Origin: Bacillota bacterium
Lineage (GTDB): Bacteria > Sysuimicrobiota > Sysuimicrobiia > Sysuimicrobiales > Segetimicrobiaceae
DNA: 64,000 bases
Reading direction: 5' to 3'
Assembly: GCA_021324255.1 (NCBI GenBank)
Contig: JAJPJL010000130.1
Coordinates: 1-64,000 of the forward strand
Numbering within the stretch: the stretch's first letter is position 1; each line of letters opens with the position of its first letter. A program made the translations under genes and the position numbers. Shown piece by piece: positions 1-64,000 of the stretch. The notes below the pieces were generated by a model. It was not told where the DNA came from. It worked only from the letters and a program-made list of their open reading frames with translations, and made no database searches.

Positions 1-260
1 AAATTGAGGCCGGGGGACGTCCCCCAGTGCCCGAGCAATCGGGGCTTGATGTGCTCGGGGCGGAGCGGATCCCGCAAGAGCGGGTTGTCCTGCAGATAGA
101 TTTCTCCCACCGTGAGGTAGTTGGCAGCGTGCCAGTACCGATTCATCCTGTCGAGGCGCTCGGCCGATAACGGCCCGGGGACCGTCACCCCTTCTTCGCG
201 CGATTCCGGCGCACCGTCCTTGACGGCACTGGAAATGGTGGCGTCAAAGTGATACCCCAT
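1..260 (-). CDS. xfp: Phosphoketolase (XFP/D-xylulose 5-phosphate phosphoketolase family), N-terminal part only
   Basis: The minus strand from an ATG at 258-260 reads through the window edge. The 86 visible residues contain [19 protein letters not shown], followed by [15 protein letters not shown] and [11 protein letters not shown]. This is the hallmark thiamine-diphosphate N-terminal region of phosphoketolases, which split xylulose-5-P or fructose-6-P with phosphate into acetyl-phosphate plus a triose or tetrose phosphate. A strong Shine-Dalgarno (GAGGAGGGA) lies about 5 nt upstream of the ATG. It is preceded on the same strand by NDH-2 (107 bp gap), so the two may be co-transcribed. The G6PD at 2.6 kb would feed pentose phosphates to it. 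The rest of the gene (about 700 residues) lies outside the window. Confidence 0.9.
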
Positions 261-367
261 GAGTCCCTCCTCGCAGGGATGAGTCGTACAGGGCACCTTG
301 AGGCTGGACGAGCCGGTGTTGATCGTCAAGGGATGGCGATTGCACCGCCCGTCATCATCGCGCGACC

Positions 368-1774
368 TCAACGGCAAGATGGCGATGACGGTTCCCGGGG
401 CGCAGCGATGCTTGCTGATTGTCCTGAACCGGCCGGTATGTCTTGGCCTTCGTGCCACCCAGGCAGCGACGTGCTTCCCGTGATCAGCTTGCCGCTCCGC
501 TCCCGCGTAAAGTAGGCCCAGGCCCATTCGCGCAGGACCATCAAGCGATTGCGGAACCCCACGAGGAGCAGAATGTGGACGAACAGCCATACCGCCCAGG
601 CGATGACGCCCGAAAGGTGCCCCCGGCCGAAATCGGCGACCGCGGCCTTTCGCCCGATGGCGGCCAGGGTCCCCTTGTTGACATACCGGAACGACACGCG
701 GGGGCGCCCTTGCACGTCACGGCAGATGTTCTCCGCGGCGGCCTTCCCTTGCTGCATCGCGACGGCCGCGAGCCCTGGAAGCGGATGTCCGTCGTCGGCA
801 AGCAACACCGCGAGATCTCCGATGATGAAGACCTCGGGATGATCGGGGAGACTCAAGTCATGCGCCACGAAGACCCGTCCGGCGCGATCGACCTTGTCGC
901 TCAGCAAAACGCCCAATGGCGATGCGGCCACACCGGTGGCCCAGAGCGTGACCGAGGATGGGAAGGACACGTCGCCGGCTCGGACGCCGTCCAGCTCGAC
1001 CCCGGTCACGAAGGTGGAGGTTCGGACCTCGACGCCCAGCTTCCGCAGTTGCTCCTCCGTCTTGCGTGAGAGGTCTTCCGGAAACGACGGCAGGACCCGC
1101 GGCCCTCCTTCGAGGAGGAAAATCCTGGCGCGCGTGGGATCAATCAGTCTAAAATCCTTCGCCAACGCCCGGCGAGCCATGTCTGCCAGGGCCCCGGCGA
1201 GCTCCACGCCGGTCGGGCCGCCGCCGACGACCACAAAATTGATGGGCTCTCGTTGCGGATCCGACGGCGCCGGCCGATGCGTGGGACGCATGAACGCGTC
1301 TCGCTCCGCCAGCTCAAAGACCAGGAGGACTCGCCGCCGGATCTCCAGCGCGTCTTCAATGGTCTTGAGGCCCGGAGCCAGCCGCTCCCACGCCGCGTGC
1401 CCAAAATACGAGTGCCGCGCGCCGGTGGCCACGATCAGATAGTCATACCCTACCTCGACGTCGGTCATCTTGACCCGGCGCGCCCCGAGATCGAATCCCG
1501 TGACCTCTCCGAGCACCACTTCGACATTCCGATGACGGTGTAGGACGGCGCGAAGGGGCGCGGCGATTTGCCCCGGGGAAAGCACGGTCGTCGCGACCTG
1601 ATACAGCAACGGTTGAAAGGTATGATGATTCGTCCGGTCGATCACGGTAATCCGGACAGGATGCCTGGCGAGGGCTTGGGCCGCAGACAGACCGCCGAAG
1701 CCGCCCCCGACAATGACAACCGTCCTCTGCTCAGCCCGCAGCGACGCGTCTCCCATCGATACGTGCGCCCTCAC
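368..1774 (-). CDS. ndh: Type II NADH:quinone oxidoreductase (NDH-2)
   Basis: A 468-residue FAD/NAD(P)-binding oxidoreductase. The N-terminal FAD dinucleotide fold is [17 protein letters not shown] (about residues 19-35) and the second, NADH-binding fold is [15 protein letters not shown] near residue 180. The family motif around [16 protein letters not shown] and the late FAD-contact ATGVAASPL and IIGDLA are present. A hydrophobic C-terminal stretch (about 390-412, [15 protein letters not shown]) fits membrane attachment. NDH-2 oxidises NADH and reduces quinone without pumping protons. It would feed the bc/caa3 chain encoded at 21.8-28 kb. The start could also be the internal Met at residue 7. 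The C-terminus extends about 30 polar residues past the usual family end. Confidence 0.88.
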
Positions 1775-1906
1775 GTGCTCTTTCGGTGTGATCTCGGCGC
1801 TTCGCGTCCTCCAGATCCACCCCTCGCTCAGTTCCAGGGCCCCAGTGGGTCAGAACGATGGTCACGCGCCTGCCACGTGCCACAGTGTCGCCCGACCCGA
1901 CGACCC

Positions 1907-2056
1907 CTATCTTACTGCGGTCCAGCCGAATCCAGCCCAACGTGGCGGGTATCCCTCGGTGGCGGCGGCGACGGTCCGCCCCTGCAGCGTGAACGCCAGG
2001 ACCTTCGTGGTGCTGGTCCCGAGGTCGACGCCGACAACGACGCCGGGGCCGCTCAT
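1907..2056 (-). pseudogene. FGGY carbohydrate kinase remnant (N-terminus only)
   Basis: From an ATG at 2054-2056 the minus strand encodes 49 residues, then a TAG. VVGVDLGTSTTKVLAFTLQG is the phosphate-1 ATP-binding motif of FGGY sugar kinases (xylulokinase or gluconokinase type, normally about 500 residues). The segment after GYPP no longer matches the family and the frame closes, so more than 90% of the gene is missing. It lies next to phosphoketolase and G6PD, the expected neighbourhood for a xylulose or gluconate kinase. I infer decay by deletion. Confidence 0.65.
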
Positions 2057-2391
2057 GCCGGCTCGGGGACCGGTTAACCGCAGATTCAGAACGTGCGGCG
2101 CAGCGATCCCCACGGGGACTTTGTCCTCGATTGCCTGCTGAGCCACGATGTCACCTCCGCTGGCGGTGCCTTCAACGACGCCACCGTGTCAATCGCGTCG
2201 AGTCGGCCGTCACCGGCTCGCCGAGGGCGGCACGCTGCCGGGGGGCGCCCTCCTGATCGAGAAAATGTCACTTTCTACTGTAAAGGGCATGGCGGACTCC
2301 GTCATTGCGTCCGCGCAAAGACGGCATGCTCGCGCGATGCTAGACTGACACGGTAGATTCCCGCCGGCTCTGCCCGGCTGAGCTGCTGCGC
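2057..2391. other. Intergenic stretch between two gene remnants
   Basis: About 330 bp between the FGGY kinase remnant and the aldolase remnant. No open frame here resembles a known family and no clear promoter or hairpin is visible. The region is likely scar sequence from loss of a sugar-catabolic cluster, though it may carry the promoter for the downstream G6PD. Confidence 0.35.
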
Positions 2392-2654
2392 GGTCAGGCT
2401 TTACGCTGTATCCTGGGTCCGCCCAGAGCCGCGAGATGTACCGGCAGTTGCAAGAGGTGACCGCCGAAGCGAAACTAGCCGGCCTGGTCGTGGTGGTATG
2501 GTCGCATCCCCGCGGCTCGGGTGTGAGCCCAGCGGGGGAAACAGCGATCGATGTCGTTGCGTACGCCGCGCACATTGCGGCCCAGCTAGGAGCGCACATC
2601 ATCAAAATCAAACCCCCCGCCGCCCATCTCGGGAGACCGACGCCACGAAGATCT
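2392..2654 (+). pseudogene. Class I fructose-bisphosphate aldolase (FbaB/DhnA type) remnant, in frame with G6PD
   Basis: After an in-frame TGA at 2389-2391 the frame reads GFTLYPGSAQSREMYRQLQE, then VVVWSHPRGSGVS, DVVAYAAHIAAQLGAHIIKI and KPP. These match the middle third of archaeal-type class I aldolases (PGSA, WSYPRG and ADIIKVK motifs). The N-terminal barrel half and the C-terminal part, including the later phosphate-binding strands, are missing. The match slips frame near 2640, where another frame reads DATKIYATE, resembling the family's AKKVYE. The open frame then runs on into G6PD. I regard it as a decayed gene piece; an expressed fusion is possible but unlikely. Confidence 0.7.
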
Positions 2655-4238
2655 ATGCAACCGAGTGGAGCGGTGGCTGACCGCGGCCGGGCGGACGGCA
2701 TCGCCCGCCCCGATCCGACCGTCGTCGTCATCTTTGGCGCCGGTGGGGATCTCACGTGGCGGAAGCTGGTCCCGGCGCTCTACAAACTGTTTCTCGACGG
2801 GTGGCTGCCGAAACGCTTCGCGCTTATCGGCGTCGACCGAAAGCCGATGCGGGACGACGCGTTTCGGAAGCACCTGCTCGAGGGCGTCGACCGATTCTCT
2901 CGCCGTGGGCACGCCGTGCGAGCATCGTGGAAGGCGTTCACCGCGCACGTCTCGTTGCTCGCCGCGGACGTTGCCGATCCCCACGGCGGCTCAGCACTTG
3001 CCGGCCGGCTCAACGCGCAGGACGCCGCCTGGCAGACCAAGGCGAATCGGATCTTCTACCTCGCCACGCCGCCGGCGGCCGTCGGGACGATCGCCTGGCA
3101 CCTGAGCGCGGCCGGACTGTCCCGCGGCGATCCGCGCGCCCGGATCGTGGTGGAGAAACCCTACGGGCGGGACCTGGCCTCCGCCCGCGCCCTCACGCGC
3201 ACGCTGACCCAGGCGTTCGACGAGCGGCAGATCTACCGGATCGATCACTACCTCGGCAAGGAGACGGTCCAGAACATCCTGGCCCTGCGCTTCGCGAACG
3301 CCCTCTTCGAGCCGATCTGGAACCGGCGGTACATCGACCACGTTCAGATGAGCGTCGCCGAGGTGGTGGGGGTCGAGCACCGGGGCGGCTACTACGATCA
3401 CGCCGGGGCGCTGCGGGACATGGTGCAGAATCACCTGCTCCAGCTCCTGTGCCTAATCGCGATGGAGCCGCCCGTCTCGTTTCAGGCCGACGAGATCCGC
3501 GGCAAGAAGGTGGACGTCCTCCACGCGATCCGCCGCGTCCGCCCATCACAGGTCTCCCGGATCGCGGTCCGCGGCCAGTACGGGCCCGGCACGATCGCGG
3601 GTACGCGCGTGCCCGGCTATCGCCGCGAACCCGACGTAGCGCCGCGCTCCCGGACGGAGACGTTCGCGGCGCTCAAGTGCTTCGTGGACAACTGGCGCTG
3701 GCAGGACGTTCCGTTCTACCTACGCACGGGCAAACGCCTCCCGGCCAAGGCATCGGAGGTATGGGTTCAGTTTCGGCCTGCGCCCCATCAGCCGTTTCCC
3801 GCCTCGGCTCTGCAGCGCTCGCAGCCGAACCGTCTCGTGCTTCGGATCCAGCCGTCGGAGGGGATCCTGCTCCGGTTCCAAGCCAAGCAGCCCGGGCTGA
3901 TCATGCATCTAGATCCGGTCGACATGCGCTTCACCTACGAGCAGGCGTTCCGCGCCCCCTCCCCCGAGGCCTATGAGACGCTCCTGCTCGACGTGATGTG
4001 CGGAGATGCGACCCTCTTCATGCGAGACGATCAGGTGGACGCCGCCTGGTCGGTCGTCGCTCCCATCCTGGAGGCGTGGCAGGCGACCCGGTCGCCGGCG
4101 TTTCCCAATTATGCGGCGGGGAGCTGGGGCCCGGACGCGGCCGATGCGCTCATGGCGCGGGACGGACGCCGGTGGCTGGGCCCCACGACAGGACGGCGCG
4201 GATTTTGCGCGAAGGGAGACAAAGACGCAACAAGCTGA
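2655..4238 (+). CDS. zwf: Glucose-6-phosphate dehydrogenase, copy 1
   Basis: NADP-dependent oxidation of glucose-6-P to 6-phosphogluconolactone, the entry step of the oxidative pentose-phosphate route. The dinucleotide fold [20 protein letters not shown] opens the protein. The substrate and catalytic segment [14 protein letters not shown] contains the family RIDHYLGKE motif, and a [10 protein letters not shown] segment precedes it. The C-terminal domain ends with FPNYAAGSWGPDAADALM. The open frame extends upstream to 2436, but those residues belong to an aldolase remnant. ATG 2655 (527 residues) or GTG 2673 is a more credible start, though neither has a strong Shine-Dalgarno. A universal stress protein follows after 16 bp. 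A very similar second copy lies at 58.1 kb beside gnd. Confidence 0.9.
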   Translation: MQPSGAVADRGRADGIARPDPTVVVIFGAGGDLTWRKLVPALYKLFLDGWLPKRFALIGVDRKPMRDDAFRKHLLEGVDRFSRRGHAVRASWKAFTAHVSLLAADVADPHGGSALAGRLNAQDAAWQTKANRIFYLATPPAAVGTIAWHLSAAGLSRGDPRARIVVEKPYGRDLASARALTRTLTQAFDERQIYRIDHYLGKETVQNILALRFANALFEPIWNRRYIDHVQMSVAEVVGVEHRGGYYDHAGALRDMVQNHLLQLLCLIAMEPPVSFQADEIRGKKVDVLHAIRRVRPSQVSRIAVRGQYGPGTIAGTRVPGYRREPDVAPRSRTETFAALKCFVDNWRWQDVPFYLRTGKRLPAKASEVWVQFRPAPHQPFPASALQRSQPNRLVLRIQPSEGILLRFQAKQPGLIMHLDPVDMRFTYEQAFRAPSPEAYETLLLDVMCGDATLFMRDDQVDAAWSVVAPILEAWQATRSPAFPNYAAGSWGPDAADALMARDGRRWLGPTTGRRGFCAKGDKDATS

Positions 4239-4254
4239 TCACTCGAGGCGAGGG

Positions 4255-4725
4255 ATGGCACATCCCGAGATCCGGCTCGCCCGGATCTTGGTCCCGACCG
4301 ACTTTTCGGCCGACGCAGAGCTCGCCTATCCTTGGGCCCACTCGATGAGCCACGCGTTCAAAGCAGAAGTGATCTTCCTCCACGTCATTGATCAGGACGT
4401 CACCGCGCTGACTCCCATGAGCATGCCCCCGATGCCGTCGGCCGAGGAAGAGATCATGGAACGGGTCCGTCTGGAAGCGATGGACCTCTTGTCGCGCCTA
4501 AGCACCGAGTTCCCTCAGGCGCGCACGCTGATCCGCGACGGGGCTCCGCGGGCCATGATCGTCGACGTCGCTTCAGAAACGGATGCCCACCTCATTGTCA
4601 TGGGGACGCACGGCCGGACCGGCCTGGCCCACGCAGCCTTCGGAAGCGTCGCCGAGTACGTGATCCAGCACAGCAAGGTCCCTGTGCTCGCGATTCGCCG
4701 GGTTCACATCAAGCCGCCGCGCTGA
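4255..4725 (+). CDS. Universal stress protein (UspA family)
   Basis: A 156-residue single Usp domain. The N-terminal strand ARILVPTDFSADAELAYPWA and the ATP-binding signature MGTHGRTGLAHAAFGSVAEY (G-2x-G-9x-GS type), followed by VPVLAIR, are intact, so it probably belongs to the ATP-binding subclass. The start at ATG 4255 has GAGGCGAGGG just upstream. It follows zwf by 16 bp, suggesting joint expression under stress or energy limitation. Confidence 0.88.
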   Translation: MAHPEIRLARILVPTDFSADAELAYPWAHSMSHAFKAEVIFLHVIDQDVTALTPMSMPPMPSAEEEIMERVRLEAMDLLSRLSTEFPQARTLIRDGAPRAMIVDVASETDAHLIVMGTHGRTGLAHAAFGSVAEYVIQHSKVPVLAIRRVHIKPPR

Positions 4726-5095
4726 TTGCACGGCCTCAGGTCGCGCGCGTCGCTACCCCGAACTGCGATCACCAAATTGACGAGGGACGTCAGGCCCCCC
4801 TGCGGTGACCGCGGTGAGCCGGCCACCGTTGCGCGATCCGTCATCTGCAAGCACATACCGGACGGAATACTCAGAGCCCCAGCCGTTGGGGACACGCCAA
4901 TCATCGGGTGGGTCCAGCCAGTTTGTGCCATCAACCCAGATGCAGTAGAGGACTCGGCCAGGCGGAAGATTGTGACATTTTATACAGATGGCGTCGTTTG
5001 ACGCGGCTACACTTTTCCTGAAGTTTGATCCGGGCCAGTCACCACGCGTTCAGGATAGTCCCAGGCAGAACTCCCACGTGAGGGAGGCCGTTCTG
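4726..5095. other. Intergenic region upstream of the MEDS-Crp regulator
   Basis: About 370 bp. No recognisable family in any frame. On the minus strand a stretch around 4755-4980 looks mildly protein-like in one frame (contains WVDGTNWLDPPDDW) but has no usable start codon. A possible Shine-Dalgarno, AGGGAGG at 5081-5087, belongs to the gene starting at 5096. Promoter elements are presumably here but I could not place them. Confidence 0.35.
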
Positions 5096-6310
5096 ATGTG
5101 GCAGATGTGTTTGCGAACGCGTCTGGAGATCAGCCCCGGCGACCGCGTTTTCCTGATTTATGAGCATGCCGATGAGCTACCGGACCTCGCTGTACCGTTC
5201 ATCAAAGATGGTTTGGCGAAGAAGGAGTGCTGCGTGTATGTCGCTGACGACCCGCCAGTACGGACCACCAACGCGCTCGCCGAGAGAGGCGTGGATGTTG
5301 ACCGTGAAGCCAAGCGCGGGGCCTTGATGTTGTTGAGCCGGCCTGCGCACAGCGCCCCGCCGCCGTCTGGTGCCGCGAAGATGATGGAACGCATCCTCCG
5401 GAGCGTCCGCGCCGCCGACGGTTTTGCGGGCGTCCGGTTGGCGCTGGAATTGACCCCGGCGGGCGGGATGGAGATCGGGAACGATCTCCTTGTGCAGCAT
5501 AACTCCCTATTCGACGTCACCTGTGTTCCCGGGACCCTCACCTCCGTCTGCATGTATCGGAGAAACCGATTTCATCCCTCAACGCTCCACGATCTCGTGC
5601 ACAGCCGCACGAAGGTGGTTGCGGGCGACGACGTCTACCTGAACCTCTGCGCGTTGTTCCAAGGTCTTGATCGAGCGGGTCGAGACGTCTTATTACAATC
5701 GGCGCGCGCGCGCCGCGTACGGCGCGGAGAGTTCTTCTTCCACCAGGGGGACCGCGCGGATCATGTCTACGTGCTCACGCGCGGAATGGTGAAACTCGTC
5801 CGCACAGACCCTGAGGGCCGCAGCGTGATTCCCCACATCGCTCTACCCTCGGAGCCATTCGGACATGTAAGCATCCTTGGAGGGGAGACTCAACTTATCG
5901 CCGCCCAGGCCCTCGAGGATGCGCGGGCGCTCGTCTGGGACGCCTCGACGATTCGTCACATGATCACACGTCATCCATCCGTTTCCTCGAACGTGGTTCG
6001 TTTGATGACGGAACGAGTCGTCGAAAGCTGGAACTACGCTCACGACGTTGCAACAGAGCGATCGGATCGGCGCATCGGGCGACTCTTGCTCCAACTCGCG
6101 CAGACCGTGGGACGCACGGCCCAGACGCGTAACGCCGTCGAACTGTCGCTCTCTCACCAAGATCTGGCAGAGATGGCGAGCACCACGCAGTTTACCGTCA
6201 GCCGGGTCCTGTCCGGCTGGAAGCGCCAGAACATCGTTGACGTGGGCCGTGAGCGGATCGTCGTGCTGGATCGGCAGCGCCTCCGGGCTGCCGTCGGGGC
6301 ACGCTCGTAG
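5096..6310 (+). CDS. Transcriptional regulator: MEDS sensory domain fused to Crp/Fnr cNMP-binding and HTH domains
   Basis: A 404-residue protein. Residues about 10-175 (SPGDRVFLIYEHADELPDLA, then FIKDGLAKKECCVYVADD) match the MEDS (methanogen/methylotroph DcmR sensory) domain. Residues about 190-310 form a Crp-type cyclic-nucleotide-binding barrel (FFHQGDRADHVYVLTRGMVK), and the C-terminus is a Crp-type winged helix (LSHQDLAEMASTTQFTVSRV). The longer frame opens at 4988, but ATG 5096 has AGGGAGG eight bases upstream and is preferred. The ligand is unknown. The Fnr cysteine cluster is absent, so it is not an iron-sulfur oxygen sensor. Confidence 0.82.
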   Translation: MWQMCLRTRLEISPGDRVFLIYEHADELPDLAVPFIKDGLAKKECCVYVADDPPVRTTNALAERGVDVDREAKRGALMLLSRPAHSAPPPSGAAKMMERILRSVRAADGFAGVRLALELTPAGGMEIGNDLLVQHNSLFDVTCVPGTLTSVCMYRRNRFHPSTLHDLVHSRTKVVAGDDVYLNLCALFQGLDRAGRDVLLQSARARRVRRGEFFFHQGDRADHVYVLTRGMVKLVRTDPEGRSVIPHIALPSEPFGHVSILGGETQLIAAQALEDARALVWDASTIRHMITRHPSVSSNVVRLMTERVVESWNYAHDVATERSDRRIGRLLLQLAQTVGRTAQTRNAVELSLSHQDLAEMASTTQFTVSRVLSGWKRQNIVDVGRERIVVLDRQRLRAAVGARS

Positions 6311-6497
6311 TCGCGCGAGGCCACGGATCCGCATAGGCGCCACGCTCATGCCTCGACCGCGCACGGCTGGCACGAGACACGCGACGGCCCGCGTTCGGCT
6401 CCGTACCATGGGCGACGCACGATTGAAAGTCGGTCACGAACACGCGGGACACCGGCTTGGGGATGGACGTGGCCGACCTCGTCACTGACACAATACC

Positions 6498-6754
6498 GCG
6501 AGCAAGGCCGGGCTCAGCGTGCTGACCAAGACGCTCGCGCAGGAAGCCGCGCCGCATGGCGTGCGCGTTCTTGCCCTCGCCCCGGGGGCGATTCAGACGC
6601 CCATCAACCGGGACGTCTGGGACGATCCCAAGCGGCTCGCCAACCTGCTGAGCAAGATCCCCCTTGGCGGATGGGCCAGCCTGAGGAGATCGCCCGGATG
6701 GCGGTGGTGTCGGTCTCCGACGTCGCGAGTGCCAGCGGCGGTATGACCAAATGA
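6498..6754 (+). pseudogene. Short-chain dehydrogenase (glucose 1-dehydrogenase-like) remnant, frameshifted
   Basis: The frame starting near 6498 reads ASKAGLSVLTKTLAQEAAPH, then VRVLALAPGAIQTPINRDVW, the C-terminal half of classical SDRs of the glucose 1-dehydrogenase type. The catalytic Lys of YxxxK is in ASK, but the Tyr side and the whole NAD-binding half are gone. Near 6672 the match moves to another frame (MGQPEEIARMAVV, ending DVASASGGMTK), so there is also a frameshift. It ends at the start codon of the next gene. Confidence 0.75.
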
Positions 6755-7497
6755 CCGAACCTTCAAGGCCCATTCGGCCGGGCATCTCATACCAGCGGGA
6801 TGCGATCTGGAACGTCCGGGATCTGCGACTGTTTGAGACGCTCACGCCTCGACAGCTTCGCAAACTCACGCCGCTGTTTGAGGAACGTCACTACCGGCAG
6901 GGGGAGGTCCTGTTCACCGCCGGCGAGACGGCGGAGCGGCTCTATTTCGTCAAGGAAGGAGCCGTCAAGGTCAGCGTCAGCTCGCGCGAAGGCGACGAGC
7001 ATGTTTTGGATATTTTCAAGCCGGGGGACACCTTTGGCGAACTCTTCGTCACCGACGGTCACCAGCGAACGGCCACGGCCCAGGCGCTGTCGACCGTGGT
7101 TGTCAGGACGCTGACTGAGGACGCGTTCAAGCGTTTGATGCAGATGCTCCCGGACGTGTGTCATTATTTCGTGCGCTGCCTCGTCGAGGATCAACGACGC
7201 ACCCTCGTGCGTATGGAAGCGGTGCTGCACATGGACGCGGGGTCTCGCTTGTTGACGTTTCTGCTGGACTTGGCGGAACGTTGCGGCCGCCGGACAGACG
7301 GTTACTCAACATTGATGCCGGGCCGATTCACGCAGGAGGAGCTCGCCCGCATGGTCGGCCTCAATCGGACCACGGTGACGCTGCTTATCAATGCGTACCG
7401 CCGGAAGGGCGTCCTCGGCGGTCGACGGAACATCCTTCTGATCCATCCTGCGCGTGCACGCGCGTGGCTGCGTCGGGCTGGACTCGCGCCCGTCTAA
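6751..7497 (+). CDS. Crp/Fnr family transcriptional regulator
   Basis: 248 residues. The N-terminal cNMP-binding barrel (FTAGETAERLYFVKEGAVKV, then GDTFGELFVTDGHQRTATA) precedes a dimerisation helix and a Crp winged helix (FTQEELARMVGLNRTTVTLL). The motif GELFVT replaces the GELAL of true cAMP receptors, and the phosphate-binding Arg-Thr pair is present as QRTATA. There is no N-terminal Cys cluster. ATG 6751 overlaps the end of the SDR remnant. It converges on ftsH with a 4-bp tail overlap, so transcription of one may interfere with the other. Confidence 0.87.
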   Translation: MTEPSRPIRPGISYQRDAIWNVRDLRLFETLTPRQLRKLTPLFEERHYRQGEVLFTAGETAERLYFVKEGAVKVSVSSREGDEHVLDIFKPGDTFGELFVTDGHQRTATAQALSTVVVRTLTEDAFKRLMQMLPDVCHYFVRCLVEDQRRTLVRMEAVLHMDAGSRLLTFLLDLAERCGRRTDGYSTLMPGRFTQEELARMVGLNRTTVTLLINAYRRKGVLGGRRNILLIHPARARAWLRRAGLAPV

Positions 7498-9434
7498 TAT
7501 CCGCCGCCTTGGAGAACACAGCGGCCGCGCAGGTCCTCGCAGCGGGTTGTGGGGGCCGGCCCTGACATGGGCCTGGTGCTCGCGGTCTGCCCAAGCAGCG
7601 CCGTCAAGGCCGGCAGCGCGAGGACCTCTTCTCGGAGGAGCGCGTCCGCAATGCGATCGAGCGCCGCGCGATGCGCCCGGAGCAACTCCGCGGCATGGGC
7701 GTGGGCCTCTGAGATCAATCGGGCCGTCTCCTGATCAATCCGGTCCGCCGTGACCTCGCCGTAATTGCGCGCCATTCCAAACGGCGCCGCCGGCGCCTGA
7801 GGAAGCTCAAGAGCAAGGAGGCCCACCTCCGGACTCATCCCCCACCGTGCGACCATCTGTCGAGCAAGCGCCGTCGCCTGCCGAAGATCGTCCTCCGCTC
7901 CGGTCGTCCCCTCATGAAACACCAGCTCTTCCGCCGCGTGGCCGCCCATCAACACCACGAGTCGCGTGAACAGGTAGGTTCGCGAATAGTTGTGGTGGTC
8001 CGCAAGCGCGATCTGCTGGGTCGCGCCGAGCGAGCGCCCGCGCGGGACAATGCTGACCTTACGAATGGGATCGGCCGCGGGCGAGAGGATGGCCGCCAGC
8101 GCGTGACCGGTCTCGTGGTAGGCGACAACACGCCGTTCGTCCTCGCCCATCCTCATCCCCGTCAGCCCGCCCATGACGATCCGGTCCTGCGCGCTTCCGA
8201 AATCTTCCATGCAGACCTGGGTTGTACGCCGGTGCGCGGCGGCGATCGCGGCCTCGTTGACGAGGTTGGCGAGGTCCGCCCCTGAAAACCCGACGGTCCC
8301 GCGCGCAACCACGCCGAGGTCCACGTCCGGGGCCAGCGGAATCTGCCGGGTATGGATCCGAAGGATCGACTCCCGCCCCGAGCGGTCCGGCAGCTCCACC
8401 ATCACCTGCCGATCGAACCGGCCGGGGCGCAGCAACGCCGGATCCAGCACATCGGGCCGGTTGGTGGCGGCAAGAACGATCACGCCCTTTGTCGGTTCAA
8501 AGCCATCCAGCTCCCCGAGAAGTTGATTGAGAGTCTGCTCGCGCTCCTCATTGCCGGGAACCGCGGCCGCCCCTCGCCGACGCCCCACGGCATCGAGCTC
8601 ATCGAGGAACACGATCGCCGGGGGTGAGGCCTTGGCCCTCTCGAAAAGATCCCGCATACGCGAGGCGCCGACCCCGACGAACATCTCGACGAACTCCGTG
8701 GCGGCGGCACTGTAAAAGGCGCAGCCGGCCTCGCCGGCCACGGCACGGGCCAGGAGCGTTTTGCCGGTGCCGGGGGGACCCACCAGAAGGATCCCCTTCG
8801 GAATCCGGGCGCCGAGCACCTGAAACGGCCGTGGGTCGCGCAGGAAATCCACGATATCCTGGAGCGAATTCTTCGCTTCGTCTTCCCCGGCGACGTCTTT
8901 GAAGGTCACGCTGGTTTCTGTGTTCGTGTGGACCCGAGCGCGGCTCTTGCCAAACCCGAAGACGCTCCCTTGCTGCTGCTGCATCCGCCGCCCCAAATAG
9001 ACGAGGACGCCCACAATCAGGAGCACCGGCAGCGCGGTGATTATCACATCGACCACCCACGGGTTTCCGGAGCCGGCCGAGGTGACCGTGACGTTGTGCG
9101 CGAGAAGCATCGGCAAAAGCGAGGGGTCAGGGAACGGAGGAAGCACTGTTACAAACGCACTGTAGGATCGCTGATCCTTGGTCTTGGCCCCCGGGGGCCA
9201 GAGGATCGGGTGCTTCATGGTCCCGCTAACATGCGTTCCCGCGGTGCTGATGGCGGCGACGTTGCCGCTCTCGACCTGTTGACGGAAGACCGTATAGGGG
9301 AGGACGGCCGGTTGCGTGCCGCGATGCGCAAAGGATCCCACGATGTTGAACGCAAGCAGCGCGAGGAGCATCCACATCCACGAAGAGACCCGTGGCCTCG
9401 GGCGTCCCGCGACATCCTTCGGTCGATCACCCAA
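7494..9434 (-). CDS. ftsH: ATP-dependent zinc metalloprotease FtsH
   Basis: Membrane-anchored AAA+ protease that degrades misassembled membrane and some regulatory proteins. Two transmembrane segments (about 18-36 and 126-147) flank a periplasmic FtsH-ext domain. Walker A GPPGTGKT is at 219-226, Walker [16 protein letters not shown] near 274-288, and the SRH arginines fall in [20 protein letters not shown]. The zinc site HETGH is at 440-444 with the third ligand in EDDLRQAT about 75 residues later. Total length of 646 is typical. The annotated start is a TTG with a poor Shine-Dalgarno; a downstream ATG within TM1 would truncate the anchor, so the TTG is kept with caution. Confidence 0.92.
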
Positions 9435-9653
9435 GTTTCACCGCAACGTGCACCCCGCGACCGTGGTCAAGGTTGGCTGACAGCCAGTCCGACGTCCGCA
9501 CACAACATTCCAGAGGCGCCGCGGGTGCGGTACACCCCCCGGATCATGGGTTTCATCCTCCGTGGTCAACCGTAGCATCGCCGTGGTTCGGTGTCTTTGT
9601 CCGGCCGCAATGAGAGGAGAAACGGACGCAGGGAGGATGCCGCGACGCGCAGC

Positions 9654-9746
9654 TATCCGCTCCTCATCTCCGCAGGGTGGATCCAGGCCATCGTGCTCAT
9701 GACGAGCTTTGGACTTCTCATACTGGGCCTGCTCTCGTGTCGCGGT
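9654..9746 (+). pseudogene. Possible N-terminal fragment of a nitric-oxide-reductase-like (qNor) subunit
   Basis: A single hydrophobic helix, YPLLISAGWIQAIVLMTSFG followed by LLILGLLSCR, resembles the first transmembrane helix of quinol-type NO reductase (pattern W-[IV]-Q-A-x-V-L ... G-[FL]-L-x-[LY]-R). The frame then turns into non-membrane, family-unlike sequence. No further helices with haem ligands follow. The identification rests on one helix and is weak. The rest of 9435-9919 shows no other recognisable gene. Confidence 0.25.
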
Positions 9747-9919
9747 GGTCGTGCTCAACCGGTACGGCGGTCCCGCGTCCGGTCTGGCGACGGCGCGGAC
9801 CGTGACCGATTTCATTGTTCAATTTTGCACAGACAGTCCGCCTTAACCCGGCCAGACTATTCTCGACGTCGCGGCATGAGCATGCCTGTCCGTCTGAGGC
9901 GGCGGAGGGAGGATGTGCG

Positions 9920-10330
9920 ATGGCGCGATCCTTTCCGGAAATTCTTCATGCATGGTCCGAGGACATACCGTCCGGCTCCATCCTTCACGTGCTAGGTGAG
10001 GTGGATCTCGCATCCGCGCCATCCTTGCGGGCGGTCCTCATGCACCTCATCGGTCGAGGACGCTCGGTCATCGTCGATTGCAGCGAACTCCAGTACCTGG
10101 ACATGACGGGCGTTCACGTGTTCGAAGACTGCCACGAGAGGGCGGAACAACTGCGCCAGCGCGTCGTCCTGGTCGCATCGATTCCGTCCGTCCACAGGAT
10201 CCTGGTCATCATCAAACTGCACGAGCGGATGCCTATCGCGGATACGGTAGGAGAAGCCCTTGCGATCTTGCGTCAGCCGCATTCGTTCCCGCGGGACGCC
10301 CGCGAGCCGGTGCTTGCAGATGAGCAATGA
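9920..10330 (+). CDS. STAS-domain protein (anti-anti-sigma factor-like)
   Basis: 136 residues from ATG 9920, which has GGAGGGAGG about 9 nt upstream; the frame opens further upstream at 9815 without a ribosome site. The fold signature HVLGEVDLASAPSLRAVL, then SVIVDCSELQYLDMTGVHVF, is that of SpoIIAA/RsbV-type STAS domains. These bind anti-sigma kinases and are switched by phosphorylation. The phospho-acceptor position, usually Ser in DSSG, is Thr here (DMTG). No anti-sigma kinase or sigma factor lies nearby, so its partner is unknown. Confidence 0.8.
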   Translation: MARSFPEILHAWSEDIPSGSILHVLGEVDLASAPSLRAVLMHLIGRGRSVIVDCSELQYLDMTGVHVFEDCHERAEQLRQRVVLVASIPSVHRILVIIKLHERMPIADTVGEALAILRQPHSFPRDAREPVLADEQ

Positions 10331-10447
10331 AGATCCGCCCGCGGCGTGTGACGAAGCGTGTGGCGCATGTCGCACGAACGAATTTAGGGAGGACTGGCGA
10401 AACTACGTGCGCACCGGTGCGCACCCCGGCCTGAGGCGGAGGTCCGC

Positions 10448-11338
10448 ATGATCGCATCGCTCATCGATCGCCTTATCCGCGGCCAGCGCTGGTTGAATCC
10501 CTTTGGAGCGTTCGTCCAGAACGTGGTGGGGGCGATCTACAAACCGCTTGGGCGGCCGGGCCAGGCGCTCAAGAGCTTCCTCCACGGCACCTGGTGGGGG
10601 CATGCCCTTCATCCCGTGATCGTGAACGTTCCTCTCGGCGCATGGACGGCCGCCCTCGTCGCCGACCTCGTCGCGTCTACCGGCCGGCTGAGTCCAGGGG
10701 TCGGTGATTTCTGTGTGCTCATCGGCGTGCTGGCGTCGTACGGGGCGCTCGTCACCGGGTACACGGATTTCCACGAAACCGCCGGCCGCGAACGCAAGGT
10801 GGGCGCCGCCCATGGGCTGATCATGACAACGGCCATCCTGCTCTACACCGCTTCTTGGCTCCTCCGTTGGCGCGCGGGGAGCGCCGCACATGAGCTTGCG
10901 GTCGTGCTGGCGGTGATCGGCTACCTACTGGTGATCAGCGGCGCATACCTGGGCGGCGATCTCGTCTTCCGACTTGGGACGATGGTCAACCGGAATGCTT
11001 TCACCACGGGACCGAAGGAATTCGTGCCCATCGGGAGGTGCCAAGATTTCGCCGAAGGACAGATGGAGCGCGTGGAGGCAGGCGGGATGCCGGTGCTCAT
11101 CGTTCGGCGCGGCGATCGGCTGTACGCGATCTCCAACACGTGCGCCCACGCCGGCGGACCGCTCGACGAAGGCGCGCTCGACGGCACCATCGTCACGTGT
11201 CCGTGGCATGCATCGCAGTTCGATATCACGACGGGACGGGTGATGCGAGGCCCGGCTACATTCGACCAGCCCAGCCTCACCCTGCGTGAGCATGGCGACG
11301 TTGTTGAGGCGAAGCTGGACGGGTTGCGCCACGCCTGA
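10448..11338 (+). CDS. DUF2231 membrane domain fused to a Rieske [2Fe-2S] domain
   Basis: 296 residues. The first about 180 form a four-helix DUF2231-type membrane domain (HPVIVNVPLGAWTAALVADL, then YTDFHE). The C-terminal about 100 form a soluble Rieske ferredoxin-like domain with both cluster motifs, CAHAGG (C-x-H) and CPWHAS (C-x2-H). The insertion pattern is that of ferredoxin-type rather than bc1-type Rieske centres. The role is probably electron transfer at the membrane, with an unknown partner. ATG 10448 follows GGCGGAGGTCCGC. The family is known but functionally uncharacterised. Confidence 0.82.
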   Translation: MIASLIDRLIRGQRWLNPFGAFVQNVVGAIYKPLGRPGQALKSFLHGTWWGHALHPVIVNVPLGAWTAALVADLVASTGRLSPGVGDFCVLIGVLASYGALVTGYTDFHETAGRERKVGAAHGLIMTTAILLYTASWLLRWRAGSAAHELAVVLAVIGYLLVISGAYLGGDLVFRLGTMVNRNAFTTGPKEFVPIGRCQDFAEGQMERVEAGGMPVLIVRRGDRLYAISNTCAHAGGPLDEGALDGTIVTCPWHASQFDITTGRVMRGPATFDQPSLTLREHGDVVEAKLDGLRHA

Positions 11339-11380
11339 CGTGCGCCGCCGCGGAGACGGCCCAACAAGGAGGCACCCTTG

Positions 11381-12442
11381 ATGAGATCGGTGGCTGAGTT
11401 CGGCCGGCGGGCGCGAGATGCGGACGCCGGCAAGGCGCTGCGGGTGCGGATGCCGGACAACCCGGTCGATCTACTCGCGGCGCAGCGCGCGGTACGGGAC
11501 CTCCTCGTCGCCCTCGGGTTCGATCCGTCCGACGAGGGCCTGGTGGAGACGCCGCGGCGTGTCGCCACTGCATTGACGGAACTGGTCACCCCGCTCCCCT
11601 TCACGATGACGACGTTCGCCAACACCGACGGCTACGACCAACTCGTGCTGGCACGCGCGATCCCGTTTCACTCGGTCTGCCAGCATCATCTGCTGCCGTT
11701 TGTCGGCGTGGCGCACGTCGGGTATCTGCCCGCGGACAGACTTGTGGGCCTCTCCAAGCTGGCCCGCGCCGTGGACTACTGCGCCCGCGGCCTCCAGGTG
11801 CAGGAGCGTCTCACGATTCAGATCGCGACCTACCTCAATGAGCGGCTCACGCCCAGGGGGGTCGGGGTGGTGCTCGAAGCCGAGCACATGTGCATGTCGC
11901 TTCGCGGGGTGCAGAAGATCGGCGCCAAGACGGTGACCTCGGCGCTGCTCGGAACGTTCCGCGACGACGCCCGTGCGCGCGAGGAATTTCTCGCACGGGC
12001 CGGGGTCCAGGAAAAAACGCCGATGCCCCGCTGTGGCGCATTGCGCGTCAGCCGCCGGGAGTGCTTCAACGCCGCCCACCAGCTGTGCGACCCCGACCTT
12101 TCCGAGGACGGGAATCGGCGCCTGTTCGGCAAATGCGTGAATCTGCACGGCCACAACTACATGCTCGACGTGGTCGTGACGGGGGACGTCGACCCGTCGA
12201 CGGGGTACGTCATGGACCTGAAGCGGCTTTCGGATGTGATCTGCGACGCGATCATCCGGGATGTCGACCACCGGAACTTGAACACCGACGTGCCCTGGCT
12301 TGCGGGACGTATCCCGACGGCGGAAACGCTGGCCGTGGCGTTCTGGGAGCGTCTGGAACCGCATCTTTCGGACGGCACCTTGCACTCGGTGCGGGTCTGG
12401 GAAACGGAGAAGAACTGGGCGGAGTACCGGGGCGGCGGGTAA
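11381..12442 (+). CDS. Bifunctional GTP cyclohydrolase I / 6-pyruvoyl-tetrahydropterin synthase fusion
   Basis: 353 residues. Residues about 28-205 are FolE, which converts GTP to 7,8-dihydroneopterin triphosphate. The zinc ligands are Cys100 and His103 in HSVCQHHLLPF and Cys171 in EHMCMS. Residues about 215-350 are a PTPS/QueD domain. The zinc histidines are in FNAAHQL (His233) and LHGHNY (His256, His258). The catalytic Cys252 (FGKC) and Asp-His pair (DVDHRNL, 296-297) are present, as is the pterin-anchoring Glu341 (WETEKNW). Both sites look intact, so one protein could channel GTP to 6-pyruvoyl- or 6-carboxy-tetrahydropterin. ATG 11381 has AAGGAGG 8 nt upstream. It heads a four-gene operon. 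Confidence 0.9.
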   Translation: MRSVAEFGRRARDADAGKALRVRMPDNPVDLLAAQRAVRDLLVALGFDPSDEGLVETPRRVATALTELVTPLPFTMTTFANTDGYDQLVLARAIPFHSVCQHHLLPFVGVAHVGYLPADRLVGLSKLARAVDYCARGLQVQERLTIQIATYLNERLTPRGVGVVLEAEHMCMSLRGVQKIGAKTVTSALLGTFRDDARAREEFLARAGVQEKTPMPRCGALRVSRRECFNAAHQLCDPDLSEDGNRRLFGKCVNLHGHNYMLDVVVTGDVDPSTGYVMDLKRLSDVICDAIIRDVDHRNLNTDVPWLAGRIPTAETLAVAFWERLEPHLSDGTLHSVRVWETEKNWAEYRGGG

Positions 12443-12446
12443 CGCG

Positions 12447-13217
12447 ATGGCGACCTCGCAGCGCCGCGCTGCGCTGTCCCGTCGATATGCTGGGGCGGAT
12501 CTCGGCATCCTCACCGAGGAGGAGGCCCGCCGCTTCGTGGGCGGCGGCCGCGGCCCGCAGGACGACATCGCGCTCGCGTGGGACTTGCTGTACCGGCTCG
12601 AGCCCGAACTGTACGATCGCCTGGTGCAGGCAGAGCGGATTCACCCCGCGATTCTTGACTGGCTCCCGCGTCACGTCGGTAGGGTCGTCGAGGTCGCGGC
12701 GGGAACCGGCCGGCTCACCGACGCGCTGATCGAGCGTTGCGGCCACCTCACGGCGGTGGAACCTGCGGCGCCGTTGCGTGCAATCCTGGCCGCCCGACTG
12801 ATGCCGCGGGCCGGCGAGCGCCGACTGCGCCTGATGCCTGGGTTCTTCGACGGGCTGCCCGTACCGGACCGGTGGGCCGAGCTCGTGATCACCTGCTCGG
12901 CCCTCACTCCGGACCCGGCCCACGGCGGCGACGCCGGCCTCGCTGAAATGGAGCGTGTGTGCGCGCGAGGAGGTCGAGTTGTCGTCGTCTGGCCCAACCA
13001 TCTGGACTGGCTCGCTGCGCACGGCTATCGATACGTGTCGTTCCCGGGCGAGATGCGGATGGAGTTCGCCAGCCTCGAGGAGGCGGTGGAGTTATCGGAG
13101 ATCTTTTACCCGCACGCGGTCGCGGAGATCCGGCGTCTCGGCGACCCGCGGGTGACCTATGAGGTGCTGGGCGTCAACGCGCCGCGGGACCTCGTATACA
13201 AGGAGGTCGCCGGGTGA
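12447..13217 (+). CDS. Class I SAM-dependent methyltransferase
   Basis: 256 residues from ATG 12447, four bases after the stop of the pterin fusion gene. The SAM-binding motif I is VVEVAAGTGRLTDALIE and motif II/post-I follows at LTAVEPAAPLRAIL. A late helix-strand pair (CARGGRVVVVWPNHLDW) fits the methyltransferase fold. The substrate cannot be told from sequence. Its last bases overlap the next gene (GTGA), so it is translationally coupled to the glycosyltransferase. Context suggests a small-molecule, possibly pterin or its glycoside, as acceptor. Confidence 0.78.
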   Translation: MATSQRRAALSRRYAGADLGILTEEEARRFVGGGRGPQDDIALAWDLLYRLEPELYDRLVQAERIHPAILDWLPRHVGRVVEVAAGTGRLTDALIERCGHLTAVEPAAPLRAILAARLMPRAGERRLRLMPGFFDGLPVPDRWAELVITCSALTPDPAHGGDAGLAEMERVCARGGRVVVVWPNHLDWLAAHGYRYVSFPGEMRMEFASLEEAVELSEIFYPHAVAEIRRLGDPRVTYEVLGVNAPRDLVYKEVAG

Positions 13218-14305
13218 GGATCGCGATCGTGGCACCGCTGGTGACACCCATCCGCGAACCACAGCTGGGAGGCGCGCAGTCCTTCGTCGCGGATCTCGCG
13301 GCCGGCCTCCGGGCGAGAGGCCATGACGTCCACGTCTACGCGGCCACGGGATCCGAGATACCGGGAGTCACGGTGATCGACGCCGGGATCGATCCCGCAA
13401 CCCTCACCGGCTCTCTGTATCGCGCCGGCGCACCGGCCGATTTCGATGCCCGGCCGGCCGACGCGGCGTTTGCCACCGTCTATGCCGCCGTCCGGGAAAC
13501 CTCGTATGACCTCGTGCACAATCACGCGTTCGACGCGCCCGCGATCAGAATGGCCGCCGCTCTAGCGGTCCCCATCGTCCACACCCTGCATCTTCCTCCC
13601 GACCAATCGGTGGCGGCCGCGCTTCAAGAGGTGCAGCGCTCCGGCCGGCGGCCGACGGTGGCCGCGGTCTCCACGTCCCAGGCAATCGCGTGGAGCGCGC
13701 GAACTCGCATCGATGTCGTGCTGCCAAACGGCGTGCCGACGGCCCGGATTCACTGGTCAGAGTTGCCCGGGTCCGGCCTGGTCTTCGCGGGACGGCTCAG
13801 CCCGGAAAAGGGCACGGCAGAGGCCATCGACATCGCCAAGGCGGCCGGTGAGCGCATCGACCTCTACGGCGATCCATATGATCCCGGGTACGCCGAGCAA
13901 TGCATCTACGCACGGCGGGAGGAACCGGGGGTTGCGGTTCACCCGAGCGTGGAGCGGACAGTGCTCTGGGAGATCATGGCCCGCGCCGGCGTCGTGCTGT
14001 GTCCGGCCAGATGGGAGGAACCGTTCGGTTTGGTCGCCGCTGAGGCGCAGGCTGCGGGCACGCCCGTGGTCGCCTTCAGACGAGGCGGTCTCCGGGAAGT
14101 CATCGTGGATGGCCTGACGGGGGTGCTCGTCGCGCCGGATGATATCGCGGCGGCCGCCGACGCGGTGACGCGGGCCGCCGGCATTGCGCGCGCTGCCTGC
14201 CGCCGGCATGCCGAGACGCGCCTCGACCTGGAGGCGAGTCTGGACGCGCACGAAGCGCTGTACCGCCGAGTGACGCGCTCCGTGGGGGCGCCGGCCGGTG
14301 CCTGA
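13214..14305 (+). CDS. Glycosyltransferase family 4 (GT-B fold)
   Basis: 363 residues starting at a GTG that overlaps the previous stop. The N-terminal acceptor domain begins MRIAIVAPLVTPIREPQLGG, ending in the donor-phosphate loop GGAQ. The C-terminal donor domain has FAGRLSPEKG and the EX7E-like segment EEPFGLVAAEAQAAGTPVVA. It is a retaining GT-B enzyme using a nucleotide sugar and has no transmembrane helix. In this operon it could glycosylate a tetrahydropterin, as UDP-glucose:tetrahydrobiopterin glucosyltransferase does in cyanobacteria, although that enzyme family differs. Confidence 0.83.
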   Translation: MRIAIVAPLVTPIREPQLGGAQSFVADLAAGLRARGHDVHVYAATGSEIPGVTVIDAGIDPATLTGSLYRAGAPADFDARPADAAFATVYAAVRETSYDLVHNHAFDAPAIRMAAALAVPIVHTLHLPPDQSVAAALQEVQRSGRRPTVAAVSTSQAIAWSARTRIDVVLPNGVPTARIHWSELPGSGLVFAGRLSPEKGTAEAIDIAKAAGERIDLYGDPYDPGYAEQCIYARREEPGVAVHPSVERTVLWEIMARAGVVLCPARWEEPFGLVAAEAQAAGTPVVAFRRGGLREVIVDGLTGVLVAPDDIAAAADAVTRAAGIARAACRRHAETRLDLEASLDAHEALYRRVTRSVGAPAGA

Positions 14306-15023
14306 CACACTCCACTGGCTCGCTGGACGCATGGCTGTCGTCACCGGCGCGAGCCGGGGAATCGGCCGCGCCACGGCGGAGGCGATCGCGAAGAGCGGCG
14401 CGCATGTGGTCATGGCGGCAAGAGATCGCGAAGCGCTGGAGGCCGTCGCCGGCGGCATCCGCGAAGCCGGCGGCGCGGCGACCCCTGTTCTGGCAGACGT
14501 CAGCCGCGCCGAGGATGTGGACAGGCTCTTCACGGTCGCCGGACGGATCGGCCGGCCGGCGGCGCTGGTCTGCGCGGCGGGCGTCCTGAGCCGGGTGCCG
14601 TTTGAGGAGACGACGCGCCGGACATGGGACGAGACCCTGGGGATCAACCTCACCGGTGTGTTTCTATGCTGCCGCGCGGCCTTCGCTGCCATGCGCCGCG
14701 CCGGTGAAGGCCGTATCGTCACGATCGCATCGCTGTCGGGGATCTACGCGACCGAGAAGTTTGCGGGCCTGGCCGCCTACAACGTTTCCAAGTACGGCGT
14801 GATCGGCCTCACGGAGGCGATCGCCGTAGAAGGAAGGGAACACGGTATTAGCGCGTTCTGCATCAGCCCGGGGGCGGTGGACACAGAGATGCTCCGCCGG
14901 GCCAATCCCGACTTGCGGCCTGGGCTGACACCCGGCGATGTGGCCGACCTGATCATCGAGCTCCTGGACAAACCTTGGGCGGCCGCCAGCGGAGCCAACA
15001 TCCCGCTCTTCTCAAATGCCTAA
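14298..15023 (+). CDS. Short-chain dehydrogenase/reductase (possibly sepiapterin-reductase-like)
   Basis: 241 residues, starting at a GTG that overlaps the glycosyltransferase by 8 bp. The cofactor motif TGASRGIG is followed by Arg in the next strand region (AARDRE), which favours NADPH. The catalytic Ser lies in IASLSGIYA and the YxxxK motif is YNVSK. The tail NPDLRPGLTPGDVADLIIEL is typical of FabG/sepiapterin-reductase-like SDRs. Being last in a pterin operon, a side-chain keto reductase role on 6-pyruvoyl-tetrahydropterin is plausible, but sequence alone does not distinguish it from other SDRs. Confidence 0.8.
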   Translation: MPDTLHWLAGRMAVVTGASRGIGRATAEAIAKSGAHVVMAARDREALEAVAGGIREAGGAATPVLADVSRAEDVDRLFTVAGRIGRPAALVCAAGVLSRVPFEETTRRTWDETLGINLTGVFLCCRAAFAAMRRAGEGRIVTIASLSGIYATEKFAGLAAYNVSKYGVIGLTEAIAVEGREHGISAFCISPGAVDTEMLRRANPDLRPGLTPGDVADLIIELLDKPWAAASGANIPLFSNA

Positions 15024-15066
15024 TGCTCGCGGGCGGCGGGCGACTGACGGCTCCTCAAAGAGGACC

Positions 15067-15300
15067 ATGACGCGCAGCAAATTTCGAGAGGGGGACCACG
15101 TTTCATGGAATTCCGAAGCCGGGAGGGTGACTGGCACCATTACGAAGGAGATCACCTCCCCCACGCTCCTCAAGGGGGCTGTGCGGCATGCTTCGAAAGA
15201 ACAACCGCAATACGTCATCAAGAGTGATAAGACGGATCACGTGGCGATCCACAAAGCGTCTGCGCTGAGGAAGCTCAGGACGCGGCCGCCAAGAGCCTAG
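15067..15300 (+). CDS. Hypervirulence-associated Tudor-domain (DUF2945/HVA1) small protein
   Basis: 77 residues. FREGDHVSWNSEAGRVTGTI, then KEQPQYVIKSDKTDHVAIHK, match the HVA1 Tudor-like beta-barrel found in many bacteria and fungi. The ATG at 15067 has AAGAGGA just upstream; a longer frame begins at 15016 without a ribosome site. The biochemical role is unknown. The sequence is less GC-rich than its flanks. Confidence 0.78.
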   Translation: MTRSKFREGDHVSWNSEAGRVTGTITKEITSPTLLKGAVRHASKEQPQYVIKSDKTDHVAIHKASALRKLRTRPPRA

Positions 15301-15308
15301 CTTCGGGA

Positions 15309-16556
15309 ATGGTGACGCCGCGCCGGGCCGAAGTCGGGATCGTGTACCTGGCCGGCCTTGCCCAAGGCCTAAGCCTGGTCACCTTTCCGGCGGTCAGTTC
15401 CATCCTCACGAATCCCAAACTCTACCATCTCACCAACAGCGAGTACGGCGCCCTGTTCGTGCCCCTCGTCGTGCTGGCCATCGGGGGCTCCAGCCTGGGG
15501 CCGCGGGTCGCGCAACGGGCGGGCCTGAAAGCGGTGTTTGTGGCCGGCCTGGGTCTGAATCTCGTGTCCATGGCGGTGCTCGCCCTGAGCCAGCGATTTG
15601 TGGCGTCGCACGGTGTGGCCTACGGGCTGCTGTTCGCCGCCACCGCGGCGCTCGGCGCGGGGTTCGGCGCCACCCTGATGGCGCTCAATACGTACGTGGA
15701 GCAGTTTTTCCCCAAGCGGACCAACGCGGCCATCCCCGCCCTGCATGCATTCCTCGGCACGGGCTCGGCATCGGCGCCGGTGTTGGTCGCGATCTTCATC
15801 GGGACGGCGTGGTGGCTGCTGCCGCTCGCCGTCGCCGGCGGCTTCCTGATCCTCGGGCTTGCCGGCCTCAGCCAGCCCTTGCGCGCCGCCGCGGGGGGAG
15901 CGCGACACGCCGCCGCAGCACCCAGGCGGCGTTCGGCGCTCCTCTGGCTGTACGCCGCCGCGGTTTTGCTCTATGGCATCTGCGAAACCGTGTTCGGGAA
16001 CTGGGCCACGCTCTATCTTCACGGGGACGAGCACGCATCCCTGGTCTCGGCCGAGCTTGCGCTGACCGCGTTCTGGGTGTTTGTCACGGTGGGGCGGGTC
16101 GCCACCGCGGTGCTCTCCGTCTGGATCGCCGCCCGCTGGATCTATCGCATCCTGCCGGTCGTCATCTTCGCGGCGTTCCTGGGGATCCCGGTGGTGAGCC
16201 ACGATGCCGTAATGGGCATTGTCGCCTTCGGGGTGGCCGGTCTGGGATGCTCGGCATTCTTCCCGCTGAGCATCAGCCTGGCAGAACAGCAGTTCTCGGC
16301 CCAGGCGGCCGCCGTCTCGGGGGAACTGGTGGCGGCGTACATGGTTGGATACGGTATCGGCGCCTTCGGCGTCGGGCCGGTGCGAGATCTGGGGCACGTC
16401 CCGCTCGCCGTCATCTATCCGAGCGCTGCGGTGCTGGCGGTCGCGATCGCCGTGCTCGCGTGGCGCGTGACACCGCGGTCCGGGTGCGGGGACCGCGGCC
16501 GCGATGAGCTTGCGCGCCCGCCACACGAGAGACGGCGAAACTGGGCGTCGCGTTGA
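15309..16556 (+). CDS. Major facilitator superfamily transporter
   Basis: 415 residues with about 12 hydrophobic helices in two six-helix halves separated by a basic loop (GGARHAAAAPRRRSALLWLY). The loop 2-3 motif of MFS is represented by GGSSLGPRVAQRAGLKAV. The substrate is unknown. The C-terminal tail after VTPRSG is charged and probably cytoplasmic. It follows the Tudor protein by 8 bp. Confidence 0.82.
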   Translation: MVTPRRAEVGIVYLAGLAQGLSLVTFPAVSSILTNPKLYHLTNSEYGALFVPLVVLAIGGSSLGPRVAQRAGLKAVFVAGLGLNLVSMAVLALSQRFVASHGVAYGLLFAATAALGAGFGATLMALNTYVEQFFPKRTNAAIPALHAFLGTGSASAPVLVAIFIGTAWWLLPLAVAGGFLILGLAGLSQPLRAAAGGARHAAAAPRRRSALLWLYAAAVLLYGICETVFGNWATLYLHGDEHASLVSAELALTAFWVFVTVGRVATAVLSVWIAARWIYRILPVVIFAAFLGIPVVSHDAVMGIVAFGVAGLGCSAFFPLSISLAEQQFSAQAAAVSGELVAAYMVGYGIGAFGVGPVRDLGHVPLAVIYPSAAVLAVAIAVLAWRVTPRSGCGDRGRDELARPPHERRRNWASR

Positions 16557-16700
16557 GCCGCATCGTCAGAAGCGGCCCTCGCCGCGCAGCGAAGAGACGA
16601 TGGCGGGCGTCGGCAGTATCCTCGTTCGGGAACGTTCGGGGCAGGCTGGCGTGGCGGTGACCGCTGATGCACCGCCAGACTCGCCCCCGTGGAGGAACCC

Positions 16701-18269
16701 ATGTCCCACGAGAATCATTTTGATGTGATCATTATCGGGACAGGAGCGGGCGGAGGCACGCTCGCCTATCATCTCGCGCCGTCCGGCAAGCGCATCTTAC
16801 TGCTGGAGCGGGGCGACTTTCTGCCGCGCGAGAAGGACAACTGGAATTCCAGCGCGGTCTTTGTCGAAGCCAAGTACAGGGCCAACGAGACCTGGTACGA
16901 CAAAGACGGCAGGGCCTTCCATCCAGGCATTCAATACTGTGTCGGCGGCAATACAAAGGTGTACGGAGCGGCCTTGTTCCGGTTTCGCCCACAGGATTTC
17001 GGCGAGGTCAAGCACCATGGCGGCATCTCACCCGCCTGGCCGCTCCGCTACGAAGACTTTGAGCCCTATTACACGAAGGCCGAACACCTCTACCGCGTTC
17101 ACGGCGAGCACGGAATCGATCCGACCGAAGGTCCGGCAAGCGCGCCGTACCGTTACCCGCCGGTCAGCCACGAGCCGCGCATTCAGGAACTGTGCGACGA
17201 CCTCCGGCGACTTGGCCACCACCCGTTTCCGCTGCCCCTCGGCATCCTGCTCGACGAAAGACAAGACGGCAAAGCCCGGCACACCAGCGCCTGTGTGCGG
17301 TGCGCCGCGTTCGACGGGTTCCCCTGCCTCGTGAACGGGAAAGCGGACGCGCAGATCATCTGCGTGGAACCGGCGCTCGCGCATTCGAACGTCACGTTGC
17401 TGACCGGCGCCTATGTCACGCGGCTTGAGACCAGCGCAACCGGGCGGGAAGTCACCAAGGTGTTGGTCGAGCGCAACGGCGGCCCGGAGGCGTATTCCGC
17501 GGACATCGTCGTGGTGTCCTGCGGAGCGATCAACTCCGCCGCGCTGCTGCTGCGCTCCGCCAACGATAGGCATCCGCGCGGCCTGGCGAACAGCTCGGAT
17601 GTGGTGGGCCGCTATTACATGCGCCACAACTGCGCCGCGTTCATGGCGGTCTCCCGACGACCCAACCCAACCGTCTTCCAAAAGACGCTCGGCCTGAATG
17701 ACTTTTACTTCCGCGCGGACGATTGGGAGTATCCGTTGGGCCAGATCCAGATGCTCGGCAAGTCGGACGGCCCCATGATCGGGGCCGAAGCCCCCTCCTG
17801 GGCGTTCTGGAAAGCCGAGTTTGCGCTCGATTTTCTGGCGGAACACTCAATCGACTTCTGGCTGCAATCCGAAGACCTGCCGGATCCCGACAACCGTGTG
17901 ACCGTCGGCTCGAACGAAGAGATCACCCTGCATCTGCGGGAGACCAATCTCGAGGGGCACGTGCGCCTGACGGCAAAGCTCAAGGGGATGCTCAACGACA
18001 TCGGCCTGCACGACTATCTTATGCCGCGGTCGCTCTACCTGGGTAAGGAGATTCCAATCAGCGGCACAGCGCATCAGGCGGGGACGATCCGGTTCGGCCG
18101 CGATCCCAAGACGTCGGCCCTCGATCTGACGTGCAAAGCGCACGATGTGGACAATCTCTACGTCGTGGACGCCAGCTTCTTTGTTTCCATCGCGGCCGTC
18201 AATCCCGCGCTGACCATCATCGCAAACGCGCTGCGAGTCGGAGATCATCTGTTGCAGCGGCTCGGGTGA
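16701..18269 (+). CDS. GMC-family FAD oxidoreductase
   Basis: 522 residues. The FAD fold is DVIIIGTGAGGGTLAYHLAP and the GMC signature region GGNTKVYGAALFRFRPQDFG follows. The C-terminal active-site region has GTAHQAGTIRFG (catalytic His) and VVDASFFVSIAAVNPALTII with the conserved NPALT. The enzyme oxidises an alcohol or sugar to a carbonyl. A cluster of Cys (CVRCAAFDGFPC) resembles the iron-sulfur-like segment of bacterial gluconate-dehydrogenase-type GMC enzymes. No signal peptide is seen. ATG 16701 has GTGGAGGAA 6 nt upstream. The 144 bp before it hold nothing recognisable. Confidence 0.86.
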   Translation: MSHENHFDVIIIGTGAGGGTLAYHLAPSGKRILLLERGDFLPREKDNWNSSAVFVEAKYRANETWYDKDGRAFHPGIQYCVGGNTKVYGAALFRFRPQDFGEVKHHGGISPAWPLRYEDFEPYYTKAEHLYRVHGEHGIDPTEGPASAPYRYPPVSHEPRIQELCDDLRRLGHHPFPLPLGILLDERQDGKARHTSACVRCAAFDGFPCLVNGKADAQIICVEPALAHSNVTLLTGAYVTRLETSATGREVTKVLVERNGGPEAYSADIVVVSCGAINSAALLLRSANDRHPRGLANSSDVVGRYYMRHNCAAFMAVSRRPNPTVFQKTLGLNDFYFRADDWEYPLGQIQMLGKSDGPMIGAEAPSWAFWKAEFALDFLAEHSIDFWLQSEDLPDPDNRVTVGSNEEITLHLRETNLEGHVRLTAKLKGMLNDIGLHDYLMPRSLYLGKEIPISGTAHQAGTIRFGRDPKTSALDLTCKAHDVDNLYVVDASFFVSIAAVNPALTIIANALRVGDHLLQRLG

Positions 18270-18450
18270 CGAGTGACAGGCAGCGGGCCTGGCGAACCCT
18301 CGACCGTACGTGTGCTTCACCCGGTGTGTCCGCCCGGACGTTGCCGTGGGCTTCCCGCGCGGGCCGCCGCAGTTTCTCCATGCTGCGAGGTGCGGGAGGC
18401 CACCGCCAAGAAACCGACGGATTGTCTCGGCGGACGGCCACCTCCCCCGA

Positions 18451-19455
18451 TTAGCCCGAGGCGGCGGCTTGGCTCGTGGGCTCGGGTCGCCCCGACGCCG
18501 GGGCCGCGGCGTGACGCCCGAGTGTCCCCATGCGGCTCGGCCACAGCCCCTGGGGCCGCAGCAGCATGAGCAGGATCAAGCCGACCCCAAAAGCCAGCAT
18601 GCGCACGGTCTGAAACGCGCGCAGCACCTCGGGGAGGCCGACGATCACGACGGCCCCGAGCACGACGCCCGGCAGGCTGCCCATGCCGCCGAGGATCACG
18701 ACCATCAGGATGTTCACCGATTGGACGAAGGTGAAGCTCGTCGGATCGATCGCCGTCAGCTTCACGGCGAAGAACGACCCCGCCACGCCGCCCAGCAGCG
18801 CTCCCAGCATGTAGGCCTTGAGCTTCGCCGACACCGTGTTGATGCCCGCGGCCCGCGCCGCGATCTCGTCCTCGCGCACCGCGCGCCAGGCCCGTCCCAG
18901 GCGGGATCGCGCCGCGTTATGGGCGAGCATCAGGACGGCGGCCGCAAAGGCCAACCCAAGGTAGTACAAGGCCGCCGAACCGCTCAGCGTCACGGGGCCG
19001 ATGGAGGGACGCGGGATGCCCCAGACCCCGTCCGGCCCGCCCGAAAACGACAGGTTGGTGGCGGTAATGCGTACGATCTCCCCGAAGCCGAGCGTGACGA
19101 TCGCCAGGTAGTCGCTGCGCATGCGCAGGGTCGGCGCCCCGATGATCGCGCCCGATACGGTCGTGAGGCACGCCGCGACGGGGATCGTCAGCCAGTAACT
19201 CATGTGATGGTGCACCGTCAGGATCGCGCTCGAGTACGCGCCGATCGCAAAGAACGCCGCGTAGCCGAGGTCGAGCAGCCCCGCGTATCCGACGACGATG
19301 TTCAACCCGAGGCCGAGCATGACGTAGATCAGAATGAGGGTCGCGACATCCGTGACGTAGGCGTTCGCGGCGAGCGGAAGGACGAGCGCGGCGAGGCCCG
19401 TGGCGATCGCCAGGCCGGCGCGTATCGAGGCGATCTGCCGGCGGCGCGGGTCCAT
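18451..19455 (-). CDS. livM: Branched-chain amino-acid type ABC transporter permease LivM
   Basis: 334 residues with about nine hydrophobic helices. LGLGLNIVVGYAGLLDLGYA is the LivM hallmark and the cytoplasmic coupling loop has RAVREDEIAARAAGINTVSAK. ATG 19453-19455 overlaps the livH stop by one base (TGATG). No LivG/LivF ATPases follow; downstream is 181 bp without a gene, then the convergent GMC gene. The ATPase must come from elsewhere in the genome. Confidence 0.9.
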   Translation of the reverse strand: MDPRRRQIASIRAGLAIATGLAALVLPLAANAYVTDVATLILIYVMLGLGLNIVVGYAGLLDLGYAAFFAIGAYSSAILTVHHHMSYWLTIPVAACLTTVSGAIIGAPTLRMRSDYLAIVTLGFGEIVRITATNLSFSGGPDGVWGIPRPSIGPVTLSGSAALYYLGLAFAAAVLMLAHNAARSRLGRAWRAVREDEIAARAAGINTVSAKLKAYMLGALLGGVAGSFFAVKLTAIDPTSFTFVQSVNILMVVILGGMGSLPGVVLGAVVIVGLPEVLRAFQTVRMLAFGVGLILLMLLRPQGLWPSRMGTLGRHAAAPASGRPEPTSQAAASG

Positions 19456-20354
19456 CACATCCGCTCGACGACCCGCTCGCCGAGCAACCCGCGGGGCCGC
19501 ACCACAAGGATGAGAATGAGGATGCCAAAGGTGACGACGTCCTTCCACCGGCCGGAGATGTATCCGGTCGCCAGGCTCTCGACGATGCCGACGATGAAGC
19601 CGCCGAGCATCGCGCCCGGGATGTTGCCGATCCCGCCGAGCACCGCCGCCGTAAACGCCTTCAGGCCCGCCAGGAACCCCATCAGAAACGAGATCTGGCC
19701 GTAGTACAGCCCCGTCATGACGCCGCCGAACGCCGCGAGCGCGGACCCCACGAAGAAGGTCGCGGCGATGACGCGGCTGACGTCGATGCCCATCAGGCGC
19801 GCCGCGTCTTGATTGATGGCCAGGGCCCGCATCGCCAGGCCGAGCTTCGTGCGGTGCACCAGCACGTAGAGGGCCAGCATCAGCGCGAGGCTGACCAGGA
19901 AGATCGTCACCTGCATCCACGACACGACGAGATCGCCGAGCGCCGGGCCCCCGGTGTCGAAGAGGCTCGGGTAAACGAGGAACGACGGGCTGTAGATCAG
20001 CAAGAGGCTGTACTCCAGCGTGAGCGAGGCGCCGATCGCCGAGATGAGGATCGACAGCGGCGACCGGAGCAGCGGCCGGTACGCCACGCGGTAGATCAGG
20101 ACCCCGAGGAGCCCCGTCGCGCCCATGGACACCACCAAGCCGAGGGCCGTCAGGACGAGCGGGTTGCGGAGGTGCAGCCCGGCCAGGAGCGACAGCATCG
20201 AGAGGCCGATGAACGCCCCGACGCTGTAGAGGTCTCCCTGCGCAAAGTTGATCAGGCGGATGATGCCGTACACCATCGTGTAGCCGAGGGCGATCAGCGC
20301 GTAAAAGGCCCCGACCGTCAAGCCGTTGACCAGTTGCTGGAGCGCAACGTCCAC
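19455..20354 (-). CDS. livH: Branched-chain amino-acid type ABC transporter permease LivH
   Basis: 299 residues. The start MDVALQQLVNGLTVGAFYAL, followed by YTMVYGIIRLINFAQGD, is diagnostic of LivH. The coupling helix MRALAINQDAARLMGID is present. It is transcribed after the substrate-binding protein, separated from it by 110 bp containing a strong hairpin, and overlaps livM by one base. Confidence 0.9.
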   Translation of the reverse strand: MDVALQQLVNGLTVGAFYALIALGYTMVYGIIRLINFAQGDLYSVGAFIGLSMLSLLAGLHLRNPLVLTALGLVVSMGATGLLGVLIYRVAYRPLLRSPLSILISAIGASLTLEYSLLLIYSPSFLVYPSLFDTGGPALGDLVVSWMQVTIFLVSLALMLALYVLVHRTKLGLAMRALAINQDAARLMGIDVSRVIAATFFVGSALAAFGGVMTGLYYGQISFLMGFLAGLKAFTAAVLGGIGNIPGAMLGGFIVGIVESLATGYISGRWKDVVTFGILILILVVRPRGLLGERVVERM

Positions 20355-20375
20355 GCGATGTCTCCGGACACGAAC

Positions 20376-20401
20376 GAGGCCGCCCCTCCCGGGGCGGCCT
20401 C
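20376..20401 (-). terminator. Intercistronic hairpin between binding-protein gene and livH
   Basis: A perfect 11-bp inverted repeat (GAGGCCGCCCC and its complement) with a TCCC loop. No U-tract follows on the minus strand, so it is more likely an mRNA-stabilising or attenuating stem. Such stems often raise binding-protein expression over the permeases. Confidence 0.6.
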
Positions 20402-20464
20402 ATCGCGGCGCGGCGGGCGCCGACCCGGCGTCGGCTCAAGCGGCGCCCGCCGGAACCGCCTCGC

Positions 20465-21595
20465 CTACGCGGCCGCGCGGTAGGCCGTGAACTCCCCGTC
20501 CCGGATCTCGAGCACCATGTAATTGACGCCGGCCCGGTCGCCCTTGGCGTTGAAGGAAATCGTCCCGGTGATCCCCTTGAAGTCCGTGGTCCGCGCGAGC
20601 GCCTTGATGATCGCCGCCCGATCGGTCGTGTTCGCCCGCTTGATCGCCGCGATGGTGATGTTGACCGCGTCGTACTCGTACGCCGAGTACGGGCCGGGCG
20701 CGTGGCCGTACTTGGCGCGGTAGGCGGCGATGTACGCCTTGGCCTCCGGCAGGAACTGGGCGAGCGGTGCGGACGTCACGAGCACCCCGTCGGCCGCGGC
20801 TCCCGCTTCCTTGATGAACGTCGGATCGTTGTTGGCGTCACCGGCCATGAACTCGCCCGGCACGCGGAGTGCCTTGAACTGCCGCGCCAGCAGCCCGCCT
20901 TCGGCGTAGTATCCCGTGAAGTAGAGGACGTCGGGCCTGAGGCTCTTGATGCGGGTGAGCGTCGCCGTGAAGTCTTTCTCCCCCGGCGTGATCGCGTCGA
21001 AGAAGACGACGTGCACGCCGGGCTTGCCGGCGAGGGCGGTGCGCGTGGCCTCGGCCAGTCCCTTCGCGTAGACGGTGTTGTCGTGCACGATCGCGATGCG
21101 GTGGGCGTGCAGGTCGTCCACCATGAAATTGGCGGCAAACGGCCCTTGCTGATCGTCGCGGCCGATGTCGCGGAACACGTTATCGAACCCCTGCTCCGTG
21201 AGCTGCGGGTTCGTCGACGCGTCGGCGACGAACGCGACCCCCGCGGTATGGAAGACGCCGCTCTCCGGCAGCGCCGCCGACGAGCAGTAGCCGCCGGCGA
21301 CGGCCACGACGCCGGCGTCCACCAACTTCTGCGCGGCCGTCACACCCTGCTGCGCATCGCACGCGTCATCCGCGGACACGATCTCGATCTGCCGGCCGAG
21401 CACCCCGCCCCTGGCATTCGCCTGATCGGCGGCGAGCCGGGCACCGTTGAGGATGTCCTGGCCGGCCTCCGCGCTCCCGCCGGACAAGGGCACGGGGACG
21501 CCGAGTTTGACGGGCGCTCCCTGCGCCCCGCCTGCCGGAGCACACAGCGCCAACACGACGACGACGAGCACGCTCACCGGCGCAAACCTACGCAT
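20465..21595 (-). CDS. ABC transporter substrate-binding protein, branched-chain amino-acid (LivK) family
   Basis: 376 residues. A signal peptide (MRRFAPVSVLVVVVLALCAP, cleavage near GGAQGAP) precedes the type-I periplasmic binding fold: VKLGVPVPLSGGSAEAGQDI, NGARLAADQANARGGVLGR and AVAGGYCSSAALPESGVF. The start at ATG 21593-21595 has GGGAGGTG upstream; the frame extends to 21691 without a ribosome site. Two Cys pairs in the mature part could form disulfides. The ligand is unknown (amino acid, urea, amide and aromatic binders share this fold). A PHO-box-like promoter sits about 40-105 bp upstream, so it may be induced by a PhoB-type regulator. Confidence 0.88.
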   Translation of the reverse strand: MRRFAPVSVLVVVVLALCAPAGGAQGAPVKLGVPVPLSGGSAEAGQDILNGARLAADQANARGGVLGRQIEIVSADDACDAQQGVTAAQKLVDAGVVAVAGGYCSSAALPESGVFHTAGVAFVADASTNPQLTEQGFDNVFRDIGRDDQQGPFAANFMVDDLHAHRIAIVHDNTVYAKGLAEATRTALAGKPGVHVVFFDAITPGEKDFTATLTRIKSLRPDVLYFTGYYAEGGLLARQFKALRVPGEFMAGDANNDPTFIKEAGAAADGVLVTSAPLAQFLPEAKAYIAAYRAKYGHAPGPYSAYEYDAVNITIAAIKRANTTDRAAIIKALARTTDFKGITGTISFNAKGDRAGVNYMVLEIRDGEFTAYRAAA

Positions 21596-21632
21596 CCCTG
21601 CACCTCCCATCGTGCGATCGCGGGGCAGGTCT

Positions 21633-21700
21633 ACCGTACTCCCGCGGCCGGGTCCTGACGTTGCCGGCGTCCCAACGCCAGGCAAATTCACGGTAAATTC
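21633..21700 (-). promoter_or_regulatory. PHO-box-like 11-bp repeat promoter upstream of the ABC binding protein
   Basis: Read on the minus strand: units AATTTACCGTG, AATTTGCCTGG, CGTTGGGACGC and CGGCAACGTCA in tandem at 11-bp spacing, then 17 bp, then a -10 hexamer TACGGT (21633-21638). Transcription would begin near 21626, giving a leader of about 30 nt with the GGGAGGTG ribosome site. The same architecture recurs at 29.1, 29.7, 30.1, 30.5 and 33.7 kb. Confidence 0.7.
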
Positions 21701-21784
21701 TGCCGCGTCATTCGGGCCGCCCCGCGGACGCGTTGAAGCCTCCCGCGTCCGGGCGGGACGTGTGTTGCGAGGCGAGCCGTGCGG

Positions 21785-23185
21785 TTATCGCCGGACGCGT
21801 GATTTGAGGAACGCGATCAACTCATCCAGCTGCTGCGGCGTCATGTTGTTGGCAAACGCCGGCATGTTGGTGCCGCCGTTCAGGATGCGCCAGGTCATCT
21901 GGTCCGTGCTCAACCGGTCGCCGACGTCGGTCAGGTCGGGACCCCGATTCCCTCCGTGACCGGCGATCGCGTGGCAGTACTCGCAGCCCTTGTCGTGGAA
22001 GAGCCGCGCGCCCGCCGCCACCGGACCGCTCGCGGCGCCGACGACCTGCTCCGGCAACAGGCGTGCGCTGAAATCCGGAGACCACGGAGCGCGGACCCCG
22101 GCGATCCAGAGCGTGGCGATCATGAGGCAGACGACGCCGACGCTCGCGACCGCCCACGGGCGGCGCGAGGGGCTTCGCTCCCCCCGATTCGAGACGAACG
22201 GAATCGCGAGCAACACCACCGCGGCGAGGAGCGGCCCGGCAATCATGAAGGCATTTTCCAGCTTCGGCGGGATCAGCGCGAGCGCCGCGAAGTACCACAG
22301 CAGGTACCAGTCGGGCCGGGGGTCGGCGTTCAGCTGCGTTGGATCCGGCGGCTGGTCCAGCTGCGGGGGCCCGACGGCCACGGCCAGCAGCACGATCGCC
22401 GTGATGATCCCGACGCCAAACACGACATCGCGCCAGGCGGCGTCGGGCCAGAACGGCCGGCCCTCGCGCTCCAGCATCGCATGATACCAGGCGCGGTACG
22501 TGCCGGGGTCCACGGGGCGGCCGGCCACGGGCGGCTCGGAGATGCCGTGGTGCAGGACCAGCCACAGATGGACGCCCACGAAGACGAAGATAATCGCCGG
22601 GATGAAAAAGACGTGGAAGGCATAGAACCGGCTCAGGGTCTCTCCGCTCCACGTGTCGCCCGCCAGCACGAAGTGCGCGATCGCGCCGCCGATGTACGGG
22701 ATGCGGCCCGCCTGCTCCGCGGTGACCGCCACGGTCCACACGGCCGTCTGGTCCCAGCGCAGGAGCTGGCCCGTGAACGCGATGACGATCGTCACCATGA
22801 ACAGGACCACACCGGTCAACCAGTTGGCCTCCCGCGGGTACTTGTACGCGCCCATCAGAAACACGCGGGCCATGTGGAGCCCGATGAGCAAGATCATCGC
22901 CGATGCGCCCCAATAGTGGATCCCGCGGAGCACGCGGCCGAACGGCGCATCGTGCGTGATGAACTGCAGCGTCTGGTACGCGTTGTTGGTGGACGGGATG
23001 TACATGAGGGCAAGCGCGATTCCGGTCACGACCTGCACGATGAACGCGAACAGGGTCGCGCTTCCCAAGACATAGTACCAGCGGGCGGTCGGCGGCACGG
23101 GATGGCGCAGGACCGGCCCCAAGGTCTTGGACACACCGAGCCGGTCGTCCAGCACCTCCCATGCGCGCCGCAGGCGATCCCTCAC
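21785..23185 (-). CDS. Cytochrome b (bc/b6f-type) fused to a C-terminal cytochrome c domain
   Basis: 466 residues. Residues about 1-370 form an eight-helix cytochrome b. The first four-helix bundle has the haem histidines within GIHYWGASAMILLIGLHMAR and FYAFHVFFIPAIIFVFVGVH. The Qo motif is PDWYLLWYF, the PDWY variant of PEWY seen in Gram-positive and b6-like proteins. Residues about 385-466 form a cytochrome c domain with CEYCH and a later Met in GTNMPAF. Quinol oxidation and transfer to the c domain would occur on the outer face. Last gene of the six-gene bc/caa3 operon, 4 bp after the Rieske gene. Confidence 0.9.
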   Translation of the reverse strand: MRDRLRRAWEVLDDRLGVSKTLGPVLRHPVPPTARWYYVLGSATLFAFIVQVVTGIALALMYIPSTNNAYQTLQFITHDAPFGRVLRGIHYWGASAMILLIGLHMARVFLMGAYKYPREANWLTGVVLFMVTIVIAFTGQLLRWDQTAVWTVAVTAEQAGRIPYIGGAIAHFVLAGDTWSGETLSRFYAFHVFFIPAIIFVFVGVHLWLVLHHGISEPPVAGRPVDPGTYRAWYHAMLEREGRPFWPDAAWRDVVFGVGIITAIVLLAVAVGPPQLDQPPDPTQLNADPRPDWYLLWYFAALALIPPKLENAFMIAGPLLAAVVLLAIPFVSNRGERSPSRRPWAVASVGVVCLMIATLWIAGVRAPWSPDFSARLLPEQVVGAASGPVAAGARLFHDKGCEYCHAIAGHGGNRGPDLTDVGDRLSTDQMTWRILNGGTNMPAFANNMTPQQLDELIAFLKSRVRR

Positions 23186-23189
23186 GCCG

Positions 23190-23720
23190 CTACCTCACCG
23201 TGGTCACCGGCAACGGACTCGTCAGGATCTCGACCTGCCCGTTGCGGACGCGCACCGGGTACCGGGGCAGGGGCTTTGGCGGCGGACCCGCCGCCACCGT
23301 CCCGTCCTTGTAGTACACGCCCCCATGGCATGGGCAGAGGAACAACTCCGCGTCCTGCAGCCACCGCACCGGACACCCCAGGTGCGTGCAGTTGACGGAG
23401 AACGCCACGAACTGCGCGGGTCCGTCGCGGCGCAGCCACGCCGCGGTCCGCGCGACAACACCGGCCCACGGGAGCGGCGAGGAATCGACAAAGGAGACCT
23501 TCGACGTCGTCCCGACCGCAAACTGGTCGACCGAGCCGACCGGCCGCCAGACCTGCACCACCCGCTCCAACAACGGCGCGATGAGGAACCCCACGAAGGG
23601 AACCGCGACGATCAGGCCGGCAAAGAGGCTCAAGCCGAGGCAGAGCCGGGTCAGAAAGTCACGCCGCCGGATCTCCTCCGCGCCCTCGGATCGACCCGAT
23701 GCCGGGACCCCGCTACTCAT
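23190..23720 (-). CDS. qcrA: Rieske iron-sulfur protein of the cytochrome bc complex
   Basis: 176 residues. A twin-arginine anchor ([20 protein letters not shown]) precedes the Rieske domain with CTHLGC and CPCHGG, providing two Cys, two His and the disulfide Cys pair typical of bc-type Rieske proteins. A Pro loop ([11 protein letters not shown]) follows. It lies 4 bp before cytochrome b and overlaps the cox4-like gene by 8 bp. Confidence 0.92.
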
Positions 23721-23979
23721 GGGACCGTCCTTCCGCCCGGATCTCCTGGATCCAACCTCCCACGGAAAGCGCGAGGAGCCCGACGCCGGCGGCGACGATC
23801 ACATAGGACGTCACCACGCCCCAAAAGATCAGGACGGTGCCCAGGGCCGTGGCGACCGGCCAGAGCGTGCGCCGGGGAAGATGCTCCGGGATCGGCGCGT
23901 TCCAGCCCTCGTACTCCCGCGGTCCGCCGGACCCGGCGTCCTCTGCCGGCGCCCCCGCCTCATGCCATGGGTGTGACAT
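23713..23979 (-). CDS. Cytochrome c oxidase subunit IV-like small membrane protein
   Basis: 88 residues with two hydrophobic helices (about 38-58 and 60-77). [20 protein letters not shown] is the usual start of actinobacterial and Chloroflexi-type caa3 subunit IV proteins. ATG 23979 has GGGAGG about 9 nt upstream and overlaps the ctaG end by 20 bp. Assignment rests mostly on context and helix pattern. Confidence 0.72.
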
Positions 23980-24817
23980 ACCGCCGTGCCTCCCGGCCGG
24001 GCGGGGCCGCGTCGCCCGCCCTCAGCTCCTGCTCGTCCCCTTCCCGATACCACCGGCCGAGTGTCGCCAGAATCGCGCACAGGTACACGAGCCCGCCGGG
24101 CACCCACATCAGCAGGCCCCCCACCTGCTCGTCCACTGCCGGCGTGAGCCCCCAGCCGCCGCGGATCGTCGGAAGCAGTCCCAGCGGGTCGTGCGGGTGC
24201 AGGTAGGCCGGATACAGACCCGGCGGTGCAAAGGTGAGCACGATCCCGAGGCCGCTGGATGCCAGGGAGGCCGCCAGCAGGTACAGGACCGTGCCCAGGG
24301 CCGGCGTCCGCGCCTCCGCGAGGGGCGCACACACCGGCCACCAGAAGATGGTGCTCGCGACGAGGAAGCTGAGGTGCTGTCCGATGTGCACGAGATCGCT
24401 GGCGAGCGCCCGATTGTACAGCGCGGGCACGTGCCACGCGCAGAGGGTGCCCGTTCCAATGATCCACGCGGGCGCGGGGCGACGCAGGGCGCGCTCGATG
24501 CGGCGCACCGCGGGGATCGCCAGCGCGGCGCGCGCCCATGCGGGGCGGATGCCCAAGATCAAGAGCGGCGGAACGATCAGCACGAGAAGCATGTGCTGCG
24601 CCATGTGCGCGCTGAACAGATAGCGGTCCCCGAGCCCGTCGAGCGGCGAATCGAGCGCGAGCAACAACACCGAGGCGCCGGCCATGAACGACAGGGTGCG
24701 CCGCCACCCGAGCGGCCGGCCGGCGAGACCGAGGTAGACGCCCGCGAGCGCGGCGCACCCGGCGGCGGTCGACGGCTCCCACGGCCACGTCAGCGCGAGC
24801 GCGTGCCACGTCGTCAC
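23960..24817 (-). CDS. ctaG: CtaG, caa3-type cytochrome oxidase assembly factor
   Basis: 285 residues, seven hydrophobic helices, starting at a GTG overlapping the coxA-C stop (GTGA). YLFSAHMAQHMLLVLIVPPL carries the paired-His motif of the Caa3_CtaG family, and HIGQHLSFLVASTIFWWPV the second. Family members are needed for copper loading of caa3 oxidase. The frame continues upstream into antisense-like sequence within coxC, so the GTG is the sensible start. Confidence 0.85.
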   Translation of the reverse strand: MTTWHALALTWPWEPSTAAGCAALAGVYLGLAGRPLGWRRTLSFMAGASVLLLALDSPLDGLGDRYLFSAHMAQHMLLVLIVPPLLILGIRPAWARAALAIPAVRRIERALRRPAPAWIIGTGTLCAWHVPALYNRALASDLVHIGQHLSFLVASTIFWWPVCAPLAEARTPALGTVLYLLAASLASSGLGIVLTFAPPGLYPAYLHPHDPLGLLPTIRGGWGLTPAVDEQVGGLLMWVPGGLVYLCAILATLGRWYREGDEQELRAGDAAPPGREARRYVTPMA

Positions 24818-27051
24818 TTGATGAACGCCCACACGTAGATCAGCGTGTAGAGCACGATCCAGACGGCGTCGACGAAGTGCCAGTACAAGGAGACGGATTC
24901 GACGCCCACGGACGTGCGCCCGCGGAACTGGCCGAGCAAGGCCAGCACAAACAGCATGCCCAGCAACAGCAGCCCGAGAAACACGTGCAGGCCGTGAAAC
25001 CCGGTGAGCGTGAAGAACGTGGCGCCGAACAGGTCCCGCGCCACGGTCACGTTGGACGTCAGCAGCCCGAGCCACTCGCGCCCCTGGCCGAACAAGAACA
25101 GCGCGCCGAGCACGATCGTGACGCCGAGCCAGGCGATAAAGCTCGTGCGGCGGCCCCGATGCTGCTCGCGCATGCCCCACCACAGCGTGACGCTGCTGGC
25201 GATCAAAAACGCGGTGTTGAGCCCCGCGGCGGCGGGGTGCAGCACCTGCGACGCGGTTGGCCCCGGCGACGGATTCAGGTGGTAGTAGGCGTAGGAGATG
25301 ATGAGGACAAGAAAGAACGTCGCCTCGGACCCGATAAAGATGAGCATGCCCATCTGGGCCGGCGGCATCGCAGGGCGCCGCGTGCGCCGGGCCAGCTCCC
25401 GCCACCACGGCGGCCGGCCGGACGCGGCGGGGTGCGCCAGGTCCCACAGCGGGCGGCGGCCCCAGATGGGAGGGACCCGGTCGAAGTTGTGCTCGGGCGG
25501 CGGCGAGGACGTGGCCCACTCCAGGCTCCACGCGCCCCACGGATTATCCCCGGCCGGCGCGCCGCGGCGCAGGCTCCGCAGCATGTTCCAAATGAACACC
25601 AGCACCGAGAGCGCCAGGATGTACGACCCGATCGTCGACACGACGTTGAACGAGCCCCAGTACGGCAGGTTGGGGTACGTGAAGACACGCCGCGGGATCC
25701 CCATCAGGCCGAGCACGTGCTGGATCATGAACGTCAGGTTGAACCCGACCAAGGCGAGCCAAAAATGCCACTTGCCCAATGTCTCGTCCAAGAGCCGGCC
25801 GGTCATCTTGGGGAACCAGTAGTAGAACGCGCCGAACATTCCGAACGCGGTGCCGCCGAACAGCACGTAATGCATGTGGGCGACGACGTAGTACGTGTCC
25901 TCCACTTGCCAGTCCACGGGTACGGCCGTGAAGCTCACCCCGCTGATGCCGCCGATCGTGAACATCGCGAGGAACGCGAGGCAGAAGAGCATCGCCGTCG
26001 TCAGCCGGATCGAACCCCGCCACAGCGTCGCCGTCCAGTTCAGGATTTTGATGCCGGTCGGCACCGCGATGAGCATGCTCGAGATCGCGAAAAACACGTC
26101 GGACGCGAACCCGAGCCCGACCGCGAACATGTGGTGCGCCCACACGACGAGGCTCAGAAACGCGATCGCGGCGGTCGACGCGGCCACAAACTCGTATCCG
26201 TAGATCGGCTTGCTGCTGAACACCGGGATGATCTCCGAGATCATCCCGAACGCGGGCAGCACCATGATGTAGACCTCGGGGTGCCCGAACGCCCAGAAGT
26301 AGTGCTGCCACAGCACGGCGGAGCCGCCGCCCTGCGGCGCGAACACATGGGCGTTGAGCAGCCGGTCGATCAGCAGCTCCACGAGCGAGGCATTCAGCAC
26401 CGGGAGCGCCAGCAGGATGAGCACCGAGTTGACGAGCACCATCCACGTGAACAGCGGCAGCCGGGTCAGCGCGAGCCCCGGCGCGCGGAGCGCCAGGATG
26501 GTCACCATCAGATTGATGCCGGCCGTGATGGTGCCGATGCCGGTGGACAGCAGGCCGAGCGCCCAGTAATCCACGCCGGTCGTCATGCTGTAGGGGCGCT
26601 CGCTGAGCGGCGCGTAGCTGAACCACCCGACGTCGGGCGCCCCGCCCGCCAGGTAGCTGTAGTAGAGCAACAGCCCCCCGAAGACCAAGAACCAGAAGCT
26701 CATCGCGTTCATGCGCGGGAAGGCGATGTCGCGCGCGCCGACCTGCAGCGGGACGAGGTAGGTCGCAAAGCCGATGAGCATCGGCATCACGACGAGGAAG
26801 ATCATCGTCGTGCCGTGCATCGTAAACAGCTCGTCGAACGTCCCCGGGCCGATGAGGGTGTTTTCGGGCCGGATCAGCTGGGTGCGCATGAGAAGCGCCT
26901 GCACGCCGCCGGCAAGGAAGAAGACGAGCGTGGCGATCAGGTACATGATCCCGATCTGTTTGTGGTCGAGCGAGGCGATCCACGCGAACAGCCCGGTGTC
27001 GCGAGTCTCCGCGGGCCGTGGAATGTCGCGCGGCAGCGACAGTTCGCTCAT
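24814..27051 (-). CDS. Cytochrome c oxidase subunits I and III fused (CoxA-CoxC)
   Basis: 745 residues. Residues about 1-550 are subunit I. The low-spin haem His is in FTMHGTTMIF and the CuB/Tyr site with the proton-channel Glu is in WAFGHPEVYIMVLPAFG. The CuB histidines are in VVWAHHMF and the haem ligands in VVAHMHYVLFGG. Residues about 555-745 are subunit III, with IGSEATFFLVLIISY and the terminal FHGLHVFLG ... YWHFVDAVWIVLYTLIY. The Glu in GHPEVY marks an A1-type haem-copper oxidase. ATG 27051 overlaps the coxB stop by 4 bp. An upstream in-frame extension to 27528 is coxB antisense. Confidence 0.93.
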   Translation of the reverse strand: MSELSLPRDIPRPAETRDTGLFAWIASLDHKQIGIMYLIATLVFFLAGGVQALLMRTQLIRPENTLIGPGTFDELFTMHGTTMIFLVVMPMLIGFATYLVPLQVGARDIAFPRMNAMSFWFLVFGGLLLYYSYLAGGAPDVGWFSYAPLSERPYSMTTGVDYWALGLLSTGIGTITAGINLMVTILALRAPGLALTRLPLFTWMVLVNSVLILLALPVLNASLVELLIDRLLNAHVFAPQGGGSAVLWQHYFWAFGHPEVYIMVLPAFGMISEIIPVFSSKPIYGYEFVAASTAAIAFLSLVVWAHHMFAVGLGFASDVFFAISSMLIAVPTGIKILNWTATLWRGSIRLTTAMLFCLAFLAMFTIGGISGVSFTAVPVDWQVEDTYYVVAHMHYVLFGGTAFGMFGAFYYWFPKMTGRLLDETLGKWHFWLALVGFNLTFMIQHVLGLMGIPRRVFTYPNLPYWGSFNVVSTIGSYILALSVLVFIWNMLRSLRRGAPAGDNPWGAWSLEWATSSPPPEHNFDRVPPIWGRRPLWDLAHPAASGRPPWWRELARRTRRPAMPPAQMGMLIFIGSEATFFLVLIISYAYYHLNPSPGPTASQVLHPAAAGLNTAFLIASSVTLWWGMREQHRGRRTSFIAWLGVTIVLGALFLFGQGREWLGLLTSNVTVARDLFGATFFTLTGFHGLHVFLGLLLLGMLFVLALLGQFRGRTSVGVESVSLYWHFVDAVWIVLYTLIYVWAFIK

Positions 27052-27971
27052 CGGCGGGTCTCCAGATACGCCACAAGGTCCCGGATCTGGTCCGGGGTGA
27101 GCCGAAAGTCCGGCATGAGCACGCCTGGCTTGAGCGCCTGAGGATCGGCAAGCCAGCGGCCGAGGGTGTCCGGCGTGTTCGCGATCCGGCCGGCGGCGAG
27201 CGTCTGCCGCGCCGCGATGTGCGTGAGATCGGGGCCCACGGCGACCGTGGAGGCATGACAGTGATCGCAGGAGAGCGACGCGTACAGTTTCTCCCCGGCG
27301 ACCGCCTCGGGCGTTGCCGGCGGGGGCGGCGGCTGCCGCTCGGAGGCGAGCCAGGCGTCGAACGCCTGCGACGACTCCGCGATCACGGAAATGCGCATCC
27401 ACGCGTGCCCGGCCCCACAGAACTCCACGCAGGCCCCAAGGTAGGTTCCCGGCCGGTCCGCCTGCAGCACCACGGTCGTCGGATAGCCGGGCGTCAGGTC
27501 CTCCTTGCGCCCCACCTGGGGGACCCAAAAGTCATGGATCACGTCCGCCGACTCGAGCCGCGTCACCATCGGCCGCCCGACCGGCAGGTGCACCTCGTTC
27601 GCCGTGAGGATGCCGCCGTGGGGGTATCGGATCTCCCACCACCACTGGTGTCCGATGATGATGATGTCGGGGCCGGGATCTTCGGAGCCGCCCGGCGGGG
27701 CGGCTGCCCGCATCATGGCAACGGTGGGGATGAAGATGGCGATCAGGACGGCGACGGCGCCGGCGATCCACACATACTCCCACTGGTGCCGGCCTTCCAC
27801 CTGCGGGGGCTCCGGCGCGCCCGGGCGGGCGCGAAAGCGGATCGCTGCGACCAGCACGAGACCGGCGACGATCACGAACACGCCGGCGCCAAGCCACAAT
27901 ACCAGCTCCAATAACGACTTGGTCGCCAGCCCTTGTGGCGATACCGGATTGAAGGGAGAGCTGACCTGCAT
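27048..27971 (-). CDS. coxB: Cytochrome c oxidase subunit II with C-terminal cytochrome c (caa3 type)
   Basis: 307 residues. Two N-terminal helices precede the CuA domain (IIIIGHQWWWEIRYP) with the CuA ligand cluster CVEFCGAGHAWM. The C-terminus carries a cytochrome c domain with CDHCH and a later Met (GVLMPDF), defining a caa3 oxidase that accepts electrons from a fused c domain. ATG 27971 has AGGAGCGGAGAG upstream; the longer frame from 27998 is less likely. First gene of the operon coxB-coxAC-ctaG-cox4-Rieske-cytochrome b/c. Confidence 0.93.
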   Translation of the reverse strand: MQVSSPFNPVSPQGLATKSLLELVLWLGAGVFVIVAGLVLVAAIRFRARPGAPEPPQVEGRHQWEYVWIAGAVAVLIAIFIPTVAMMRAAAPPGGSEDPGPDIIIIGHQWWWEIRYPHGGILTANEVHLPVGRPMVTRLESADVIHDFWVPQVGRKEDLTPGYPTTVVLQADRPGTYLGACVEFCGAGHAWMRISVIAESSQAFDAWLASERQPPPPPATPEAVAGEKLYASLSCDHCHASTVAVGPDLTHIAARQTLAAGRIANTPDTLGRWLADPQALKPGVLMPDFRLTPDQIRDLVAYLETRR

Positions 27972-27984
27972 GGACTCTCCGCTC

Positions 27985-28209
27985 CTATGTGCCGGCACTC
28001 CGCACGAGCGCTACCCGGCGGCCGCGCCGCCTCGGGGAATGCCGCGCCGGCGCCGTGTCACAGAGATCCGCGGTGTCGCACTCGTCGCAGGTCCACCGAC
28101 GCGTTCCCAGTGTGCAGACTGGGCATTCCGTACTGGGATGGCGGCTTGCCGGGACGTTGCGGTCGAACGGATCGACCCCTCGAGTCTTCGGTAACCTCGG
28201 GGCCCGCAC
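27985..28209 (-). CDS. Doubtful small zinc-ribbon ORF
   Basis: A 74-codon frame starting at a GTG contains CPVCTLGTRRWTCDECD, two CxxC pairs that would make a zinc ribbon. There is no convincing ribosome site and the tail is basic and low in complexity. It could equally be chance in GC-rich DNA upstream of coxB. The rest of 27972-28286 shows nothing else. Confidence 0.2.
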   Translation of the reverse strand: MRAPRLPKTRGVDPFDRNVPASRHPSTECPVCTLGTRRWTCDECDTADLCDTAPARHSPRRRGRRVALVRSAGT

Positions 28210-28286
28210 CTTCGCCGGTAGTTATTCCCCCCGTGTTGCACCCGCGGATCGGGCCCACGATTCCCGGAGTCACGGTGCGGGCCGAA

Positions 28287-28511
28287 TCAGCGAGTCAGCC
28301 AGTGCAGCAACGGGGTGCCGAGCAGCCCGTACGCAAAGGCGAGAAACGAACCCGCCACAAGACGCTCTTCCTCCGAGACATGGAGCACATGCAGGGTAAG
28401 CGTTACGAGCGGGAGCCCCCATGCAAGCATGAGCACGGTGGGCAGTCCCATCGTGGCGATCGAAAGAGCCACCCGCGAGTCCTCCCAACGACGACCAAAG
28501 TCGGACGTCAT
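28287..28511 (-). CDS. Small two-helix membrane protein, function unknown
   Basis: 74 residues from ATG 28511. Two hydrophobic helices, LSIATMGLPTVLMLAWGLPL and VAGSFLAFAYGLLGTPLLHW, are separated by a charged turn (HVSEEERL). No clear ribosome-binding site is visible and I do not recognise the family. It lies downstream of the SPW-repeat gene on the same strand (130 bp gap). Confidence 0.5.
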   Translation of the reverse strand: MTSDFGRRWEDSRVALSIATMGLPTVLMLAWGLPLVTLTLHVLHVSEEERLVAGSFLAFAYGLLGTPLLHWLTR

Positions 28512-28641
28512 TGGGTGCGGGCGTCTGATTCTCCTCCCCCGGCGTGCCGACAGAGCACTCGGGGCGGCGCTCATCGCGCCGCCCCGTTGAATCCGCGCGG
28601 AATGATCGTCGAACGGCGAGGAGCTCCCGCGGACGAAACGC

Positions 28642-29001
28642 TCAGTGCGCCTGCGGCGCGGCCCCCGCTTTCGCGAGATTGTAGAGGCTCGCCACGTTCA
28701 AGAGCAGGACGACGATCCCTCCGACGAGGGACGTCCAGTGGTCGCCCAGGCTGCCCGCAAACGACAACGCGGACGGCGCGATGACGAACCAAATACCGAC
28801 GAGACCGTTACAGTAGTAGATCCAGGCCCGCCGGCGAACGTTCCCGTTCAGCACCGCGGCGCCTGCGACGATCAGCAGGATTGCGCCGCCGACGATGCTG
28901 GTGACCATCATGGGCGGGTGGTTCGTGTAAAAGAGCGCGAACGGCGACATAATGAACCACACGCCGATCAGTGCAGTTACCGCGTTCTCCCAGGTCATCA
29001 T
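28642..29001 (-). CDS. SPW-repeat membrane protein
   Basis: 119 residues. Two internal repeats with the characteristic pattern (ALIGVWFIMSPFALFY and GLVGIWFVIAPSALSF) define the SPW repeat family, each a pair of membrane helices. The function is unknown. ATG 29001 is preceded by AAGGAAGTGAGG; a GTG at 29010 is possible. A PHO-box-like promoter lies about 115-185 bp upstream on the same strand. Confidence 0.82.
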   Translation of the reverse strand: MMTWENAVTALIGVWFIMSPFALFYTNHPPMMVTSIVGGAILLIVAGAAVLNGNVRRRAWIYYCNGLVGIWFVIAPSALSFAGSLGDHWTSLVGGIVVLLLNVASLYNLAKAGAAPQAH

Positions 29002-29117
29002 GGACCTCACTTCCTTTCCGTGTGTCTAACTCAGGGCGTCCCCGCCTCGCCCGCCGCTCCCCGCCACAACGGCCTTACCCGTGCGCCGGTGCATGTTCCC
29101 TTTCGTGTTCCTTCTCC

Positions 29118-29186
29118 ACTGTAGCCGCGCCGGCACGCGTTGACGTTGCCTGGGCGTAACGCGGGGAGAAACTTTCGGTAAAATTG
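29118..29186 (-). promoter_or_regulatory. PHO-box-like 11-bp repeat promoter upstream of the SPW-repeat gene
   Basis: Minus-strand units ATTTTACCGAA, AGTTTCTCCCC, GCGTTACGCCC and AGGCAACGTCA at 11-bp spacing, then 17 bp, then -10 hexamer TACAGT (29118-29123). The predicted start is near 29111, giving a leader of about 110 nt. The remaining 29187-29389 stretch is very GC-rich and shows no gene. Confidence 0.7.
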
Positions 29187-29389
29187 ACGCTTCGTCCGAA
29201 TGCCGCCGCGGGGCGGCGCGGAGGCCGCCGGGCGCGGCGCGCGTCCGGCCGAGCGCCCCGAACGTTTACTCGAGCGCGACCCCACGGCGAGACGGAAGAT
29301 GGCGGAGCAGCGTGATCCCGTGCCCCGAGAGCGCGGGCCTGGTAGGGGCGCGAATCACGGGTGCCCGCGGCGGACGGCGCCGGCGACGG

Positions 29390-29536
29390 CTACAGGTGTC
29401 CCGAGAGAACGAGGACCAGCGCCACTAACCCCAGGATGCTCAATGCGCAGAGGACCGGGAGCCACACGCCCGAACTGCGCGACACGCGCCGCGCGGCTCG
29501 CGCCGTGCTATCGTTCCGCGTGTCGTGATCGCCCAT
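29390..29536 (-). CDS. Putative 48-residue single-span membrane protein
   Basis: From ATG 29536 the minus strand encodes a basic N-terminus (MGDHDTRNDSTARAARRVSR) and one clear transmembrane helix (VWLPVLCALSILGLVALVLV) ending in SGHL. Positive-inside charge suggests a cytoplasmic N-terminus. An AAGGGA lies about 14 nt upstream, which is far for a ribosome site. Support is the helix, the codon pattern and a PHO-box-like promoter 140-210 bp upstream on the same strand. No family recognised. Confidence 0.45.
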   Translation of the reverse strand: MGDHDTRNDSTARAARRVSRSSGVWLPVLCALSILGLVALVLVLSGHL

Positions 29537-29677
29537 GGCTGCGGCGGCAGTCCCTTTCTCACCCACGTGTCGGGGAACTCGATTCGCTCATGAGGTCCCG
29601 GAGCCGCGCCGCGCGCGGGGCTGGGTTCGCGACACCTGCATCTGCCAGGGCTCGTCTCGTGCGTCGCGTCACGCTCC

Positions 29678-29746
29678 ACGCTACTCCACGGCGAAAGGGC
29701 TGACGTTGCGGGAATCCAAACTCCATGAAAACTGTTGGTAAACTGC
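29678..29746 (-). promoter_or_regulatory. PHO-box-like 11-bp repeat promoter (best-conserved copy)
   Basis: Minus-strand units AGTTTACCAAC, AGTTTTCATGG, AGTTTGGATTC and CCGCAACGTCA at exact 11-bp spacing; the first three begin AGTTT. After 17 bp comes the -10 hexamer TAGCGT (29678-29683), predicting a start near 29671. Transcription would run toward the small membrane ORF at 29390-29536. Confidence 0.72.
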
Positions 29747-29822
29747 GCGGTCGCGCATCCGCCGCGCTCAGCGCGCGCGCTACGAGACGCGTGGCTGCTG
29801 CCGCATGCTCCCGGCCCGGCCA

Positions 29823-30065
29823 TCACACGCCCCGCTCCCGCCATCGCGCCCACGCGGCCGCCTCGCTTGCGATGCGGCCGCGCGCCTCCAGCGTGTCGCA
29901 TGCAGGATGAAGATGCACGCGATACCGCCGGGTGCCGTACCGGCTCATGCGGGTGTAGCCACGCACCTCGAACGCCGGGTGCGCGCCGAACGAGGCCATA
30001 ATGGGCTCCCCGCAGGCCGCGCAAAATCCGTCGATGGTCGTCGCTTTCAGCGTGTGTGCGTTCAT
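29823..30065 (-). CDS. Small CxxC protein of unknown function
   Basis: 80 residues from ATG 30065. A CxxC pair (FCAACGEPI) and a later HLHPAC provide four possible metal ligands, suggesting a small zinc-binding fold. The C-terminus is a helix rich in Ala and Arg (EARGRIASEAAAWARW). The ribosome site is weak (GGACGAG). A PHO-box-like promoter 70-140 bp upstream is oriented toward it, which supports a real gene. Confidence 0.55.
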   Translation of the reverse strand: MNAHTLKATTIDGFCAACGEPIMASFGAHPAFEVRGYTRMSRYGTRRYRVHLHPACDTLEARGRIASEAAAWARWRERGV

Positions 30066-30137
30066 CACGGCTCGTCCGGGCCGTTGCCATGGTCCGCTCG
30101 CCGGCCGCACCGGCGCGCCGCGTGGATCCCAAGAATC

Positions 30138-30206
30138 ACGTTACTCCGACCGCCGCGGGACGGGGTTGCCGCCGCCTAAACGAAATGGAAACTTGTGGCA
30201 AATTGC
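30138..30206 (-). promoter_or_regulatory. PHO-box-like 11-bp repeat promoter upstream of the CxxC protein
   Basis: Minus-strand units AATTTGCCACA, AGTTTCCATTT, CGTTTAGGCGG and CGGCAACCCCG at 11-bp spacing, then 17 bp, then TAACGT (30138-30143). The predicted start is near 30131, about 65 nt before ATG 30065. This copy shares a 16-base core with the copy at 30.5 kb, which faces the other way. Confidence 0.7.
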
Positions 30207-30415
30207 GCGGCCCGCCGGCGCCGCGTTCATCCAACGTTATTTAGTGCGCGGCGCGACCGCCGGCGCGCTCAAGTTCTAGACCGCATCGCCTTCCAACCCG
30301 CTCCGTCGCTGCCGCCGCCTGCGCCGTTCGCACCTATCCCAGGCCGGACAGCCCGGGCTGACCGGGGGCGAAGCTCGCCGGCCGGCGTCCCGAGCCTCGC
30401 AGACCCGGACCCGTC

Positions 30416-30459
30416 GAGTTCCTCGCCCGCGTAAACATTGGGCAAACGATGCGTTACGT
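30416..30459 (-). promoter_or_regulatory. Degenerate partial PHO-box-like repeat
   Basis: Minus-strand units ACGTAACGCAT, CGTTTGCCCAA and TGTTTACGCGG keep the 11-bp period, but the fourth unit and the -10 element are not recognisable. Probably a decayed or weaker site. No gene was found downstream of it on the minus strand. Confidence 0.35.
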
Positions 30460-30499
30460 GGCGGCCCGCGTCCACGTCTCACCGCTTTGACGCGTCACG

Positions 30500-30567
30500 A
30501 TTTTGCCACAAGTTTCCGTCCTGTTTAGCCGCCGGCAACCTCAAGCGGCCCATGCATGGCGTACGCT
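30500..30567 (+). promoter_or_regulatory. PHO-box-like 11-bp repeat promoter upstream of the PhoX-like remnant
   Basis: The only copy on the plus strand. Units ATTTTGCCACA, AGTTTCCGTCC, TGTTTAGCCGC and CGGCAACCTCA at 11-bp spacing, then 18 bp, then TACGCT (30562-30567). The predicted start is near 30575. The next coding sequence is a Tat-signal fragment at 30657 that resembles a PhoX-type phosphatase, the kind of target expected for a PhoB/PhoP regulator. Confidence 0.72.
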
Positions 30568-30656
30568 GGATTCCAACAATCGCGGGGGCGCGCTCCGCTG
30601 ACGACGGGACGCACCGCCGAGTTCGATCGGGCGGGGCACCTCAGCGGGAGGAGGCG

Positions 30657-30836
30657 ATGGCCATGGCACGATGGGGAGATTCTGCGGCGCAGCGCCGGGG
30701 ACGTGGGCGCTCGACACGCCGCGAATTTCTTCGCACGGTGGGCGGCGGCGTCGCGGGCGCCCTGCTACCGCTCGCGGGGACGGGGGCAGCCGATCCGGTC
30801 AACGGCATCAACTTCGCGGCGCTCACGAAAACCTAG
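30657..30836 (+). pseudogene. Truncated Tat-exported protein, probably a PhoX-type alkaline phosphatase remnant
   Basis: 59 residues from ATG 30657, preceded by GGGAGGAGG. The segment STRREFLRTVGGGVAGALLP is a textbook twin-arginine signal, followed by an Ala-rich cleavage region and NGINFAALTKT, then a stop. Many PhoX/DUF839 phosphatases begin with this signal and a G-[IV]-N-F segment, but the catalytic body is missing. The 210 bp after the stop contain no clear continuation. The family assignment is inferred from the start plus the PHO-box-like promoter. Confidence 0.5.
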
Positions 30837-31048
30837 GCATCGATGGCGCGAGCGATGCTCGCCGCATTCTTGTCCACAGGCCACGGCGACAATCGGTGCC
30901 CGGAAAGGGGGTGATGACGTACGCAGCCGCCTCGGCACACTCGGGGCGCCGCCTGGTCAGGACTCGCAGTCGCGGTGTCGAGCCGATCGACAACGCGGAG
31001 TGAAGGGAGGTGGGGAGTCCCGCCATCGGGGAGCAGCGGGATGAGAGT

Positions 31049-32656
31049 ATGTGGTCATCCATGATCAGAGGCATCAGTGTATGCACGATCGCCTGCCTGT
31101 GCGGATTCGCCCTGATCGGGGCGCCGGGACGCGGCCAGGCGGCCGGCCCGACGACGCTGTCCATCGCCGTCGGCATCGACGCCGATACGCTCGATCCGGA
31201 GGGGCAAACGACGACGACGGTCGCCAACATGGTCGACTACATGTTTGATCCGCTGGTCTGGTACAACGGCCAGCGGACCGGCCTCCACGGCCGGCCGCCG
31301 TACACCGCAATCGAGCCGGTCCTCGCCACGTCATGGACGGTGAGCCCGGACGGCCGCACCTACACGTTCAAGCTTCGGCAGGGCGTCAAGTTCCAGGACG
31401 GCACCGAGTTCAACGCCGACGCGGTCAGGGCGAACATCGACCGGTGGCTCGATCCGGAGGTCCGCAATCCCAGCCGCTATTACTGGGACGCGATCGACGC
31501 GAACCGGATCGACACCCCGGACCCGTATACGGTGGTGCTGCATCTGCGCCGGCCGGACCCCACCCTGCTGGAGAAACTTGCGACAACCGCGGCGGAAATC
31601 GTGTCCCCGACCGCAGTCAAGAAACTCGACAATGGGAAGATCGCCCTCGGGCCCGTGGACGCGGGGACCGGCCCGTATGTGTTCAAGGAGTGGGTCCACG
31701 GCGATCACATCACCCTGGTGCGGAACCCGACCTACTGGGGGCGCAAGCCCTACTTCGATCAGGTGGTCTTCCGCGTGGTCCCGAACGCGGGCACGCGCGA
31801 GACGATGCTGCGGGCCGGCGACGTGCAGATGGCCTTCGAGCCCCCGGCGCCCGATCTGCGGGCCCTCCGGCGCGACCCCTCCCTCCGCGTGATCGAGGGG
31901 CCGAGCGACCGCGACATCTTCATCGGCCTGAACAATCTGTACGGTCCGCTCAAGGACGTCCGCGTGCGCCAGGCGCTCAACTACGCTATCAACAAGAACG
32001 CGATCATCGACAGCGTTTTGTTCGGCCTGGGCAATGTGCTCCAGTCCCCAACGACCCCATTCGAGTTCGGTTACGCGCAGATCCAACGCGGCGGCTGGCC
32101 GTTCAATCCCGCGAAGGCCAAACAGCTTCTGGCCGAAGCGGGGTATCCCAACGGGTTTGCGGTGAGCCTGCGGACCCCCACCGGCCGGTACATCCAGGAC
32201 TATCAGTTCGCGCAGGCGATCGCGGCCCAGCTGGCCAACGTCGGCGTGCGCGCCAACGTCCAGACGGCGGATTGGCCGACCTACATCGGTTGGCTGACGG
32301 CTCCCGCATCGCGTTCGCCGCTCCAGATGTTCGTCCTGGGCTGGGCGACGCAGTACCTCGATGCCGACGGCGAGCTGTTTGGGCAGTTCTCGTCCAGTCA
32401 GTGGCCGCCGTCCGGCCTGGCGTCGACGTTCTACAAGGATCCGCAGGTGGACAGGCTGCTGGTGGCCGGGCAGACGACCGTGGACACGCGGCAGCGGCTC
32501 GCGACCTACCGGACGGCGCAGCGGCTGATTTGGACGGACGCGCCCTGGGTGTTTCTCTGGTCGCAGAAGTTCTACGTCGTGACGAGCAGCCATCTCCGCG
32601 ACGTGGGCATCACCCCCACGGAGAAGTGGAGCGCGCTCTACGCAACATGGCAATGA
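31049..32656 (+). CDS. ABC transporter substrate-binding protein, peptide/nickel (family 5) type
   Basis: About 535 residues. A signal peptide (MIRGISVCTIACLCGFALIG) precedes the SBP_bac_5 fold: SIAVGIDADTLDPEGQTTTT, LATSWTVSPDGRTYTFKLRQ, GVKFQDGTEFNADAVRANI, and late DVRVRQALNYAINKNAI and FNPAKAKQLLAEAGYPNGF. These proteins bind oligopeptides, nickel chelates, sugars or glutathione; the ligand is unknown. ATG 31049 or 31061 are the likely starts; a GTG at 31010 overlaps the only good Shine-Dalgarno. No DppB/C permeases or ATPases are adjacent. The 249 bp after it show nothing recognisable. Confidence 0.86.
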   Translation: MWSSMIRGISVCTIACLCGFALIGAPGRGQAAGPTTLSIAVGIDADTLDPEGQTTTTVANMVDYMFDPLVWYNGQRTGLHGRPPYTAIEPVLATSWTVSPDGRTYTFKLRQGVKFQDGTEFNADAVRANIDRWLDPEVRNPSRYYWDAIDANRIDTPDPYTVVLHLRRPDPTLLEKLATTAAEIVSPTAVKKLDNGKIALGPVDAGTGPYVFKEWVHGDHITLVRNPTYWGRKPYFDQVVFRVVPNAGTRETMLRAGDVQMAFEPPAPDLRALRRDPSLRVIEGPSDRDIFIGLNNLYGPLKDVRVRQALNYAINKNAIIDSVLFGLGNVLQSPTTPFEFGYAQIQRGGWPFNPAKAKQLLAEAGYPNGFAVSLRTPTGRYIQDYQFAQAIAAQLANVGVRANVQTADWPTYIGWLTAPASRSPLQMFVLGWATQYLDADGELFGQFSSSQWPPSGLASTFYKDPQVDRLLVAGQTTVDTRQRLATYRTAQRLIWTDAPWVFLWSQKFYVVTSSHLRDVGITPTEKWSALYATWQ

Positions 32657-32905
32657 TATCCGCGTAACAAGCGTCGGGGCGCGGGTCCGGGGCCGGCGGA
32701 GCGGGAACCACCCGCCGGATCGCCCTGAGACGGCGCCGGCTCCCCGCCCGCGGCCCGCACCCCCGCAACGGCGTGGGGCTCATCGAATGCCCGCCAACGC
32801 ACGCGGCAGGGCGGCTCCGGTCGATCCGAGGAACAGCCACGGGATCGTATAGCGGCCGGTCGACGCGCCGGGCGGCGGCATCGCCGGGCCGGATCCTCGC
32901 GACGG

Positions 32906-33103
32906 CTAACAGGCCTCGCGCTTGACCGTGGGGCCGAGCCGGACGAGCAGCGCGTCTACCATCGCCAGCCGTTCCCTGAGGGCCGTGCGCAGCAGTGTGC
33001 GGCTCGTGTGGTGGATCTCGCTCGGGAGCGCCCGCCGCTCCTCGTGAAGGAGATCGATCAACAACGCGCGCTCCGCCTCGGTGAACTGCGGGGACGGGGT
33101 CAT
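32906..33103 (-). CDS. Small helical protein of unknown function
   Basis: 65 residues, predicted almost wholly helical, with LIDLLHEERRALPSEIHHTS and LRTALRERLAMVDALLVRLG. ATG 33103 overlaps the stop of the upstream gene (ATGA), so the two form a coupled pair. I do not recognise the family. The paired His residues could bind metal or be structural. Confidence 0.6.
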   Translation of the reverse strand: MTPSPQFTEAERALLIDLLHEERRALPSEIHHTSRTLLRTALRERLAMVDALLVRLGPTVKREAC

Positions 33104-33441
33104 TGCGGAGCGTGGGCGTCGCTTTCCAGAATCTTGTGGAGGTACTCTGCGTTGCGCCGGCGGATCTCCCCGATGTCCGGCGCCGAGTACAGCGAGTCCA
33201 CGATCGCGGCTCCATGGGTCTCCTGCGTCCATGTCAGCTCCACGCGGTCGCCCTTGTGGCGTGCCGGCGTCGTGGGAAGCATCGTCAGGTGGAACTCCAA
33301 GCCCGCGGCTTCGGCGATGTGAAACACCATGATCTTGCCCGGCGGGTCGAGCTGTTCGACAATTTGCGGCACATCGGCGATGTGCCCTACAAGATGGTGC
33401 CGCTCCGTCCCGCGGTGCGGGAAGAATCGAGACAGGTTCAT
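33100..33441 (-). CDS. Conserved-looking protein of unknown function
   Basis: 113 residues from ATG 33441, which has GAGGAGCG about 5 nt upstream. It contains HHLVGHIADVPQIVEQLDPP, MVFHIAEAAGLEFHLTMLPT and VELTWTQETHGAAIVDSLYS, a mixed alpha/beta pattern with several His but no motif I can name. It is translationally coupled to the 65-residue gene downstream. A PHO-box-like promoter lies about 210-275 bp upstream on the same strand. Confidence 0.62.
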   Translation of the reverse strand: MNLSRFFPHRGTERHHLVGHIADVPQIVEQLDPPGKIMVFHIAEAAGLEFHLTMLPTTPARHKGDRVELTWTQETHGAAIVDSLYSAPDIGEIRRRNAEYLHKILESDAHAPQ

Positions 33442-33648
33442 CGCATCGCTCCTCGTCGTCGACTGTGCGCGGCGTTCGCGCACGAACGCGTCGGCCACGT
33501 TCGGAGGATGTGGGCCGCAGGACATTTGCCAATCGGGCCCGCGACGACACCCTCACCGCGGCCGGCGGCGCCTGAGCGGACCCCGAGGCATCTGCCGGGG
33601 GGATTTCGCCCCCGGCCGGCATGCTCCGACGCCCGTACCGGTATGGTT

Positions 33649-33717
33649 AGCGTACCAGGCCGCGGCCGGGTGAAGGTTACCGGAGCATAACCGGGACGAC
33701 AACAGAGGGTAAATTCG
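33649..33717 (-). promoter_or_regulatory. PHO-box-like 11-bp repeat promoter upstream of the 33.1-33.4 kb gene pair
   Basis: Minus-strand units AATTTACCCTC, TGTTGTCGTCC, CGGTTATGCTC and CGGTAACCTTC at 11-bp spacing, then 17 bp, then TACGCT (33649-33654). The predicted start near 33642 gives a 200-nt leader to ATG 33441. The remainder of 33442-33843 holds no other gene. Confidence 0.65.
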
Positions 33718-33785
33718 AGCCGCGTGCGGCGGGCGACCACGGCGGTCAAGAGCGGGGTGCGGCCGTACGGGCGGGGCACGTGACG

Positions 33786-33820
33786 GCGCGGGGTCAAGCC
33801 AACGAGGCCCGACCCCGCGC
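33786..33820 (-). terminator. Hairpin after the HtrA protease gene
   Basis: A perfect 10-bp inverted repeat (GCGCGGGGTC and its complement) with a 15-nt loop begins 24 bp after the protease stop codon. No U-tract follows, so it is either a weak intrinsic terminator or an mRNA 3'-end stabiliser. Confidence 0.45.
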
Positions 33821-33843
33821 GATTCGACGTGTGGAATCCAGCC

Positions 33844-34956
33844 CTAGGAACTCGAGCTCGCGGGCGTCTCCCCCAGCGTGACCGTCTCGTTCACGGTGCG
33901 GCCCTGACGGAGCACGAGGAGCGTCACCTTTGACCCTACCTTCTGGCCGTGAATGTAGGTCACGAGCGTGCTGGGATCCGGCGTGTGCTGCCCTCCGGCT
34001 TGGATGATGACGTCGCCCCGCTGGAGGCCCGCCGCCGCGGCGGGGCTGCCCGAGGCCACCTCCGCCACGAGCGCGCCCTTGGTGTCCGGCGGCAGATTGA
34101 GCTCGGCGGCGAGGTCCGGCGTCAACGGCTGCAGATACACGCCGAGGTACGGGCGGACGACACGGCCGCTCGCGATGAGCTGGCTCATGATCCCCTTCGC
34201 CGTGTTGATCGGGATCGAGAACCCGATCCCCTGGGCGTTCTCGAACTTCGCGCTGTTGACGCCGATGACGCGCCCGTCGGTATCGACCAGCGGGCCGCCG
34301 CTGTTCCCCGGGTTGATCGGCGCGTCCGTTTGAATGAACGTCTCCTCCGGCCCGTTGGGCAGCGTCCGGCCCATCGCGCTGATCACGCCGACGGTCACGG
34401 TGAAGTTGAGCCCGTACGGATTGCCGATCGCGATGGCCCAGTCGCCGGGCTGCAGCGTGGATGAATCGCCGAGCGGCGCCACCGGCAGCGAGGTGGCCGG
34501 GATCTTGACCACGGCGAGGTCGGTCGTCGTGTCGCTCCCGACAACGCGCCCCTTGAACGTGCGGCCGTCGAGCAGCGTCACGGTCAGCTGTTGCGCGCCG
34601 TCCACGACGTGCGCGTTCGTCAGGATGTAGCCGTCCCGGCTCACGATCACGCCCGAGCCGATGGCCTTTTGCTGGATCGGCCCGCCGGGCAGCCCGAAGA
34701 ACGGCACCGCCTGGCCCCCCAACGGGTTCTGCACGGTCTCGACCGTGCTGATGTTGACGACCGCCGGCCTGACGCGCGCGACGGCGGCCACGAACGGGCT
34801 CCGTGCGCCGGCGGGCGCCGGCGCCGCGACCGGCGCGCCCGCCGCCTCGACCGCGTGCGGACGCACATATGACGCGACCGTGGCGCCGGCGCCGCCGCTG
34901 AGCGCGGCGATCAGCACCACGATCACCACGAACTCGATGTGCCGCAACCTCACCAT
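33844..34956 (-). CDS. HtrA/DegP-type serine protease with PDZ domain
   Basis: 370 residues. A single N-terminal membrane anchor (about 7-27) is followed by an Ala/Pro linker and a trypsin-like domain with catalytic His116 (TNAHVVDG), Asp146 (TTTDLAVV) and Ser219 (PGNSGGPL). One PDZ domain (about 260-355, YLGVYLQPLTPDLAAEL ... GLQRGDVIIQAGG) ends the protein. It degrades or refolds damaged exported proteins. ATG 34956 has GAGGGGG about 10 nt upstream; the frame extends far upstream without a ribosome site. Confidence 0.91.
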   Translation of the reverse strand: MVRLRHIEFVVIVVLIAALSGGAGATVASYVRPHAVEAAGAPVAAPAPAGARSPFVAAVARVRPAVVNISTVETVQNPLGGQAVPFFGLPGGPIQQKAIGSGVIVSRDGYILTNAHVVDGAQQLTVTLLDGRTFKGRVVGSDTTTDLAVVKIPATSLPVAPLGDSSTLQPGDWAIAIGNPYGLNFTVTVGVISAMGRTLPNGPEETFIQTDAPINPGNSGGPLVDTDGRVIGVNSAKFENAQGIGFSIPINTAKGIMSQLIASGRVVRPYLGVYLQPLTPDLAAELNLPPDTKGALVAEVASGSPAAAAGLQRGDVIIQAGGQHTPDPSTLVTYIHGQKVGSKVTLLVLRQGRTVNETVTLGETPASSSS

Positions 34957-35182
34957 CTCATCATTCCCCCTCGGGATCCGGAGAATCGAAGCCGCACGTC
35001 GGGGGCCGGATCCCCTGCGCAGACCCCCTCCCTCAATCAATACGGTGCGGCTCCGGGGAGACGTTCCCAGGGTCGACGTTACACGGCCGGCATGACGGTG
35101 CGATGACGGCGAACCGGCCCCGCGGGCCGGGCTCGACGGCGCGGAACGGCCGCACGGGCGCGCCGCCACCGCCGGCTCAAGC

Positions 35183-36136
35183 CTACCGGTCGCGGGTCAA
35201 CAGATAAATCGCCAGGTCGTGCAGCCAGCGGCCCCGGGCGCCGAGCGGCTCGAGGGCCAGGACCGCCTGCGCCGTCGCCTCCTGCGCGAGCTCGCGCGCG
35301 GCGGTCACGCCGAACACGCCGGGAAAGGTCAGCTTGGCCTGCGCCGCGTCGCTGCCGGTGTGCTTGCCGAGCGCCGTTTCATCGCCGAGCACGTCCAGGA
35401 GGTCGTCCACGATCTGAAACGCGAGCCCGACGTGGGCGCCGTATCGCGCGAGCGCGTCCAGGGCCGCGTCCGATGCGCCGCCGAGCAGGCCGCCGATGCG
35501 GAGACAGGCCTCGATCAGCGCGCCGGTCTTGAGCCGGTGGATCTCTCGAACGTCGCGGGATCGATCGCGCGCCGCCAACAGATCGAGCGTCTGCCCGCCG
35601 ACCATACCCCGCGCTCCGATCCCCGTCGCGAGCGCGGCGATCGCGCGGACGACGCGGTCGGGGGCGATGCCCGGCACGCCGGCGTTCCGCGCCAGCAGGT
35701 CGAACCCCAGAGCCTGGAGCCCGTCGCCGGCAAGGACGGCGAGCGCGTCGCCGTAGACGACGTGACACGTCGGCCGCCCGCGCCGGGTCGGCGAATCGTC
35801 CATCGCCGGCAGGTCGTCGTGGACGAGCGAGTAAGTGTGGACGAGCTCGACGGCGCACGCCGCCGGCAGGACCGCGTCGGCCGCGGTTCCCCCAACCTCG
35901 GCCGCGGCGATGACCAGGAGCGGGCGGAGCCGCTTCCCGCCCGCAAACACGCTGTACCGCATCGCCTCGTGCAGCGTGGGAGGCACGCCATTCGCGCCGA
36001 GGAGCCGGTCGAGCCCGTCTTCAACCGCGCGGCGATCGGCCCTCAGACGCGCTTCGACCGCCAGGCGCGCCTGGGGCGACAGGACGAGGGTCGGACCCGC
36101 AGGCGACACGCCCGCCTGTTCACCGCCGCCCGTCAT
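35183..36136 (-). CDS. ispA: Prenyl (geranyl/farnesyl) diphosphate synthase
   Basis: 317 residues. The first Asp-rich motif is in LVHDDLPAMDDSPTRRGRPT and the second in FQIVDDLLDVLGD. KRLRPLL is the IPP-binding arginine region. The spacing DDxxxxD in the first motif (DDLPAMD) is typical of bacterial IspA. It makes FPP, the substrate of HpnC/HpnD encoded upstream in the same operon, and is its last gene, 5 bp after hpnG. ATG 36136 is the best start. Confidence 0.9.
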   Translation of the reverse strand: MTGGGEQAGVSPAGPTLVLSPQARLAVEARLRADRRAVEDGLDRLLGANGVPPTLHEAMRYSVFAGGKRLRPLLVIAAAEVGGTAADAVLPAACAVELVHTYSLVHDDLPAMDDSPTRRGRPTCHVVYGDALAVLAGDGLQALGFDLLARNAGVPGIAPDRVVRAIAALATGIGARGMVGGQTLDLLAARDRSRDVREIHRLKTGALIEACLRIGGLLGGASDAALDALARYGAHVGLAFQIVDDLLDVLGDETALGKHTGSDAAQAKLTFPGVFGVTAARELAQEATAQAVLALEPLGARGRWLHDLAIYLLTRDR

Positions 36137-36141
36137 GCCGC

Positions 36142-36813
36142 TTACCGCCCCCCGGCCGGCAGACCGGCCGGGCGCGGATCCCGCGGCCCCGCGTGCGCGA
36201 CGACCTGCCCGATACGCGGCAGCGCCGCCGCCACGACGGTCGCGGCCCGGCGCGCGTACCGCGGCGCTGCGCCGAGGAGCCATATCGCCTCACCCCATGC
36301 CCGCGGACGCACGAGGACCGACGCTGGCCGCTGCCACGCCGGCCCGAGTTCGCGGCACGGGGCATCGAGCACGACCCTCACCGCGGCGAGACGCGGAGCG
36401 TCGATGATGCCGGTCTCCATGTCGACCGCGGCGCAGCCGCGGGCCGCCCAGGCTCCGCGAGCAGCGCCCCGCACGAACTCGGACGCCGTTCCGATCGGCC
36501 GGCACTCCGGGAGCCATCCACACCGGCGGGCGGCCGCGACGAGCGCGTCCACGAGCGCGGGATCGCAGTCCGCCCAACGGCCGTCCGGCCGGAGCACCCG
36601 CCTCGGAATCACGACCGCGCCCGGGCGGACGCCGGGATCCACGCTGCCGGCGAGACCGCACGTGATGACCGCGCCGTCGAACGCCCCGCTGCGCAGGCGG
36701 CCGAGGCCGATCCCCGCGGCGATGATGCGTGCGCCCCGGATCGTCCGGCGCACAGCCCACGCTTCGAGACCGGTCGCGGCCAGCACGGTGACCGGCTCCG
36801 TGCTAGGAGACAT
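36142..36813 (-). CDS. hpnG: Hopanoid-associated phosphorylase (adenosylhopane to ribosylhopane)
   Basis: 223 residues of nucleoside-phosphorylase fold. AAGIGLGRLRSGAFDGAVIT and CGLAGSVDPGVRPGAVVIP are strand-loop elements of the family, and AAVDMETGIIDAP carries the ME-type ribose-contact motif. HpnG removes adenine from adenosylhopane. It overlaps hpnA by 11 bp and sits between hpnA and ispA, which fixes the assignment better than the fold alone. Confidence 0.83.
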   Translation of the reverse strand: MSPSTEPVTVLAATGLEAWAVRRTIRGARIIAAGIGLGRLRSGAFDGAVITCGLAGSVDPGVRPGAVVIPRRVLRPDGRWADCDPALVDALVAAARRCGWLPECRPIGTASEFVRGAARGAWAARGCAAVDMETGIIDAPRLAAVRVVLDAPCRELGPAWQRPASVLVRPRAWGEAIWLLGAAPRYARRAATVVAAALPRIGQVVAHAGPRDPRPAGLPAGGR

Positions 36814-37789
36814 AGCCCTCCGTCCGGTACCAGGCCACCGCGCGCTCGAGCGCCGGATACACCGGCCCCGGCGCGTAGCCCAATTCGGCCCGCGCCTTTG
36901 TGCTGTCGACATACATCCGCTCGGCGGACATCCGCACGCCCTCGAGCGGGATCCGGGGCACGCTGCCCGGCCGGAGCCGGCACCGCGCCTCGTCCGCGTA
37001 GCCCAGGGCCAGCGCCAGCCGGTACGGGATGCGGCGGCGCGGGACCGGCCTGCCGGTCGCGTCGCCGAGCGCCCGCCAGAGGTCTCCGAACGACATGTTG
37101 TCGCCGCCGACGAGATATCGCTCCCGGGGGCGGCCGCGCTCCAACGCGAGGATGTGGGCGCGCGCGACGTCCTCGACCGCCACGAGGTTGCACCCGCCGC
37201 CGGGAGGCGCGGCGAAGATGCGACCCCGGGCAAAATCCAGAATGAGCCGGCCCGTCGGCGTCGGCTTCCAGTCGCCGGGACCGATCGGCATGGTCGGCAA
37301 CACCAGCACCACCGGCACCCGGGCGGCCAGCGCCGCGTATTCCTGCTCGACTTTCGACCGGTGGTAGCCGGCACCGGGCCCGAGGGGCGCGCGGTCGTGC
37401 TCGGTCGCGGGCCGCCCGTCGGACCGGGCAGGGCCCACGGTCGCGGAGCTCGAGGTGACCACCGCGCGCTCGACGCCCGCGATGCGCGCCGCCTCGAGGA
37501 GGCCCGCCGTGCCGGCCACATTGACGGCGCGGAGCTCGGCGCGGTCGGCGGGCGTAAAGGAGTACAGGGCCGCGCAGTGCACGAGATAGCGGCACCCCCG
37601 GAGCGCCGGCACGAGCTCGCCCGGCCGGCGCAGATCGCCCAGCACCGGCTCGGCGCCCTCGACCGTCTCCCCGGGGCGCCGCACGAGCGCCCGCACCCGG
37701 TAGCCCTCGGCGCGGAGGGCATGGAGCACGTGGCGGCCGATGAAGCCGGTGGCGCCCGTCAGGAAGACGTAGTGCCCCTCAGTGCCCAC
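36803..37789 (-). CDS. hpnA: Hopanoid-associated sugar epimerase/reductase, extended SDR
   Basis: 328 residues from a GTG at 37787-37789, which overlaps the hpnH stop by 11 bp. The NAD(P) fold is VFLTGATGFIGRHVLHALRA, the catalytic region is VTSSSATVGPA and the YxxxK is YHRSK. VLVLPTMPIGPGDWKPTPTG is typical of HpnA. It probably modifies the C5 side chain of extended hopanoids. The frame could be read from 37849, but that would overlap hpnH by 71 bp. Confidence 0.87.
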   Translation of the reverse strand: MGTEGHYVFLTGATGFIGRHVLHALRAEGYRVRALVRRPGETVEGAEPVLGDLRRPGELVPALRGCRYLVHCAALYSFTPADRAELRAVNVAGTAGLLEAARIAGVERAVVTSSSATVGPARSDGRPATEHDRAPLGPGAGYHRSKVEQEYAALAARVPVVLVLPTMPIGPGDWKPTPTGRLILDFARGRIFAAPPGGGCNLVAVEDVARAHILALERGRPRERYLVGGDNMSFGDLWRALGDATGRPVPRRRIPYRLALALGYADEARCRLRPGSVPRIPLEGVRMSAERMYVDSTKARAELGYAPGPVYPALERAVAWYRTEGYVS

Positions 37790-38786
37790 GCGCCGCCCGC
37801 AGCGACTCCCGGAGCGATCCCAGCGTGGCGACCACGGCGGTGGGTTCATAGCCGCAGTGCGCCATGCAGTTCGCGCACTTCGGGTGGCGGCCCCGGCCGT
37901 ATTGGGACCAATCCGTGTCGTCGATCAGCTCGCGAAAGGTCTTCGCGTACCCGCCGTCCGCCATCAGGTAGCACGGCCGCTGCCAGCCGAACACCGAGTA
38001 GGACGGCACGCCCCACGCGGTGCAGGCAAAATCGACCTTGCCCTCCAGGAAGTCGAGGTACAGCGGCGTGTGGTTGAGCCGCCACTTCCGCCGCCGGCCC
38101 CCGGAAAAAGCCTCCCGGAAGATCGCCCGCGTCCGCTCCACGGTCAGGAAGTTGGATTTGTTCGGCGCCTTTTCGTACGCGTACCCGGGGGCGATCTGCA
38201 TGCGGTCCACCCCCAGCTCATCGTTGATGAAATCGAGCACCTCGCGGATCGACGCGGCGTCGTCCGTGGCGAAGAACGTGGTGTTGGTGGTAACCCGGAA
38301 GCCGCGCCGCTGCGCCGCGCGGATGGCGTCCACGGCGATGTCGAACACGCCGTCGCGGCAGACCGACCGGTCGTGGCGCTCCCGCTTGCCGTCGAGGTGG
38401 ATCGACCACACGAAGTACGGGGACGGCGTGAAGAGGTCCAGCTTCTTCCGCATCAAGAGCGTGTTCGTATTCAGATAGACAAACCGGCGGCGCTTGACGA
38501 GCGCCTCCGCGATGAGGTGGATCTCCGGGTGGACGAGCGGCTCGCCGCCGGCGATGGACACCACCGGCGCGCCGCACTCCTCCGCGGCGTGCAGGCACTC
38601 GTCGACGCTGAGGCGCCGGGACAGCACCTCCTCGGGGTGCTGGATCTTGCCGCAGCCGGCGCACGCCAGGTTGCACCGGAACAGCGGCTCCAGCTGCAGG
38701 ACGAGCGGGAATTTTTGAACGCCCCGCAGACGGTTGCGGAGCACCCACGAGGCCACGGCGACCTTTTCACGCAACGGAACGCTCAT
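37779..38786 (-). CDS. hpnH: Radical SAM adenosylhopane synthase
   Basis: 335 residues. The [4Fe-4S] cluster motif CxxxCxxC is in LFRCNLACAGCGKI and the SAM-binding GGEPL in SIAGGEPLVHPEI. A C-terminal Cys-rich segment (PKCANCMAHCGYEPTAVVAT) is characteristic of HpnH. It joins the 5'-deoxyadenosyl group to diploptene, the first step to extended hopanoids. The gene begins 6 bp after shc. Confidence 0.93.
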   Translation of the reverse strand: MSVPLREKVAVASWVLRNRLRGVQKFPLVLQLEPLFRCNLACAGCGKIQHPEEVLSRRLSVDECLHAAEECGAPVVSIAGGEPLVHPEIHLIAEALVKRRRFVYLNTNTLLMRKKLDLFTPSPYFVWSIHLDGKRERHDRSVCRDGVFDIAVDAIRAAQRRGFRVTTNTTFFATDDAASIREVLDFINDELGVDRMQIAPGYAYEKAPNKSNFLTVERTRAIFREAFSGGRRRKWRLNHTPLYLDFLEGKVDFACTAWGVPSYSVFGWQRPCYLMADGGYAKTFRELIDDTDWSQYGRGRHPKCANCMAHCGYEPTAVVATLGSLRESLRAARGH

Positions 38787-38792
38787 CGGTTC

Positions 38793-40736
38793 TCACCTCA
38801 CCAAGAGGTCGTGCCGCTCCCGAGGGGCGGCCGGGATTTCTGCCGCCGCCGCGTGGGCGAGCGCCAGCATCGGAAACACGTGCCGGTACAGATGGTAATT
38901 GATGTAGAAGTCGCGCGGGAACCCCGTGCCGGTGAACTCGGGCTCCTCCCAGGTCCCCCCGCGCTGCGCCGCCGCGAGAAACGCCAGCCCGCGCTGGCAG
39001 GCCGGATGCCGCCCCTGACCCGCGAGCTGGAGCGCCAGGACCGCCCAGGCGGTTTGTGACGGGGTGCTCCGGCCGACCCCCGCAAACGACGCGTCCTCGT
39101 AAGAATAGCAGGTCTCACCCCATCCGCCGTCGGGCTGCTGCACCGAGAGCAGCCACGCGGCGGCGCGCGCCACCATCGCGGGGCCGGCGCCGACCGCGGC
39201 GAGCCCCGAGATCACGCACCATGTCCCGTAGATGTAGTTCACGCCCCAGCGGCCCCACCAGGCGCCCCCGGGCTGCTGCGTCGCCGCGAGATAGCGCAGC
39301 GCGTCGCGGACGACGCCGTCACGGCCGTCCACGCCGAGCGCCCCGAGCATCTCCACCACGTGCGCCGTCACGTCCTCCGACGGCGGGTCCAGGACCGCGC
39401 CGAAGTCGCAAAACGGCAGCCGCGTGATCACCCGGCGCGTATTGTTGCGGTCAAAGGCGCCCCAGGCGCCCCCGCGCGACCGCATCGCGAGCACCCAGCG
39501 GCGGGCGCGCTCGATCGCGTCGCGGGCGAGCGTTGCGGCGCCGCTCTCCAGCAGCGCGACCACGACGACGGCGGTGTCGTCGATGTCCGGGTACAGGTCG
39601 TTGTCGAACTCGAACGCCCACCCGCCGCACGGGACGCGGGGACTCCGCACGGCCCAGTCGCCCGGGACGTCGATTTGCTCGGCGAGGATCCACCGGACCG
39701 CCGCGCGCACGTGCGGCTCGTCGAGCCGGTGCCCGGCCGCGGCGAGCGCCCGGAGCGCCCACGCGGTGTCCCACACCGGCGACATGCAGGCCTGAAACCG
39801 CCACCCGTCCGCGTCGTCGATGGAGAACCGGCGCATGCCCTCGAGCCCGCGCCGCATGACCGGATGGTCGGCCCCCATCCCCTCCAGCGCCAGCGCGATG
39901 AGCGAGTACACCCACGGCGGCTGGATGCCGCCCCAGCTCCCGTCCGCCTCCTGACGGTCCTGAATCCACTGCACGACGCGCCGGCGCGCCGCGGCGCGCC
40001 CCGGCTTCCACGGCGAGCGCTCGTACATCTTGAGGAACGCGTCGGCCCACCACAGCGGGCCGCCGCCCGGCACGCGCGCCAGCGATCCCTGGGTGCCCTC
40101 GAGCACCACCTCGGGGAGGGCCACGCCGAGCGGGCGTACGGGGCGGTGGGCCAGCACGATCGTGAGCGGCGCGATCGTCCCCCGGGCCCAGCACGCGAAA
40201 TCGTACAGATTGAACGGGACGAACGGTGGCAGATACACGATCTCCGGCGGGATCGTGGGGATCCCCGCCCACGGATACTGGCCGAACAGAGCGAGCCAGA
40301 TCTTCGTGAACACCCGAGCGCGCAACACGCCGCCGAGCGAGCGGATGACGTCGAGCGCCCGCCGCATCGGCGCGGCCCCCGGGTCCACTCCGAGCACCCG
40401 GAGCGCCGCGTATGCCTCGATCGTCGTGCTCAGGTCCGCGGGCGCCTCGTAGTAGAGGCCCCACGATCCGTCCTCGCGCTGCGCGCCGAGAATGTGGCGG
40501 ACCGCCCCCGCACGCACGCCCTGCACGTCCAGCCCGAGGAAGCGCAGCAGCAGCACGTGCTCCGCGGTCATCGTCACATTGGTCTCCAGCTCCGCGGTCC
40601 ACCAGCCGTCGGGATGCTGGCGTTCGAGGAGCCAGGTCACGGCCGCCGCGAGGGCGCCGCCGGCGTCGCCGCCGTACGGCGGCGCGGGCCGCCGCGTCTC
40701 CCTGGCCCGCTCGTCGAACCCGCGCCCGGACATCAT
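38793..40736 (-). CDS. shc: Squalene-hopene cyclase
   Basis: 647 residues. The catalytic DxDD motif is in NDLYPDIDDTAVVVVALL. Several QW repeats are visible (for example QEADGSWGGIQPPW, QPGGAWWGRWGVNYIYGTW, QQPDGGWGETCYSYEDASFA). It cyclises squalene to hopene on the membrane. ATG 40736 overlaps the hpnE stop (ATGA). Length and motif order are normal for bacterial SHC. Confidence 0.95.
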   Translation of the reverse strand: MMSGRGFDERARETRRPAPPYGGDAGGALAAAVTWLLERQHPDGWWTAELETNVTMTAEHVLLLRFLGLDVQGVRAGAVRHILGAQREDGSWGLYYEAPADLSTTIEAYAALRVLGVDPGAAPMRRALDVIRSLGGVLRARVFTKIWLALFGQYPWAGIPTIPPEIVYLPPFVPFNLYDFACWARGTIAPLTIVLAHRPVRPLGVALPEVVLEGTQGSLARVPGGGPLWWADAFLKMYERSPWKPGRAAARRRVVQWIQDRQEADGSWGGIQPPWVYSLIALALEGMGADHPVMRRGLEGMRRFSIDDADGWRFQACMSPVWDTAWALRALAAAGHRLDEPHVRAAVRWILAEQIDVPGDWAVRSPRVPCGGWAFEFDNDLYPDIDDTAVVVVALLESGAATLARDAIERARRWVLAMRSRGGAWGAFDRNNTRRVITRLPFCDFGAVLDPPSEDVTAHVVEMLGALGVDGRDGVVRDALRYLAATQQPGGAWWGRWGVNYIYGTWCVISGLAAVGAGPAMVARAAAWLLSVQQPDGGWGETCYSYEDASFAGVGRSTPSQTAWAVLALQLAGQGRHPACQRGLAFLAAAQRGGTWEEPEFTGTGFPRDFYINYHLYRHVFPMLALAHAAAAEIPAAPRERHDLLVR

Positions 40737-42013
40737 GCCGCGTCCTCGAGGCCGTCCAGCATCTGCCGGGCCGCGCGCCGGCCGCTACGGACGGCGGATT
40801 CCAGCGTATCCGGCCACCCGGTGTCGGTCCATGATCCGGCCAGCACGAGCCGCCGGCTGCCGGTCCGAGGCCCCAGCTTGGCCACGCCGGGCGCGGCCGT
40901 GAACGTGCCCTCGGGGCTCCGGGTCGCCGCGCCGCCCAGGAGCGTGGCGCCGGCGAGCGCCGGGACCGCCCGGCGCACCTCGTCCCAGCACAGCGCGACG
41001 AGCTCATCGCTGGGCCGCGCGATCAGCGCGTCCGCGGCGCTCAGGCTGCAGCAGAGGTACCCCGCCGCCTTTTCGAACACCCACTGCACCGGCGAATCAA
41101 GGAGGGCCGCCAGGTCGAACCCGAGACCGCCGCGGTCGTGCCAGAGGTGGACGTCGATTATGGGCCGGGCCGTGTACCCGGTCACCGCCGGCAGCCCGTT
41201 CCCCCTGTGCGACGCCAGCAGGCTCGAGAGCTGCGGGGGCGAGACGGCCGCGATCACCCCGTCGAATTCCATCACGGCGCCGCCGGCCAGCACGATCTTC
41301 GCCGCGCGGTCCGGCGACAGGTCCACACCGCTCACCGGCGTCTGCAGCCGCACGTCGCCGAGCCGCGACGCGGCAGCCTCGGCCAGCCGCGCCAGCGGCA
41401 CCGCGAGGTACCCGAGCCGCGCGGCGCGCGGGTCGCGCAAGAACGCGGTCTCGAGCACGAACCCCGCGTCCGCGGCGCTCATGCGGTCGAGCGGGGCGTT
41501 GAGCGCGGGGACGAGAAACGGGCGCCAAAACGCGCGCAGCGCCTCCTCGCCCTGACCGAGGTGGGCCAGCCACTGCGCGCATGTCCCGTCCCACGCGCGG
41601 GCTTCGCGCGCGCGCACCAGCGCGCGGGCCACGTCGAACTTCGCCCGCCACCCCAGGTGCCGGTACCGCACGAACGAGGACACGAGATGCCACGGCGCCG
41701 GCAGTCGCGCCGATCGAAGGCGGCTCCGGGCCCCGGCCCGCGACAGCACCAGCACGTCGAACCGCTCCTGCAACCGCACGTGTTCTCCCAGGCCCAGCCG
41801 CCGGACGAACCCCAGGAACTCCGCGTAGCACCCCAGGAACACGTGCTGGCCGTTGTCCACCTCGCAGCCGTTGACGCAAAACGAGGTCGCGCGCCCGCCG
41901 AGCAGCCGGCTCCGCTCGAACAGGGTCACCCGGCACCCCGCCTCGGCGAGATCCACCGCGGCGGCGAGCCCCGCGAGGCCCGCGCCGACGACACCTACGC
42001 GGTGCGCAGCCAC
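40733..42013 (-). CDS. hpnE: Hydroxysqualene dehydroxylase
   Basis: 426 residues from a GTG at 42011-42013. FAD/NAD fold VGVVGAGLAGLAAAVDLAEA, then VTLFERSRLLGGRATSF, and C-terminal LVLAGSWTDTGWPDTLESAV, as in HpnE and phytoene-desaturase-like oxidoreductases. It reduces hydroxysqualene to squalene, the third step of the HpnCDE route from FPP. It overlaps hpnD by 19 bp and shc by 4 bp. A frame extension to 42235 is hpnD antisense-like and is discarded. Confidence 0.9.
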   Translation of the reverse strand: MAAHRVGVVGAGLAGLAAAVDLAEAGCRVTLFERSRLLGGRATSFCVNGCEVDNGQHVFLGCYAEFLGFVRRLGLGEHVRLQERFDVLVLSRAGARSRLRSARLPAPWHLVSSFVRYRHLGWRAKFDVARALVRAREARAWDGTCAQWLAHLGQGEEALRAFWRPFLVPALNAPLDRMSAADAGFVLETAFLRDPRAARLGYLAVPLARLAEAAASRLGDVRLQTPVSGVDLSPDRAAKIVLAGGAVMEFDGVIAAVSPPQLSSLLASHRGNGLPAVTGYTARPIIDVHLWHDRGGLGFDLAALLDSPVQWVFEKAAGYLCCSLSAADALIARPSDELVALCWDEVRRAVPALAGATLLGGAATRSPEGTFTAAPGVAKLGPRTGSRRLVLAGSWTDTGWPDTLESAVRSGRRAARQMLDGLEDAA

Positions 42014-42885
42014 GACCGCACCACGACGCCCAGTTTCTCCGCCGGCGACAGGTAGGCGCGGGCGCGCAGCGGGAGCGCGGGATCCCGCGCGATGCGCGCC
42101 AGGAGCCGCTCGTAGATCCCGGCCATCGTGAGCACGCACGCCGCGGGGCGCCGCGGGATCATCGCCGCGACGCGGAGGCCGGTCGCAAAGAGCGCGCGCG
42201 CCCGCTCGACCTCGAACGCCACGAGCGCGTTCCACCCGGGACCGGGCCGGCCGTCCAGCAGGTCCCCTTCCGCGATCCCGAAGCGCTCGAGGTCCTGCTG
42301 CGGGAGGTAGATCCGGCCCATCTGCGCGTCCTCGCGGACGTCGCGCAGGCAGTTGGTCAGCTGCATCGCCAGCCCGAGTTCATCCGCCCGGTCGAATGCC
42401 GCGGGATCCGCGTACCCGAAAATGCGGATGCACATCCGGCCCACCACGGAGGCCACGAGCCGGCAATACGCGGAGAGATCGTCCCAGGTGCGGTAGCGGC
42501 GCCGCTGCGCGTCCATCTCCACGCCGTCGATGAGCGCCATGAGCTCCATTTCCGGGATCGCGTACCGCCGGACGGCGTACGCCAGGACCTGCATCACGGG
42601 ATCGCCATACTCGCCGCGCATGCAGCGGCGCACGCGCTCCCGGTGCACCAGGAGACGCTCGCGGAGGCGGTCCGGGCCGATCGCGTCGGCCTCGTCGTCG
42701 ACCTGCCGCGAGAACCCGTACAGGGCGTAGATGGCGACCCGTTCGGCCCGCGGAAGCGCCACGAAGCCCCAGTAAAAGTTGGTGGCCGAGCGGCGCACGA
42801 ACCGGTGACAAAACACCTCGGCCGCGTGCAGGGTGCCGCGCCACGCGGCGCCGGTCCGGTCAAGCGGTACCGAGGTGGCGTGCAT
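41995..42885 (-). CDS. hpnD: Presqualene diphosphate synthase
   Basis: 296 residues of trans-isoprenyl transferase (squalene/phytoene synthase) fold. The first Asp-rich motif is in YGFSRQVDDEADAIG and the second in LTNCLRDVREDAQMGRIYLP. FYWGFVALPRAERVAIYALY opens the domain. It condenses two FPP to presqualene diphosphate. ATG 42885 follows GGGGGGACAGGA and overlaps hpnC by 26 bp. Confidence 0.88.
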   Translation of the reverse strand: MHATSVPLDRTGAAWRGTLHAAEVFCHRFVRRSATNFYWGFVALPRAERVAIYALYGFSRQVDDEADAIGPDRLRERLLVHRERVRRCMRGEYGDPVMQVLAYAVRRYAIPEMELMALIDGVEMDAQRRRYRTWDDLSAYCRLVASVVGRMCIRIFGYADPAAFDRADELGLAMQLTNCLRDVREDAQMGRIYLPQQDLERFGIAEGDLLDGRPGPGWNALVAFEVERARALFATGLRVAAMIPRRPAACVLTMAGIYERLLARIARDPALPLRARAYLSPAEKLGVVVRSWLRTA

Positions 42886-43708
42886 TCCTGTCCCCCCGCA
42901 GCGTGTCTCGAACGGCGCGCTCCAGGATCCGCACCCGGTCCCAGCGCGAGACGCGCGGCCGCGCCAGATCCGTGCGGTAGCCGCGCCGCCGGATCGCCTC
43001 CAGGATGGCGAGGCCGCCCAGCCGGTACAGCGCCAGTTGCAGCCGGAGCGGCACGGGCGCCATGGCCTCCAGGTCGCGCCCCGCCGCCAGCAGCGCGCGG
43101 GCCCGCTCGCACAACGCGCGCGTCGCGCCGGCCATGCCCCCCGCGTCGAGGTCGCACTGCAGCAGATACGTGCGTCCCTTCCCCGCATCGACGCGGACGT
43201 CCTGCGCGAAGTTGGCCAGCTGCAGGCCGATGCAGACGTCGTCCGACAGCGCGACGGCCCGGGGATCGTCGACCGCAAACAACCGCAGCACGATGCGCCC
43301 CACCGGCGCGGCCGACTTGTCGCAGTAGGCTCGGAGCTCGGGCCACGTCTCGTACCGCGCCACGTGCTGATCCTGGACGTTCGCGTCGATCAGGTCGAAG
43401 AACGGCGCAGCCGGGAGCGCGTACCGCGCCACCGTCTCCGCGAGCGCCCGCAGCACGGGGTGCGCCGGGGTCTCGCCGTCGAACAGGGCGGTCACGTCGT
43501 CGCGCCACCGCCGGAGCGCGGCGAGCGCCCGATTGCCGCGCTCGTCTCCGAGATCGTCCGTGGTGCGGCAGTACGCATAGACGCGCGCCAGGTCCACGCG
43601 GAGCCGCGCGGACACGAGGCGCGATGCCACGGTGAAGTTCTCGTAGTGCCGGCAGGCGAGCCGCCGGCAGTACTCGTCCGCGGCCGCTCGCCACACCGCC
43701 GCGGTCAT
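42860..43708 (-). CDS. hpnC: Hydroxysqualene synthase
   Basis: 282 residues, the same fold as HpnD. It has the HpnC-type HYENFTVASRLVSARLRVDL and Asp motifs in YAYCRTTDDLGDERGN and LANFAQDVRVDAGKGRTYL. It converts presqualene diphosphate to hydroxysqualene. ATG 43708 overlaps the stop of the upstream fusion gene (ATGA), tying isopentenyl isomerisation to squalene synthesis. Confidence 0.88.
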   Translation of the reverse strand: MTAAVWRAAADEYCRRLACRHYENFTVASRLVSARLRVDLARVYAYCRTTDDLGDERGNRALAALRRWRDDVTALFDGETPAHPVLRALAETVARYALPAAPFFDLIDANVQDQHVARYETWPELRAYCDKSAAPVGRIVLRLFAVDDPRAVALSDDVCIGLQLANFAQDVRVDAGKGRTYLLQCDLDAGGMAGATRALCERARALLAAGRDLEAMAPVPLRLQLALYRLGGLAILEAIRRRGYRTDLARPRVSRWDRVRILERAVRDTLRGDRNARHLGTA

Positions 43709-45219
43709 CGGCCAAAAACCTGCACCGTCACGGTGCGCTGGCGCGCGCTACACAACTCCACCAGGAAGATGCGCTGCCACCGGCCCAGGTCGAGGCGCCC
43801 GTCCACGATCGGGACGGTCTCGCCGGTGGAGCACAAGAGGTGCCGGCAGTGCGCGTGACCGTTTCGCGGCTCGTCCGCCGGCAGCCCGGGCCGCCGCGAC
43901 AGGTCGTCGTGCTCGTAGAGGCCCGGCCCGGCGGGCGCGAGCCGTTCCAGGAAGCGATGAAAGTCGCGCCGCAGCAGCGGCTCGTCCTCGTTGATGCGGA
44001 TCGCGGCCGTCGTGTGCATGGCGTACACGTGCGCCAGCCCGTGCCGGACCCCGGACGACCGCACGACCTCCGCCACGTCGCCGGTGATGTCGAGGAACTG
44101 CCCCGCGTGCGCGGTGCGGTACGTGTACCGCGCCAGGTGCGGCCCGTCCATTGTGCCGTCCCGCCGGCGAAGCCGCGGCGTCCCGCCGAGATCGTCGAGG
44201 CTCCGCGCGCCCACGGCAAACATCGCGACGCGCAGCGTTTCGACGAGCTCGCGCCCGAGGTCCAGCGCCGCCTCCTCGCCCCGCGCGGCGGCCCGCAGAA
44301 ACGGCCCCGCGATGCCGGCGAGATTCGCCCCGAGCGCGATCGCTTTCGCGACGTCGATGCCGTCCCGGATCCCGCCGCTGGCGAAGATGAGCGCGCGCGG
44401 GCTCGCCCGGCGCGCCTCGCGCACGCACTCCGCCGTCGGGATGCCCCACCCGGCAAACGCGGCCGCGACACGGGCGCGCCACGGATCCGCGATCCGGTGC
44501 CGCTCGACCTCGCTCCACGACGTGCCCCCCGCGCCCGCCACGTCCACGGCGGCCGCCCCGGCGGCGAGCAACGCGGACACGAGATCGGGGGCGAGGCCCC
44601 ACCCGACCTCCTTCACCACGACGGGCGCGCCGAGGCGCGCGCACACCGCCTCGATCTTCCGTAACAGCCCGGCGAAGGTGGTGTCGCCCTCCGGCTGCAG
44701 CGCTTCCTGGAGGGGATTGAGGTGCAGCACCAGCGCGTCGGCGCCGACGGCCTCGACCAGCCGCCGGCACTCGTCCACGCCGTACCCTTTGTTCAGCTGC
44801 ACGGCGCCGAGGTTGGCCAAGAGCGGCACATCCGGCGCCAGCCGGCGGACGTCAAAGGTCGAGAGGGCGCCGGGGTCTTCGAGCAGCACGCGCCCGGAGC
44901 CGAGGCCCATGGCGAGGCCCAACGCCTGGGCCACGCGGGCGAGCGTGGCATTGAGCTGCCCGGCGTGATCCGTGCCGCCGACCATGCAGGAGATGAGCAC
45001 CGGCGCCCGCAGGCGCCGTCCGAACAACACCGCCGACGTGTCGACGTCCTGGAGGTTGAGCTCGGGCAGCGCGCAGTGTTGAAACCCGTACGCGTCGAAG
45101 CCGCTCGCGACGCCCTTGGCGTCGACGTCGTCCTCGAGGTTGATGCGCAGGTGATCCGCCTTGCGCACGGCCACAGGCCCTCCGCGCTCGCGCGAGGGCT
45201 CGTACTCGTCGTCACTCAT
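43705..45219 (-). CDS. Type-2 isopentenyl-diphosphate isomerase fused to a YjbQ (UPF0047) domain
   Basis: 504 residues. Residues 1-350 are an FMN-dependent IDI-2: VRKADHLRINL near the start, NLGAVQLNKGYG, HLNPLQEALQPEG, VVVKEVGWG, AGAGGTSWSEVE and SGGIRDGIDVAKA, all in the usual order. Residues about 364-504 are a full YjbQ domain: GQFLDITGDVAEVV, HTTAAIRINEDE (402-413), GHAH (454-457) and TVPIVDGRLDLGRWQRIFLV. YjbQ proteins have been linked to thiamine phosphate synthase side activity. The two domains are in one uninterrupted frame. ATG 45219 (weak ribosome site) or ATG 45246 may start it. It is the first gene of the hopanoid operon. Confidence 0.9.
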   Translation of the reverse strand: MSDDEYEPSRERGGPVAVRKADHLRINLEDDVDAKGVASGFDAYGFQHCALPELNLQDVDTSAVLFGRRLRAPVLISCMVGGTDHAGQLNATLARVAQALGLAMGLGSGRVLLEDPGALSTFDVRRLAPDVPLLANLGAVQLNKGYGVDECRRLVEAVGADALVLHLNPLQEALQPEGDTTFAGLLRKIEAVCARLGAPVVVKEVGWGLAPDLVSALLAAGAAAVDVAGAGGTSWSEVERHRIADPWRARVAAAFAGWGIPTAECVREARRASPRALIFASGGIRDGIDVAKAIALGANLAGIAGPFLRAAARGEEAALDLGRELVETLRVAMFAVGARSLDDLGGTPRLRRRDGTMDGPHLARYTYRTAHAGQFLDITGDVAEVVRSSGVRHGLAHVYAMHTTAAIRINEDEPLLRRDFHRFLERLAPAGPGLYEHDDLSRRPGLPADEPRNGHAHCRHLLCSTGETVPIVDGRLDLGRWQRIFLVELCSARQRTVTVQVFGR

Positions 45220-45502
45220 GATGTCCCGGCTGGATCGGCACATCACGCTACTCCGGGCCGCCGCGCCAAGGCCGTCGGGAACGCCGCACGTCCCTTCACC
45301 AACGTTGCATGCCGCAAATGCAGACCTGGGCCGCGAAGAGCTACGTCAACCGGGGTGAAGTATTCAAGCAAGCAAACCGGCGTACCTGTCTGTATCGGCT
45401 GTACCCGCAAATTGGACGCGTGCACCGGCGCGCCGCGCACGAGCGATCCCCGCGGGATCGCGCCGGCGCACGCGACCGCCGGCCATGAAGGGACGGCGGC
45501 GC
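45220..45502. other. Intergenic region before the hopanoid operon
   Basis: 283 bp between the RND pump stop and the hopanoid operon, both on the minus strand. It is less GC-rich than the flanks and must hold the operon promoter. I could not place a convincing -35/-10 pair and see no PHO-like repeats and no gene. Confidence 0.4.
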
Positions 45503-48500
45503 TCACGATGCGACACGCGAGCGCGGCGCAGCCGGCGCCCGTCGCATCCCGCCGGCGCGTTCGAGATCGTCGAGCAGCGTATAGAACACCGGGACGGCGA
45601 TGAGCGTCAAGAGCAGCGAGAGCAGCTGGCCGCCGACGATGACCGTGCTGATCGTCTGGTTCGTCGCGGCGCCGACGCCGCGGCTCACGACGAGCGGCAG
45701 CATCCCGGCGACAAACGCGATCGTCGTCATCAGGATCGGCCGGAGCCGACCCAGGCTCGCCTCCACGATCGCCGCGCGCGCGTCCATGCCGTCGGCGCGC
45801 AGGCGATTCGCGCGGTCGACCTGCAGGATCGCGTTTTTCTTCACGACGCCGAACAGCACGAGGATGCCGAGATAGCTGAGCGGGTTCAAGGACCCGTGCA
45901 GCCACAGCACGGACAACAGCGCGAACGGCACGGTGAGCGGCAGCGAGACCAGGATCGTGATGGGGTGCAGCCAGGATTCGAACTGGGCGGCGAGCACGAG
46001 AAACATGAGCACGAACGCGATCGCAAAGACCTGCGTAAACGCGGCTTCGGTCTCGCGGACCTGTCCGGAGACCCCCGTGGCGGCGCGGTGGTACGCGGGA
46101 TCGAGGTGGAGCGCCGCCATCCGCGCATCCAGCCGGGCCAGGACGTCGCCGAGCGACGTGCCCGGCAGGAGGTTCGCCCGGATCGTCACGACGCGCTCGC
46201 GGTTGCGGTGATAGATCACGGGCGGCCCGCTCGTCGACCGGAGATCGACGAGGCTGCCGAGCGGCACCGTCCGGCCCGATGACGAGGCCAACGGCACGGC
46301 CGCCAGCACGAGCGGGTCCTGCACGTCCGGGGCCCCCTCCTCGAGGTGAATCCCGTAGAACCGGCCGCCGTCGTCGTACTCCACCTGCCGCACGTCCACC
46401 CCGGGGCCGAGCAGCGCGAGCGTGCCCGCGACGTCGTCCGGCCGAACGCCGCGGGTCTGCGCGCGGGCCACGCTGACCGTGACGGCGTCCGAGCGGCCCG
46501 TGGTCAGCGTCGATCGAACGTCCACCACGCCCGGGAGCGTCCGGAGATAGGCCGCCGCGTCGCTCGCCGCCCGCGCCAGGACCGCGAGGTCGGGTCCGCT
46601 GACGGCGTACTCGAGCGGCGCGGCGGAACCCGACAGATCGAACACGTTGTTGACGACGCCGTCGACGTCCCGCGGCCGGTAGCGCGGCAGCACCTCGGCG
46701 CGGACGCGCGCCATGATCTGCTGCTGCGTGACGGCGCGATCGCGAAGGGGCGCCATGCGCACGAGCACCGTGAAGGCCCCCGGGTCGCGCTGCGTGTCGT
46801 CGCCCGCGGAAACGGTGGTGAACGCCACGCCGGGGAACCGGCGGATCTCACCGGCCATCTCGGTCGCCACCCGGGCCGTGTCCTCGAGCGCGGGATGGCC
46901 GCCCAGATGCGCGGTCACCTCGAACTGGGACTCATCGTCCGTGGGGAGAAAGTCCTGCCCCACGGTCCGCCAGAGCGGCACGATGCCCGCCAGCGTGATC
47001 ATCGACAGCGCGACCATCACGGCGCGGCGGCGGAGCGCCCAGTGGAGCAACCAGCGATAGGCGCGGTCCATGGCGGGCTCCGCCCGCGGCGCCGCTCCCG
47101 GCGCGTCCGGCCCGGCCCCGCCTCCCGCATCGCCGCGCCGGAGCCAGCGCGAGGCGAGCGACGGCGTCAGCGTAAAGCTCACGACGAGCGAGACGGCGAT
47201 GGCAAAGGCCATGGTCCAGCCGAAGCTGCTCATGAACCGGCCCACGATGCCGGGCATGAACGCGAGCGGGAGAAAGACGACGATCAGGCTGACGGTCGTC
47301 GCCATCACCGCCGGCCCGACCTCCCGCGTGCCGTCGATCGCGGCCCGGACGGGCGGGACCCCGCGCTCCCGCACGTGCCGGTAGATGCTCTCCAACACGA
47401 CGATGGCGTCGTCGATCACGATGCCGATGGCCAGCGCGAGGGCCAGGAGCGTAAACGTATTGAGCGTGAGCCCGAGCGCGGCCAGCAGCGCAAAGGTGCT
47501 CACGAGCGAGATGGGAATCGCGAGCCCCGCAATCACGGTGGCGCGCCAGTCGTAGAGAAACACGAGCACGACGAGCGCGGCGAGCAACGTGCCCACGAGG
47601 AGATGGCGCTCGACCGTGGCCCCGGCCGCGGTCACGTACTCCGCTTGATCCCAGACGACGCGGGCCGCGTCGCCCGCGGGCAGCGCCGGCGCGAGCGCGC
47701 CGAGGCGATCGCGGATGCGCCGCACGACCTGCACGGTGTTGGCCCCCGCCTGCTTGCGGACGGCGAGGAGGACCGCGGGCGCGCCGTTGACGTTGGCCAG
47801 GGTCACGGGGCGCGCCGCCCCGAGGGTGATGCGGGCGACGTCGCCTAGCTGCAGCGCGCGCCCCGCGCCGCGCCCGATCGGGGTCGCGGCGAGATCGCCG
47901 AGCCGTGTGTACGTGTGCACCAGGAACGTTTGCGCCCCGGCCCCCGCCGATCCCGACGCCCCCTGCACCGCGCCGATCACCTGTGTCGCGGTGACGCCGA
48001 GCGCGGCCAGGCGCGCGGGATCGATCCGCACGTTGACCTGCCTCGGCTCGTCGCCGATGATGTCCACCTGGGCGACGCCGAGCACCCCGGCCACCTGGGG
48101 GCGCACGACCTGATCGGCGTACGCCGTGAGATCCGGCGTGACGGGGCGCCCGGCCGCCGTGGTCTCCCGCGGCGCCGACAGCGCGATCACGGCAACGGGG
48201 ATCTGGTTCGGGTCGAACGGCAGCACCCTGGACGGCGGGATGCCCGGCGGCAGATCGGTGATCGCCCCGACCCGATCCCGCACCTCCTGGGCGGCGACGT
48301 TCGCGTCCTTTTGCAGCACGAACTGCGCCACGATGATCGAGAACCCGCGGGCGGACGTGGACGTGACGGTGTCGATCCCGTCGATCCCGCTGACCGCGTC
48401 CTCGATCCGCCGGGTGACGTCCGTCTCCACCTGCTCCGGACCGGCGCCGGGAAATTCCGTGACGACCGTGATGATCGGCAGCTCGACGTTCGGATACCGG

Positions 48501-48607
48501 GCAAGGTTGAGGTGGAAGAACGCGGCGACGCCGAGGACCACCATCGCGAGCGCGATGACCTGGGCCAGCACGGGCCGGCGGACGCAGAGCGCGGCAAGCC
48601 GCTGCAT
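45503..48607 (-). CDS. RND-family efflux pump inner-membrane subunit (AcrB/MdtB-like)
   Basis: 1034 residues, the full length of HAE1/HME RND transporters. The first helix (RRPVLAQVIALAMVVLGVAA) is followed by porter domain elements (ARYPNVELPIITVVTEFPGA). The TM4 proton-relay Asp pair is in ALAIGIVIDDAIVVLESIYR, and the second half repeats the plan (SYLGILVLFGVVKKNAILQV). No membrane-fusion protein or TolC gene is adjacent, so its partners are elsewhere, or it acts alone. It lies directly upstream of the hopanoid operon on the same strand. Confidence 0.9.
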   Translation of the reverse strand: MQRLAALCVRRPVLAQVIALAMVVLGVAAFFHLNLARYPNVELPIITVVTEFPGAGPEQVETDVTRRIEDAVSGIDGIDTVTSTSARGFSIIVAQFVLQKDANVAAQEVRDRVGAITDLPPGIPPSRVLPFDPNQIPVAVIALSAPRETTAAGRPVTPDLTAYADQVVRPQVAGVLGVAQVDIIGDEPRQVNVRIDPARLAALGVTATQVIGAVQGASGSAGAGAQTFLVHTYTRLGDLAATPIGRGAGRALQLGDVARITLGAARPVTLANVNGAPAVLLAVRKQAGANTVQVVRRIRDRLGALAPALPAGDAARVVWDQAEYVTAAGATVERHLLVGTLLAALVVLVFLYDWRATVIAGLAIPISLVSTFALLAALGLTLNTFTLLALALAIGIVIDDAIVVLESIYRHVRERGVPPVRAAIDGTREVGPAVMATTVSLIVVFLPLAFMPGIVGRFMSSFGWTMAFAIAVSLVVSFTLTPSLASRWLRRGDAGGGAGPDAPGAAPRAEPAMDRAYRWLLHWALRRRAVMVALSMITLAGIVPLWRTVGQDFLPTDDESQFEVTAHLGGHPALEDTARVATEMAGEIRRFPGVAFTTVSAGDDTQRDPGAFTVLVRMAPLRDRAVTQQQIMARVRAEVLPRYRPRDVDGVVNNVFDLSGSAAPLEYAVSGPDLAVLARAASDAAAYLRTLPGVVDVRSTLTTGRSDAVTVSVARAQTRGVRPDDVAGTLALLGPGVDVRQVEYDDGGRFYGIHLEEGAPDVQDPLVLAAVPLASSSGRTVPLGSLVDLRSTSGPPVIYHRNRERVVTIRANLLPGTSLGDVLARLDARMAALHLDPAYHRAATGVSGQVRETEAAFTQVFAIAFVLMFLVLAAQFESWLHPITILVSLPLTVPFALLSVLWLHGSLNPLSYLGILVLFGVVKKNAILQVDRANRLRADGMDARAAIVEASLGRLRPILMTTIAFVAGMLPLVVSRGVGAATNQTISTVIVGGQLLSLLLTLIAVPVFYTLLDDLERAGGMRRAPAAPRSRVAS

Positions 48608-48715
48608 CGAGCCGGCTACCTACCCGCGCGTTTGACACATCGGAATGGCTTGCGCATAATGGTTCCGCATCATGAGCCGCTCACGTCCTCGCCGAACGTA
48701 CGCACCGGTCCCGTG

Positions 48716-49869
48716 ATGTTCCTGTCCGTCCTCTCGTGCCGGTACGGCGGCGGCCACCAGCGCGTGGCCGAGACCATCGCCGCGGAGTGGACGGCCGCAA
48801 CGGGCGGCCGCGCCGACGTCGTGGACTACTTTGCCCGGTTTACCAGCCCGACGTTCGACGCGCTGACGCGCTTTTGGTACTACCAGGCCATCCGGTACAC
48901 CCCCGCCGTCCAGGACCGCTTCTACCAGTACATGGGCCGCATCCGGCCCGACTCGCGATTTCGCCGCGCCGTCAACCGCCAGGGCATGGCCGGCTCGCCC
49001 GCTACCTGGAACGCGAGCGCCCCGACGTCGTGTGCTGCGTGCACTGGACGTTCGCCGGCACGATGTCCGACCTCAGGGCGGCCGGACGGACCGCCGTCCC
49101 CTGCCTCACCGTGATCACGGACTACGTGAGCCACGGCGAATGGCTCCATCCACACGTGGACCGTTACGCGGTCCCCCACGACGCCATGGCGGAGGGCCTG
49201 CGGGCATGGGGCCTGCCGGCGGACCGCGTCGTCGTGTCGGGCCTCCCCATCGAGCGGAAGTATGCTCGGCCGCTCGACCGCGCGGCGCTGCGCGCGCGGT
49301 TCGGACTCGTCGAGGACCGCCCGGTGGTGCTGGTCATGGCCGGCGCCTATGCCGCTCTCGGTCGCATCGACGACGTCGCCCGCGTGCTGGCGCGCGGGTC
49401 CCGTCCGCTCCAGATCATCGTGGTGTGCGCGAACGCCGACCGGCTCGCCCGGCGCGTCCGCGCGATCGCCGCCGGCTCGCCCCACGCCTGGCGCGTGCTG
49501 GGATGGGTCGACAACGTCGACGAGCTCATGGCGGCAAGCGATCTGCTGGTCACCAAGGCCGGCGGCGTCACCGTGAGCGAGGCGCTGGCCACGGGGCTGC
49601 CGATGGTCTTCTACGGGTCCATCCCGGGCCAGGAGGAGAGCAACGGCCGGTTCATCACCGCGCAGGGCGCCGCCCTCTCGGCCCGCACCCCGGACGAGCT
49701 GCACCGGGCGCTCGCGGCGTTGCTCGCCGACCCGGAACGCCGCGCCGAGTTGCGCCGCGCGGCCCACGGCCTCGCGCGGCCCGACGCCGCGCGGGTCGTG
49801 GTGACGCACCTCGCCGCGCTGGCCGCGGGCGGCCGGCCGACCTCGCTCGCCGAGGCTCGCGCCACGTGA
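48716..49869 (+). CDS. MGDG-synthase/diacylglycerol-glucosyltransferase-like GT28 enzyme, frameshifted
   Basis: The first 90 residues (ATG 48716; MFLSVLSCRYGGGHQRVAET, then FDALTRFWYYQAIRYTP) form the MGDG synthase N-terminal domain with the GGGH motif. From about 48990 the match continues one base back: LARYLERERPDVVCCVHWTF, then VSGLPIERKYARPL, VVLVMAGAYAALGRIDD and LLVTKAGGVTVSEALATGLP (the donor-sugar motif). Inserting one C at 48990-48991 restores a single frame of about 384 residues (MARLARYL at the joint). The enzyme would glycosylate a lipid acceptor from UDP-sugar. Either a real one-base deletion or an assembly error. Divergent from the RND gene (108 bp). Confidence 0.78.
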
Positions 49870-49890
49870 ACGCACGCTTCCCCGCGCCGG

Positions 49891-50601
49891 ATGCGCAACG
49901 CGTTCGTCCATAGCGTGGAGTTAGGGGCGGCGGCCGTGGGCGCCGTCGCCGTCTACACGCTCGGGGCGCATGCGGCCGCGGAGTGGCTGCGCATCGGCGT
50001 CGTGAAACGCGGGCCCGCTCGTCCGCGGGTGGCGCTCACGTTCGACGACGGCCCGGACCCCGCGTACACGCCGCGCGTCCTGGACGCGCTGGCCGATGCC
50101 GGCGTGCGGGCCACGTTTTTCATGGTCGGGCGCCGCGTCGCCGCCGCCGGACAGATCGCCCGCGCCGCGGCGGCCGCCGGCCACGACCTCGGCAATCACA
50201 CGTACAGCCACCGGCACTTGTGGTCGCTCCCTCCCGGGGCCACGGTCGCGGAAGTGGACCGGGGCGCCGCCGCGCTCGCACATGCCACGGGCGCGATGCC
50301 CCGGTACTTCCGGCCGCCCTGGGGCACGTTCAACTGGGCCGCGTACATTCGCGCCGGGCAACTCCGGGAGTTGCGTGTGCTGTGGTCCGTCCGGCCGGAA
50401 GGACTCATCGTCGCCGCCGACGCGGCGCGCATGACGGCGCTCGTCGTGCGTCAAGCCCATCCGGGGGCGATCGTCAACCTGCACGACTGCGGCGGTCACC
50501 CGTCCACACCCCGGGAGACCGCGGTCGCGCTGCCATCGATGATCGCGGGGCTTCGGCGCCGCGGTTTCGACATCGTGCCCCTCCGTGAATTGCTCGCGTA
50601 G
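49891..50601 (+). CDS. Polysaccharide deacetylase (NodB homology, carbohydrate esterase 4)
   Basis: 236 residues. A short N-terminal hydrophobic segment (SVELGAAAVGAVAVYTLGAH) may anchor it. The metal and catalytic motifs are intact: TFDDGPDPAYTPRVL, HTYSHRHLW, RPPWGTFNW and a late IVNLHDCGG. It removes N-acetyl groups from a surface polysaccharide or peptidoglycan. It starts 21 bp after the glycosyltransferase and converges on a YkoP-like gene, an association seen in Bacillus-type loci. Confidence 0.86.
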   Translation: MRNAFVHSVELGAAAVGAVAVYTLGAHAAAEWLRIGVVKRGPARPRVALTFDDGPDPAYTPRVLDALADAGVRATFFMVGRRVAAAGQIARAAAAAGHDLGNHTYSHRHLWSLPPGATVAEVDRGAAALAHATGAMPRYFRPPWGTFNWAAYIRAGQLRELRVLWSVRPEGLIVAADAARMTALVVRQAHPGAIVNLHDCGGHPSTPRETAVALPSMIAGLRRRGFDIVPLRELLA

Positions 50602-50626
50602 CGGCGCGCCCGGGCCGCGTCCGCGG

Positions 50627-51205
50627 TCATCGGTCGCGCCCCGGGCGTGACGATCCTCCGGCCGCGGTCTCCGCACCCGGTCGCCCAAACGCCAGGACCG
50701 CGGCGCGGGACATCCAGACTTCCCGCAGCTCCGTCCGGCGCCCGTGCTCGAGCCGCCGCCGGCCCTCCGGATGATACTGCGAGAGCAGGTAGCGCTCCCA
50801 CCACCCCAGCCACCACCGCGTAAACGGCGGGATGTCGCGATACTCGAACCCTGCGTGCGCCGCCTCGGCCCAAAACAGGCTGGCGCCGTAGACGGCCGCG
50901 ATCGGACGATACTCCTCGCGACGCGCCAGCTCGGCGGCCAGCGCCGCCAGCGCCCGGTAGACCTCGCGGCGGAAGCGGATGCCGCCGTGGCCCTGCGCGT
51001 GCAGCGCGGCAGCCCGCTCGTTGTCGAGGTGCAACTCCCCGACGGGATCGCCCCGCCGGATCACCGTGCCGTCGCGCAACACGACGCGCGGTCCCCGGTG
51101 GCGGGTCAGCTTGAGGCGCAGGATGTAACCGCCGGTCCCGATCGGGTCGATGCGATCGTGCCGGACGACCCACCGGTTGAGCGCCTGCAGCAAGCGGTGG
51201 GGCAT
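50627..51205 (-). CDS. YkoP-like protein
   Basis: 192 residues. It contains LRLKLTRHRGPRVVLRDGTV, DPVGELHLDNERAAALHAQG and a tail FTRWWLGWWERYLLSQYHPE. This matches the YkoP family domain, often adjacent or fused to polysaccharide deacetylases; its molecular function is unknown. Start ATG 51205; upstream, ispG ends 40 bp away on the same strand, so it may be co-transcribed with ispG. Convergent with the deacetylase. Confidence 0.68.
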   Translation of the reverse strand: MPHRLLQALNRWVVRHDRIDPIGTGGYILRLKLTRHRGPRVVLRDGTVIRRGDPVGELHLDNERAAALHAQGHGGIRFRREVYRALAALAAELARREEYRPIAAVYGASLFWAEAAHAGFEYRDIPPFTRWWLGWWERYLLSQYHPEGRRRLEHGRRTELREVWMSRAAVLAFGRPGAETAAGGSSRPGRDR

Positions 51206-51244
51206 TCGTCGCGCGCGCGTCCGCCGCCGCCCCGCCAGGACCGA

Positions 51245-52351
51245 TCAGCTTCGGCCGGGCGCTACGTCGGCGGACTCCGTCCCCTGGGCCTGCCGCTCGC
51301 GGACGATCGCGTCCACCTCTTTCATGAGCCTGTCCAGCAGCTGCTCTTCCGGCAGGCTGGCCACGACCTGGCCCTTCCGGAAGATCAACCCCATGCCCTT
51401 GCCGCCGGCCACGCCGAGGTCGGCCATCCGGGCCTCTCCGGGACCGTTGACGGCGCACCCCATGACGGCGACCTTGATCGGGACGCGCAGATCGGCGATG
51501 CGCCGTTCCACCTCCTGGGCGAGCTGCACGATGTCGACGTTGGCCCGCCCGCAGGACGGGCACGCGATGAGCATGGGGCCGCGCAGGCGGAGTCCCAGGG
51601 CCTTGAGGATCTCGAACCCGGCCTTGACCTCCTCCTCCGGCGGGGCCGCGAGCGACACGCGAATGGTGTCCCCGATCCCGCGCGAGAGGATGGCGCCGAG
51701 CCCCACGGCCGATTTGACCGTGCCGCCCCACGCCGTGCCGGACTCGGTAATCCCGACGTGGAGCGGGTACGGCATCTGCTCGGCGATCTTCACGTAGGCC
51801 TCGAGCGCCATCTCGACGTCGCTGCCCTTCACCGACACGACGATGTCGTGGAAGTCGAGGTCTTCGAGGACTTTGATCTCCTCCAGCGCGCTCTCCACCA
51901 AGGCGTCCGCGCACGGCTCCCCGTACTTGCGCAGCATCTCCTTGGACAGGGATCCGACGTTCGCCCCGACTCGGATGGGGACGCCGCGCGCCTTGGCCTC
52001 CCGGGCGACGACGCGCACGCGGTCGGCCGTGCCGATGTTGCCGGGATTGAGGCGCAGCTTGTCGACGCCGGATTCGAGGGCCGCGAGCGCGAGCCGGTAG
52101 TCGAAGTGGATATCCGCGACCAACGGCAACCCGATCCGCGCCTTGATCTCCCTGAGCGCCAGCGCCGCCGTCCGGTCCGGCACCGCCACCCGCACGATCT
52201 CGCAGCCCAGCGCCGCGAGCCGCTCGATCTGCGCGACGGTCGCGTCGGGGTCGCGCGTGTCCGTCGTTGTCATCGATTGCACGGCGATCGGGGCGTCCCC
52301 GCCGATCGTCACCGACCCTATCCGAACGGGACGAGCCTGCCTGCGTGTCAT
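51245..52351 (-). CDS. ispG: 4-hydroxy-3-methylbut-2-enyl diphosphate synthase (MEP pathway)
   Basis: 368 residues. The TIM-barrel start is [20 protein letters not shown], then [16 protein letters not shown] and [10 protein letters not shown]. The iron-sulfur ligands are in [13 protein letters not shown] and [20 protein letters not shown]. It reduces MEcPP to HMBPP, supplying isoprenoids to the hopanoid operon. ATG 52351 has GAGGAGCGG about 5 nt upstream. The 172 bp upstream of it, to the E2 gene, show nothing recognisable. Confidence 0.95.
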
Positions 52352-52523
52352 GCTCCGCTCCTCAGAGACACCTTTGGAACGACGTTCCCTGCGCCGGGAT
52401 GCCGCGGTCCCTCGCCACTGTAGCACACCGCGCCCGGATACGGCACCCCGGGGCGGCGCTGGCGGCCCTCTTCCACGCGCCCGCGCAGGCGCAGGCGCCG
52501 CGACATCGTTTATGCGACTTACG

Positions 52524-53816
52524 TCAGGCGTTGGCCGCGCTCGTGCCGAGCAGCAGCACCGGATGCTCGAGGAGTCGCTTCACCTCGGCGAGAAAGGCGG
52601 CCGCCCCCACGCCGTCCGTCACCCGGTGGTCGACCGACACCGTGAGCGCCATCATGGGCCGGGCGACGATCGCGCCGTCCCGCACGACCGGGCGCTCCTG
52701 GATCCGCCCGACGGCGAGGATGCCGGCCTGCGGCCCGTTGATGATCGCCGAAAACATCGTGACGTCGTACATCCCCAGGTTGCTGATGGAGAACGTCGCA
52801 CCGGAGAAGTCGTCCTGACGCAGCCGCCGCTCCCGCGCGCCGTCGATGAGGCGGCGGGCCTCCGTGGCGAGCGTCAGGAGCGGGAGGCGGTCGGCGTCGC
52901 GCAGCACGGGAACGACGAGCCCGTCCGGCACCGCGACCATGATGCCGAGGTGGACGCGCCGGAAGCGCCGCACCGTCTCCGGCGACACGAGCGTCGCGTT
53001 GAGATCGGGGCGGGCGCGCAGCGCCAGCGCGGCCGCCTTGACGATCAGATCGTTGATGGAGAGGGCGCCGGCCGCGTCGCCGTACGCCTCCTTGAGCTGG
53101 GTCCGCAGGTCGAGCGCGCGGCGCATCTCGACCTCGCTGGTGACGTAGAAATGCGGGATCGTCTGATGACTCTGGGCGACGCTGCGGGCGATCGCCTGCC
53201 GCATACGCGACAGCTCGACGTCTTCGTACTCCGCTCCGGCCGGCGCCGCCGCCGCCGGGCGAGCCGGAGCCGCCGGCGCACCGGCCGCGAGCGCCTCGAT
53301 GTCGCGCTCGACGATCCGCCCCCCGGGTCCGGTCCCGGTCACGCGCGACAGGTCGATCCCGCGCTCGGCCGCCAGGCGGCGCGCCAGCGGTGACGCCTTG
53401 ACCCGCTCGGTAACCCCGGCCCCTGCCGTGGGTTGGGCGGGCCGCTCCGGAGCCGCCGCTGCCTGATCCGCGCGCGGCGCGGGCGCCGCCGCCGTCGATG
53501 CGCGCGCACCGGGGCCGGCGGACGGGCCCGGCGCGGGCTCGTGCCGGGGCGGGCTGCTCGGACTCTCCGCCGGCCGCCCTCCGCCCCCGTTGATGCGGGC
53601 GATGACCGCGCCGACCGGCGCGAGGGTACCTTCCCCGACCACGATCTCAGAGAGCGTGCCGGCCGACTCGGCCTCGATCTCGACGTTGACCTTGTCGGTT
53701 TCGATCTCGGCGAGCACGTCGCCCCGCGCCACGCGATCGCCGACGCGCTTCCGCCAGGACAGCACCTTGCCCTCCGTCATGGCGTCGCTCATCTTGGGCA
53801 TGATGACCTCAGCCAT
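52524..53816 (-). CDS. pdhC: Dihydrolipoamide acetyltransferase (E2) of a 2-oxoacid dehydrogenase
   Basis: 430 residues. An N-terminal lipoyl domain has the lipoylated Lys42 in [11 protein letters not shown]. An Ala/Pro linker leads to a peripheral-subunit-binding domain ([20 protein letters not shown]) and the catalytic domain, whose HxxxDG is DHRVTDG near the C-terminus. The E1 pair upstream and the [10 protein letters not shown] lipoyl sequence suggest pyruvate as substrate. E3 is not in this operon. Confidence 0.9.
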
Positions 53817-53833
53817 CGTCCACCGGGCCGCCG

Positions 53834-54808
53834 CTACGCAACGGTGCGCCGGACCGCCTCCACGATCTTCGCCTCGTTGGGTTGGGCCAGGAGTTCGAGC
53901 GTCCGCGCGTAGGGCATGGGGACGTCCTCGCCCGAGACGCGGACCACCGGCGCGTCCAGGTCGTCGAAGGCGCGCTCGTAGATGCCGGCCATGACCTCCC
54001 CGGCCACGCCGTAGAGTCCGCCCTGATCCTCGATGACGACGGCCCGGTGCGTCCGCCGCACGCTCTCCACCACGGTGGCCATGTCCAACGGGCGCAGCGT
54101 TCGGAGGTCGATCACGTCGCATTCCACCCCGTCGGCGGCCAGGTGCGCCGCCGCGGCGAGCGTCATATGCAGCGTCCGCCCGTGGGTCACGAGGGTCACG
54201 TCGCGGCCGTGACGCGCCACCGCCGCCCGGCCGAACGGGACCACGTAGTCGCCGTCCGGCACCTCGCCGCGCAGGCCGTACAGGGATGCGTTCTCGAGAA
54301 AGATCACCGGATCGCTGGCGCGGATGGCCGTGCGCAACAACCCGCGCGCGTCGGCGGGCGTGGCGGGCGCGGCCACGTACAACCCGGGGAAGTACCCGTA
54401 CAGCGCCTCGAGCGCCTGGGAGTGCTGCGCCGACAGTTGCACACCGGCGCCGTTCGGGCCCCGGATGACCATCGGCACGCCGGCTTGGCCGCCCGAGAAG
54501 TACCGGATCTTCGCCGCGTTTTGGATGATCTGGTCCGCGGCGATCAGCGAGAAGTTCCACGTCATGACCTCGATGACGGGGCGCAGGCCCAGCATGGCCA
54601 TCCCGATCCCGCAGCCGATGAACCCGGCCTCGGAGATCGGCGTGTCGATGACGCGCTTGGGGCCGTAGCGCGCGAGCAACCCCTCCGTCACGAGAAACGT
54701 GCCCCCGTACACGCCGATGTCCTCGCCCATCAGGAGGACGCGGGGGTCGCGGTCCATCTCCTCCACGAGCGTGCTCTTGAGCGCGTCGCGATACGTCAGG
54801 TCAGGCAC
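53834..54808 (-). CDS. pdhB: Pyruvate dehydrogenase E1 component, beta subunit
   Basis: 324 residues. LLMGEDIGVYGGTFLVTEGL, DTPISEAGFIGCGIGMAMLG and AGVQLSAQHSQALEALYGYF are E1-beta hallmarks, and the transketolase C-terminal domain follows (ECDVIDLRTLRPLDMATVVE). It forms the alpha2beta2 E1 with the product of the gene 24 bp upstream. 17 bp separate it from E2. Confidence 0.92.
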   Translation of the reverse strand: MPDLTYRDALKSTLVEEMDRDPRVLLMGEDIGVYGGTFLVTEGLLARYGPKRVIDTPISEAGFIGCGIGMAMLGLRPVIEVMTWNFSLIAADQIIQNAAKIRYFSGGQAGVPMVIRGPNGAGVQLSAQHSQALEALYGYFPGLYVAAPATPADARGLLRTAIRASDPVIFLENASLYGLRGEVPDGDYVVPFGRAAVARHGRDVTLVTHGRTLHMTLAAAAHLAADGVECDVIDLRTLRPLDMATVVESVRRTHRAVVIEDQGGLYGVAGEVMAGIYERAFDDLDAPVVRVSGEDVPMPYARTLELLAQPNEAKIVEAVRRTVA

Positions 54809-54832
54809 GCGCCGCCCCCCGCGGGGCCCCGC

Positions 54833-55849
54833 TCACCGATCCCCATCCCGCGCCTCGCCGTAGACGTCGGTATACAACTCCTCGGGCGCCGGATCGGGGC
54901 TGGCCTCGGCGAACGTCACCGCCTCCTGCACCCGCCGCTCCGCCTCCGCGGCGATGGCCTCCACCTTGGCGTCGTCGAGCGCGCCGGCGTGCCTCAGGCG
55001 TTGCTCGGTCTGCGCGATCGGGTCGCGCTGCCGCCACTCCTGGACTTCCGACTTCGCCCGGTACGGCTGCAGCAGGTCCGCCGCGCCGTGCGCCGCGTAC
55101 CGGTACGTCAGCGTCTCGACGGCCCAGGGGCGCCCGGTCCGGCGCGCCTCATCCACGCCCCGCCGGACCACGTCGTACACCGCCTGCGGGTCCATGCCGT
55201 CGCAGACTTCGTTCGGAATGTCGTAGGCGTCGAAGCGCGACGCGAGCGCCGGCACCGCGGAGGAGCGCGGCACCGACGTGCCCATGCCGTACTGGTTGTT
55301 CTCGACGACGAGCACGAGCGGGCAGAGGCCGGCGTGCCCCCAGAGGCCGGCGAGGTTCAGGGCCTCGTGGAACGCGCCGGTGTTCATCGCGCCGTCGCCG
55401 AGGAAACAGACGCACACGCGGTCGCCGTGGTCGTAGCGCAGCGCGTACGCCGCCCCGACGGCGAGCGGAAGATGGCCGCCGACGACGCCGTATCCGCCGT
55501 AGAACCCCCGCTGGACGTCGAACAGGTGCATCGAGCCTCCCTTGCCCTTACACAGCCCCGTCGACTTGCCGTACAGCTCCGCCATCACCGCGCCGGGATC
55601 GGTCCCGCGCAGCAGGACATACGCGTGATCGCGGTACGAGGCGAAGATGATGTCGTCGTCCCGGATCGCGCCGAGCACCCCGACCGCGACCGCCTCTTGA
55701 CCGATGTACAAGTGCAGGTAGCCGCCGACCTTGCCGCGCCGGAAGCTCCGTTCCGCCTGCTCCTCGAAGTGGCGCACGAACACCATGGAGCGGTACCACT
55801 CCAGGAGGACGTCCGTGTCGACCCCGGGGTGCTGGACCTTCTTCACCAT
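54833..55849 (-). CDS. pdhA: Pyruvate dehydrogenase E1 component, alpha subunit
   Basis: 338 residues from ATG 55849; ATG 55885 is also possible. The thiamine-diphosphate motif is CFLGDGAMNTGAFHEALNLA ending in VENNQYGMG. The pyrimidine-side GKGGSMHLF and phosphorylation-loop-like YRYAAHGAADLL are present. The loop has A in place of the usual S/G near HG. It heads the PDH operon and is divergent from the HAD-gnd-zwf operon across about 190 bp, which must hold both promoters. Confidence 0.92.
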   Translation of the reverse strand: MVKKVQHPGVDTDVLLEWYRSMVFVRHFEEQAERSFRRGKVGGYLHLYIGQEAVAVGVLGAIRDDDIIFASYRDHAYVLLRGTDPGAVMAELYGKSTGLCKGKGGSMHLFDVQRGFYGGYGVVGGHLPLAVGAAYALRYDHGDRVCVCFLGDGAMNTGAFHEALNLAGLWGHAGLCPLVLVVENNQYGMGTSVPRSSAVPALASRFDAYDIPNEVCDGMDPQAVYDVVRRGVDEARRTGRPWAVETLTYRYAAHGAADLLQPYRAKSEVQEWRQRDPIAQTEQRLRHAGALDDAKVEAIAAEAERRVQEAVTFAEASPDPAPEELYTDVYGEARDGDR

Positions 55850-56042
55850 CGCGTACCCGTCCCCATTCCTCGGCGCTCGCGCCATGCCCCACCAGGTATT
55901 CCCCCGGCGACACGCGAGCCCCTTTTGCCACGACAACGCCCCGGCGCGCCGCCCGGTTCGCGCCGACAGGACCGGCCCGGGAGCGGACCGAAGGACACCG
56001 CGGCCGCGCGCTGCGCACGCCGTTCACTCAGGGGGCCGACCC

Positions 56043-56681
56043 GTGTGGCATCCTCGGATTCGCACGATCTTCTGCGACATCGGCGGCGTCGTCCTCACCA
56101 ACGGGTGGGATCGGTCGGCCCGCCGCCTCGCCGCGGAGCGGTTTCACCTGGACCTCGCCGATCTCGACGAGCGCCACCATTATGTCTTCGACACCTACGA
56201 GGAGGGAAAGACCTCGTTGGACGACTACCTCAACCACGTCGTCTTCCACCAGCCCCGGCCGTTCACGCGGGAGGACTTCAAAGCGGTCATGTTCGCCCAG
56301 TCGCAGCGGCTGCCCGGCATGACCGAGCTGCTCGCCGACCTCCGGGCGCGCTACCGTCTCCGGATCTTCGCGCTCAGCAACGAGGGGCGCGAGCTGACGC
56401 TCCACCGGGTGCAGACGTTCCGGCTCGCGGAGTTGATGGACGCGTTCGTCTGCTCATGCTTCGTGCACCTCCGGAAGCCGGACCCGGACATGTTCCGGCT
56501 CGCGCTGGACGTGGCGCAGGTCTCGCCGGATGAGGCCGCCTACATCGAGGACCGGGCGATGTTCGCGCAAATCGCCGCCGAGCACGGCTTCCACGCCATC
56601 CATCACACGGGGCTGGAGACGACCCGGGCGCGCCTCGCCGCCATGGGCTTGGAGAGCCCCGCGGGGGGTGCGGGCGCATGA
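56043..56681 (+). CDS. HAD-superfamily hydrolase
   Basis: 212 residues starting at GTG 56043 with AGGGGG 7 nt upstream. The first Asp motif is atypical, FCDIGGVVLTN (D-x-G-G-V). The second is FALSNEG and the Lys/Asp motifs are in LRKPDPDMFRLAL and YIEDRAMFA. Proteins of this shape are HAD-like phosphatases, with a sugar phosphate a reasonable guess given gnd and zwf downstream. ATGA overlap with gnd. Confidence 0.82.
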   Translation: MWHPRIRTIFCDIGGVVLTNGWDRSARRLAAERFHLDLADLDERHHYVFDTYEEGKTSLDDYLNHVVFHQPRPFTREDFKAVMFAQSQRLPGMTELLADLRARYRLRIFALSNEGRELTLHRVQTFRLAELMDAFVCSCFVHLRKPDPDMFRLALDVAQVSPDEAAYIEDRAMFAQIAAEHGFHAIHHTGLETTRARLAAMGLESPAGGAGA

Positions 56682-58093
56682 GCGAGGGCGCCTATCACCT
56701 CGGCATGGTGGGGCTCGGCACGATGGGGCGCAACCTGCTGCTCAACATGGCGGATCACGGGGTTCCGGTCGCCGGCTACGACAAGGACGACGCGCGCGCG
56801 CGGACGCTCGCGGCGGAGGCGGGCCAGCGGCGCGTCGGGGCCACGTCGCGCCTCGAGGAATTCGTCGGGTGGCTGCGCGCCCCCCGGGCCGTGATGATGC
56901 TCGTGCCGGCCGGCCCCATCGTCGACTCCGTGATCGCCGACCTCCTGCCCCACCTGCAACGGGGGGACGTGCTCATCGACGGCGGCAACTCGTTCTTCAA
57001 GGACACGGACGTCCGGAGCCGGATGCTCGCGCAGCACGGGGTGCACTATCTGGGGGTCGGCGTGTCCGGCGGCGAGTACGGCGCCCGGTACGGCCCGAGC
57101 ATGATGCCGGGCGGTCCCGCCGAGGCGTACGAACGCGTGCGGCCGCTGTTCGAGGCCGTGGCCGCGCAGGTGGGGGGCGATCCCTGCGTCGCGTATATGG
57201 GCCCGGGGTCGGCCGGGCACTACGTCAAGATGGTGCACAACGGCATCGAGTACGGCCTCATGCAGCTCATCGCGGAAGCGTACGATCTGATGAAGCGCGG
57301 GCTCGGCATGAACGAGGACGAGCTGCATGACGTGTTCGCCCGCTGGAACACGGGCGACCTCGCCGGCTACCTCATCGAGATCACGGCGGAGATCTTTCTC
57401 AAGGTCGACGACCGCACCGGGAAGCGGCTGGTGAACGTGATCCTGGACGCGGCGAAGCAAAAGGGCACGGGCATGTGGACCTCGCAGAACGCCATGGACC
57501 TCCACGTCCCGCTCCCCGTGATCGACATGGCCGTGGCGATGCGCGACCTCAGCGGTCTCGAGGCGGAGCGGAGCGCCGCGAGCCGCGCGATCCCCGGACC
57601 GCCGACCGCCATCGCCGCAGACCGCGGCCCGTTGGTCGCGACGCTGGCACGCGCGCTCTACGCGGCGATGCTGCTCACGTACGCGCAGGGCCTGGCCGTG
57701 CTCGGCCGGGCCGTGGCCGCCTACGGCTACGGCACCCGACTGGAAGACGTGGCCCGCATCTGGCGCGGCGGCTGCATCATCCGCGCCGCCGCGCTGGAGC
57801 GGATCCGGGCGGCGTATCGCGCGCGCGCCGATCTGCCCAACCTCATGCTCGACCCGCCGCTGGGCGCGGCCGTCGCGGAGCGCGCGGGTGACCTGCGCAC
57901 CATCGTCGGCGCGGGCGCCCAGAGCGGCATCCCCGTGCCCGCCTTCGCCGCGGCGCTCGCCTACCTCGACGCCTACCGCAGCGCGTCGCTGCCGGCCAAC
58001 CTGATCCAGGCGCAGCGCGACTACTTCGGCGCGCACACGTACGAGCGCGTCGACGAGCGGGGCGTGTTCCACACGGAGTGGCGTCGTGCCTGA
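56678..58093 (+). CDS. gnd: 6-phosphogluconate dehydrogenase, decarboxylating
   Basis: 471 residues, the long form. NADP-fold [20 protein letters not shown], substrate loop [20 protein letters not shown] and catalytic Lys-His in [20 protein letters not shown] are all present. The C-terminal tail ends [17 protein letters not shown]. It oxidises 6-phosphogluconate to ribulose-5-P and CO2. It overlaps the HAD gene by 4 bp and the second zwf by 8 bp. Confidence 0.95.
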
Positions 58094-59629
58094 CGGCCGG
58101 CGGTTTCCGGCCGGCATGCGCCCGGGCCCCACCACGCTCGTCATCTTCGGTGCGGGCGGCGATCTCGCGTGGCGGAAGCTCGTGCCGGCCCTGTACAACC
58201 TGTTCCTGTACGAGTGGCTGCCCGCCGAGTCGGCCGTGCTCGGGGTGGACCGTAAGAGCCTCTCCGATGATGCGTTCCGCCGGCACCTGCGCGAGGGCGT
58301 CGACCAATTTTCGCGCCGGGGACGCGCCGAGGACGCCTCGTGGCGGACATTTGCCGGGCGCATCTCGTTCCACGCCATGGACTTCACCGCGGCGGGATCC
58401 GGCGAGGCCCTCGGCACGCGGCTGCCCCCGCTCGAACGGAGCTGGCACGCGCCGGCCACGCGCATCTTCTATCTCGCGACGCCGCCCGCCGCCGTGCCGG
58501 CGATCGTGGAGCGCCTCCGCGAGGCCGGGCTGCGGCGCGGCGATCCGTCCGTCCGGATCGTGGTGGAGAAGCCGTACGGCCGCGATCTCGCGTCCGCGCA
58601 AGCGCTGACGCAGACGCTCTACCAGCTGTTCGACGAGCGGCAGATCTACCGGATCGACCATTACCTCGGCAAGGAGACCGTGCAGAACATCCTGGCCTTC
58701 CGGTTTGCGAACGCCTTGATCGAGCCGGTCTGGAACCGCCGGTACATCGACCACGTCCAGATCACCGTCGCCGAGGAGGTCGGCGTCGAGCACCGCGGGG
58801 CCTACTACGACCGGGCGGGCGCGCTGCGCGACATGGTGCAGAACCATCTGCTCCAGATCCTGTGCCTCGTGGCGATGGAGCCGCCCGTATCGTTCGATGA
58901 CGAGGAGATCCGCAACAAAAAGACCGACGTGCTCAAAGCGATCCGCCCGATCGATCCCGACCGCGTGTCGGACGTCGCGGTGCGCGGCCAGTACGGCCCG
59001 GGCGTCATCGGCGGCACACCCGTGCCGGGCTATCGCCAGGAACCCGACGTGGCCCGGACGCTCCCACCGAGACGTTCGCGGCGATCAAGTTTCACGTCGA
59101 CAACTGGCGGTGGCAGGGCGTGCCCTTCTACCTCCGCACCGGCAAGCGGTTGCCGGTCAAGGCCTCCGAGGTGTCGGTGCTGTTCCACCCGGCGCCCCAC
59201 CAGCCGTTCCCTGCCTCCGCCGTCGAGCACTGGCAACCGAACCGCCTGGCGATCCGGGTGCAACCCGCGGAGGGCATCCTCACGCGCCTGCAGGCGAAGC
59301 GGCCGGGGCCGGTCATGCACCTCGATCCGGTGGACATGGTATTTTCGTACGAGCGCGCGTTTCGCACCCCGTCGCCCGAGGCGTACGAGACGCTGCTCCT
59401 CGACGTGATGCGCGGGGACGCGACCCTCTTCATGCGGGACGACCAAGTCGACGCCGCGTGGTCGGTGGTCGCTCCGATGCTGACCGCCTGGGAGGAGCGG
59501 CGGCCCTCGCGGTTCCCGAACTATGCGGCCGGCACGTGGGGCCCGGAGGCCGCGGACGCGTTGCTGGCGAAGGACGGACGGCGGTGGCTGCTTCCCACCG
59601 TCGTGGAGCCGCCCGTGACCGATCCCTGA
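58086..59629 (+). CDS. zwf: Glucose-6-phosphate dehydrogenase, copy 2, frameshifted
   Basis: From GTG 58086: [36 protein letters not shown] and [17 protein letters not shown]. After GYRQEPDVA the frame turns to nonsense. The match resumes one base back with [19 protein letters not shown] and runs to [18 protein letters not shown]. One extra C in GGCCCGG at 59051-59057 would restore [10 protein letters not shown], matching copy 1 (VAPRSRTETF). It overlaps gnd by 8 bp. If real, this copy is broken and copy 1 at 2.7 kb would supply the activity; otherwise a one-base assembly error. Confidence 0.87.
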
Positions 59630-59702
59630 GACCGCACGTCGCGGAGCGGCCGGCTCGACACTCGGCATCGCCTGTCACTCAGAAAGGGGGCCATCGACTC
59701 GC

Positions 59703-60083
59703 ATGGAACGCCAGGCCGTGTTCCCGTCAGACCGCCCGCGTCCGACCTCACCCTACTCGCCGGGGATCCGGCTTGACCGGCTCGTCTTTACCTCCGGGCA
59801 GGTCGGCGCGGACCCAACAGGCAAGGTCCCCGAGGACATTCGCGCGCAGACGCGCAACTGCATCGACAACTGCCGGGCCGTGCTCGAGGCGGCCGGGTCC
59901 GGTCTCGGGCGCGTCCTCAAGGTCACGGTGTTCCTCACCGATATCGCGGAGTTCGGGGCGATGAACGAGGTGTACCGGAGCGCGTTCCAGGGCGATCTCC
60001 CCGCGCGCAGCACCGTCCAGGTCGCGGCGCTGGCGCGCCCGGAGTTGCGGGTGGAGATCGAGATGATCGGCTACGTGCCGTAG
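59703..60083 (+). CDS. RidA/YjgF/YER057c family protein
   Basis: 126 residues. LVFTSGQVGADPTGKVPEDI, VLKVTVFLTDIAEFGAMNEV and ARSTVQVAALARPELRVEIE are characteristic. The catalytic Arg of enamine/imine deaminases is in PARSTVQV and a final Glu in EIEMIGY. It probably hydrolyses reactive enamines. GAAAGGGGG lies 14 nt upstream of ATG 59703, a rather long spacing. Confidence 0.87.
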   Translation: MERQAVFPSDRPRPTSPYSPGIRLDRLVFTSGQVGADPTGKVPEDIRAQTRNCIDNCRAVLEAAGSGLGRVLKVTVFLTDIAEFGAMNEVYRSAFQGDLPARSTVQVAALARPELRVEIEMIGYVP

Positions 60084-60089
60084 CCCGCG

Positions 60090-60120
60090 CGTCCGGGCGG
60101 GCGCGCGCCACCCCCGGACG
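60090..60120. terminator. Hairpin between convergent genes
   Basis: An 8-bp inverted repeat (CGTCCGGG and its complement) with a 15-nt loop in the 59-bp gap between the RidA and M20 peptidase genes. No T-tract on either side. It could serve as a weak bidirectional terminator. Confidence 0.35.
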
Positions 60121-60142
60121 GCAGCGCCACCGGCTGGCCCGG

Positions 60143-61279
60143 CTAGAGCTCGGCCAGGAGGCGCGTAAACCAGGCCAGGCGCGGCGCGATCGCGGACACG
60201 ATGATGTGTTCATGGTCCGCATGGCCGCCATCGCCCACGGCGCCGAGCCCGTCAAACGTGGGGACGCCCGCGGCGGCGGTAAAGTTGCCGTCGCTGCCGC
60301 CGCCCGTGCCCGTGGCCGGCAGATCGACGCCCTCGTCCGCGGCCAGACGCCGCGCGAGCTCATAGAGCCGCCGGGACGCGGGCGTTTCTTCCATCGGCGG
60401 GCGGTTGAGGCCGCCCGTGACCCGGGTGGTCACGCCCGCCGCGAACGCCGAGCGGGTCTTGATGCGCTCGTCGGTGCGGCGCGCCTCTGTCATCGTCCGG
60501 ACCCGCAGGTCGATCTCCGCCTCCGCCGACGCCGCGACCACGTTCGATCGCGTGCCCCCGCGGACCACCCCGACGTTGACCGTGGTGCCCCGCTCCGGAT
60601 CGTTGAGCGCGTGCAGATCGATGACTTGATGCGCGAGCTCGAGCACGGCGCTGCGCCCGCGCTCCGGGTCCGCGCCGGCGTGGCTGGCCACGCCCTGCAC
60701 GTGCATCCGGTAGATGCCTACGCCCTTGCGCCACAGCTTCACCGCGCCCTCCGGCCCGACGGACGGTTCGAGGATGAGCGCGCACTCCGATTCCCTTGCA
60801 AGCCGTTCGATGAGCGGCCGGGACGTCGGGCTCCCGACCTCCTCCTCGCTGTTGGCCAGGAACACAAACGTCTTGTCCTCCGCGACGCCGCTCTCCACCA
60901 CGGCCCGAAGCGCCCACACCGCCTGGATGTCCCCGTACTTCATGTCGAAGCATCCGGGCCCCGTCATCCGGTCGCCGTCCAGCCGGCACGGCAGCCGTTC
61001 CAGCGTCCCGACCGGCCAGACCGTGTCGAAGTGACCGACGAGGAGGACGCGCCGCCGGCCGCGCCCGACGCGCGCCTCGAAGTGATCGCCCCAGCGCTCT
61101 TGCCGGTGCCAGACGACGTCCGCACGCGCGGCGTCGGCGAAGCGGCCCGCCAGGTACTGCCCGGCGCGATCGACCGCCGCCTTGTCGGTCGTGGGCGACT
61201 CGAGCTCCACGAAGGCTTTGAGATCCGCCAGCAGATCGCTCAGGTGGTCGTCGGCGAATCCGCGGAACCGGGTGCTCAC
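60143..61279 (-). CDS. M20-family metallopeptidase (glutamate carboxypeptidase-like)
   Basis: 378 residues from GTG 61279 with AAGGAGG 7 nt upstream. Metal ligands: GHFDTVWP (His-x-Asp), GPGCFDMKYGDI (bridging Asp), ANSEEEVGS (Glu-Glu) and the C-terminal GAVGDGGHADHEHI. The dimerisation domain lies between (VASHAGADPERGRSAVLELA). It resembles carboxypeptidase G2, which cleaves C-terminal Glu from peptides and folates. It overlaps panE by 4 bp. Confidence 0.88.
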   Translation of the reverse strand: MSTRFRGFADDHLSDLLADLKAFVELESPTTDKAAVDRAGQYLAGRFADAARADVVWHRQERWGDHFEARVGRGRRRVLLVGHFDTVWPVGTLERLPCRLDGDRMTGPGCFDMKYGDIQAVWALRAVVESGVAEDKTFVFLANSEEEVGSPTSRPLIERLARESECALILEPSVGPEGAVKLWRKGVGIYRMHVQGVASHAGADPERGRSAVLELAHQVIDLHALNDPERGTTVNVGVVRGGTRSNVVAASAEAEIDLRVRTMTEARRTDERIKTRSAFAAGVTTRVTGGLNRPPMEETPASRRLYELARRLAADEGVDLPATGTGGGSDGNFTAAAGVPTFDGLGAVGDGGHADHEHIIVSAIAPRLAWFTRLLAEL

Positions 61280-62337
61280 CGGGGAACCTCCTTGGGGTAG
61301 ACCGCCTCGTTGAGGCGCCGCAGTTCGGCGAGATTCTGCGGCGCCATCGCTCGGCGGCCCGCTTCCAGCTCGTGGATCATCTCGATGAGGCACGCCGCGA
61401 GCGGCAGCTCGAATCCGTGCGAGCGCGCAATCTCGACCACCGGGCCGAGCTGGTGGTCCACCTCGGTCGGCCGGTGGCGGACCGCGAGGTCGCGCCAGAT
61501 CCCGCTCTTTTGCTTCAGCGACCGGCGGTTGAACGTGGCCAGACGGTCGAGGCTCGCGCGGATCCCGTCCCAGTCGCGCGGGGAGGCGAACCGCATCAAC
61601 CCGGGCTCATAGCCGTCGAACCCCTCGCTCCGCACCCCCTCGGCCTCGGCCGTGCGCACGACCTCGGCCGCGAGGTTGGCCAGCAGCGCGAGGTTCTCCG
61701 GCGCCGAGAGGACGTTGGCCATCGTGTCGTCCACGGTCGCCGACGCGAACAGCTGCGCCGCATAGCCGAGCTTGCCCCACAGATAGCCCCAGATGTTCTG
61801 GGTCAGCGTCGTGTTCTCCAAAAACGCCTCGCGCATGATGTCGCCCAACCGCTCGAGGCGCGGCGTCATCCTCCCATCCAGCTCGCCCAGGTAGAGCGCG
61901 CCCGCGCTGCCGTACATGATACGGCCCGGCGCCTGGTAGTCGGCGCCGAAATTGACGAACGCGCCCACCGTGCGGTCCGCGCCGATCCGCGCCGCGATGA
62001 CCCGCTCGTTGAGCCCGTTCTGCATCGACACCACGTAGCTCTCGGGACCGAGCAGCGGGGCCACGCATTCCAGCGCCGCCGCGGTGTGCTGCGCCTTGAC
62101 GGCCAGCAACACCGCTTCGGGCGGCCGGCCGGCGAGGGCCGCCGCAAGACCGTCCGGGGTGACCGCGGGGGCGCGAACGCGGAACTCCTCCGCCCCCTCG
62201 ATCAGGAGCCCGCCGCGGGCGATGGCCTCGACGTGCTCCTTCGCATTGTCGACGAAGAGCACTTCGTGCTCCGCACGCCGCAGGTACGCGCCGATCGTTC
62301 CTCCGATGGCGCCGGATCCCACGACCGTGAAGTGCAT
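61276..62337 (-). CDS. Ketopantoate reductase family protein (PanE/ApbA)
   Basis: 353 residues. The NADP fold is FTVVGSGAIGGTIGAYLRRA, with AVKAQHTAAAL and SMQNGLNE as typical family segments; the C-terminal helical domain carries IWGYLWGKLGYAAQLFASAT. It is longer than biosynthetic PanE (about 300), so the substrate may be another 2-oxo acid. ATG 62337 has AGGAGGAG upstream. It sits between a gamma-glutamyltranspeptidase remnant and an M20 peptidase, a peptide or glutamyl-compound context. Confidence 0.8.
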   Translation of the reverse strand: MHFTVVGSGAIGGTIGAYLRRAEHEVLFVDNAKEHVEAIARGGLLIEGAEEFRVRAPAVTPDGLAAALAGRPPEAVLLAVKAQHTAAALECVAPLLGPESYVVSMQNGLNERVIAARIGADRTVGAFVNFGADYQAPGRIMYGSAGALYLGELDGRMTPRLERLGDIMREAFLENTTLTQNIWGYLWGKLGYAAQLFASATVDDTMANVLSAPENLALLANLAAEVVRTAEAEGVRSEGFDGYEPGLMRFASPRDWDGIRASLDRLATFNRRSLKQKSGIWRDLAVRHRPTEVDHQLGPVVEIARSHGFELPLAACLIEMIHELEAGRRAMAPQNLAELRRLNEAVYPKEVPR

Positions 62338-62347
62338 CGGTCTCCTC

Positions 62348-62568
62348 CTACCGGCCGGTAGCGTGGCCGTCGCAGCACGGATCCGCCGCGCCCTGGAGCC
62401 ACCCGGCGATGATGCCGCGGCAGGGGTCGATCACGCCGCGTTGCCGCCCGGCTCAAGCACCCGCGCGCCTGCCGGCGCGGCGAGCGGGTTGGCGGTCGCG
62501 ACCATGTCGCGCCGCCCGTACGCGATCCGACGCGGCCCAATCCGAGTCGCGTACGTCTCATGCGGCAC
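62348..62568 (-). pseudogene. Gamma-glutamyltranspeptidase remnant with a large internal deletion
   Basis: From GTG 62568 (GGAGG 7 nt upstream) the minus strand reads RRDMVATANPLAAPAGARVL and EPGGNAA, then stops. This is the conserved start of the GGT large subunit. One frame over, the sequence continues VIDPCRGIIAGWLQGAADPC, then CDGHATGR and a stop, matching the extreme C-terminus of GGT (ID-P ... GAADPR-DG-A-G-Y). About 450 residues between, including the catalytic Thr, are absent. The gene was removed by an internal deletion just upstream of panE. Confidence 0.68.
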
Positions 62569-62682
62569 GGCATCACCTCCGCCGAGGGCCATCCGGGAAG
62601 TTGCGAGGGGAACCGCGCACGCGGGTCCGTTGCCTCACTCTTTGGGCCGCCCCGGCGGAACTCCTGCCGCCCCTCTCGTCCC

Positions 62683-62714
62683 AAAACGCCGAGGGACGGC
62701 CTCGCGGCCGTCCC
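62683..62714 (-). terminator. Intrinsic terminator-like hairpin after cspA
   Basis: A perfect 9-bp stem (GGGACGGCC and its complement) with a 4-nt loop lies 32 bp after the cspA stop. On the minus strand it is followed by a short TTTT run. It is the best Rho-independent terminator candidate in the window. Confidence 0.6.
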
Positions 62715-62745
62715 CCGGCATCGTACGCCTTCTCGATGTCGCGGC

Positions 62746-62952
62746 TTAGCGCAGGACGCGCACGTTCGCTGCCTGCGGACCCTTGCGGCCCTCCGATTCC
62801 TCGTACTCGACCTTGTCGCCCTCGTTCAACGACTTGTAGCCGTCAGCCTGGATCGCGCTGAAGTGCACGAACAAATCCTTGCCGCCGCTGTCCGGGGTGA
62901 TGAAGCCGTAACCCTTCTCGGAGCTGAACCACTTGACCGTACCGACCGCCAT
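62746..62952 (-). CDS. cspA: Cold-shock protein
   Basis: 68 residues, a single OB-fold cold-shock domain. The RNA-binding motifs are KGYGFI (RNP1) and DLFVHFS (RNP2), preceded by VKWFSSE. It acts as an RNA chaperone. ATG 62952 has GAGAAGG immediately upstream. The leader upstream is AT-richer than the surroundings, as is common for cold-shock transcripts. Confidence 0.95.
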
Positions 62953-63268
62953 ACCTTCTCACCTTCTGTGCTCAGTGCTACCAACCGACTTTGCAGCCTG
63001 CTGATGCCGTAATAGTATGACATACGACGTCCGTGAAGTAAAGCACAAAGTTGTAAAGCAACGGCCGACCTGCCGACCGCCGCGGCCAGCCGGCAGGAAC
63101 GTTCGTCTCCCCGTCTCGGCCCGGAACCCGTGGAGGCACCGCGCCGTGAACGACTTGTAGGCATGGCCGCTTTATGTGTGGAAGTAGGGACGACGATTAC
63201 TCTCTCTCCGGGGCGCCATTGCCCGCGGCCATAGCTCGACGCACGACCAGACGCAAGGAGGATATCCG
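62953..63268. promoter_or_regulatory. cspA leader and divergent promoter region
   Basis: 316 bp between cspA (minus) and the binding-protein gene (plus). On the minus strand a TACTAT -10-like hexamer is at 63012-63017, giving a leader of about 53 nt for cspA. A TTTACT sits 19 bp upstream, which is a wide spacing. On the plus strand only the ribosome site AAGGAGG at 63255-63261 is clear. Confidence 0.4.
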
Positions 63269-64000
63269 ATGCGCAGGACGATCTGCATGTGTTGCAGCGT
63301 CGCGGCCATCATCGGACTGCTGTGCCCTGCGTTCCCTGTCTCGGGAGCGACCCCGGTTTCCTTCGACTTGAAGTACGGAGTCCTGGCTCCTCTCACCGGC
63401 AACTCGGCAGCCGCGGGACAGGCGTGGAACGAAGCCGCGTCGGTGGGGATCAAGTACGTGACCGCGACGCTGAAAAAGCTGGACCTGCCGGACATTCACG
63501 TCGTGCTGGCGGACTCGCAGGATAGTCAGGGCAACACGCAGACAGGTGTCGAGGCGGCCCAGAAGCTCGTGAAGATCGACGGTGTCAACGTCGTCATCGG
63601 GGACTTCTACAGCGCGGTGACGAGCGCGGTGGCGACGGCCGTTACGATTCCGAACCGGGTGTTGGAATTCACCGGCGGAACGAGCCCGGCGCTCACCAAG
63701 TTGAACACCGGCACCCCGGCGTTCCTCTGGCAGCCTGTCGCGGCGGACGACGTGCAGGGCCGGGTGCTGGCGAAGATCATTGCGGCTGCCCTGGGTCCGC
63801 ACGCCAGGATCAACGTCGCCGCGCGGAACGACGCGTACGGCACGAGCCTGAGCGCCGTGTTCAAGGAGGCTTGGACATCGACCGGCGGCACCATCCCTGT
63901 GGACCTCATCTACGACCCCACTCAGCCGACGCTGGACGCGGAGGCCCAGAAGCTCGTGCAGGGAAACCCAACCGGCTGGCTGTTCATCGACTTCTGTCAG
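63269..64000 (+). CDS. ABC transporter substrate-binding protein (LivK/type-I PBP), truncated by window end
   Basis: From ATG 63269 with AAGGAGG 7 nt upstream. A signal peptide (MRRTICMCCSVAAIIGLLCP, cleavage near VSGA) is followed by the type-I binding fold: LKYGVLAPLTGNSAAAGQAW, VVLADSQDSQGNTQTGVEAA, QKLVKIDGVNVVIGDFYSAV and the domain-2 strand INVAARNDAYGTSLSAVFKE. 244 residues are visible, so perhaps 150 are missing. The ligand is unknown. Distinct from the LivK-like protein at 20.5 kb. Confidence 0.86.
   Translation, partial: MRRTICMCCSVAAIIGLLCPAFPVSGATPVSFDLKYGVLAPLTGNSAAAGQAWNEAASVGIKYVTATLKKLDLPDIHVVLADSQDSQGNTQTGVEAAQKLVKIDGVNVVIGDFYSAVTSAVATAVTIPNRVLEFTGGTSPALTKLNTGTPAFLWQPVAADDVQGRVLAKIIAAALGPHARINVAARNDAYGTSLSAVFKEAWTSTGGTIPVDLIYDPTQPTLDAEAQKLVQGNPTGWLFIDFCQ

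Follow-up and report, generated by a model that had tools for sequence, protein, structure and literature searches.

Six promoter-like sites in the genome of an uncultured bacterial lineage are probably the operators and promoters of a small regulon private to that lineage and run by a dedicated two-component system. That the sites form a real and constrained promoter family with an OmpR-type layout is well supported by sequence comparison, and a lineage-specific response regulator with its histidine kinase is the best candidate for reading them. That this regulator binds the sites, that it activates rather than represses, and that it answers a stimulus are inferred. Three genomes are compared below: the window's genome (G000), the sister species Centralia_MAG_233 (G001), and another member of the same genus (G002); the window is the whole stretch of 64,000 nucleotides that was analyzed. 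The six sites, with their counterparts in G001 and the number of identical core positions, are:

21633-21700, minus strand: site 1, -10 TACGGT (21633-21638), upstream of a BCAA-type transporter operon; G001 ortholog L048:1154, core 21/21
29118-29186, minus strand: site 2, -10 TACAGT, upstream of an SPW gene; counterpart L048:16480, core 19/21
29678-29746, minus strand: site 3, -10 TAGCGT, upstream of a 48-aa single-helix protein
30138-30206, minus strand: site 4, -10 TAACGT, upstream of an 80-aa Cys-motif protein; ortholog L048:4833, core 21/21
30500-30567, plus strand: site 5, -10 TACGCT with an extra spacer base, upstream of a Tat-SBP remnant and an SBP_bac_5 gene; counterpart L048:10022, core 21/21
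33649-33717, minus strand: site 6, -10 TACGCT preceded by TGG, upstream of a 113-aa protein; ortholog L047:10434, core 20/21

All six had been located by an earlier sequence-only reading, and we found each at the position it gave, five on the minus strand and one (30500) on the plus strand. They share the pattern TTTRCC-N4-RTTNNNN-N4, a (G)TT-type third unit, then GGYAAC-N21-TANNNT, with N22 in one site. When aligned on TTTRCC, RTT lies at +10, TT around +22 to +24, and GGYAAC ends at +37; the fourth block is CGCAAC in one of the six and GGYAAC in the others. A fixed distance to the -10 holds exactly in five of the six sites, the sixth (30500) carrying one additional spacer base. No match to the pattern including the -10 was obtained in 100 dinucleotide shuffles of the window, and the four blocks without the -10, at two mismatches or fewer, occur six times in the window against 0.02 times in such shuffles (n=100). 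Across the 3.7-Mb genome, a pattern search allowing up to three mismatches returned only these six sites (reversed control, 0) and a profile search returned the same six with E values from 2e-15 to 1e-13, the next match being at 0.05; the first pass of these scans scores best candidates only, so that weak or degenerate sites may be missed. A genome-wide regulon was consequently rejected, since the genome holds six sites only and all of them lie inside 12 kb of one region. No known RNA element in Rfam matches the sites, and literature searches, in which coverage of structural and Pho papers was incomplete, found no description of the regulon.

The internal organization of the sites was examined with 19 full sites, in which TANNNT starts at +59 in 16 and at +60 in the remaining 3, no other offset exceeding 5. 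In a test of lags within sites the highest peak is at 11 and the next at 22, and when column profiles are compared at about 40 offsets, the two that best match unit 1 directly are exactly +11 and +22. Of the four 11-bp units originally described, the first three are thus confirmed as direct repeats, spaced by about one helical turn, and the fourth does not share this spacing. GGYAAC is the reverse complement of GTTRCC and matches units 1 and 2 far better inverted than direct, so a fourth direct repeat was rejected in favor of an inverted half-site. With the first T of the -10 set at -12, GGYAAC falls at about -39 to -34, preceded by the tandem units at about -71 to -44; there is no consensus -35, the position reading about ACGTCA in the alignment. 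We read the array as three putative head-to-tail sites followed by either an inverted fourth site or a contact for sigma region 4.

The genes of the promoter cluster are the following:

20465-21595, minus strand: LivK-like binding protein (Peripla_BP_6), ATG 37 nt past the site 1 -10
19455-20354 and 18451-19455: livH and livM, next after livK in the BCAA-type operon
21785 to about 28000: main cox/Rieske/cytochrome b operon, in the middle of the cluster and without a site
28642-29001, minus strand: SPW-repeat membrane protein of 119 aa (PF03779), start 116 nt past the -10
29390-29536, minus strand: predicted single-helix membrane peptide of 48 aa, read from sequence, with no significant family match
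29823-30065, minus strand: 80-aa Cys-motif protein, with clear relatives only in G000 and G001
30658-30837, plus strand: remnant of a Tat-exported SBP_bac_5 gene, 59 aa
31010-32656, plus strand: SBP_bac_5 (peptide-type) ABC binding protein, whose G001 ortholog has its own site, L048:7366
33100-33441, minus strand: 113-aa protein with no family assigned, followed by a 65-aa ORF at 32906-33103

The outputs of the regulon are mostly exported or membrane proteins. The 48-aa protein has a paralog in G001 (L048:10521-10667) that comes after a site of its own (L048:10400), and the 113-aa family is also present in other relatives whose genomes are without the motif. The ORF at 30658-30837 had been taken for a PhoX-like fragment; comparison with a 566-aa gene that G001 keeps intact (L048, site 10022), similar at the start and matching over the last ~15 codons, identifies it as the start and end of an SBP_bac_5 gene, a remnant left by an internal deletion. 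A hopanoid-type cluster (35183-42885), with a polyprenyl synthetase, a DUF3463 radical SAM protein, a squalene-hopene cyclase and their neighbours, adjoins the promoter cluster and is without the motif.

Among 61 genomes the motif was found, beyond the window's own, only in G001; G002 and the 58 others have none. That it might be common in other bacteria was rejected after an exact-pattern scan of 84,980 species genomes, where repeated matches occur only in Centralia_MAG_233 ('Bacillota bacterium') and those elsewhere are single and chance-like. G001 has 14 strong sites, clustered in the corresponding region: on C81 (26-53 kb), in the first 6.5 kb of C76 and on the 8-kb contig C103; the end of C81 and C76 are probably one region, because the alignment of contig C71 of G000 runs from the end of C81 on into C76. 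These sites precede ABC binding proteins, SPW membrane proteins, a second HtrA and small unknown proteins, together with a GH15 enzyme (about 520 nt away), more SBP_bac_5 genes and a second livK-like gene. A weaker site on C103 (L050:461-515, minus strand) is followed, 94 nt on, by a second gene for cytochrome oxidase subunit I, which is cut off by the end of the contig. Partial copies of the motif without a -10 are also present in G001 (L047:14016, L049:101 and L048:773); in the first (L047:14016-14065), compared with window positions 29700-29787, the repeats are kept and homology ends just past the fourth block, where the -10 is gone.

Ungapped alignment of five G000/G001 promoter pairs (livK, SPW, 80-aa, Tat-SBP and 113-aa) gave 102 of 105 identical core positions (97%), against 76/95 between units, 49/80 (61%) in the spacer and 87/230 upstream (Fisher p 4e-21), a contrast that is somewhat inflated because the core columns were picked from the same sites, although drift of spacer and flanks is still plain. 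A core held fixed while the spacer drifts, in front of unrelated gene families, upholds the original view of these sequences as promoter-like elements rather than simply copied DNA, and the proposed OmpR/PhoB-type layout upstream of genes is likewise supported for this family.

Candidate readers were sought by listing the PF00486 regulators of the three genomes and sorting them into orthologs. Only one group is present in exactly G000 and G001: an OmpR/RegX3-type response regulator at G000:C71:2459-3184 (minus strand), 90% identical to its ortholog at G001:C81:49672-50397 (minus strand), with no ortholog in G002 and a next best match of 55% among the 61 genomes; this co-occurrence with the motif concerns two genomes, which share many other genes. 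A HAMP histidine kinase is adjacent to the regulator (G000:C71:3357-4862, minus strand), with HAMP, HisKA and HATPase domains and an N-terminal part without assignment. In G000 the regulator is on a contig separate from that of the sites, and in G001 both regulator (L048:13672-14397) and kinase (L048:17515-18930) lie among the sites, the interval between them holding two further motif-bearing genes. The G001 cluster ORFs that were checked yielded no further DNA-binding domain. The regulator consists of a receiver and a Trans_reg_C domain, scores below the cut-off of all 25 NCBIfam models listed, and has RegX3 as its nearest solved structure (2oqr, 209 bits). No site was found before the kinase or the regulator, so that the system shows no autoregulation, a point that weighs against the pairing.

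These observations suggest a model in which the phosphorylated C71 regulator would bind the three head-to-tail 11-bp sites at about -71 to -44, and also the inverted half-site GGYAAC, in place of a -35 element, and would then recruit RNA polymerase to the TANNNT -10. The regulon would be young, having grown by accretion of promoter-bearing genes around the conserved cytochrome-oxidase operon. A less likely possibility is that the sites are recognized by a different regulator, or by an alternative sigma factor, whose gene lies elsewhere; GGYAAC would then serve as a -35-like element and TANNNT as the -10. GGYAAC, which stands at the -35 position, varies least of all the blocks, the link between the C71 regulator and the sites is indirect, and the genome-wide survey covered OmpR-type regulators only; however, the upstream tandem units, which a sigma factor alone would not need, are as conserved as GGYAAC, and the G001 cluster yielded a single DNA-binding gene, that of the OmpR-type regulator itself. 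That the sites represent a dispersed repeat or copied DNA with no role in regulation is very improbable. Their strict regional clustering, their presence before paralogous G001 genes (SBP_bac_5, SPW and 113-aa) and the partial copies described above would fit such an origin, but homology among the sites ends at the motif, the core stays fixed between species as spacer and flanks drift, and unrelated gene families are preceded in the right orientation by a -10 at constant distance.

The sequence-only reading had suggested a phosphate-starvation regulon, and we regard the identification of the sites as PHO boxes of a PhoB/PhoP regulator as contradicted and highly unlikely. In its favor are the 11-bp tandem layout, the resemblance of RTTTACC to the PHO unit GTTCACC of S. 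coelicolor (PMC4415409), and the fact that RegX3, the nearest solved relative of the candidate regulator, is phosphate-responsive (PMC7525159). A search for PhoU, however, led to contig C59 of G000, where pstS, phoB, phoR, pstC/A/B and phoU were recognized by position, length and sequence, and where the pstS-phoB intergenic region carries a different tandem 11-bp box (CTTAACCGTCTGCTAAC, later CTTAAC, then TACGAT) recognisable in three species. The motif matrix scores -7.5 in this region, versus 49-70 at the six sites, so the motif is absent from the core pst/pho locus; the refuting condition set in the sequence-only reading, a motif never found upstream of phosphate genes, thus went against Pho identity for this core locus, and the genome contains no additional site. 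Furthermore, G002 keeps the Pho locus yet has no motif, none of the genes downstream of the six sites is a phosphate gene, and the candidate regulator is distinct from the C59 PhoB, to which it is 48% identical, and falls below the PhoB equivalog cut-off (221 vs 296 bits). The CTTAAC-type box with its TACGAT-like -10 (L158:14464-14722 in G000, with equivalents in L159 and L160) is itself a candidate for the true PHO box of the genus. At the same locus in G001 (L159:6108-6780, C142), compared with G000 (L158:12309-14072), phoR and the C-terminal half of phoB are apparently missing, by true deletion or assembly artefact, and pstS, pstCAB and phoU are kept.

The cox operon of G002 has 79% nucleotide identity to the window, and the alignment stops at the ends of the operon: downstream of it the liv genes and their site are absent, and on the other side the contig ends. 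As the alignment ends with the operon, the motif-bearing genes seem either to have gathered round it in the ancestor of G000 and G001 or to have been lost in G002. Tentatively, and with less confidence than for the regulon itself, the arrangement may be viewed as an intermediate in the birth of a regulon, in which the operator class of a young two-component system (three tandem 11-bp units and, at the -35, a fourth that is inverted) has not spread further than a few tens of kb from the regulator, with promoter-bearing genes accreting and regulation tied to chromosomal neighbourhood. As the regulon occupies a single region in two species and is lacking in a third that retains the core cytochrome-oxidase operon, it offers a natural comparison for target recruitment by a new two-component system. 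For this uncultured lineage it also supplies a concrete pair of regulator and operator that is open to testing, and it brings several small unknown proteins together in one regulon.

Three known systems resemble the one described here. In the GlnR boxes of actinobacteria an OmpR-family protein reads several half-sites placed 11 nt apart (PMC5826061), and the present sites likewise have several at that spacing, but by inspection they differ in core sequence and orientation from the GlnR pattern gTnAC-n6-GaAAC, and no nitrogen-assimilation genes are among the annotated targets. In the SenX3-RegX3 system of mycobacteria the published motif is an inverted GTGAAC pair (PMC7525159), and the third and fourth blocks here make up an inverted pair that resembles it loosely; in contrast, our sites have two extra tandem units upstream and a phosphate role is contradicted, and the likeness of the regulators is that of a best solved match. 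The PHO boxes of PhoB/PhoP in E. coli and Streptomyces likewise present 11-nt direct repeat units to an OmpR-family regulator without a good -35, whereas the sites described here lie away from phosphate genes, which bear another box, and have their fourth block inverted. The distance from the last block to the -10, 21 bp here, is also longer than in E. coli by about one helical turn.
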